A DNA stretch of 33,500 nt from positions 1 to 33,500 of the forward strand of contig JAFGTD010000339.1 in NCBI GenBank assembly GCA_016934295.1, given 5' to 3'. This DNA is from Acidobacteriota bacterium. Its GTDB lineage: Bacteria > Acidobacteriota > UBA6911. Below the pieces are notes generated by a model. That model had not been told where the DNA came from, searched no databases, and saw only the letters and a list, made by a program, of their open reading frames with translations. Of this stretch, positions 1 to 33,500 are shown one piece after another (position 1 is the first letter of the stretch; every line of letters starts with the position of its first letter). The translations under genes were made by a program, and so were the position numbers.

Positions 1-126
1 CCTTCGGCCATTCACTTCAACCAAAAAAATCGAATATGCGGCGAAACTTTTTTTAGAGTTTTGTGTTTAAGAAAAAAGGGATTAATCAGAGTATGCAATG
101 AAAGCCGCGATCAATCGGAGGGGACC

Positions 127-2016
127 ATGAAATCATGTACCAACCATTTCAAATCTTTTGGTTTTATTTTTGCTGTTTTATCGCTATTGGCGCTGGGAAT
201 CACCGGATGCGCATCCGGCGGTTCCTCTAATACGGGCACCTCCTATATAAGCGCCGTCGATGAAGGCGAAATCGTCGTCAGCCTGACCGATGCAGCCGGC
301 GACTTTGCCGGCTATACGGTGGATGTTCTGTCTTTGAACCTGACAAAAGCCAATGGGGCGGAAGTAACCACCCTCCCCGTCTCCACACGGATTGATTTTG
401 CGCAATACACGGAAATGACGGAGTTCCTCACTGCCGCGACGATACCGTCCGGAACCTATGTGGCGGCTACCATGACCCTTGATTTCCAGAATGCCGATAT
501 ATGGGTGGAAAACAGCAGCGGCGACAATGTGCAGGTCACCGACATCGTTGATGAAGACGGCAATCCGATCACAACTCTGGAAGTTACAGTCCAGCTGGAA
601 GACAGAAACAGGCTGACCATCGCCCCGGGAATTCCGTCGCATCTCATGATTGATTTTGACCTGCAGGCATCCAACCAGGTCGATTTTACCGATCCTACAG
701 CACCCGTTCTTACCGTGGATCCTTTTTTAGTTGCGGACGTCAATCGGATCCCCCCGCATAAAATCCATCGCATCCGGGGCTTGCTTAACGACGTAAATCT
801 GAGTGAAGGCACCTTTTCAGTGATACTTCGCCCGTTTTACTGTGCACTCGCCGACAGCCACAGGCTCTTTGGGATCCGCTCCGTCATGACAGATGACGAT
901 ACGGTCTTTCACATTGACGGCGGGGCGTACGAAGGCCATGACGGATTGGTGGCATTGGAGGGCCTGGATTATCTGACGCCGGTCGTGGCGTTGGGCAGTC
1001 TAAAATTTAATCCTCTTCGATTTGAAGCCTGGGAAGTCTATGCCGGCACCAGCGTACCGGGTGCAGGTCTCGACGTCGTAAGCGGGTGGGTGATTGAACG
1101 AGCCGGCGATACTTTAACTGTAAAAGGGGCAAGCCTGATCCGTGCGGGCAGTACCATTGTTTTTAACGATGAAGTCACCGTGCAGGTCGCTGAATCGACT
1201 GTCGTCACCCGTCAGGTCAGCAGCGCAGCCTACTCGAAAGACGACATTTCCATCGGCCAGCATATTACGGCATTCGGCACCCTGACCGGCCTGGGCCCTG
1301 AAAACCTTGAACTGGACGCCACGGACGGAATGGTTCGAATGATGATGACGACTGTTCGGGGGTCTGTTGTTTCCGTTGACGAGGAAGATCCGGACACGCA
1401 GCTTACGGTGGATCTGCAGTCCATCGGCAAATTCAGGGTCGGGAATTTTGATTTTACAGGTACGGGCGAAACGCCTGGAGACGATGCCGATCCTGCCAAC
1501 TACGAAGTTTTTACCGGCACCATGGACCTCTCGGAGGTCACGACCGATACGCCGGTCAAGCTTAAAGGATTTGCAGAGCCGTTCGGGATGGCGCCGCCCG
1601 ATTTTTCCGCCTTTACCCTCATTGACGTAACCGATCTGAAAGCATTTATCAGGATCAACTGGTTTCCGCCAACCTATTTGCCGTTTACCGATCTGTCAGA
1701 CGACGGCCTGGCCGCAAATCTGGAAGGAACCGGCAGGCTGCACTACCTGGTGCGGGGCAGTGTCGTGACCGATCTCCTCGATCTATCGGCAGCGCCCGTA
1801 ATCGCTCCGGACGGGGACGGCCAGGGACTGTACATCCTGAAATACAACGGAGTGACTGAAATTCATACCACCTTTGAAAATTACGTACTGCGCCTGGAAG
1901 AGTTGCCGGAAGAGGGTTATGCGGCAAGAAAATTGAGCGCCCGGGGAGATTTCGATGATTCTGAAATTGTCCTTACGGCGGACGTCATCGAAATCCATCT
2001 TTCAATGATCCCGTAG
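127..2016 (+). CDS. DUF4382-containing lipoprotein
   Basis: This encodes a 629-residue exported lipoprotein. I chose the ATG at 127 because GGAGGGG lies just upstream and because the protein then begins with a lipoprotein signal: basic start, hydrophobic stretch at about residues 12-25, and lipobox ITGC with Cys28 as the acylated residue, followed by a Gly/Ser linker. An upstream TTG at 61 would bury this signal. Residues about 45-180 (EGEIVVSLTDA onwards, with an IPSGTY segment) match the DUF4382 domain common in bacterial lipoproteins. The remaining 450 residues are beta-rich, with several segments that look like repeated small beta domains (DUF5666-like), but I cannot assign them firmly. 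No catalytic motif is visible. It appears monocistronic and ends in a strong terminator. The function is unknown; an envelope surface role is inference. Confidence 0.85.
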   Translation: MKSCTNHFKSFGFIFAVLSLLALGITGCASGGSSNTGTSYISAVDEGEIVVSLTDAAGDFAGYTVDVLSLNLTKANGAEVTTLPVSTRIDFAQYTEMTEFLTAATIPSGTYVAATMTLDFQNADIWVENSSGDNVQVTDIVDEDGNPITTLEVTVQLEDRNRLTIAPGIPSHLMIDFDLQASNQVDFTDPTAPVLTVDPFLVADVNRIPPHKIHRIRGLLNDVNLSEGTFSVILRPFYCALADSHRLFGIRSVMTDDDTVFHIDGGAYEGHDGLVALEGLDYLTPVVALGSLKFNPLRFEAWEVYAGTSVPGAGLDVVSGWVIERAGDTLTVKGASLIRAGSTIVFNDEVTVQVAESTVVTRQVSSAAYSKDDISIGQHITAFGTLTGLGPENLELDATDGMVRMMMTTVRGSVVSVDEEDPDTQLTVDLQSIGKFRVGNFDFTGTGETPGDDADPANYEVFTGTMDLSEVTTDTPVKLKGFAEPFGMAPPDFSAFTLIDVTDLKAFIRINWFPPTYLPFTDLSDDGLAANLEGTGRLHYLVRGSVVTDLLDLSAAPVIAPDGDGQGLYILKYNGVTEIHTTFENYVLRLEELPEEGYAARKLSARGDFDDSEIVLTADVIEIHLSMIP

Positions 2017-2033
2017 GAACTGACGTCAGAAAG

Positions 2034-2077
2034 CCCGTCTCCTGTTGCGACACAGGAACAGGAGACGGGTTTTATTT
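2034..2077 (+). terminator. Rho-independent terminator of the DUF4382 gene
   Basis: A perfect 13-bp stem (2034-2046 with 2057-2069, CCCGTCTCCTGTT and its complement) encloses a 10-nt loop and is followed by TTTTATTT. It begins 17 bases after the stop codon of the lipoprotein gene. Confidence 0.93.
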
Positions 2078-2507
2078 CATCTGCATTGGAAAGCGGATGC
2101 GGCGGCCGGAAGCGAATAGCAGGCGCCTGAAGAATCAACGCGCAGTTCAAGCAGTGTTTCTATTCCCAGCCGGTCCTGGTTCCGTAAGGCAGGACCAGGC
2201 CGGTTGCCTCGATATCGTAAATCTTTCCTTTTTTGATTTTGAAAAAGTGAATGGCGGGCATATTGAAGTTCCCCTGCCAGGCCGGTACGCTCATCTCTAA
2301 CGAATGCGTTCCGTTGGTGCAGCCGGAGATTTTTTGAATTACAATACTCTGTACGAATATATAAAATGAAGGAACCTTTTTTGCCATAGTGACGTCTAAC
2401 CATATGAATCATAAAGTAATAGCAGCACTATAGCTCCGGCCCGCGTGATCCAGCCCGGAAAAGTTCTATCATGAATAACGATTACCGACCGACACGGAGG
2501 CGTCCGG
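2078..2507. other. Intergenic region with gene remnant
   Basis: This 430-bp gap lies between the lipoprotein terminator and the outer-membrane-type gene. Apart from the reverse-strand remnant at 2160-2387 I see no RNA gene or repeat. The promoter of the next gene must lie in its last 120 bases, but I see no convincing -35/-10 pair. Confidence 0.5.
2160..2387 (-). pseudogene. Remnant of a DUF8021/SnoaL-like gene (C-terminal part)
   Basis: A 75-codon reverse-strand reading frame ends with FFKIKKGKIYDIEATGLVLP followed by YGTRTGW. This matches the typical C-terminus of secreted NTF2-like/DUF8021 proteins (F-K-[ILV]-x-x-G-K-I-x-x-I-E-A ... LPYG-x-x-SGW). The first two thirds of the family, including the signal peptide, are absent, and no ribosome binding site precedes the ATG at 2387. 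A related, complete protein is encoded at 10541-11395. I therefore read it as a decayed gene fragment. A short functional gene is less likely. The assignment comes from motif memory, not a search. Confidence 0.45.
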
Positions 2508-3776
2508 ATGCAGCATAGACTGCCGTTTTTTCTTATCCTCTTGATTTTTACCCCGCATGCTTCCTACTCAATGGATTCAACACAGGCTTCGTCTGCAGAA
2601 GACACCCTTATGGATTCAGCGCCGAAAGTATTCATCGACTGCAACTACTGCGACATGGATTACATCAGGACGGAAGTAACATTTGTGAACTATGTGCGCG
2701 ATCGAAAGGATGCGCAGGTTCATGTACTGATCACGACGCAGAGCACAGGCGCCAGAGGAACCGAATACACTCTGCTGTTCAGCTGTCAGGGAGAATTCGA
2801 AGGGACCGACAACGAATTGAAATACGTTTCCGGCAACACGGACACTTCCGACGAAATAAGGGAAGGTCTGGTCGATACATTAAAGATCGGGCTGGTGCCC
2901 TATGCGGGCAAAACTCCGATTGCCGAAAGAATTTCCATTTCCTACCGGGGCAACGTAGAGGATCAGCCCTCGACGAGCGACAAATGGGATTACTGGGTAT
3001 TCAGCGTCGGCGGCCGGGGATATTTCAACGGTGAAAAAAGGTCCAGCTATTACTCGCTCAGCGCCAATTTTTCCGCGAACCGCGTTACCCCCGAATCCAA
3101 GTTTCGAGTCTCCTACTCCGGCAGCAGAAGCGTGGACAGTTACACTTATGCCGATGTGACCAGAGACATTGTTTCAAAAAGCCACAACTTCAACCTCCTG
3201 GCCGTCAAAAGCATCAGCACCCACTGGTCCATAGGCGCCGGCCTGTCGGCCAACTCCTCTACCTACAGCAACATCAGTTTTGCCGTCAAACCCGCTCCGG
3301 CCGTCGAATACAATTTTTTCCCCTATTCCGAATCGACCCGCAAGCAGCTGCGATTCCTATGGAAGCCCGGATTCTCCTCGTATCATTATCGTGAGGAAAC
3401 CATTTACGATAAAACCTCCGAGAACCTCTGGGGGGAATCTTTCACCATTACATTGGAGTTGAAACAGAAGTGGGGAACCGTCACCAATGCATTCGAAGCG
3501 TCCCACTACTTCAGCGACTTCAGCAAAAACCGCCTCTATATTTACGGGGATCTGTCGATTCGTCTCTTGAAAGGGCTGTCCTTCACCACGTATGGAAGAT
3601 ATTCACGAATCCGCGACCAGCTTTCTCTGGTAAAAGGAAATCTAACGCTGGAGGATGTGCTTCTGCAGCGAAAGCAATTGGAAACAGGCTACAGCTATTA
3701 CTTCTCAATCGGGTTCAGCTATACCTTCGGCTCCATTTACAGCCATGTCGTCAATCCGCGCTTTGACGGATATTGA
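2508..3776 (+). CDS. Predicted outer-membrane beta-barrel protein
   Basis: This encodes a 422-residue exported protein. It has a signal peptide (hydrophobic residues 5-16, likely cleavage near SYS-MDS) and GGAGG 7 nt before the ATG. Residues about 45-150 contain CDMDYIRTEVTFVNYVRDR and a TGARGTEYTLLF segment. This is a conserved block I recognise from uncharacterised envelope proteins of Bacteroidota, Acidobacteriota and Desulfobacterota. The remaining 270 residues alternate polar and aromatic residues in many strands (for example YSYYFSIGFSYTFGS near the end), as in transmembrane beta barrels. It does not end in the terminal Phe typical of many such proteins. Three cysteines lie close together near the N-terminus (C-N-Y-C). 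The function is unknown. It stands alone, with no terminator visible. Confidence 0.75.
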   Translation: MQHRLPFFLILLIFTPHASYSMDSTQASSAEDTLMDSAPKVFIDCNYCDMDYIRTEVTFVNYVRDRKDAQVHVLITTQSTGARGTEYTLLFSCQGEFEGTDNELKYVSGNTDTSDEIREGLVDTLKIGLVPYAGKTPIAERISISYRGNVEDQPSTSDKWDYWVFSVGGRGYFNGEKRSSYYSLSANFSANRVTPESKFRVSYSGSRSVDSYTYADVTRDIVSKSHNFNLLAVKSISTHWSIGAGLSANSSTYSNISFAVKPAPAVEYNFFPYSESTRKQLRFLWKPGFSSYHYREETIYDKTSENLWGESFTITLELKQKWGTVTNAFEASHYFSDFSKNRLYIYGDLSIRLLKGLSFTTYGRYSRIRDQLSLVKGNLTLEDVLLQRKQLETGYSYYFSIGFSYTFGSIYSHVVNPRFDGY

Positions 3777-3916
3777 TCGGATACAAGGTTATTCTCTACA
3801 CGGGCCTTGCGAATCCGGGCGGAATACTGTTTGTTTCAGATAGCGGCAACCATTAGAATCAAAACAACAAACCTTGTTAACAGGCGCCGCCGCGCCCAGT
3901 CAGGGAGAACACCCGC

Positions 3917-6799
3917 ATGGACTTTTACCAGGAAGCGTCCGAGAAAACAGGCTTATCCGCCGAAACCGTGAAGAAGATCGAGGACCTGGTCCTTCGGAAA
4001 AAGATTTTTTCCAGGGAACGGATACAGAAGGGGCTGCAGACCTTTTTCTGCAGGATCGGCATGGTTCGCTACTATTTTTTAACCACGCCTGCGGAAACGA
4101 TCGCCAATCACATCGAGTCGATTCTGGCAGCGGAGGTCATCGCCATCAATCGCGGAAGCAATCGGCTGGACGTGGACTTCGTCAGCGAACAGCCCGACAG
4201 CGCCCTGTACCTGGTGAATGACGAACATGAGAAAGCGGTCGAAATCGAAAGAAGGATGGAAACCCATTTCCCCTGCTACCGCCTGCAAAGTTATCGTACG
4301 CCGGGAATCGACCTCCAATCCCATTTCAGAAGCTACTTTGTCGCACGACCGATTTACGAAATGCCCCGGGCTTCAACGTCGGAAACAGACATCAACAAGG
4401 TGGCCGCCAGGCAGTTTCTGGACATGACCACGCAGGAAGCCCGCGACCGGTATCAAAAGGTATTGAAGGAATCCATCACCTGGAACAAGCCTTTCTTCCA
4501 GGTGACCGACAAGGTTCGCGAGGAAATACGCATTATGATCTCGGTGCCGCAGGCAGGCGCCTCCCATATTATGTCGGGCATCTCGGATATCATCAACTTC
4601 TACGGGCTTGCAAGCATCCACAAATACGCCGAACCGTTCTCCAACGGGAGACTGATTATATCCGTGTACCTGGATGCGGCGTCGACCAGGCCGCATATCG
4701 ACAATATCATTACCGATATAAGCCTGGCCTACGTGAATCCGGAAAACGAGCTGTCGCCGCTGATCCGGAAACATGTTTTGTCCGTACACGAAGTGTTCTA
4801 CGCGCGGAGCGCCTGGAAATTCACCCATCAATTCTTAAGCAGCTTCAATATCGAATACATGGCCCTCTGGGAGGAATTGAAGGATAGACCGGATCTCGTA
4901 GACATCCTGAGCACCCTGCGGACGCGCCTGGTAAAGGATTCCTATACGGAGTCGAGGATCGTTAAAACCATTTACAAGAATCCCGAAGCGATTAAAAAAC
5001 TGTATGCCCATTTCGAAAACCGCTTCAATCCCGGCATACGGAACAATGAAATGCAGGATACTTTAAATTTCGATGACGCCTCCAACGAGATCGATCGTGC
5101 GGTTCTGGAGTTTTTCCATCTTTTCAACAGGGTTGTCCAGAAAACAAATTTTTACAAACGCGACAAAACTTCACTTTCCTTTCGCCTGGATGCAGGTCTC
5201 TTTCTGGATCCGATTGAATATAAAGAAAAGCCCTACGGCCTTTTTATGGTTCTTGCAAGAGAGCTCCAGGGCTTCCACGTTCGTTTCAGGGATATTGCCC
5301 GCGGCGGCATTCGAATCGTTCGATCCAGGGATGCCGAAAATTTCGATAAAAACTCCGATTCCATATTTGATGAAAATTACAACCTGGCACTCACCCAGCA
5401 GAAAAAAAACAAGGATATTCCCGAAGGCGGGTCAAAAGGAACCATCCTGCTGAACCTGGAATATCAGGACAAGGAAGAGGCGGCTTTTCAAAAATATGTG
5501 GATGGATTGCTGGATGTGATCCAGCCGGACAAATCCGTAAAAGATTATAACGGCAATGAAGAAATACTGTTCATCGGCCCGGACGAAGGAACGGCCGACC
5601 TGATGAGCTGGGCTTCCCGGCGCGCCAGAGAACGTGGATACAGGTTCTGGCAGTCTTTTTCTACGGGCAAATACCTCCCCGATGGCGGCATCCCGCACGA
5701 TGTCTATGGCATGACGACCAATTCCGTTCATGAATATGTCCTCGGCATCCTGAGAAAATTGAGTCTGAAGGAAGAAACAATCCGGAAAGTCCAGACCGGA
5801 GGACCCGACGGGGACCTTGGCAGCAATGAAATCCTTATTTCCGGGGACATAACCACGTGCATTATCGATGGAAGCGGTGTCCTGTTCGATCCTGCCGGAC
5901 TGGACCGGCCGGAACTGATGGAATTGGCCGCGAAAAGGCAGATGATTGAAAACTTCGATAAAACAAAACTGGGGCCTGATGGATTCCTCGTTCATATCAA
6001 CGATACCGATGTCACCCTTCCCGACGGCACCCGGATCAAGGACGGGCTGGACTTCCGCAACACATTTCATCTGCACCCCATGTTAAAGGCGGACCTGTTC
6101 GTACCATGCGGGGGGCGGCCCAACTCCATTAACATCCGAAACTGGAAGCAGCTTCTGGACGACAACGGCACGTCCCGATTCAAATACATCGTGGAAGGCG
6201 CAAACCTGTTTCTGACCCAGCAGGCAAGGCTGGCCCTGGAGTCGAAGGGCGTACTGATTTTTAAGGATGCTTCCGCAAACAAGGGCGGCGTCACTTCATC
6301 CTCTCTGGAAGTTCTGGCTTCCCTGGCAATGACGGACCGGGAATATGAAGAACACATGTGCGTCCGCGACGGAAACGTGCCGGAATTCCGGAATCAATAC
6401 ATCAACGACGTTCTTTATAAAATTCGGAATAACGCCGGGCTGGAATTCGAAGTCTTGTGGAGCGAACACGGGAAATCAAAAACTCCCCTTTCCATCCTGA
6501 CGGACCGGCTGAGCGACAGGATCAACAAGGTTTCGGATTCCATCCGGGAGTCCGATTTGTGGAAGGACGCCGGAATATTCAGGGCCGTGATTGAAAATCA
6601 TTGCCCTCCGTCCCTCGTAAAGATGGTAGGCATTGACACAATCATCCAACGTGTACCCCAAAACTATCTACAGGCCATTGTATCCGCCTGGCTGGCCAGC
6701 CATTTCATCTATCAATTCGGCCTGAATGCCGACGAAATCGATTTTCATAGCTTTATACATAATTTACCTGGGAATAAATATCACCATAAGTCAATGTAA
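3917..6799 (+). CDS. NAD-specific glutamate dehydrogenase, large (115-kDa) type
   Basis: This 960-residue enzyme would oxidatively deaminate glutamate to 2-oxoglutarate and ammonia with NAD, in the cytoplasm. The catalytic core (residues about 420-800) carries the family signatures. These are RDIARGGIRIVRS, the lysine-rich segment TQQKKNKDIPEGGSKG at about 493-508 (glutamate-binding and catalytic lysines), FIGPDEGTADLMSWASRRAR, and GMTTNSVHEYV followed by GGPDGDLGSNEI (nucleotide-binding region). The N-terminal 400 residues are the regulatory-type extension of large GDHs. The length fits the 115-kDa class rather than the 180-kDa (about 1600 aa) or hexameric (450 aa) classes. GGGAGA precedes the ATG. 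It is monocistronic, with no obvious terminator before the AT-rich gap. It probably serves amino-acid catabolism. Confidence 0.93.
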   Translation: MDFYQEASEKTGLSAETVKKIEDLVLRKKIFSRERIQKGLQTFFCRIGMVRYYFLTTPAETIANHIESILAAEVIAINRGSNRLDVDFVSEQPDSALYLVNDEHEKAVEIERRMETHFPCYRLQSYRTPGIDLQSHFRSYFVARPIYEMPRASTSETDINKVAARQFLDMTTQEARDRYQKVLKESITWNKPFFQVTDKVREEIRIMISVPQAGASHIMSGISDIINFYGLASIHKYAEPFSNGRLIISVYLDAASTRPHIDNIITDISLAYVNPENELSPLIRKHVLSVHEVFYARSAWKFTHQFLSSFNIEYMALWEELKDRPDLVDILSTLRTRLVKDSYTESRIVKTIYKNPEAIKKLYAHFENRFNPGIRNNEMQDTLNFDDASNEIDRAVLEFFHLFNRVVQKTNFYKRDKTSLSFRLDAGLFLDPIEYKEKPYGLFMVLARELQGFHVRFRDIARGGIRIVRSRDAENFDKNSDSIFDENYNLALTQQKKNKDIPEGGSKGTILLNLEYQDKEEAAFQKYVDGLLDVIQPDKSVKDYNGNEEILFIGPDEGTADLMSWASRRARERGYRFWQSFSTGKYLPDGGIPHDVYGMTTNSVHEYVLGILRKLSLKEETIRKVQTGGPDGDLGSNEILISGDITTCIIDGSGVLFDPAGLDRPELMELAAKRQMIENFDKTKLGPDGFLVHINDTDVTLPDGTRIKDGLDFRNTFHLHPMLKADLFVPCGGRPNSINIRNWKQLLDDNGTSRFKYIVEGANLFLTQQARLALESKGVLIFKDASANKGGVTSSSLEVLASLAMTDREYEEHMCVRDGNVPEFRNQYINDVLYKIRNNAGLEFEVLWSEHGKSKTPLSILTDRLSDRINKVSDSIRESDLWKDAGIFRAVIENHCPPSLVKMVGIDTIIQRVPQNYLQAIVSAWLASHFIYQFGLNADEIDFHSFIHNLPGNKYHHKSM

Positions 6800-7400
6800 A
6801 TACTTGATATTAATTATTTTAGAAATATTTTATACATCGTATTTATCTTATATTTTCGATTTATACACATTGTTACTATAATTTATACAGATAAATAATC
6901 CATTCGATTTATTTTTGCTATCATTGGATCTGAATACATGCGTTAACCCAACTCCCGCTTCCTGTTCCGACAGAATTGCAGCCGTTCGGCCTGTAATCGA
7001 CCACGCCTGGAAGGTGGCTTTGGCTTGCTCCGCGCATCGGGGCTCGGTATCGGAATCGATATCACGTCGGATTTTGGTTTGTGATTTCGACCCCGATACC
7101 GACTCCGATCCCGATTTATGTAAATGTCTAACTTTTACTGCCTCCCCGGCAGAGCCGGGGGATCTTCCTGCCTATTAGGGACTATTTGAGAAATGCGCAG
7201 CCGACAGCTTTTGGTTAAATCTGGCATTTTTTACCTGACAGCAGTATTATTCAAATACAGTACGTTTATAGAATCGGCTTTTCCGGGATTGGAATGTGCA
7301 GTCTTCCACCGGAACGCCCGTGGCGGGAAAGCCTTATTTCTCATGACACAATCACCTCGCAGTTCGGCAGGAATGGAATACTGGGAAGGAGGTGTAGACC
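6800..7400. other. 600-bp intergenic region: AT-rich tract, repeat element, hairpin
   Basis: The first 115 bases are very AT-rich and hold three TTTATACA copies (6829, 6860, 6882; a fourth at 6752 is inside the end of the GDH gene). The one at 6861-6869, TTATACACA, fits the DnaA-box consensus TTATNCACA. Bases 7036-7115 hold a GGNATC-type inverted repeat (listed separately). At 7144-7160 is a GC hairpin (CCCCGGC-AGA-GCCGGGG) without a T-tract on either side. Short open frames here (6915-7178, 7193-7438) look like chance: the first is encoded by the repeat. The promoter of the SnoaL-like gene probably lies in 7190-7380. Confidence 0.6.
7036..7115. repeat. GGNATC-rich imperfect inverted repeat, copy A
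   Basis: Degenerate TCGG(T/A)ATCGG units run one way at 7036-7063 and as their complement at 7083-7115. Bases 7043-7063 and 7083-7103 pair at 17 of 21 positions. A second element of the same design lies at 20450-20598. Both end in CCGATT followed by TATG or ATG. Confidence 0.7.
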
Positions 7401-7826
7401 ATGACTCGCTCAGATTTTTCCGATTTTTTCGCCGGTAGAGACAAAGCCTGGCAGGACCATAATGTCGAGGCGCTCACAGCAAGCCACACACCGGACGGGG
7501 AGATCGAAAGCCCTCTCTTTGGAAATCTCAAGGGAGAGACCGCTATCCGCAAAAGCTATGTCGAATGGTTTTCCACATTCCCGGATACGGAATTCAGTTG
7601 CGAGCATCTACTGATTGACGGGGACAGGGTGGCCCAGTTCATAAAGATAACCGGAACCCAGCATCGTGATTTCTGCGGTTTCCCGGCCACAGGAAAACGT
7701 ATGCAGATCCGCGGCATATCCCTTTATTTCCTGGTCGAAGGTAAGATTATAAGAGAGATTCGGAATTACGACTTTACCGGCGTGCTGCTGCAGCTTGGCT
7801 TGCTCAAGGCGAAGCCGGCGTTCTGA
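7401..7826 (+). CDS. SnoaL-like (NTF2-fold) ester cyclase family protein
   Basis: This 141-residue cytoplasmic protein has no signal peptide. The ATG at 7401 is fixed by a strong AAGGAGGT 7 nt upstream. The order of elements fits the SnoaL-like polyketide cyclase/ester cyclase family of NTF2-like alpha+beta cones: an N-terminal helix with FFAGRDKAWQDHN, GEIESPLFGNLKGETAIRKS, then FPDTEF, GFPATGKRM and a final EGKIIREIRNYD strand. Family members include small-molecule isomerases and cyclases, but many are of unknown function, and I cannot predict a substrate. It stands alone, about 180 bp before the STAS gene. No terminator is visible; the CCGCATTTCTC-type repeat follows the stop. Confidence 0.8.
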   Translation: MTRSDFSDFFAGRDKAWQDHNVEALTASHTPDGEIESPLFGNLKGETAIRKSYVEWFSTFPDTEFSCEHLLIDGDRVAQFIKITGTQHRDFCGFPATGKRMQIRGISLYFLVEGKIIREIRNYDFTGVLLQLGLLKAKPAF

Positions 7827-8008
7827 TCCCGGCCGCATTTCTCATAAAGATTTCGCGGCAATCCGGCGGATTTAGGCTAAAATATGCCTGCCTATTGTAT
7901 TTCTAAACAGATGAGAAATTGTTGCCCGTATCAGTGCAGATACAGGAGTGAAACACGCATCTTATATAATCTCTGATAAGAATCACCTTGGAAAGGCGGA
8001 GGGTTATC

Positions 8009-8347
8009 ATGAAAATCGATTTACGAACGGTTGGCGATGTAAAAATACTGGACTGCCGTGGAAAAATCACGCTTGGCGAGGGAACAATGTCGCTTCGCAC
8101 TACGGTGCGGGAGCTTGTGGACGGCGGTTCGAAAAAATTGCTTCTCAACCTTGCCGAAATCAGCTATATCGACAGTTCAGGCATCGGGGAACTGGTGAGC
8201 AGCTTTGCCAGCGCTTCAAATCGCGAAGCCCATTTAAAGCTTCTCAAACTGACGAACAAGACACAACAGCTGCTTGCCATTGCAAAGCTGCTTACTGTTT
8301 TCGAAACATTCGAAAACGAAGAAGCTGCACTTGCAAGCTTTCAATAG
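8009..8347 (+). CDS. STAS-domain anti-anti-sigma factor
   Basis: This 112-residue single STAS domain resembles SpoIIAA/RsbV. Such proteins bind and sequester an anti-sigma kinase when dephosphorylated and let go when phosphorylated on a conserved serine. The phospho-acceptor segment YIDSSGIGELV is intact (DSSGIG at residues 55-60). The ATG at 8009 is preceded by AAGGCGGAGGG; an in-frame ATG at 7988 would put the Shine-Dalgarno inside the gene. The PP2C phosphatase gene begins 85 bp downstream on the same strand and is the natural partner that would dephosphorylate this protein. No anti-sigma (HATPase) kinase or sigma factor gene lies in the window, so the target is unknown. Confidence 0.9.
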   Translation: MKIDLRTVGDVKILDCRGKITLGEGTMSLRTTVRELVDGGSKKLLLNLAEISYIDSSGIGELVSSFASASNREAHLKLLKLTNKTQQLLAIAKLLTVFETFENEEAALASFQ

Positions 8348-8432
8348 CCTGAATTAAGAGGCAAGTATCATCAAACGTCAGGAATCCGGTTATACCTGAA
8401 GAATTATGAACGAATGACCGGGACAGGGGAAT

Positions 8433-10472
8433 ATGACCGACAGCTATTCCATAATGCTGGTTGGGATTAACGCCAAAGAGGCCCATTCCGTCTCGACCCA
8501 ATTATCACGGTCCGGTCACTCTGTTATTACCGCAGTGAATATCGAAGAAGCTAAAGAAAAAATAAGGACCCAGCCAATAGATATAACCTATCTTAAAGCC
8601 ATAGAGAAGGACAACGCCTTAGAAAGGCTAAGAGAGATAACCGGGATAAATCCTTCCCTGCCTGTAATTATTGTCAGTGACAGTCCTACGGAAAATTTTA
8701 TCCTCGACACCTGGCGTGCCGGAGCGGCGGACGTAATATCTCTTCCCCTCACACCCGATTCAATGAGCACCAGCCTTCAGCGCATCGCCGGCAGGCTTCC
8801 GTCACGAGAAAAAGACCAGACGGCACCGACAGCTGCGCGGTTTTTTTACCTTGACGAAACCGGAAAGGAAAACAGGGTTGCTATTACGCCTCCCCGATTT
8901 ACCATGGGAAGAAGTTCGGGAAATAACCTGGTTATAAGCCAGATGGGCGTTTCCCGGTTTCACGCCGAGGTGTCGGTCCAGGATGGGAAATATCTTCTGC
9001 ACGATCTCGACAGCAAGATGGGCACCTTTTTAAACGGCACCAGAATACAGCGGGCCCCATTAACCAACGGCGACAGAGTTCAACTTGGCGGTCTCCACGG
9101 GACAAGCATTTCATTTCATTCAGGAGACCTCCTGCAAAGCCTCCTGAGTCTCTCGGACCCCAAGGCGGAAGTCGGATTGTCGCTCTATGGATTCAAGGAG
9201 GTCGGAAAACTGTTTGCAACCTTCCGGGCTCTCAGCTCCATTGCCGTACTGGACGACCTCCTTGCCCTGGTCGTCGATACCGCCATTGAACTGACGGGGG
9301 CAGAGCGCGGATTCATCATGCTCAAGGAACAGGATGGAAATCTGAATTTCCGATGCGCCCGCGACAACAACAAGCATCCTTTGGATGGATCGTGTTTCCA
9401 GACAAGCAAACGGGTTCCGCAGGATGTTTTCAAAACCGGCCGGCCTGTTATCATCAAGGACCTTGATTTCGGGCAGACAAGCGGGGGGCACGATTTCACA
9501 AGGCAGCTCGGTTTACGCAGCATTTCATGCGTTCCCCTGCGTTACCTCACTGTGCGTGACAGCTTCAATACTTCAACAGTCGCCCGCACTGAAACTATCG
9601 GAGTTCTCTATGTAGACAGTCCGAATATCGGCGCCAAAATGTCGGAAACGCGAATAGATGCCCTGGAAACACTCGCCTCGGAAGCCGCAATGGCGATTTA
9701 CAACGCCCGGCTTTATAAAGATTCCCAGGACAAACGCAAGTTTGATGAACAACTGGCCACCGCCCGTGAAATCCAACAGGCGTTGCTTCCACAACCCAAT
9801 AAGAATCTTGACTTTGTCTGCGCATGCAGCCAGAGCCTGCCCTGTTATTCGATTGGGGGGGATTACTTTGATTACTTTGAGCTGGAAAACGGGCATTTTG
9901 GATTTGCGGTCGGCGATGTAGCCGGGAAAGGAATGCCTGCTGCGATTCTGGCCTCGCTGATTCAGGGAATGTTCGCATCCCAAAATCTCCTTGGCGCTCC
10001 CCTTCACTCCATTATAAGTAATGTCAACCGCAATCTCGTTCAACGCGGTACGGGCAATCGCTTCGTAACGTTTTTCTTCGGAATAATTGATCCTGAAGGC
10101 AATTGCACCTATGTCAATGCCGGACACAATCCACCGTTTCTCCTAAGCCGGAACGGCTCCATGAAAGAACTGCAGACAGGAGGCATGGTCCTTGGGCTTT
10201 TTGCCGAAGCGGAGTACGAAGCAGGAACCGTAAGAATGCAACCGAATGACCACCTGGTGCTATTTACCGATGGCGTTATTGAGGCTCTCAATGCCGATGA
10301 AGAGGAATTCGGACTCCCCCGCGTGGTAGACCTGCTGCAGAAAAACGCTCTGTCCACCGCTGAAGAGATCCTGTCCCGTCTGCAGGACAGTGTCCTCTCC
10401 TTTTCCGCTCACGTGCCCCAGCACGACGACATTACAATGATGGTCCTGGGGTATCGCGAAGCCCGCACCTAA
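8433..10472 (+). CDS. Pseudo-receiver/FHA/GAF/PP2C (RsbU-type) serine phosphatase
   Basis: This 679-residue cytoplasmic signalling protein has four domains. Residues 1-125 fold like a response-regulator receiver, but Lys55 occupies the phospho-Asp position and the paired acidic residues are missing, so it is a pseudo-receiver. Residues about 150-225 are an FHA phosphopeptide-binding domain (GR at 159-160, SRFHA at 174-178, NGTRI at 201). Residues about 260-425 are a GAF domain. Residues about 440-675 are a SpoIIE/PP2C phosphatase with LATAREIQQALLP, IGGDYFD (Asp477), GDVAGKGMPAA (Asp495) and AGHNPPFL. By family logic it dephosphorylates the upstream STAS protein. Control would come from GAF ligand binding and from FHA recognition of a phosphothreonine, implying a Ser/Thr kinase elsewhere. 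GGGACAGGGG precedes the ATG. Confidence 0.92.
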   Translation: MTDSYSIMLVGINAKEAHSVSTQLSRSGHSVITAVNIEEAKEKIRTQPIDITYLKAIEKDNALERLREITGINPSLPVIIVSDSPTENFILDTWRAGAADVISLPLTPDSMSTSLQRIAGRLPSREKDQTAPTAARFFYLDETGKENRVAITPPRFTMGRSSGNNLVISQMGVSRFHAEVSVQDGKYLLHDLDSKMGTFLNGTRIQRAPLTNGDRVQLGGLHGTSISFHSGDLLQSLLSLSDPKAEVGLSLYGFKEVGKLFATFRALSSIAVLDDLLALVVDTAIELTGAERGFIMLKEQDGNLNFRCARDNNKHPLDGSCFQTSKRVPQDVFKTGRPVIIKDLDFGQTSGGHDFTRQLGLRSISCVPLRYLTVRDSFNTSTVARTETIGVLYVDSPNIGAKMSETRIDALETLASEAAMAIYNARLYKDSQDKRKFDEQLATAREIQQALLPQPNKNLDFVCACSQSLPCYSIGGDYFDYFELENGHFGFAVGDVAGKGMPAAILASLIQGMFASQNLLGAPLHSIISNVNRNLVQRGTGNRFVTFFFGIIDPEGNCTYVNAGHNPPFLLSRNGSMKELQTGGMVLGLFAEAEYEAGTVRMQPNDHLVLFTDGVIEALNADEEEFGLPRVVDLLQKNALSTAEEILSRLQDSVLSFSAHVPQHDDITMMVLGYREART

Positions 10473-10540
10473 CAGCCCGATGTAAACGTGCAGCGAGCCC
10501 ATCCCGACAGGACTCCCCGGCGAGTCTTAACCCGCATTTC

Positions 10541-11395
10541 TCACCGGCCTTCATTTGGAGAAGGAAGTTCGCAGCCGTCCGGACAAACGGTCAGTGTGTG
10601 AACGTATCGAACCTTCCCGTTTTCCAGACGGAATATGTGGGAATCGGGCCAACCGTTTTCGTCCCCGAAATTCGCCAGCCCGACTACCGTTCCCATATCA
10701 AGATCGACAACGAAACGCCGGTTGGTGATTTCCACGCTGCCTTCCAGCGGAGGGCCTCCAGTGCAGGAAGCATCGGGTTTATTGTCGGGATTCGTATATA
10801 TGCCGCCTTCAAGCCGGGCACAGGGAATATTCCAGGGCACCTCGTTGGCGCCCGCCGGGTCTTTAAACACATCAAAGTAGGCATTTGCAGCCTTAATCAA
10901 AGTCTGACGGTCGCTTCGCTTCTCGACGGGCAGTATATCCCACGTCTCCTGCGAAGAGTATTTCAGGTAATTGTCGGCGTTGAAAAGCCAGTCATCCCGG
11001 TCCGTAACAAGCGCTTCGATCTCCTGTATTTTATCGTCGACGATTTTCAGGCGTGTGCCGATAACATACTGGTGACTGCCGGTTGCGCTGATGATCTCCG
11101 TAAAGGTTTCACAGTTCTGCACATCAAGCAGGCTGCGATGAAAATCAATTTTCAGAGGACTTATCCAGACGCCCGCGCCGAACGCGATTTCCTTTCGGTT
11201 TTCGATATACTTCGCCTCAGCGGCGAGGGGCATTCGGGACGTATCCCCTTGCTTCAGCGCATCAAGATATTTGTCGACCTTCTCCTGAAGATCCGCCCGG
11301 GTGCACATGGATCCTGTTACCGGCGCCTCTACGGCCATGGACTTTATAGAAAAGGTGCAGCACAGAAAGGCGACAGCGGCAATGACTCGAAACAT
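10541..11395 (-). CDS. Secreted DUF8021-like protein
   Basis: This 284-residue exported protein begins at 11395, with GGAGGAG just upstream and a Sec signal peptide (MFRVIAAVAFLCCTFSIKSMA). The mature part starts with C-x-R-A-D-L followed by a helix and later Y-x-E-N. Its C-terminal third has DSHIFRLENGKVRYVHTL. This resembles the DUF8021/SnoaL-like group of secreted proteins found in fungi and bacteria. Four cysteines in the second half (CARLEGG, CTGG, CPDGC) suggest disulfides. The stop codon lies within a CCGCATTTCTC-type repeat. It converges on the PP2C gene, and no function is known. A degraded relative seems to lie at 2160-2387. It is a separate transcription unit or the distal end of the seven-gene operon, 183 bp after it. 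Confidence 0.75.
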   Translation of the reverse strand: MFRVIAAVAFLCCTFSIKSMAVEAPVTGSMCTRADLQEKVDKYLDALKQGDTSRMPLAAEAKYIENRKEIAFGAGVWISPLKIDFHRSLLDVQNCETFTEIISATGSHQYVIGTRLKIVDDKIQEIEALVTDRDDWLFNADNYLKYSSQETWDILPVEKRSDRQTLIKAANAYFDVFKDPAGANEVPWNIPCARLEGGIYTNPDNKPDASCTGGPPLEGSVEITNRRFVVDLDMGTVVGLANFGDENGWPDSHIFRLENGKVRYVHTLTVCPDGCELPSPNEGR

Positions 11396-11578
11396 ATCTC
11401 CTCCAATAATTTCCTGCGCGATAACCGATTTTCATATTTCTATAATGAATCCGAAGTTGAGGATGCAAGCAGTTACGCGCCTGCCGCCACCGTAAAAGAT
11501 AACTCATTACATATATCAATATCTATATTTAAGGTGCAACCAATCTTGCGGAAAATGCGGGAGCGCGGGGTTCGAACT

Positions 11579-13120
11579 CTACGGGCTCGGGGCGGCGGAG
11601 ACGGAAGAAGGCACCTCGGTTGTAGGCAGAAGCACCGTGAAGGTCGTTCCGCCGCCGACACGGCTCTCCACGGTAATGTTCCCGCCCAGGCGACGGACGA
11701 ATCCCTGAGAAACCGACAGCCCCAGGCCCGTTCCCTTTTCTTTAACCTTCGTCGTAAAGAATGGATCGAAGATGCGGGGCAGTATATGCTCCGGTATGCC
11801 CGGCCCGTTGTCGGATACTTTAATTTCAATAAATCCCGCCTGACTGCTTTTCGAATCGGTAACGGTAATTTTGCCTCTGGGGGGTAGAGCGTCTACCGCG
11901 TTGAGTATGAGGTTTATAAACACCTGCTGCAATGCCTGTTCATCGCCGTGAACGGGAGGCAAATCGGGAGTCAATTTCATCTGCAGTTCAATCTTCGCCA
12001 ATTTAACCCGGTTGTGAACAAGGCGTATGGAGCCTTCCAGGAGATTCTCCAGGTCCATGGCGATAATCTTGTAATCGCTCGCCCTGGCAAAATCGAGCAG
12101 GTTCCGAACAATAACCTTCGATCTTTCCGTTTCCTTGATAATGTCCTGAACCATATCCAGCTTTTCTTCATCCGGCAGCCGTTCGAAATCCTCCTCGAGA
12201 AGACCTGCCGTCAACATGGTGTTATTCAAAGGATTGTTCAGTTCGTGGGCAACACCGGCAACCAGCGTCCCTACGGCTCTCAGCTTGTGGGACTCGATCA
12301 GGATCTTATGGCGCTTGTCCAATTCACGGATCATATGGTTGAAGGCAAGTCCGAGCTGGGAAAATTCGTCGCGGTACTTCCTCTTCGGCAATATGGGGGA
12401 AAAGTCCCCTTCCCCGATCCGATTGGTGTATTCCAGAAAGCGATTCAGTGTCGACAATATGTTCTTCACCAGGAACGATGTGATGACAATAATCAACACC
12501 ATCAGGATTCCCAGGAAGTAGAAGGGAACGCGGCGGGAAAGCGAGAGCGCATCTTCCACCGCTTCGCGTTCCTTCACAACGAAATTAGTGGCGTCGGAAA
12601 CCAGTTGCCCGCCATACTCCCGCAGTTCCGGCTCATACCGGTTTCGTTCCTCCGTGTCGCCGGCTTCACCGACCTTCTCCAATACTTTATGGTAGTTATT
12701 CAACTGAAGGGACATCCCCTGAATGGAATTGCGTCCCAGGATTTTTTCAATAGTATCCTTATTTTTTTGAAGAATACTTTCAGCGGTCCGGAGGTGTTCC
12801 AGGGAATCTTCCAGGTTGGTCCCGTAAAGAAGGAAATTCTTTTCAAAGCGGCGGGCCTGTTGTATTTCGGTCAGGTAGTTGCCTGCCGCCTCCAGGAAAC
12901 GGATTTTTACCTGGATCTCCGAAAGCGCGTAAATGGACCACAAAGCCACAATCATGGAAAATGCAAAGATCACCAGAAAAGCAAGGAAGAGCCTGAATCG
13001 GATGCTGATGATCGGGCGGGACTTGAGCGCGATATCCTCTACATATTCTTCGCCCAGGCCATGATGGGAAAATTGCGGGTCATCGGTCTGAATGGGAGCC
13101 TCTCCGGACGTTATGTTCAT
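11579..13120 (-). CDS. HAMP-domain sensor histidine kinase
   Basis: This 513-residue inner-membrane kinase is the last gene of the seven-gene cluster. A 40-residue cytoplasmic N-terminus precedes TM1 (about 42-65). A helical sensor region of about 130 residues follows (coiled-coil type, FLEAAGNYLTEIQQARRFEK). Then come TM2 (about 200-222), HAMP (222-270), HisKA with GVAHELNNPLNN (His292) and HATPase_c (N box LNAVDALP, G1 VSDNGPGIP, F box FDPFFTTK, G2 GTGLGLSVS). The ATG at 13120 has GAGGAG upstream. Its likely partners are the single-domain regulator at 15681-16058 in the same operon and the NtrC-type activator at 20821-22203. Which it phosphorylates cannot be told from sequence. The 459-nt gene end shows no clear terminator. 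Confidence 0.93.
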   Translation of the reverse strand: MNITSGEAPIQTDDPQFSHHGLGEEYVEDIALKSRPIISIRFRLFLAFLVIFAFSMIVALWSIYALSEIQVKIRFLEAAGNYLTEIQQARRFEKNFLLYGTNLEDSLEHLRTAESILQKNKDTIEKILGRNSIQGMSLQLNNYHKVLEKVGEAGDTEERNRYEPELREYGGQLVSDATNFVVKEREAVEDALSLSRRVPFYFLGILMVLIIVITSFLVKNILSTLNRFLEYTNRIGEGDFSPILPKRKYRDEFSQLGLAFNHMIRELDKRHKILIESHKLRAVGTLVAGVAHELNNPLNNTMLTAGLLEEDFERLPDEEKLDMVQDIIKETERSKVIVRNLLDFARASDYKIIAMDLENLLEGSIRLVHNRVKLAKIELQMKLTPDLPPVHGDEQALQQVFINLILNAVDALPPRGKITVTDSKSSQAGFIEIKVSDNGPGIPEHILPRIFDPFFTTKVKEKGTGLGLSVSQGFVRRLGGNITVESRVGGGTTFTVLLPTTEVPSSVSAAPSP

Positions 13121-13196
13121 TAGAAGCCGCTCCTCGCCAACGACCTGCGATTGTAGTACATCGACTGCATGAGTCCTCTTACGGCCAAATTAATTT

Positions 13197-15656
13197 CTAT
13201 AAAAACGCTTGAAACTTCCCGGCCAGAAAATTATCTGCGAACATTTTAACGTCACTGTCCAAATGCATCAACATATCCAATTGCCGCGAACAGACCAAAA
13301 GCCGGCCGAGCATCTGAAGGGCCTTCCCGGTATCCTGCGAGGGATAATTGCGGAACCATGCCGTAATCAGATCGCCTTCCTGAGTCACACCGAATCGGCA
13401 CTCTCTCAAAACTCTTTCGAGAAAGCCTGCCCGGCGTTTTCGCTTTTCATCACTTCCGCCGCCGCTGTGAAATCGAAGCTGGATGTAGTTGTTCCGATCT
13501 CCCGTCCCAAGGAGCGAATCAACCATGGCATAGTGATAGGCGAAACGGGCATTGAAGTTCATATAATCCCCGGCGTATATCAAATAATTGGGATCATTTC
13601 TCCGACGGGGTCCTTTCGCCCCACCGAATACCTGGTCCTGAAGATCCTTGGAAATCGCATAATGAGCCCGTCCCCAACGGTCCGGCCAGGCAAGCCGGCT
13701 GTCTGAGAACCCTTTCCAGAAGGCTTTAAATGGCGTACTTGAAATAAATCCCGGTTCAACAGCCTTCTCGCCGGAAGGCAGTTCCTGCTCCAGAGCCAAT
13801 ACGTAAATCGGCATGGGAATTTCAGTTTCAAGTCGCCGTGTTTTCCGGTTCAGGAATCCCGAGTGTTCATCGCCGAACCGGAACATGGATCGTACGGCCA
13901 TCTCGTGTATGAACCGGATGATATCATGAACCGAACGGCATCCCTCGGGCTTGAAGCCCGGCCCAAAAGGATCGTCCAGGTTCAGGGACAGGACCGAATG
14001 GAAGAGCGGTCCCGTTTCTTTACGATTTCCTGCGGACGCCAGTCTTGACAGGACGCGTTCTTTCATCCCGGGCCATCGGGATCCCCGATAGATATTCCGC
14101 ATGGAGGCATCGACACTTATAATGCTGCCCTCATGAAGGTCCAAGATTCTGTCGCCGGCCTGGAATACGGATGGGACGGCAAATTCCCGGAGAAGCGTCG
14201 CCAGGTGCCCCACCGGGCTTCCTTCGGCGGCGATAACCGCTGCCGCATTAGGAAGCAGGGGCGACAGTTCCGGCGTCGGCTGCCCAACCACCAGAACGGA
14301 TCCTTTAGGGATGGAATCCAGCCTGTCCGTGGAACGTACCGCAACCGGGCCTTCAGCCCGGCCCGGGAAAATAGAAGTGCCTTTGGTAATAAACAATTCG
14401 CCCTTCTTGGATTTCACCTCCCTGATTTTTCCCGGGCTGGAAAGCAGCACCCTGCGTGCCTGGAGCAACCAGACTCGCCCCTCCTTATCCACGGCCCACT
14501 CAATGTCCAGGTCATAGCCGAAAGCAATCGCGGCTTTCCACGCTGTTGCTCCGATTTCCTGTATTTTTTCCTGCGACAGATACTCAAGATTCTCTACAGG
14601 AGTCTCTGAAGAGTGCATGCGCAGGATTTCCGGCCGTGCCTTCCGTGAAAGTGTAATATTGTCCGGTACGCCGATGCCTTTAACCACTGTTTCGCCCAGA
14701 CCTTTCACGCAATGGATTACAATAGTATCGGAATCCGGCTTCACGGGATCGGCCGTATACAGGACGCCGGCTGCCTGCGGATGAACCATCGGCATGAACA
14801 GGACCGCCATTGGAGTATCCGCTTCCCGGAAACCGCAATGCACCCTGTATTGGATCGCACGTTCGGTGAACTTGCCGGCCAGCACTTCCTTATAGGCATG
14901 CGGAAGATTCTCCAGAGGAACATTTAAAATACTGTCGAACTGACCTGCAAAAGAAAACCTTCCGTTTTCGCTGACGGCACTGGATCGAACAGCCCACAAA
15001 GATGTGTCCGCCGCGCCGCAACCGGCCGTATGCAGCCGGATTGCCTCCTGAAAGGATGCCGGCAGTTCCGCGGAAATTATCGCTTCCCGGATCGCCTCAG
15101 TCCTGCTGCGGAAACGGTCTCTATCCGATGTGAACTCAAGGTTCTTCAGCAACAGTCGTATCTGTTCGAAGAGTTTCCCTTGTTTCAGGAACCGATCATA
15201 TGCGCGGGTGGTAAGGATGAAACCCCTCGGCACCTGACCGGGGAAATTATGAAACAGGGAAGAAAGACCGGCCGCTTTTCCACCAACCAGCTCCGGATCC
15301 AGCGAATCCTCATCATCCAAACGAACGGCCACAGGGCGTTCCTTTCGTTCAGGATAATCACGCTGCGCCTCCTCCGCCTCCAGCCGGATCTTATCGAGCA
15401 CCCGGAACAACACGGAATACCGTCGATGGCTCAGAATATCGAGCTCCTGGGCCATCAGATAGGTTTCATTGAACAAGCGTCTGACCGAGCGGTGCACCTG
15501 GAGATCGGAAAAGGCAAGGTGATTGAGATCGGCCTCCAGATCGGAAAGAATCTGCAGAGCCCGGCCGTTCCGATTGAGGATCGCCCGCAGAGTCTCATAG
15601 CGATACCTGAAATTCCAATTATAGTCGTCGTCTCCGGCCTTCAGGTTCCCGACCAT
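13197..15656 (-). CDS. PEP-synthase-like phosphotransfer protein without PEP-binding barrel
   Basis: The protein has 819 residues. Residues 1-110 are a helical region I do not recognise. Residues about 115-405 are the pyruvate-phosphate-dikinase N-terminal ATP-grasp domain (GGKAAGLS at 125, AVRSSAVSEN at 222, GVLYTADP at 297, EWAVDKEGRVWLLQARR at 386). Residues about 425-525 are the swivelling phosphohistidine domain, with His484 in EGSPVGHLATLLREFAVPSV, though the usual TSGG-THAAI context is altered. Residues 535-819 replace the TIM-barrel PEP/pyruvate domain of PpsA and PpdK with a helical domain of unknown fold (GDYMNFNARFAYHYAMVDS, RFHSGGGSDEKRKRR). A classical PEP synthase is therefore unlikely. 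It probably phosphorylates itself from ATP and passes the phosphate to another acceptor. The gene lies 24 bp after the response regulator. Confidence 0.85.
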   Translation of the reverse strand: MVGNLKAGDDDYNWNFRYRYETLRAILNRNGRALQILSDLEADLNHLAFSDLQVHRSVRRLFNETYLMAQELDILSHRRYSVLFRVLDKIRLEAEEAQRDYPERKERPVAVRLDDEDSLDPELVGGKAAGLSSLFHNFPGQVPRGFILTTRAYDRFLKQGKLFEQIRLLLKNLEFTSDRDRFRSRTEAIREAIISAELPASFQEAIRLHTAGCGAADTSLWAVRSSAVSENGRFSFAGQFDSILNVPLENLPHAYKEVLAGKFTERAIQYRVHCGFREADTPMAVLFMPMVHPQAAGVLYTADPVKPDSDTIVIHCVKGLGETVVKGIGVPDNITLSRKARPEILRMHSSETPVENLEYLSQEKIQEIGATAWKAAIAFGYDLDIEWAVDKEGRVWLLQARRVLLSSPGKIREVKSKKGELFITKGTSIFPGRAEGPVAVRSTDRLDSIPKGSVLVVGQPTPELSPLLPNAAAVIAAEGSPVGHLATLLREFAVPSVFQAGDRILDLHEGSIISVDASMRNIYRGSRWPGMKERVLSRLASAGNRKETGPLFHSVLSLNLDDPFGPGFKPEGCRSVHDIIRFIHEMAVRSMFRFGDEHSGFLNRKTRRLETEIPMPIYVLALEQELPSGEKAVEPGFISSTPFKAFWKGFSDSRLAWPDRWGRAHYAISKDLQDQVFGGAKGPRRRNDPNYLIYAGDYMNFNARFAYHYAMVDSLLGTGDRNNYIQLRFHSGGGSDEKRKRRAGFLERVLRECRFGVTQEGDLITAWFRNYPSQDTGKALQMLGRLLVCSRQLDMLMHLDSDVKMFADNFLAGKFQAFL

Positions 15657-15680
15657 GAGTCCGCCCCCTTTCCCTGGATT

Positions 15681-16058
15681 TTACCTGCCCAGTTCTTTCG
15701 CGGCCTTTTCAATTATTGTTCGAAGGTCGTTTGGCTTGAAAGGCTTGGCAATAAAATCGAAAGCTCCCTTGACCAAAGCCTCCTGTGCGACTTCAACGGT
15801 GGCGTACCCGGTAATGATGATGACCTTGGTTTTTTCGGAACGCGCCAGCACCTGTTCGAGCACCTCAAGCCCGTCAATATCATCCATCCGGATATCGGAC
15901 ACAACGATATCGAACTGTTGTTCGCTGAAACGTTCCAGCGCGTTCCTTGCATCCGTAAAGGTCTCGACAATATCGCCTTCTTTCTCCAGGGCCGGTTTCA
16001 GTCTTTTACCGACGATATTTTCATCGTCGATAACCATGATGCGTAAGTTTCTCTTCAT
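15681..16058 (-). CDS. Single-domain response regulator (CheY-like)
   Basis: This 125-residue receiver domain has no output domain. The phosphorylation pocket is complete: Asp11 and Asp12, acceptor Asp55 (VVSDIRMDDIDGLEVL), Thr83 (IIITGYAT) and Lys105 (AKPF). I chose the ATG at 16058, with AAGGA upstream, over an in-frame start at 16130, because the domain begins exactly there and the upstream stretch contains a palindromic repeat. It probably takes phosphate from the histidine kinase encoded in the same cluster and acts by protein contact, perhaps on the neighbouring phosphotransfer protein, membrane protein or permease. Confidence 0.92.
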   Translation of the reverse strand: MKRNLRIMVIDDENIVGKRLKPALEKEGDIVETFTDARNALERFSEQQFDIVVSDIRMDDIDGLEVLEQVLARSEKTKVIIITGYATVEVAQEALVKGAFDFIAKPFKPNDLRTIIEKAAKELGR

Positions 16059-16077
16059 AGGATTTTTCCTTATCTGT

Positions 16078-16116
16078 CCCGCATTTTCCACGAGGCTTCG
16101 TAGCGGGAAATGCGGG
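16078..16116. repeat. CCCGCATTT palindromic element
   Basis: CCCGCATTT (16078-16086) pairs with AAATGCGGG (16108-16116). The stem extends inward by one G-U and two more pairs, and the loop holds a smaller ACGA/TCGT hairpin. It sits in the 82-bp gap between two genes of the operon. A relative lies at 20295-20328, and half-elements lie at 7834, 10531 and 7187. Confidence 0.7.
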
Positions 16117-16140
16117 CTATACACCGACACACATCCGGGC

Positions 16141-17124
16141 TCAACAAAGCAGAACCGATCCTAGTTGCACAAGCATCTTTTCAAGATTGTCGGTTGGAAT
16201 ATCGTAAATCCAGGCCAGAGTCCCCTGCCCGGTTTCTTCCACCCAAAATCCCCGGGGAAGTTCACGCCTCAAATCGAAGGGTTTCCGGGAATATAAAAAA
16301 ATAAAATCGGATGCAGCGTCTCCGGAAAACGACGCTTCAAGATGGATTTTACAGCTATCGCAGCGCAATCGCAGACTGAGCTCTTCTTCATCGAAGATCA
16401 TCAAGCGATCAACTTCCGGCTCCTGCGCAGAAAATCCCCCCGGAACGGTCCTTTCCATGAATCCTAAAACCATCAGGCCGAAAGGTCGGCATGAAATTTC
16501 GCCGAGAGAAACGAAGCCCTTGTTCCTTGCCGGGGAAGTCTCGTTTATATCGACGGTTCGGAGGTAACTATCCTCGCTTAACTTCACCTTTCCGACGAAT
16601 GGAGTTATTTTTTCAACCAGGGCGTCTTTCCTGCAATTGCCGATTACCGCATCGGATACGTATCGAATAAAATCCATGACGGCGGGCTGGTCACCGGCCA
16701 GAGGACCCGTAAACCAATTGAGTACTGCCGACAGGAGCAGCGTCTCCGGATCCTTATCCCGGAACGCCGAGGCAAGAGGAAATTTTTCCATCCGTAAGTC
16801 GGGGGATTCCAGAAACTCTTCCTGCGCAAACTTCCTGCAGTCGTCCGACCGACGAAAAATTTCCCGGCGGGCGGATGGCGCCAGAACAGAGGCATTGAAG
16901 GCCATCAAGGCGGCGTTTTCGACAACACCGTCGAGCAATGACAGAACATAATGTCCGTCGAAAATATATTCCTCTTGAAGCTTGTCCTTGCCATCCTCGT
17001 TGATGCTTATAATTTCCTTCATATTCTCAAGAAATTTACGGAATCGCAGGAATTCCAGGTGAAGGTCCGTCCGCGCATTCCGGATTCGAACATTGCCGCT
17101 AATCTTTTCAAGAATACCTGCCAT
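16141..17124 (-). CDS. Conserved-looking protein of unknown function in the signalling operon
   Basis: This 327-residue soluble protein has no signal peptide or membrane segment, and I do not recognise the family. The N-terminal 130 residues are mostly helical and charged (NEDGKDKLQEEYIFDGHYVLSL falls in this part). The C-terminal half is beta-rich, with a C-x-x-C pair (RCDSCK) near residue 260 and a final WVEETGQGTLAWIYDIPTDN segment. Its place is between the TauE-like permease (19 bp upstream) and the response regulator (82 bp downstream), so it is probably translated as part of the same unit. Codon use and composition resemble the flanking genes. A weak AAGGGCGGG precedes the ATG at 17124. 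Confidence 0.75.
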   Translation of the reverse strand: MAGILEKISGNVRIRNARTDLHLEFLRFRKFLENMKEIISINEDGKDKLQEEYIFDGHYVLSLLDGVVENAALMAFNASVLAPSARREIFRRSDDCRKFAQEEFLESPDLRMEKFPLASAFRDKDPETLLLSAVLNWFTGPLAGDQPAVMDFIRYVSDAVIGNCRKDALVEKITPFVGKVKLSEDSYLRTVDINETSPARNKGFVSLGEISCRPFGLMVLGFMERTVPGGFSAQEPEVDRLMIFDEEELSLRLRCDSCKIHLEASFSGDAASDFIFLYSRKPFDLRRELPRGFWVEETGQGTLAWIYDIPTDNLEKMLVQLGSVLLC

Positions 17125-17143
17125 AAGAATCCCGCCCTTCTTT

Positions 17144-18256
17144 TCAAACGGAAGACTCGGGTATCGGCCCGGTTTGTTTGGAAGAAACGCCCGTTGTCAG
17201 GCTGGTCTGTATCTTCCTGCGCTGGAAATAGGCTTTTAACACATAGATCAGTATCAGGGCGCCGCCCGTTATCCCGCTGGCATACAACAGTATTTTGCTT
17301 GCCAAATCGAAATAGTTATTATACGCGGGGTCGATATCAAGATACCCGAGCTGCTGGAGATATCTGGGAATGTTGACGATCCTGCTGAATACGCACAAGA
17401 GGATAATCACGGCCGTTACCATGCGAATGATGATCTCTTTTACTACTTTTGTGCCGTAAGCTCCGATGTAGATCCCGAACAGGGAACCGGAAAAGAGCAG
17501 CAGAACAAGGCGAATATCCACCATGCCCTCAAACGCATAACTCAACGCACCGAATGCCCCCATGAACTGCGCGAGAAACAGTTCACTTCCCGCCGCGACC
17601 GAGGCGGAAACTCCAAAAACATAGATCATGGCCGGGACACCGATGAAACCGCCGACACCGATTGTCCCGGCCAGGTACCCGGTCGCCAGTCCGCAAATCA
17701 GGACCACCCACAGGGATACTTTAACATCGGCCACCTGGAAATGGATAATGGGGTGAAGGTTGAACTTACTCAGAAAATCCACAATACGTGTAGAGGGCCC
17801 GCTGCCGTTTCCTTTACGGGTGTTCAAAATATCCTTCAGCATCGACAGGGATACCATCGAAAGCACCACGACAAATACGATGCTGATATACAGGTCGGCA
17901 CCGACCCCGCTCTCATGGCCGTCGCCTCCTCCCGACACGAGCTTCATAAGCCAGACGGCAAGCCTGATTCCTATGGCAGCCGTGATAAGCATAAAAATGG
18001 ACAGCTTCTTGTCGACATTACCCAGTTCCGCATGTTTTCTCGAACCGATAAGAGCTTTCCCGAACTTGTGGGTAATATTGCTGGCAACGGCTACATTCCC
18101 AAGCACCCCGAGGTTCATCATCCCGGGAGTCATGAAAAAAGCGCCGCCGGATCCGATGAATCCGCTCAACATCCCCCCGATAAATCCAAGGAATGTAACC
18201 TGGAGAGCTATGGACCAGGTCAACTCAATAAATTGATTCCCGAATATTTCATTCAT
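17144..18256 (-). CDS. TauE/SafE-family membrane permease
   Basis: This 370-residue inner-membrane protein has about eight transmembrane segments. The two family repeats are visible as GFIGGMLSGFIGSGGAFFMTP near the N-terminus and GLATGYLAGTIGVGGFIGVP in the second half, each a G-x-x-x-G-x-G-G-rich helix. TauE/SafE proteins are thought to export sulfite, sulfoacetate or other small organosulfur anions. The substrate here cannot be read from sequence. A soluble loop of about 80 residues between the halves is longer than usual. I prefer the ATG at 18256, with GAGGGGA 11 nt upstream, to the TTG at 18286, which would place the Shine-Dalgarno inside the gene. In the operon it is a candidate output of the signalling proteins. 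Confidence 0.85.
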   Translation of the reverse strand: MNEIFGNQFIELTWSIALQVTFLGFIGGMLSGFIGSGGAFFMTPGMMNLGVLGNVAVASNITHKFGKALIGSRKHAELGNVDKKLSIFMLITAAIGIRLAVWLMKLVSGGGDGHESGVGADLYISIVFVVVLSMVSLSMLKDILNTRKGNGSGPSTRIVDFLSKFNLHPIIHFQVADVKVSLWVVLICGLATGYLAGTIGVGGFIGVPAMIYVFGVSASVAAGSELFLAQFMGAFGALSYAFEGMVDIRLVLLLFSGSLFGIYIGAYGTKVVKEIIIRMVTAVIILLCVFSRIVNIPRYLQQLGYLDIDPAYNNYFDLASKILLYASGITGGALILIYVLKAYFQRRKIQTSLTTGVSSKQTGPIPESSV

Positions 18257-18318
18257 GTTGTTTTTATTCCCCTCAATATCAGCCAATACCGTTTTGCTCT
18301 AAATTTTGTATTTTTCAG

Positions 18319-19827
18319 CTACTCCAGTTTTATGAGTTTCAGCACGTAGCGGGTAAAACTTCCATAGGCCCAGGCCGTCATTGGAACAAAAAGGGCAACG
18401 AGAGCCGCGGACAGCACCCGGTGCCCGGTACCGGGCTTCGTTAAAAATTCAAGAATGGCCTCCTGGTTATTGAAAACCGCCAGATAAACAACAATAGTGG
18501 CTACAGCATACAGCGCCATATGGAGCCACTGTTTCGGGCCGAAAAGATAATGACTCTTGAGATCCTCGGTACTGATGATTGGAACTTTAAGATGATCGGC
18601 AAGAAAACTGATGAGGTCCCGTCTCATACGCTTCTGCACCGACGCTCCTCTGGAGAGGAACACGTCTCCAACTACAACCAGGCTGTTTTTTTCCGCCCGG
18701 TTCAAGCCGGAAAGGAGTCCCTGGGTTCCCCCGGCAATCGTTCTGACGGTATTCGCCCGCCCTACCTGGATGAGTTTGTCAAAAGTTTCAGCAACTCCCT
18801 CGGCATCGTCCTCATGGGACAACGCCGTTGAAGTATCATCCAAAATGCCTCCATTCGCGGCTCGATACGAAGTCTCTACTATCGGAGACCGGGCTTCTAC
18901 CCGTGCTGCTTCAACACCTTCAAGCAAACGGATCAGTTCGACGGAAGCGTTCCATTTCTCCGCCACCTGGATCACCTGTTCCAGCGAAGGCGCGTCGGGA
19001 TCAAAGTTTTCCTGGATGTAAAGGATATTCGTTGTCGCAACCGTACAGACTATGGATTGAATGTCTTCAATCCTGCTCAGCACCTCCGGAATAACGGCGG
19101 CCTGTTTCGCCTGGCGGGGCAGATACGTCACGGCGACATTTCCATGATCCGCCTTCACCGTAACGCTGACATCCCGGGTCCGATCGTCCCTTCCTATAGC
19201 CAGCCGGCAGCGGGAAGCCAGAAGCGTATCCCGGACGGCCTGCCGTGAGGCAGGCGTTTCCATGAAATCCGGAAGCTGGGCGACGGAAACCAACGCGGAT
19301 GCGGAATTCTCCACAGTCATATTCAAGGAATTGATTGTAATATCGTATAAGGAGGGATCTTCCCAGTCGACATTGTACAGAGTTCGAACCCAGCGACGCC
19401 GATCTTCATCAACCTGGTCGTTGTACTTCCTGGCTTTCTCCCGTGTGAGACTCGGCATCCGCCGCAGGGTCATATTGATGCGCTCTTCATCATTCGCAAT
19501 GGCGCGAATCCTCAAAACATGGCTGATACCGGGCAAGACCAGGTGTCCGGTTCTTCCATGATAGATCACACTTTTTTCCATTGCGCGCTCGCAGATTTGC
19601 GCGGATATGAAGGCCTTCATCATTTCCACCTGGATGGCCAGACCTTCCGTAATGGGGTGGCGCTTGAGAACAGCCGATTCAATCTTTCCGACGGGAATTC
19701 CCTGATCCGTCGCGCTGTCCGTCAGGGTTTCACGCGGGATACAGTCCCATCCCAGTTTTTGGGCAAGTTTTTCGGCTAATTCATTCCCGTATCCAAAGCT
19801 GCCGCGGGAGACGCAGATAATTTGCAT
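18319..19827 (-). CDS. Cytidylate-kinase-like protein with C-terminal membrane anchor
   Basis: This 502-residue protein starts with IICVSRGSFGYGNELAEKLAQKLGWDCI, the start of the cytidylate-kinase-like (Cytidylate_kin2) P-loop family. Residues up to about 190 fit that family, with IYHGRTGHLVLPG and LRIRAIANDEERI segments. Residues about 195-265 resemble a BON-like alpha/beta domain. Residues about 290-430 include LVVVGDVFLSRGASVQKRMR followed by a PIIST strand, reminiscent of a Usp fold. The last 70 residues hold two hydrophobic helices (LYAVATIVVYLAVF and ALVALFVPMTAWAYG). True CMP kinases are about 225 residues and soluble, so this is a signalling relative and not the housekeeping enzyme. 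It starts 6 nt after the Usp-like gene. Confidence 0.8.
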   Translation of the reverse strand: MQIICVSRGSFGYGNELAEKLAQKLGWDCIPRETLTDSATDQGIPVGKIESAVLKRHPITEGLAIQVEMMKAFISAQICERAMEKSVIYHGRTGHLVLPGISHVLRIRAIANDEERINMTLRRMPSLTREKARKYNDQVDEDRRRWVRTLYNVDWEDPSLYDITINSLNMTVENSASALVSVAQLPDFMETPASRQAVRDTLLASRCRLAIGRDDRTRDVSVTVKADHGNVAVTYLPRQAKQAAVIPEVLSRIEDIQSIVCTVATTNILYIQENFDPDAPSLEQVIQVAEKWNASVELIRLLEGVEAARVEARSPIVETSYRAANGGILDDTSTALSHEDDAEGVAETFDKLIQVGRANTVRTIAGGTQGLLSGLNRAEKNSLVVVGDVFLSRGASVQKRMRRDLISFLADHLKVPIISTEDLKSHYLFGPKQWLHMALYAVATIVVYLAVFNNQEAILEFLTKPGTGHRVLSAALVALFVPMTAWAYGSFTRYVLKLIKLE

Positions 19828-19833
19828 AGGAGC

Positions 19834-20277
19834 CTACCCTTCCGTATGTTTGCAGGTATTTGCTTTTATGTCTTTGGTTCGCGGTATCGGCGATACGATG
19901 GAGCAGGGAAGCATCCCTGTAAGCTTGTTAAGCCAATGGTGAGGTTTTCCCGAGCCGAGTTTCCCAACCATCCTTTCGTCGCTTCCCCAGACGATAACGG
20001 CCAAACTGGAATGAACCGCCAGATACTTCAGGAGTTCCGTTGCTTTGTTCCCATACCGAATGTCTTTCGATACTTTTATCCGTGCCTGTTGGATCGGTTC
20101 CAGCAATTCTTTAACCAGCACATCCTCCGAGCAGGATGCACGCAATGCATCCGTAGCCAGCATTAGAAGTAAAATGGGCATTTCCAGACGCCGGGCAAGT
20201 TCAATGGAATAACGAACGCTTTCTTCACGGATATTGCAGTCCTCGAAGAGAACCAGAATTTCCTTTTCCCTGGTCAT
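19834..20277 (-). CDS. Universal-stress-protein-like protein
   Basis: This 147-residue alpha/beta protein has the Usp layout. The N-terminal strand ILVLFEDCN is followed by a helix SVRYSIELARRLEMPILLLMLA. A mid-protein helix comes next (LLEPIQQARIKVSKDI), then the strand LAVIVWGSDERM and a final CSIVSPI strand. The Walker-like G-x2-G-x9-G(S/T) loop of ATP-binding Usps is only partly kept (GSDERMVGKLGSGKPHHW), so nucleotide binding is uncertain. GGAGAAAGG precedes the ATG at 20277. It is the first gene of the seven-gene unit and lies about 347 nt downstream of the predicted sigma-54 transcription start. Confidence 0.75.
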   Translation of the reverse strand: MTREKEILVLFEDCNIREESVRYSIELARRLEMPILLLMLATDALRASCSEDVLVKELLEPIQQARIKVSKDIRYGNKATELLKYLAVHSSLAVIVWGSDERMVGKLGSGKPHHWLNKLTGMLPCSIVSPIPRTKDIKANTCKHTEG

Positions 20278-20294
20278 CGCCTTTCTCCGTCAAC

Positions 20295-20328
20295 CCGGAT
20301 TTCTCGCGAAGATTCTCGAGAAATGCGG
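20295..20328. repeat. CCGGATTTCTCG palindromic element
   Basis: CCGGATTTCTCG (20295-20306) pairs with CGAGAAATGCGG (20317-20328) with one mismatch around a 10-nt loop. It is 18 bp upstream of the Usp-like start codon, inside the predicted operon leader, and is related to the element at 16078-16116. Confidence 0.7.
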
Positions 20329-20449
20329 ATCAAGGTAATTGCTCCCGGGATTTCCGGCTCCTGGCACATCGCATCCCTGCAGCGAACATAGGCTCAGGCG
20401 TGGCTATAACCGTCGCCTGTGGTTGGCGATCCGTCTGCGGCAGGTTCCC

Positions 20450-20598
20450 ATCGGTGTCGGAGTCGGAATCGATATCGGGATCGTTCTAACCGGTGTAGTA
20501 CTCATTCGGTTCCTCGGAAACGGCATCCAGTTCCTGTACCCGAACCCTATCTCGCGCTCTTGCGATTCCTATACCGACACCGGATCCCGACCCCGATT
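20450..20598. repeat. GGNATC-rich imperfect inverted repeat, copy B
   Basis: TCGG-rich units at 20450-20483 recur as the complement at 20563-20598. Bases 20451-20471 and 20563-20583 pair at 17 of 21 positions, around an 91-nt centre. The design matches copy A at 7036-7115. It falls within the predicted 5' leader of the operon, so the transcript could fold here. Confidence 0.65.
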
Positions 20599-20634
20599 AT
20601 GTACCGCGAACCATGGGTTGATCGCTTAAATTAA

Positions 20635-20652
20635 GGCAATTAGGGGACCAGA
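20635..20652 (-). promoter_or_regulatory. Predicted sigma-54 promoter (-24/-12) of the Usp-to-kinase operon
   Basis: The minus strand reads CTGGTCCCCTAATTGCC. The GG of CTGG (20648-20649) and the GC of TTGC (20636-20637) are separated by exactly 10 bases, as required for sigma-54. The match to the consensus TGGCACG-N4-TTGCW is good at the invariant positions. Transcription would start near 20624. It is the only such site I found in the intergenic regions by eye, and it sits beside an NtrC-family activator gene. Confidence 0.65.
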
Positions 20653-20715
20653 AAGTGATAATGGGATATGTCTAAAGGATAGAAGTATTTAATGTAATTC
20701 TGCTTCAGGCGGGAC

Positions 20716-20732
20716 TGTTGCAATATGCAACA
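20716..20732. promoter_or_regulatory. Dyad operator 1 (candidate activator site)
   Basis: The perfect dyad TGTTGCA-ATA-TGCAACA is centred at 20724, about 100 bp upstream of the predicted sigma-54 start. The same GTTGC/GCAAC half-site and the same ATA spacer occur in operator 2, 76 bp away. Confidence 0.6.
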
Positions 20733-20781
20733 TCAAAAGCAAAAAACCGTGTAAAGGCAGCATTTGCCATCCGTGGGGAGG

Positions 20782-20818
20782 GTAACAATACGCAACGGAT
20801 ACCGTTGCATTTTGTTAC
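20782..20818. promoter_or_regulatory. Nested dyad operator 2 (candidate activator site)
   Basis: The inner dyad GCAACGG-ATA-CCGTTGC (20792-20808) and the outer pair GTAACAA/TTGTTAC (20782-20788, 20812-20818) share the same centre at 20800. Half-sites GTAAC and GCAAC, and GTTGC and GTTAC, are each 10 bp apart, one helical turn. It lies 2 bp after the activator's stop codon. A terminator reading is unlikely, because no T-tract follows on the minus strand. Confidence 0.6.
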
Positions 20819-20820
20819 AT

Positions 20821-22203
20821 TTATTCATCAAATTCCTGTTGCTTCAATTTTCGATACAACGAGACGCGATCGATTCCCAGAATTCTGGCCGCCTGTGTTT
20901 TATTATGTCCCACACGGGCAAGAATCCATTGGATATAGTCTTTTTCGATTTCCGACAGAGTTTTCATCGTCCCTTTTTCTTTACGAAAGGCCACAGTTTC
21001 AAAAGCCCGCAGGTCGGAAGGCAGATCCCGGGATTCGATTCGACTTTCCCGGGCGAGAGCCGCAGCCCGCTCCACAATATTCTCAAGCTCCCGTATATTC
21101 CCCGGGAAGCTGTAGTTCATCAGCAGCCCCATCGCTTCTTCGGAAAATCCATCGAAATGTTTTCCCATCTGGCCGGCGGCTCTTTTAAGACAAAACATGC
21201 TCAGCAATGGGATATCTTCCTTTCTCTGTTCGAGTGTCGGGAGTTTGATGGCGATGACATTCAATCGGAAGTAAAGATCCTGGCGAAAAATCCCGGCTTC
21301 AACTAATTTCTTAAGGTCTTTATTCGTCGCGGAAAGAATTCGGATATCCACCGGGATAGGCCGGGAACTCCCTACGCGGAACAGCTCCTTCTCCTGGACG
21401 ACACGAAGAATTTTAGCCTGCATGGTAGGGGACATATCCCCGACCTCATCAAAAAAAACAGTTCCTCCGTCCGCGCTCTCCAAAAGTCCCGGGGTGGTTT
21501 TTGAAGCTCCGGTGTACGCGTCCTTTTCATGCCCGAACAGTTCATTGGCCAGGAGCTCATCCGCAAAGGAGGCGCAGTTAAAAGCCAGGAATCGCTCCGT
21601 TCTTCTCTTGCTGTGATTGTGAATTGCCCGGGCGATAAGTTCCTTGCCGGTACCGGATTCCCCGACAATAAGCACATTCGCTTCCGACTGTTCCATTCTT
21701 TCTATGGTGGATTTTATGGCCTGTATCTTAGGAGAATTTCCAATAATATCCGGAAAATCGGATGCGCTTTCGTGCTCCAACTCCCGAATCCGCGTTTTCA
21801 AACGCCGTTTTTCCAGGGCCTGTTCGACGATATGATACAGTTCATCGGACCGGATCGGCTTCTGCAGGTAATGAAAAGCACCCTTTCTGGTTGCCTGGAT
21901 GGCGCTATCCACGGAAGCATAGCCGGTAATAATCACGACTTCCGTATCCGGGGATACCTTTTTGGAATAGGCCAGCACGGCAAGGCCGTCGACACCGCCC
22001 AGGACCAGGTCGGTGAGCACCAGGTCGAATTTCAATGCTTTCAATAAATCAAGGGCATGCTCCCCGGTGGCAGCTGTGCGGATCTCGAATCCCTTTTTCT
22101 CCATAAGGCTCTTCATGCGCTTCAGAGCCGTCTCCTCGTCATCCACAACCAGGATTCGACAGGGTCCAGGCTTCTTACTGATTCTTCCGGCTTCCTTCTC
22201 CAT
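20821..22203 (-). CDS. NtrC-family sigma-54 response regulator
   Basis: The 460-residue protein has a receiver (Asp21, Asp22, acceptor Asp65 in LVLTDLVLGG, Lys115), an AAA+ domain and a Fis-type helix-turn-helix (NKTQAARILGIDRVSLYRKL). The AAA+ domain carries Walker A GESGTGKE (181-188), Walker B GGTVFFDEVG and the R-finger region FRQDLYFRLNVI. The sigma-54-contacting GAFTGA loop reads DAYTGA (228-233), a non-canonical form. I prefer the ATG at 22203, because longer forms (22236, 22299) have no ribosome binding site and the longest would overlap the MATE gene. It probably binds the two dyads just downstream and drives the sigma-54 promoter of the seven-gene operon. It may be phosphorylated by the kinase at the far end of that operon. 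Confidence 0.92.
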   Translation of the reverse strand: MEKEAGRISKKPGPCRILVVDDEETALKRMKSLMEKKGFEIRTAATGEHALDLLKALKFDLVLTDLVLGGVDGLAVLAYSKKVSPDTEVVIITGYASVDSAIQATRKGAFHYLQKPIRSDELYHIVEQALEKRRLKTRIRELEHESASDFPDIIGNSPKIQAIKSTIERMEQSEANVLIVGESGTGKELIARAIHNHSKRRTERFLAFNCASFADELLANELFGHEKDAYTGASKTTPGLLESADGGTVFFDEVGDMSPTMQAKILRVVQEKELFRVGSSRPIPVDIRILSATNKDLKKLVEAGIFRQDLYFRLNVIAIKLPTLEQRKEDIPLLSMFCLKRAAGQMGKHFDGFSEEAMGLLMNYSFPGNIRELENIVERAAALARESRIESRDLPSDLRAFETVAFRKEKGTMKTLSEIEKDYIQWILARVGHNKTQAARILGIDRVSLYRKLKQQEFDE

Positions 22204-22267
22204 TTCTTCAATCTCTCTGTTCCCGGATATCGGCATTGAAAATGCAGCACAAAGGCCTGACCCGCAT

Positions 22268-23677
22268 TTATGCTGGAGTGGATCCTTCGAGCTTGGCATC
22301 GACGGATTCCATTCGCATAAGGCCTTTCAGGTACCGGCATGCCCAGCCGAAGACGACCGGAATATATGCAAGTCCGGCCGCGGCAATACCGATCCACACT
22401 CCATTCAATCCCCAGTCGAGATAAACGCCGAGTATCCATGCAAACGGCACGGTAAATACGATTGTCCGGATCAGCGTTGCCGTCAACGCGAAAATGCCCT
22501 TGCCCGTACCCTGGAACAGTCCCGACGAGAGCATCCCGAAGGGTGTCGTCGGAAGAAGCACCCAGGCGATACGAAGGAATTTCTCCAGTTCCGGGACGAG
22601 CATCTGAGACTCCTCGGACCAGGTAAAAATCCAGGTAATCTGCGGGGCGAAAACGACAACAATCACGGCAAGCACCAGTTCTATCGAAACGCCGGTCCTG
22701 AGAGCGTAAAAGTAGGCTGTCCTGGCTTTCCTGAACTCCGATGCCCCGTATGCGGCCCCCGTTACGGCAGTCACGGCGCTGGCCACCCCAAGCATCGGCA
22801 GCGTTGCAATGGACACGATCCGCCAGCCGCTTGTATACACCGCGACGCCGATCGTCCCCCCGACCGTTGCGATGATTGTCGTCAGCAGAAAGGCCATCAA
22901 AGACATGGACATCTGCGAAACGGTCGCGGGAAGGCCTACTCTGCCGATATCGTAAAGAATATGGCCGTCAAAGCGAAATCCCTTGAAACGGAAGATCACA
23001 AATGTCTTCTTCTGTATAAATAGCCAGTAAAAGGTAAGCAACGTCGTCAGGAACATGGAAAGAAGGGTCGCAATTGCGGCCCCGCTTACACCCATTTCCA
23101 GAACATAAATAAAGATCGGGTCGAGAATGATATTGACGACGCCTCCAACCGCCATCGCAACCATGGCCCGTTTTGCATCCCCTTCGCTTCTCAATATGGA
23201 TACCGCACTGGCATTGAAGAAAAGAAAAAGGCTCCCCAGGAAAATGATCCTCGAATAGGCTATGGAAAGCTGCAGCGCGCTTTCGGTCGCTCCCATGAAT
23301 TCCATCGCATAGGGGAGCAGGAGCAGCATAACGATGCAGGTGATCCCTCCAAGGATCAGGCTGGAGATAATGCTGTGGGCGGCCACTTTGTCGGCCCCGA
23401 TCCGGTCGTCGGCTCCGATCCGGCGGGAAATTGCCGCACCGCCCCCAATACCGATACCGTTCGCCAGCGCCATTGCCAGGAAGAAAAACGGGAAAGTGAA
23501 GCCTACGGCCGAAAGGGAATCCGGCCCCCTCCCCGAAACCCAAATGGCATCCGCCAGGTTATAAAGGGTTTGGAAAGACATGGCTACGACCATCGGGATC
23601 GACAGCTTGATTATCGCTTTCCTGGGATCGCCAAGCAGGATTTTTACACCTTTGGTTTCTTTTCTATCGATGGAAAT
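22268..23677 (-). CDS. MATE-family multidrug/toxin exporter, probable AUU start
   Basis: This inner-membrane antiporter has about 12 transmembrane helices and is 469 residues long from the start I propose. The first ATG in frame (23593) lies inside helix 1 and would remove the conserved N-terminal segment. The frame upstream encodes KILLGDPRKAIIKLSIPMVV, which is the typical MATE beginning, and continues to an ATT codon at 23677. AAAGGGAG ends 7 nt before it. There is no in-frame ATG, GTG or TTG between. Family motifs include LYNLADAIWVSGRGPDSLSA near the start and GVSGAAIAT mid-protein. MATE proteins export cationic drugs or metabolites using Na+ or H+ gradients; the substrate is unknown. 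It begins 13 nt after the aldo/keto reductase stop. Confidence 0.85.
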   Translation of the reverse strand: MSIDRKETKGVKILLGDPRKAIIKLSIPMVVAMSFQTLYNLADAIWVSGRGPDSLSAVGFTFPFFFLAMALANGIGIGGGAAISRRIGADDRIGADKVAAHSIISSLILGGITCIVMLLLLPYAMEFMGATESALQLSIAYSRIIFLGSLFLFFNASAVSILRSEGDAKRAMVAMAVGGVVNIILDPIFIYVLEMGVSGAAIATLLSMFLTTLLTFYWLFIQKKTFVIFRFKGFRFDGHILYDIGRVGLPATVSQMSMSLMAFLLTTIIATVGGTIGVAVYTSGWRIVSIATLPMLGVASAVTAVTGAAYGASEFRKARTAYFYALRTGVSIELVLAVIVVVFAPQITWIFTWSEESQMLVPELEKFLRIAWVLLPTTPFGMLSSGLFQGTGKGIFALTATLIRTIVFTVPFAWILGVYLDWGLNGVWIGIAAAGLAYIPVVFGWACRYLKGLMRMESVDAKLEGSTPA

Positions 23678-23690
23678 GACTGCACTCCCT

Positions 23691-24674
23691 TTAAATATTT
23701 ACGGCCAGCATACCCTGGGCATTATAGCGGTCCCCCGATGCGGCTCCCAGCGGGAACGCTTCCTCCAGGCGGCGCAATTCGGTCGGGGTGAAATGAATCC
23801 GGCATGCCTCCAGGTTTTCCTCAAGGTGCCGGATGCTGACGGTTCCCGGGATCGGCACGACATCCTCTCTCTGGGCCAGAACCCAGGCAAGGGCCAGCTG
23901 TGCCGGCGTGCAACTTTTTTCTTCCGCCATATACCGGACAGCCTCGACCAGGTGCAGATTGTGCTGAAAATTATCCCCCATAAATCGCGGATGGCGGCGC
24001 CTCCAGTCATCCGGAGACAAATCTTCATTCTTCTTAAACCGCCCCGTCAGGAAACCGCGCCCCAGGGGGCTGTAGGCTACGAAACCTACATCCAGCTCCT
24101 TGCAGGCATTCAGGATCCCTATCTCGGGATCGCGGCTCCAGAGCGAATACTCCGTCTGCAGGGCCAGAATCGGATGGACGGCGCAGGCCCGGCGGATAGT
24201 GTCCGGAGCGGCTTCGGACAATCCCAGGTAGCGAACTTTCCCGGCGCTCACAAGCTCCGCCATGGCTCCCACCGTATCCTCAATCGGCGTATCCGGATCC
24301 ACCCGATGCTGGTAATAAAGATCGATGGTTTCCATCCCCAGCCGCTTCAGGCTCGCATCACATGCTTTCCGTACATATTCGGGGCGACCGTTGACGCCCA
24401 CAAACTCGCCTTCTGAATTTCGGACATTGCCGAATTTCGTAGCCAGAAAAACCTTGCCGCGCCGGTCGGCGACAGCACGCCCGACCAACTCCTCATTGCG
24501 CCCAAGGCCATAAATATCTGCCGTATCCAGAAAATCGATTCCGAGATCGATGGCGCGATGCATAGTCGCTATGGATTCCGTATCATCGGCGGGACTGTAG
24601 AACTCCGACATGCCCATACAGCCCAAACCTATGGCGGATACTTGCACTTGCCGGCCTAATTTACGTTTCTCCAT
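23691..24674 (-). CDS. Aldo/keto reductase
   Basis: This 327-residue NAD(P)H-dependent oxidoreductase of the (alpha/beta)8 AKR superfamily reduces aldehydes or ketones in the cytoplasm. The catalytic tetrad is present: Asp50 (FLDTADIYG), Tyr55, Lys80 (ATKFG) and His123 (YYQHRVDP). The N-terminus [20 protein letters not shown] resembles the AKR13/YakC-type reductases. The C-terminal cofactor segment is [14 protein letters not shown]. The ATG at 24674 is chosen because GGGAGGAGGT lies 5 nt upstream; an ATG at 24713 would include the Shine-Dalgarno. It is the first gene of a likely AKR-MATE unit, and the export and reduction functions may serve detoxification together (inference). Confidence 0.92.
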
Positions 24675-24978
24675 AACACCTCCTCCCGCTTGAATGCATT
24701 CTCGCAGGAACATGGTCCCGCTGTAAACGCTTCCGGGATCGATCCCTATAATTTAGCCGGACTACCGATCAAACATTCATGCCGACCCGCACAGTAAAGA
24801 AAGCGGTTTCAATATAACCTGAAGACACCACAGGACCAAGAACTCCCCGAAAAATCATGCAGTGTTAACCCGCCTATGCGTCCTAAAATCAACTGAATAT
24901 CCAACATTAACTGCAGAATCCAAGTGACTATGAAGGCCTCTCGACATAAAATACGCAGATTGGAAACCCATAAATATT
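24675..24978. other. Divergent intergenic region
   Basis: These 304 bases separate the leftward AKR gene and the rightward DnaJ-PilZ gene. A 12-bp perfect palindrome, GGGATCGATCCC (24735-24746), abuts a plus-strand TATAAT (24747-24752). A matching -35 box is not evident, so the promoter assignment is weak. I see no RNA gene or repeat. Confidence 0.45.
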
Positions 24979-25668
24979 ATGAAGAACAGAAGAAATTACT
25001 ACCGTATTTTAAAGGTCCAACCCGACGCGCCGGCGGAAATCATTCAGGCCAGCTACCGCACACTAATGCGCGAGTTAAAGATTCATCCGGACCTGGGAGG
25101 GTCCACTTCCGACGCTTCTATTGTGAACGAAGCGTACAAGACATTGAGCGATCCCGAACGCAGGGCCGCCTACGACAAAAAAATTCAGGCAACCCGGTTC
25201 AACAGGACCCCCTCTGCGTCTGATTCAGATTCCACCTCTTCAGATGCCGCAATTTGCCCTTTTTGTAAAAAGCCCCTTACGCCCAAAGCCCGGGCAGGCA
25301 AAATCTGCCCTGTCTGCAGTGTGCCGCTGCCGTTTTTCCAGCAGCCTAACCTGGATCGCGAAAGGCGCCGCACTATTGCGCGCATGAAGAAGAACGACCG
25401 CATCGTCTATTCCTATTCGTGGCCTGAAACTCCAAAAAACGGGACAATGATCGATCTCTCCCCGAAGGGTATGCGCTTTCTCTGTTCGGAAAAACTCCCT
25501 ACCGGAACGGTTTTGAAAATTACCGCCCCCCTGCTCAAAGCATGCGGCGTCGTTACCAATCAGCAGCAGAAGGTTGAAAAGGGAAAGACAGCCCATACAA
25601 TCGGTATTTCATTTATTGCCGTACTTTTTGAAGAAACCAAGGGAACTTTCATTTCCGTTTCCGCCTGA
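24979..25668 (+). CDS. J-domain / zinc-ribbon / PilZ fusion protein
   Basis: This 229-residue cytoplasmic protein has three modules. Residues 6-68 form a J domain (YYRILKVQPDAPAEIIQASYR, HPD at 36-38, EAYKTLSDPERRAAYD) that should stimulate a DnaK ATPase. Residues 93-113 form a four-cysteine zinc ribbon (C93, C96, C110, C113). Residues about 127-229 resemble a PilZ cyclic-di-GMP domain, with R131-x3-R135 and the D-x-S-x-x-G motif (DLSPKGMRF at 159-167). Both c-di-GMP-contacting motifs are therefore present. Only a weak GGAAA precedes the ATG at 24979. The combination suggests chaperone recruitment under c-di-GMP control, which is inference. It stands alone. A T-run at 25686-25692 may contribute to termination, without a clear stem. 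Confidence 0.8.
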   Translation: MKNRRNYYRILKVQPDAPAEIIQASYRTLMRELKIHPDLGGSTSDASIVNEAYKTLSDPERRAAYDKKIQATRFNRTPSASDSDSTSSDAAICPFCKKPLTPKARAGKICPVCSVPLPFFQQPNLDRERRRTIARMKKNDRIVYSYSWPETPKNGTMIDLSPKGMRFLCSEKLPTGTVLKITAPLLKACGVVTNQQQKVEKGKTAHTIGISFIAVLFEETKGTFISVSA

Positions 25669-26218
25669 CACTGCTCTGCTTGAGGTTTTTTTGCCGCTGC
25701 ATCCATGCCGGAGAATTTATAAATTCAGGGAACGGCCGATAATCCGGGCAGGCTCCCTCTACAGCCCGCATTGCACAAAAATTTTACACATCGTTAATTA
25801 GTTCATAATATTAGCCATATGGCTTCTATGAAATTCATTTCCATTTCGATCCTGTATAAAGTTTTGATTTTTTCTCAGTTATTTCACTAGCAGGTGTAGC
25901 ATTCCGTAAAAATCACGTATTATAATTCGCGTGGAAGAGGAGTGAATAATTCTGCAAATCCGCAAGAAACCTCCTGATATTCCCGCAGATCGAATGAGTG
26001 AAACGAGGGGCCGGCACACATAGCGTTATGCGGGTCCGGAATATTCGCTCATTTCATTCTCGAGACTTTAAATCCGGAATCGCACATCACCAGAGTTCGA
26101 ATCTCTCTTTAAAGTCTCGAAAAGTCATTGAGTAAAAGCCCCATGATGGTTTTGCGAAACATCGATCCATTGTTTTAATAAATCCCATACATATCGGTTC
26201 AGGAGTGTGTTTGTTAAA
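25669..26218. other. 550-bp intergenic region with structured elements
   Basis: No protein gene is convincing here. The first 280 bases are AT-rich and unremarkable. Bases 25985-26056 contain an imperfect inverted repeat (GAATGAGTGAA against TTCGCTCATTT) flanking a CCGG-bounded centre. It is followed at once by the longer perfect inverted repeat at 26060-26120, listed separately. AGGAG at 26201-26205 serves the downstream gene. Confidence 0.55.
26060..26120. repeat. 13-bp perfect inverted repeat enclosing a tRNA T-arm-like hairpin
   Basis: TCGAGACTTTAAA (26060-26072) pairs perfectly with TTTAAAGTCTCGA (26108-26120). The 35-nt interior contains AGAG-TTCGAAT-CTCT (26092-26106), whose loop TTCGAAT equals the canonical tRNA T-loop. 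D and anticodon arms are lacking, so it is not a normal tRNA. It might be a decayed tRNA, a small structured RNA or a mobile-element scar. Confidence 0.6.
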
Positions 26219-28462
26219 ATGAATAAATATTCCCTATATCCATCTATCCGGTTCCTGCGGCTTTTTTTAATTCCCGTCCTCTTAAGCACTATTATTGGAA
26301 TTCCGCTACAGGCGGAAGAAACGAATGAAGTCCCCATACGGATCCTTTCCGGAGATATCGAAGTTGACGGAATACTGGACGAACCCGCCTGGCAGGAAGA
26401 ACCCAGCATCGACAACCTGACACAAGTGGAACCGTACTCGGGTGAAGAACCGACGGAAAAAACGAAAGTCTGGCTCGCCTATACAAAAGACGCTCTCTAT
26501 ATCGCCGTGCAGTGCCATGACGGCAATCCCGGGAAAATTGTGGCAACAGCCATGAAACGGGATGCCATGCTGATGGAAAACGACAATATCGAAATCGTCC
26601 TCGACACCTATCACGATCACCGGAATGCCTATTTTTTTTCCACCAATCCCGCGGGGGCCATTGTCGACGGCAGGATATCCGAAAATCAATTCGCCTCCCT
26701 GGAATGGGACGGCATCTGGAATGTCCGCACCCGAATAGACAATAAGGGCTGGTCGGCGGAGTTTGAAATCCCTTTCAAAACAATCGGATTCAACCCGAAT
26801 ATTTCCGAATGGGGCTTCAACATCTCCCGTTACCTGGCCCGAAACAGGGAAGGATCCCGATGGGTCTCACCGTCACTTGATGTCCAGATGCACCATGTCG
26901 TCAGGGCGGGTCAAATCACGGGAATGAAAGATATCTCTCAGGGCGTAGGGCTGGATATCAAGACTTACGGGATTACCGGATTTACCCGGGACATCTACCA
27001 GCCGGACCTTTGGAAAGCCGAATACGACGGCGGCGTCGATATATTCTATCGCATCACATCCAACCTGGTTTCCAGCACGACCATCAATACCGACTTCGCG
27101 GAAACCGAAGTCGACGCGCGCCAGGTAAATTTGACTCGATTCCCTCTCTTTTTCCCTGAAAAGCGCTCCTTCTTCCTTGAAGACGCCGGGACCTTCGAAT
27201 TTGCCAAATCGGAACCTATGGGCCCGCCCGACATGAATATGGGAGGGGATCTCATCCCCTTCTTCTCCCGGCGTATCGGGCTTGTAAACAAAACGGAAGC
27301 CCCACTTCGGGTAGGGCAGAAATTGACCGGCAAAATCGGCAGATTCGATATAGGACTGCTGGATGTTCAAACGGGCAGGCTCGACGCATCGGAAAATCCG
27401 GATGGGTATGCCGTTGCAAGCAAAAACCTCTCTGTCGGACGGGTCAAAGCCAATTTCCTGAGCCAGTCCTATGTAGGAGCGATGTTCACAAACGGCGACC
27501 CGACCGGTTTAACCGGCAATCAAATGGCCGGTTTGGACTTCAAGCTTGCAACTTCGAATTTCATGAACCGTAAAAAGAACCTGAGCCTGGTACTGTTCGG
27601 ATCCAGGACGGAGACAACCGGTCTGGATAATCGTAATAATGCATATGGCGGAACGATCACGTACCCGAACGACCTTGTAGAATTTGAATATAAATGGATC
27701 CATATCGGCGAGAACTATAACCCTGCACTGGGTTTTGTGCCGCGTACCGGAGTTCGCATCTCATCCGTTACAGCGGAGGTATCTCCCCGTCCCGAGGCCT
27801 GGGGCATTCGCCAATTGGCATTTGAAGTGTCCTATAATGACTACTTCAACATTGCACACCAGTCATGGGAATCGAAGGAACTCAGGATCAATCCTGTCCG
27901 CCTGGACCTGAACAGCGGCGACATGATCGGATACGACTACACACGAAACGAGGAACAGCTCTTCGAGCCCTGGACCATCAGCTTCAGAAACGACGTCACT
28001 CTACCTACGGGCACGTATACGTTCGACGCCCACAAATTCTTTTTCTTCACATCGGAGAGGAGACCGTTTTCGTTTCATGCCGATTTCGGGACCGGTTCTT
28101 TCTACTCCGGAACACGTTACGAATTTGGGGGAGAAGTTGCCTGGAGAAAAAACCGTCATCTGACCACCTCGTTCAGCTGGGAACAGAACTGGATTCGTCT
28201 GCCCGAAGGGGACTTCAATACAAGTCTGGTAATTTACCGGTTGGATTATTCTTTTACACCCTTCATCACACTGGCCAATTTTGTCCAGTACGATACCGAG
28301 AGCGCCGATATCGGTCTGCAGAGCCGGCTGCGCTGGATTTTCACTCCCGGCAGGGAGATATTTATCGTACTGAACCATAACTGGCAGGAAAACGAATTAG
28401 ACCGGTTCGAGTCCGCCCAGACGCGCTTCCGGGTCAAGCTGAACTATGCTTTCAGATTTTAA
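26219..28462 (+). CDS. CBM9-like / DUF5916 outer-membrane protein
   Basis: This 747-residue exported protein starts with a basic region and hydrophobic signal (FLRLFLIPVLLSTIIGIPLQA). Residues about 28-230 form a carbohydrate-binding family 9-like beta-sandwich (VDGILDEPAWQEEPSIDNL, TKVWLAYTKDALYIAVQC, DNIEIVLDTYHDHRNAYFF, NKGWSAEFEIPFKTIGF). The rest matches DUF5916, including the segment FPLFFPEKRSFFLEDAGTFEF, and then many amphipathic strands of a beta barrel. It ends in Phe (LNYAFRF), the usual signal for outer-membrane insertion. I chose ATG 26219; GTG 26207 is only 1 nt from AGGAG. Relatives are widespread but uncharacterised, often near peptidases or surface-glycan genes. No partner gene is adjacent here. 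Confidence 0.85.
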   Translation: MNKYSLYPSIRFLRLFLIPVLLSTIIGIPLQAEETNEVPIRILSGDIEVDGILDEPAWQEEPSIDNLTQVEPYSGEEPTEKTKVWLAYTKDALYIAVQCHDGNPGKIVATAMKRDAMLMENDNIEIVLDTYHDHRNAYFFSTNPAGAIVDGRISENQFASLEWDGIWNVRTRIDNKGWSAEFEIPFKTIGFNPNISEWGFNISRYLARNREGSRWVSPSLDVQMHHVVRAGQITGMKDISQGVGLDIKTYGITGFTRDIYQPDLWKAEYDGGVDIFYRITSNLVSSTTINTDFAETEVDARQVNLTRFPLFFPEKRSFFLEDAGTFEFAKSEPMGPPDMNMGGDLIPFFSRRIGLVNKTEAPLRVGQKLTGKIGRFDIGLLDVQTGRLDASENPDGYAVASKNLSVGRVKANFLSQSYVGAMFTNGDPTGLTGNQMAGLDFKLATSNFMNRKKNLSLVLFGSRTETTGLDNRNNAYGGTITYPNDLVEFEYKWIHIGENYNPALGFVPRTGVRISSVTAEVSPRPEAWGIRQLAFEVSYNDYFNIAHQSWESKELRINPVRLDLNSGDMIGYDYTRNEEQLFEPWTISFRNDVTLPTGTYTFDAHKFFFFTSERRPFSFHADFGTGSFYSGTRYEFGGEVAWRKNRHLTTSFSWEQNWIRLPEGDFNTSLVIYRLDYSFTPFITLANFVQYDTESADIGLQSRLRWIFTPGREIFIVLNHNWQENELDRFESAQTRFRVKLNYAFRF

Positions 28463-28482
28463 AACTTAATAATCGTTACACA

Positions 28483-28522
28483 TCGTGCGTTGCACGTTGC
28501 ATGTTGAACGTTAGAACGTTCA
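28483..28522. repeat. TGCAACG-type short repeats and an 18-bp dyad at the tyrA end
   Basis: GCGTTGCACGTTGCATGTTG-like units are followed by the perfect dyad TGAACGTT-AG-AACGTTCA (28505-28522), whose right arm covers the tyrA stop codon. It lies between convergent genes. No T-tract follows on either strand, so it is not a typical terminator. Confidence 0.5.
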
Positions 28523-29674
28523 GAATGACGGATTCTCTAACTGCTCCTGAATTCGCGTACTGTGCTTGAGGATGACCGCAAAGAGTTCATCGATAAAGTC
28601 GTCGGGCAGGTTCAGGGATTTTCCCCATTCCGCTCTCTGTTTCAGCATTCCTTTTTCACGGTCCGGGTCCTTAGGCGGCGTCGACTGATGCGTCTTGATT
28701 TTCCCGATGCGTCGAGCTGTTTCGATCCGGCGTGCCAGGGCCGATAAAATCTGCCGGTCGTACTGATCGATCATGCCGCGCAGATCCTGTTTTCGGGGCT
28801 TCGGCAGACTCCCGGGCCCCATCTTTCGACGCCGGCTTGCGGCCTGTTCCCAGGCAAGAACCGCTTTCTGGTCCGAAATCAAACCGCTTATTAATGAAAG
28901 ACTTTCATTAAACCGGCCGAGCGCCCGGGCGATCCCGTCCCGGTTGGTTTCCAGAATCCCCTTCCAGATTTTATAGTCCGAGGCCGAAAGACGGGTCAGA
29001 TCCAGAAACCCGCGCCCGGCGATTTTATCCAGCATGTCATGCTCGGCATCTCCGGACAGGGCGGCATGCATCAGGGCGACCGAGAGTATATGGGGCAGAT
29101 GGCTGATCATTGCCATGATGGCGTCATGTTCGTCAGGATCGATGGTAACGGGCAACGCCTGAAGGCTTTCGGCCAGTTCCATCAATACCAGCAACGCTTC
29201 AGGAGGCGTATCCGGATAAGGGCAGAGGACATATACCCGGTCCAGAAACAGAAGCGGATCCGAAGCTTCGACGCCGGAACGTTCCGAACCCGCCATTGGA
29301 TGGCCGCCGATAAAGTGAACTCCCGGGGGAAGCCGCTTCCGCGCTTCTTTCATAATGTTCTTCTTTGTGCTCCCGACATCCGTAACGATCGTGCCATCTT
29401 TCAAATAAGGGCGTATCGTATCGAGAGTATCCGGAATCATCTGTACCGGCGTGGCCAGGATGACAATGGAGCTTTCGGGCAAACAGGTCTCCAGGTCTTC
29501 CATTGTACCAACCCGGTCGGCGACACCCGCTTCCTGAATTGCCGGAAGGCGTTCAGCCAGATCGATGCAGGTAACCGTACAGTCCTGCCGGCGCCTTTTC
29601 AATGCCAGGGCGATCGATCCTCCTACGAGACCGCATCCGATAATCGTGACCATCATATTTTTAATACGTATCAT
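28520..29674 (-). CDS. tyrA: Prephenate dehydrogenase with C-terminal chorismate mutase
   Basis: This 384-residue bifunctional enzyme of tyrosine synthesis converts chorismate to prephenate and then, with NAD(P), to 4-hydroxyphenylpyruvate. Residues 8-280 are the dehydrogenase: Rossmann motif G13-C-G15-L-V-G18, TDVGSTK at 98, and GGHPMAGSERSG with His125. Residues about 295-380 are an AroQ-type chorismate mutase: R299 in LRGMIDQYDRQIL, arginines 315-316, K325, DPDRE at 336-340, and S372 and Q376 in HSTRIQ. These match the E. coli active-site set R11, R28, K39, D48-R51-E52, S84 and Q88. In E. coli TyrA the mutase is N-terminal; here the order is reversed. The start is 1 nt after the aroF stop (TAAGATG), so translation is coupled. 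It shares the aroF attenuator. Confidence 0.95.
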   Translation of the reverse strand: MIRIKNMMVTIIGCGLVGGSIALALKRRRQDCTVTCIDLAERLPAIQEAGVADRVGTMEDLETCLPESSIVILATPVQMIPDTLDTIRPYLKDGTIVTDVGSTKKNIMKEARKRLPPGVHFIGGHPMAGSERSGVEASDPLLFLDRVYVLCPYPDTPPEALLVLMELAESLQALPVTIDPDEHDAIMAMISHLPHILSVALMHAALSGDAEHDMLDKIAGRGFLDLTRLSASDYKIWKGILETNRDGIARALGRFNESLSLISGLISDQKAVLAWEQAASRRRKMGPGSLPKPRKQDLRGMIDQYDRQILSALARRIETARRIGKIKTHQSTPPKDPDREKGMLKQRAEWGKSLNLPDDFIDELFAVILKHSTRIQEQLENPSF

Positions 29675-29675
29675 C

Positions 29676-30704
29676 TTATCCGGCCTTCCCGAGCTGACGC
29701 CCGATTGTCGTGGCGATAATCCGGCATCGGTTCATCAAAAGTCCGAACTCTTCAAAATTCAATGACTGCGGACCGTCCGACAGCGCTTCTTCCGGGCGGG
29801 GGTGGATCTCGATCATGATGCCGTCGGCTCCGGCCGCCACTGCCGCCCGCGCCATGGATGCCACAAACCTCCGGCTACCCACACCATGGCTGGGATCGAC
29901 AATGACAGGAAGGTGGGACAAATGCTTTATCACCGGAACGGCTGAAAGATCCAGGGTATTTCGTGTGGCTGTTTCAAACGTTCTTATACCGCGCTCGCAA
30001 AGAACCACATCCGGATTGCCTTCCGTAAGAATATACTCCGCGCTCATCAACCATTCCTGGATCGTGGCCGACATGCCCCGTTTCAATAATACCGGTTTTT
30101 CCTTATGACCGAGGGCGGTGAGAAGCGGATAGTTCTGCATATTGCGGGCGCCCACCTGCAAAAGATCGGCGTACTCGGACACCAGATCGATCTGGTCGAT
30201 CGTCATGACTTCCGTCACAACCGCCATGCCATGACGATCCGCCGCTTTTCGAAGCAGCTTTAATCCTTCCAAGCCCAATCCCTGGTAGGAATAGGGGGAA
30301 GAACGCGGCTTAAAAGCGCCTCCCCGGAGAATCTTGGCGCCGCAGTCGGCCGCGAACCCGGCGCAGGCCTCTATCTGTTCTTCACTCTCAACCGCGCAGG
30401 GGCCGGCCATCACGGCAATATCCAGTCCCCCGACCAGGCTCTCCTCGCCGACGCGTACGACCGTATCCTCGGGATGAAACTCACGGCTCGTGAGTTTGTA
30501 CGGCGTGGAAACAATGACCGTATCGCGAACACCCGGCATCATGGAAACCGCGCCGATATCCAGCCGATTGCGATCCCCGACCACACCAAGGATGGTATGC
30601 TCGACACCGTCGGAACGGTGTACCGTCAGTCCCGCCTCCTTAATCTTACTCTCCACGGCCTTGACCTGTGCTTCCGTTGCCTTGGCTTCACAAATAATGA
30701 TCAT
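29676..30704 (-). CDS. aroF: DAHP synthase, type I-beta with N-terminal FTD domain
   Basis: This 342-residue enzyme condenses phosphoenolpyruvate and erythrose-4-phosphate into 3-deoxy-7-phosphoheptulonate, the first shikimate-pathway step. Residues 1-70 are the ferredoxin-like (FTD, ACT-like) regulatory domain. The barrel from about 95 carries MAGPCAVESEEQ, LRGGAFKPRSSPYSYQG, VGARNMQNY, VLLKRGMSATIQEWL, CERGIRTFE and DPSHGVGSR, with the metal-binding Cys, His and Glu residues expected. The ATG at 30704 has GAGAGGTG 6 nt upstream; the longer form from 30731 would overlap it. It forms an operon with tyrA. FTD-containing enzymes can be feedback-inhibited by aromatic amino acids, and the tyrosine-codon attenuator upstream adds transcriptional control. 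Confidence 0.95.
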   Translation of the reverse strand: MIIICEAKATEAQVKAVESKIKEAGLTVHRSDGVEHTILGVVGDRNRLDIGAVSMMPGVRDTVIVSTPYKLTSREFHPEDTVVRVGEESLVGGLDIAVMAGPCAVESEEQIEACAGFAADCGAKILRGGAFKPRSSPYSYQGLGLEGLKLLRKAADRHGMAVVTEVMTIDQIDLVSEYADLLQVGARNMQNYPLLTALGHKEKPVLLKRGMSATIQEWLMSAEYILTEGNPDVVLCERGIRTFETATRNTLDLSAVPVIKHLSHLPVIVDPSHGVGSRRFVASMARAAVAAGADGIMIEIHPRPEEALSDGPQSLNFEEFGLLMNRCRIIATTIGRQLGKAG

Positions 30705-30734
30705 GAATGCACCTCTCATCCCGCACTGCAAACG

Positions 30735-30779
30735 GGTAAAATAATAACGGCCCGCCGATCATCCCGGCGGGCCGTTATT
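30735..30779 (-). terminator. Attenuator terminator in the aroF-tyrA leader
   Basis: A perfect 15-bp stem (30743-30757 with 30765-30779; AATAACGGCCCGCCG and its complement) has a 7-nt loop. On the minus strand it is followed by ATTATTTTA. It stands between the tyrosine-rich leader peptide and aroF, about 40 nt before the aroF start, so it can only act as an intra-leader (regulated) terminator for this operon. Confidence 0.9.
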
Positions 30780-30819
30780 GCTTTCTATTCTGCAAACTAA
30801 GAAAGTAAAGACAAAACCC

Positions 30820-30876
30820 TCAGGGACCGGGTCGATATGAGCTGTAATAATAATAAACACCCTGCAGCAAGCTCAT
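30820..30876 (-). CDS. Tyrosine-rich attenuation leader peptide of aroF-tyrA
   Basis: This is an 18-codon open frame, MSLLQGVYYYYSSYRPGP. Codons 8-11 are TAT TAT TAT TAC and codon 14 is TAT, so five of 18 residues are tyrosine. AGGAAG and AAAGAG lie 5-17 nt upstream of the ATG at 30876. It ends 41 nt before the 15-bp terminator hairpin that precedes aroF. By analogy with trp and phe leader peptides, ribosome stalling at the tyrosine codons when charged tRNA-Tyr is scarce should prevent the terminator from forming. The start-codon region (ATGAGCT, 30870-30876) can pair with AGCTCAT (30837-30843) just after the tyrosine run. An antiterminator partner is less clear: GGGTT at the leader stop could pair weakly with GGCCC of the terminator stem. 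Confidence 0.85.
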   Translation of the reverse strand: MSLLQGVYYYYSSYRPGP

Positions 30877-31160
30877 CTTGTCTCTTTCTTCCTGTAAACC
30901 TTTTCGATAATAAAGCTACCCAATGTATTAATGCTTTAAATGCACAAGTAAATATATAACTCTACGGCTCAAAGGGCCATACTAAAAACGCCATGGATTA
31001 ATTTATTCCCTGTTTCCCGTCAAAACAAGGGGAAGAGAGAAAATCCTCGTTTTTACTGACGGCTATACCGTATCCATATGATATAAAACCGGTATTTCTT
31101 ATCTGCGATTGCGGGCATTTAAACTCAATTCGTCCCCTGAGGAAAAGAGGAGGATCGCAA

Positions 31161-33221
31161 ATGACAGGTGGATATACCGGAAAAATATTAAGAATCAACC
31201 TTACGAAGAAAACGATCGGCACGCTGGATACCGAGCAATACGAAGAATACGGCGGCGGCCATGGCATCGGCTCCGCAATCTTCTGGGACCTTGCCGGCAA
31301 TCAGATGCCTTTCAGCGCGTTCGATCCCCGGAATGTCCTGACTATCATGACCGGACCCTTTTCAGGCGTAATCGTTCCTTCGGCCGCGGGGAGGTGTGAG
31401 GTACAGGGCCTCGGCCCGCAGGGTTATCCGGTTGAATGGTTTACGCGCAGCAATTTCGGCGGCCGCTTTTCCACGCAGCTTAAATATGCGGGATGGGACG
31501 GCATCGTTGTTGAAGGGGCCTCTGACGATCCCGTCTGGATACAAATTATCGACGACAAGGTCTCCTTTGAAAACGCGCGAACTCTCTGGGGCATGGACGT
31601 CATGGAAACCCAGGAGGAAATCTGGAGACGGGTCCATCCCGGCTCCAAATTCGGAGAATGGACGGACATCGGAGAGCGCTATACCACCCAGAAACCTGCG
31701 GTATTGTGCATCGGCCAGGCGGGAGAAAGCCTGGCCAGGATTGCGTGCCTAATCCATGATGCCGGCAACGGCGCCGGACAGGGCGGATTCGGGGCGGTCT
31801 TCGGCGCGAAGAAACTGAAGGCCATCAGTGTTGTCGGGACAGGCAGCGTCGGCATAGCCGATCCAAAATCACTGATGGATGCCCGGTTGTGGTACAGGAA
31901 ATTTCAATATGACGTGGATAATCCGAAGCTGGAGGATCCTCCGGATTCCTTCGTATTTTCACCCGTTAACAACAGCCCGGCCGATGATAATTTTTTAAAC
32001 AAACAGCCTCCCTTTGAGCCGGCAAGGGCTCAGGCGTGCGCCGGTTGCGCCAAAGCATGCCGCCAGCGATTGGCCGGGGGCATCAGCAATGAATCCAGCT
32101 GCGAGGATACGATCTGGGCAATCGGAATTCAGGGTTCGCCCAAGGACAGGAAGGTAGCCTGCGACCTGGTACAGCAGTACGGCGTGAATGCTTTTCAGAT
32201 GCGCCCAATGCTTGCATACATTGAAGCACTCCATAAGAAGGGCTTGCTGGGACGCGGAAGGAAAATCCAAACCGACCTGCCGATGGAACTTTTTGGAAAA
32301 GTGGAATTCATCCAGGCTCTTTTGCGGAAGATTGCAAACAAAGAGGATATTGGAGAAGCTCTCAGTGGCGGGGTCGCCCGGGCGGCGGAAAGCTGGGGAA
32401 GATACAAGGAGGACAACGACAGCGGGCTCCTGACGCTGCCGAACTGGGGTTATTACGAGCACAATGATCCCAGGCTCGAACCGGAATGGGGCTATGGCTC
32501 CATTTTGGGGGAGAGGGATATCAACGAGCACGGCATAAGTTTTGCCGTGCATTATATGCCCGGAATAACGTTCGGATCCAATACGGAGCCGGTACTTCCC
32601 GCGGAGAAAGTCGTGGAGATATTGTCCTCCAAGGTCGCTCCCTATACCGGGAATCCTTTCATGTTCGACTACAGTGAAGGCCCTAGAGGCATTTACTCGG
32701 ATGACAGGGTCAAAACCATCGCGTGGCACAGGCATTACTCCAGGTTCTGGATTCAGTCCGCTCTGTATTGCGACTGGGTGTGGCCCCTGTTCTTTACCCC
32801 GAACGTTGCGGATATGTCGGGCGCAACACCCGAAGGCGAACCCAAATTCTTCAATGCCGTCACCGGTAAGAAAATCAGCTTCACCGACGGAGTTGAAAGC
32901 GGCCGCAAGATCTGGAACATAGATCGGTCGATATGGGTTCTGCAGGGCAGGCATCGGGACATGGAGGTCTTTACCGGTTATGTTTACAACGTCCCGACCC
33001 AATCACCGTACTATCTGCCGGTATACGAAAACGGAAAATGGTCTTACAGCACCTGTACAGGCAGGGTTCTGGACCGGTCGAAATTCGAGGAATGGAAGAC
33101 TAAATTCTATAAGTTTGAAGGTTGGAACAGTGACAGCGGATGGCCGAAAAGAAAAACCCTCGAGGAAATAGGATTGCAGACAGTCGCCGATACGCTTCAG
33201 GCAAGAAACAGATTGGGTTAA
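31161..33221 (+). CDS. Aldehyde:ferredoxin oxidoreductase-family tungsten/molybdenum enzyme
   Basis: The 686-residue cytoplasmic enzyme is of the AOR family, which oxidises aldehydes to acids (or, in BamB-like branches, reduces aromatic acyl-CoA) with a bis-tungstopterin and a [4Fe-4S] cluster. The N-terminal domain shows GYTGKILRINLTKK, GPFSGVIVPSAAGRCEVQGL and FGGRFSTQLKYAGWDGIVVE. The pterin-binding stretch includes IGQAGESLARIACLIHD and GAGQGGFGAVFGAKKLKAI. Cluster ligands are Cys293, Cys296 and Cys300 (C-x2-C-x3-C) and Cys537 (YCDWVW), the spacing seen in AORs. The length is slightly above the classical 605-620. AGAGGAGG precedes the ATG. The flanking genes do not reveal the substrate. 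No separate electron-transfer subunit is adjacent. A terminator follows. Confidence 0.92.
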   Translation: MTGGYTGKILRINLTKKTIGTLDTEQYEEYGGGHGIGSAIFWDLAGNQMPFSAFDPRNVLTIMTGPFSGVIVPSAAGRCEVQGLGPQGYPVEWFTRSNFGGRFSTQLKYAGWDGIVVEGASDDPVWIQIIDDKVSFENARTLWGMDVMETQEEIWRRVHPGSKFGEWTDIGERYTTQKPAVLCIGQAGESLARIACLIHDAGNGAGQGGFGAVFGAKKLKAISVVGTGSVGIADPKSLMDARLWYRKFQYDVDNPKLEDPPDSFVFSPVNNSPADDNFLNKQPPFEPARAQACAGCAKACRQRLAGGISNESSCEDTIWAIGIQGSPKDRKVACDLVQQYGVNAFQMRPMLAYIEALHKKGLLGRGRKIQTDLPMELFGKVEFIQALLRKIANKEDIGEALSGGVARAAESWGRYKEDNDSGLLTLPNWGYYEHNDPRLEPEWGYGSILGERDINEHGISFAVHYMPGITFGSNTEPVLPAEKVVEILSSKVAPYTGNPFMFDYSEGPRGIYSDDRVKTIAWHRHYSRFWIQSALYCDWVWPLFFTPNVADMSGATPEGEPKFFNAVTGKKISFTDGVESGRKIWNIDRSIWVLQGRHRDMEVFTGYVYNVPTQSPYYLPVYENGKWSYSTCTGRVLDRSKFEEWKTKFYKFEGWNSDSGWPKRKTLEEIGLQTVADTLQARNRLG

Positions 33222-33232
33222 TTAAAAATGGA

Positions 33233-33292
33233 ACCTGGTTATTCTGACACCAATTTCTGAAAATGGTGCCCTAATAACCAGGTCCCTTTTTT
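33233..33292 (+). terminator. Rho-independent terminator of the AOR gene
   Basis: ACCTGGTTAT (33233-33242) pairs perfectly with ATAACCAGGT (33274-33283). An inner stem CACCA/TGGTG extends the hairpin, and CCTTTTTT follows. It begins 12 bases after the AOR stop codon. Confidence 0.88.
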
Positions 33293-33298
33293 ATGCAA

Positions 33299-33384
33299 GT
33301 AGGGGCGAACCTTGTGTTCGCCCTTTTCCCTTCTTCCTGAAACCTTGCTTATCCCAAAGGGGCGAACACAAGGTTCGCCCCTAC
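33299..33384. repeat. 25-bp perfect inverted repeat with hairpin arms (REP/BIME-like)
   Basis: The 25 bases at 33299-33323 are the exact reverse complement of 33360-33384. Each arm is itself a hairpin (GGGCGAAC-CTTGT-GTTCGCCC), so the pair resembles a bacterial interspersed mosaic element. Similar GTAGGGGCGA...TTCGCCCC sequences are widespread intergenic repeats. The centre (33324-33359) is unremarkable. Confidence 0.88.
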
Positions 33385-33406
33385 AAATTCTAAGTGTCGT
33401 CTATTT

Positions 33407-33500
33407 TTAGACGGTGGCCAGCAGCGCGCGTTTCACCAGGGTTTTGGCGATCTGCTTTTTGAACTGGGCCGCTTCCGGAAACGAACTTGCGTCCTCCACG
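33407..33500 (-). CDS. 3' end of a reverse-strand gene (partial)
   Basis: The minus strand is open from the window edge to a TAA at 33407-33409 and encodes a C-terminus containing FPEAAQFKKQIAKTLVKRAL followed by LATV. A helix ending in V-K-R-A-L-L resembles the C-terminal helix of FAD-binding subunits of the xanthine dehydrogenase/CO dehydrogenase (molybdenum hydroxylase) family (compare R-x-x-M-V-x-V-L-x-[KR]-R-A-L). That would fit beside another molybdopterin enzyme, but 30 residues are too few to be sure. The rest lies outside the window. Confidence 0.5.
   Translation of the reverse strand, partial: VEDASSFPEAAQFKKQIAKTLVKRALLATV

Follow-up and report, generated by a model that had tools for sequence, protein, structure and literature searches.

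Genes and leader reading frame at the aroF-tyrA locus

The window, that is, the whole 33.5-kb stretch of DNA analysed, comprises the entire contig C115 of a 343-contig assembly, and its host is an Acidobacteriota MAG; the closest relatives with a name (L031-L037) are MAGs that carry the label Acidobacteria or Acidobacteriota. On the minus strand, aroF (29676-30704, read from the ATG at 30704 to 29676) encodes a DAHP synthase (3-deoxy-7-phosphoheptulonate synthase) with a ferredoxin-like N-terminal domain (TIGR01361, 394 bits), and tyrA (28520-29674) encodes a prephenate dehydrogenase with a fused C-terminal chorismate mutase (PDH_N, PDH_C and CM_2). According to the domain matches, both genes of the operon serve tyrosine synthesis, in agreement with the preliminary description of this DNA, which had placed a leader and a hairpin directly upstream of these two genes. 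An aldehyde ferredoxin oxidoreductase gene (31161-33221) lies upstream of the leader in the opposite direction. A promoter scan gave no match on the minus strand upstream of the leader; by eye, a TGnTAnnAT-like block stands 5′ of the leader in eight of nine loci and is not clearly present in the window.

The leader peptide reading frame MSLLQGVYYYYSSYRPGP (30820-30876, minus strand, including the stop codon) runs from the ATG at 30876 to the TGA at 30822-30820 with 18 sense codons, and such a leader is found in 11 genomes. Codons 8-11 are four consecutive Tyr codons, TAT TAT TAT TAC (30844-30855), and codon 14, 5 codons before the stop, is a fifth (30835-30837), so that the coordinates and codons are as first described. 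A purine-rich Shine-Dalgarno tract, AGGAAGAAAGAGAC (30880-30893, minus strand), precedes the leader and also provides the 5′ strand of the P1 pairing treated below. The leader end and the hairpin are separated by 40 nt, and the hairpin and aroF by 38 nt.

Among the 594 small ORFs (8-30 codons) of the window, only the leader contained at least four Tyr within eight residues. The Tyr-run pattern TAYTAYTAYTAY, however, occurred at eight sites in the 5.45-Mb genome, versus 17 for the reversed control pattern, and the Tyr run alone was thus not counted as evidence. Of the remaining seven sites, two of which overlap, none is part of a short ATG-started frame; a 28-codon open stretch with a TTG holds one (L163), and the rest are within longer open frames or lack a start codon. 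As judged by sequence comparison, it is conservation, not the Tyr run alone, that raises the leader above chance.

A terminator-like hairpin precedes aroF

The putative terminator hairpin (30743-30779, minus strand) consists of 15 perfect pairs and a 7-nt loop. Its stability in the window corresponded to a z of −6.4 against 500 shuffles, and the hairpin was more stable than shuffles in all nine leaders tested (mean z −5.0). The perfect 15-bp hairpin of the preliminary description was thus recovered, but the U-rich tract proved weaker than described: the short U tail ATTTTACC (30735-30742, minus strand) has four T in eight after the full 15-bp stem, and a terminator scan that needs five T in eight reported the window hairpin on the plus strand only and gave no minus-strand match. 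When the A-U pairs at the stem foot are taken as part of the tract (TTATTATTTT after GGGCCG), six of the first eight positions in the window are T. Counted in the same way, seven of the 11 leaders have 6-7 T in eight, and the other four (G001, G003, G012 and G014) have 3-4.

Short or weak U-tracts, together with a hairpin that ends a few tens of bases 5′ of the aroF start in seven of nine loci, would be compatible with translational control, in which the hairpin would influence how ribosomes reach aroF. However, the Shine-Dalgarno sequence of aroF appears by eye to lie outside the hairpin, the gap between hairpin and aroF is longer in the window and in G005, and most of the tracts reach at least six T in eight when counted after GGGCCG. 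We therefore regard translational control as very unlikely.

Covariation in the terminator and stop hairpin was limited to one pair changed on both sides, which 378 of 500 shuffles equalled, and the observed share of paired cells was matched by nine of 500 shuffles; covariation is too sparse here to weigh for or against these structures.

Conservation of the leader among relatives

AroF was matched in 146 of the 149 genomes searched, and every one of the 10 genomes whose AroF is at least 75% identical, the window's own genome among them, carried the leader. A covariance model of the leader, built from nine leaders, gave full-length matches with E of 2.7e-20 or better in 11 of the 38 genomes of the class, comprising nine of 10 genomes of the host genus and both genomes of a second genus in its family. 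The model matched neither G002 (host genus, 76% complete) nor G010, G011 and G013, which belong to this family as well. Among 396 genomes of the phylum, strong matches were confined to the same 11; weak matches (E 0.0024-0.05) came from 18 genomes belonging to neither genus, three of which were also matched in the class-level search, and the phylum-wide search used stricter filters, which lose weak matches. Rfam gave no match in the window at the gathering score, T-box included. At E ≤ 5, Rfam returned three unrelated weak matches only (E 1.7-3.8, in 30600-31160), which were rejected.

A hairpin kept without a Tyr-rich frame would have spoken against the preliminary proposal, but both were kept in 11 of 11 Acidobacteriota leaders found, with 2 to 6 Tyr in the reading frame and CUGAGGG or AUGAGGG as the stop context. 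The leader peptides of the relatives are MMRAGFNYYCYSYKTDP, MNNRFYSYYYYGSYQTDP, MSRRFYYCFSSYATDP, MAVRYYRFYYRGYFKTDP (two genomes), MTVRYFYCRAYFKTDP, MSRCYCRYYYRGSRDRSP, MNRCKCHYYRIPQESGP, MNSRFYFYYFGAFTTGP and MSLLERVHYYYGSHRPGP. In the 10 distinct peptides, Tyr is the commonest of the 163 residues after Met (38), followed by Arg (20), Ser (16), Pro (13) and Phe (12), and the C-terminal residue is Pro in all 11 leaders. Where the alignment has gaps in the leader (five of nine rows), they span 3 or 6 nt; gaps in the spacer span 1-4 nt. Phe, Cys or His replaces some Tyr codons in the relatives, and the leader of G014 retains two Tyr. The last aromatic codon stands 5 codons before the stop in eight of 11 leaders, being Tyr in the window, G001, G008 and G003 and Phe in G004, G006, G007 and G005; in G012, G014 and G009 it stands 8 or 9 codons before the stop.

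This composition bears on a more general attenuator, in which ribosomes would stall on Tyr and Phe codons alike. Phe occurs in seven of 11 Acidobacteriota leaders, is the aromatic codon nearest the stop in the four named above, and outnumbers Tyr in G005 (four versus three). On the other hand, the window leader has five Tyr and no Phe, four of 11 leaders lack Phe, Tyr exceeds Phe by 38 to 12 over the leader peptides, and the operon itself makes Tyr. We consider such a general aromatic attenuator unlikely, and specificity at least mainly for tyrosine remains the preferred reading.

Two relatives differ in the arrangement downstream of the leader. In G006, the leader sits at the end of a contig separate from aroF, and a group II intron lies between the terminator and aroF, spread over two contigs (L133 1-123 and L006 2533-2604); RF02001 matches L133 1-40 and RF00029 matches L006, and by eye the intron starts directly after the tail. 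Insertion downstream of terminators is a habit of some group II introns. G009, the eleventh genome matched by the covariance model, keeps the leader, and L140 1668-2473 reads the start of aroF joined to the end of tyrA, an internal loss that is either a deletion or an assembly fault.

Mutually exclusive structures predicted by folding

The leader was folded in search of mutually exclusive structures, and an antiterminator competing with the terminator was present in the computed folds. Four strands on the minus strand would be involved. The outer 5′ strand, GGGTTTTGT (30811-30819), directly follows the stop codon, and its start doubles as the 3′ strand of a stop-codon hairpin (P3, CCC:GGG). 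CTTTCTT (30799-30805) is either the inner 5′ strand of the antiterminator or the 3′ strand of P1, in which it pairs with the Shine-Dalgarno tract. AGAAAG (30781-30786) is the inner 3′ strand, and ACGGCCC (30769-30775), within the 5′ arm of the terminator, is the outer 3′ strand. In the predicted antiterminator, the GGG after the stop codon and the next bases thus pair with ..CGGCCC in the 5′ arm of the terminator, with CUUUCU:AGAAAG as an inner helix.

Over the 11 leaders, the outer antiterminator pairing beat every one of 2000 shuffled sets, and P1, in which CUUUCUU(C) pairs with the Shine-Dalgarno tract, was equalled by none of 2000; the inner antiterminator and P3 were marginal (86 and 84 of 2000 shuffled sets as good, respectively). 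Because the tests used mononucleotide shuffles of one strand and the related sequences are not independent, these numbers overstate significance. Whole or partial P1 was seen by eye in all nine minimum-energy folds. The antiterminator segment by itself was significant in four of nine leaders and the stop hairpin in two of nine; the stability of the complete ribosome-free leader was significant at p ≤ 0.05 in none of nine.

Ribosome position and the modelled choice of structure

In the ribosome-position model, a ribosome was set at each codon and the free downstream RNA was folded, the polymerase having made the 5′ arm of the terminator only; the model assumes equilibrium and a ribosome that covers 12 nt past the first base of the A-site codon. 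Thirteen leaders, including two from Myxococcota, were modelled, and means were taken over 12, with the near-duplicate G006 left out. For the window leader, the modelled antiterminator probability was 0.95 with the ribosome at the last Tyr codon (codon 14) versus 0.01 at the stop codon. In every one of the 12 leaders, the antiterminator was likelier at the last Tyr than at the stop (means 0.72 versus 0.11), and the difference of 0.61 compares with 0.03 (sd 0.08) in 400 spacer-shuffled sets, none of which was as high.

In G012, G014, G005 and G009, where the last Tyr lies 8-9 codons before the stop, the modelled probability at that codon was 0.28-0.44. In G005 it was 0.99 at the last Phe versus 0.31 at the last Tyr, a further point in favour of stalling on either aromatic codon. 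For the ribosome-free state, the modelled antiterminator probability ranged from 0.05 to 0.98 across leaders. The low ribosome-free values of the window (0.05), G009 (0.13) and G004 and G006 (0.23 and 0.24) suit a role of P1 as a default-off clamp; those of G001, G003 and G012 (0.85-0.98) do not.

These data also bear on whether the reading frame could be incidental to a conserved hairpin, the hairpin acting constitutively or with another factor and the Tyr run not being sensed. The hairpin is indeed the most strongly supported element across the nine leaders, and translation of the leader is predicted from sequence alone. Against this stand the Tyr enrichment in 11 of 11 leaders with gaps in multiples of three, the fixed stop context with an antiterminator that depends on the stop in the model, and the lack of a match to any Rfam family. 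An incidental frame thus seems most improbable, and a translated, sensing leader is favoured.

Paralogous DAHP-synthase genes

As a control, 19 stretches with paralogous DAHP-synthase genes in the relatives were inspected, namely eight fusions (L111-L118), 10 third-paralogue loci (L119-L128) and one other (L129), and no conserved aromatic leader was found in them. Seven of the 19 have one or more short ORFs upstream that are loosely aromatic (3 of 8 residues). Of these ORFs, MILFPYIFAYFGHETRSADYSSAP in G000 (L119) is the densest; no equivalent is listed for the remaining third-paralogue loci, and its ATG was seen by eye to overlap a TAGAAT common to several of these loci. The stop and antiterminator context was seen by eye in none of the 19.

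The fusions are proteins of about 670 aa with a DAHP-synthase part, found in eight relatives (L111-L118). The only one scanned with Pfam, at L031 23-1990, joins chorismate mutase, prephenate dehydratase and DAHP synthase. The Phe branch thus has its own fusion in relatives, which argues further against a general aromatic attenuator before aroF-tyrA, although this fusion was not found in the window's own assembly.

Leaders upstream of aroF in other phyla

AroF loci were surveyed over the best 80 of 385. A strict screen for a leader plus terminator was passed by nine of the 80 (one own-family, two Myxococcota and six Chloroflexota) versus none of 1600 shuffled regions; since six of the seven own-family loci in the set failed, the screen is too strict and nine is a lower bound.

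The two Myxococcota MAGs carry a sister aroF-tyrA operon, with AroF 70-71% identical and tyrA downstream, and the clade of own-family and Myxococcota sequences had a support of 0.999 in a tree of 82 sequences. Their leaders, MKKQYRYFYYFSPNSPDR and MNRPRLYNYHYYYYCAPRAPDR, are Tyr-rich. The Acidobacteriota covariance model gave no match to them at E ≤ 1e-4, and their predicted antiterminator, AGGUGAGUU:AGCUCACCU, likewise contains the stop codon while the hairpin sequences differ. The Tyr frame and the position of the switch are thus common to both phyla and the hairpin sequences are not; at the level of sequence, the two-phylum comparison suggests that the sensing frame was kept and the hairpins were rebuilt.

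Leader-like ORFs were also observed at 12 Chloroflexota loci (L047, L049, L058, L064, L067, L072, L074, L085, L090, L097, L098 and L107). They have 11-12 codons with mixed Phe, Tyr and Trp, lie upstream of aroF near a −10-like box, and are perhaps leaderless. A long hairpin holds the stop region at these loci, and a GCAGAGG..CCTCTGC-T hairpin precedes aroF. In L067, aroA, aroE and aroC domains follow, the gene content of the other loci having been judged by eye; an operon of the common pathway would be in keeping with a mixture of aromatic codons. The Acidobacteriota switch logic was absent from the Chloroflexota leaders in the ribosome-position model (12 loci, L064 misread): at the aromatic codons the model mostly gave low probabilities, and at the stop it often gave higher ones. 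Separately, in L082 (Acidobacteria gp1), a leader-like ORF, MTRFTYFSFAYFRYWFTS.., followed by a hairpin that is terminator-like by eye, lies upstream of 3001, before aroF.

Discussion

Most sequence-level features of the attenuator class are, as read from the DNA, present in this leader. Attenuation of the trp/phe type with tyrosine as the sensed amino acid, as initially proposed, is supported by comparison and modelling, from which we infer the response to tyrosine. We thus consider it highly probable that the leader is a ribosome-mediated transcription attenuator that senses at least mainly tyrosine, through the charging of Tyr-tRNA. When Tyr-tRNA is scarce, the ribosome would stall on the Tyr codons and leave the antiterminator strand free, so that RNA polymerase would continue into aroF-tyrA. 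With ample Tyr-tRNA, the ribosome would reach the stop codon and cover the antiterminator strand, the terminator would form and transcription would end. In some species, pairing of the Shine-Dalgarno tract with the antiterminator strand may tip the balance towards termination when no ribosome loads.

A broader scenario can be offered only tentatively, and we think it rather less probable than its converse: the leader would be a three-state Tyr switch that travelled with aroF-tyrA between Acidobacteriota and Myxococcota, its Tyr frame kept and its hairpins rebuilt. With no ribosome, CUUUCUU(C) would pair with the Shine-Dalgarno tract, hiding the start and occupying the antiterminator strand, and the terminator would form. 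With a ribosome stalled at Tyr, CUUUCUU(C) would pair with AGAAAG and permit read-through. A ribosome at the stop codon would overrule the CUUUCUU(C) pairing.

Textbook cases of leader-peptide attenuators exist for Trp, Phe, His, Leu, Thr and Ile/Val. Like trpL and pheL of E. coli, the leader described here is rich in the end-product amino acid and sets a putative terminator against a predicted antiterminator before a biosynthetic operon. It departs from the textbook anatomy of trpL and pheL in that its antiterminator strand starts at the stop codon of the leader and in that the Shine-Dalgarno tract can form a helix with this strand. The amino acid sensed would also differ, being Tyr here and Trp or Phe in the E. 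coli trp and pheA attenuators, as given in the available part of PMC11802643. The same source, citing Neshat et al. (2014), provides a near parallel in C. glutamicum aroR-aroF, where an aromatic leader peptide likewise precedes a DAHP-synthase operon; the AroR leader, however, is Phe-Tyr-Phe and reportedly answers Phe limitation, not Tyr availability, which is a precedent in favour of a general aromatic attenuator.

Attenuation before aroF has been predicted elsewhere. The uORFC-13-1 motif of Acholeplasma also combines a short ORF and a terminator before aroF, with Phe codon(s) and in another taxon, and uORFC-8-2 of Rhodobacterales is likewise a codon-specific attenuator of unusual specificity, namely Cys, although it precedes a tRNA-synthetase gene, cysS (both in the available text of PMC8632094, which also cites a 1980 paper as hypothesizing attenuation of E. 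coli aroF). Song et al. (2005) predicted terminators and antiterminators before tyrA gene pairs, such as aroA-I-beta>tyrA of Thermus thermophilus and aroA-I-alpha-Y>tyrA of Vibrio. Those attenuators, however, came from a structure-prediction website, the word 'leader' is absent from the main text, and the available part of the article describes no Tyr codons and has no Acidobacteriota in Table 7 (PMC1173090). An Actinobacteria survey, in its available part, lists attenuators for His, Thr and Phe, and T-boxes for Tyr in other species (PMC1262725).

We found no Tyr-codon attenuator in a literature search that covered mostly open papers, a result that is no proof of absence. The class of mechanism is classic, and Tyr specificity is the part for which no known precedent was found. 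The same kind of gene pair, E. coli aroF-tyrA, also responds to aromatic amino acids, but does so through TyrR, a DNA-binding repressor reported, in the available text of PMC1173090, only in lower gamma-Proteobacteria. A Tyr-specific attenuator, if true, would thus fill a gap in the set of known leader-peptide attenuators, and would do so before an operon that E. coli controls by TyrR.
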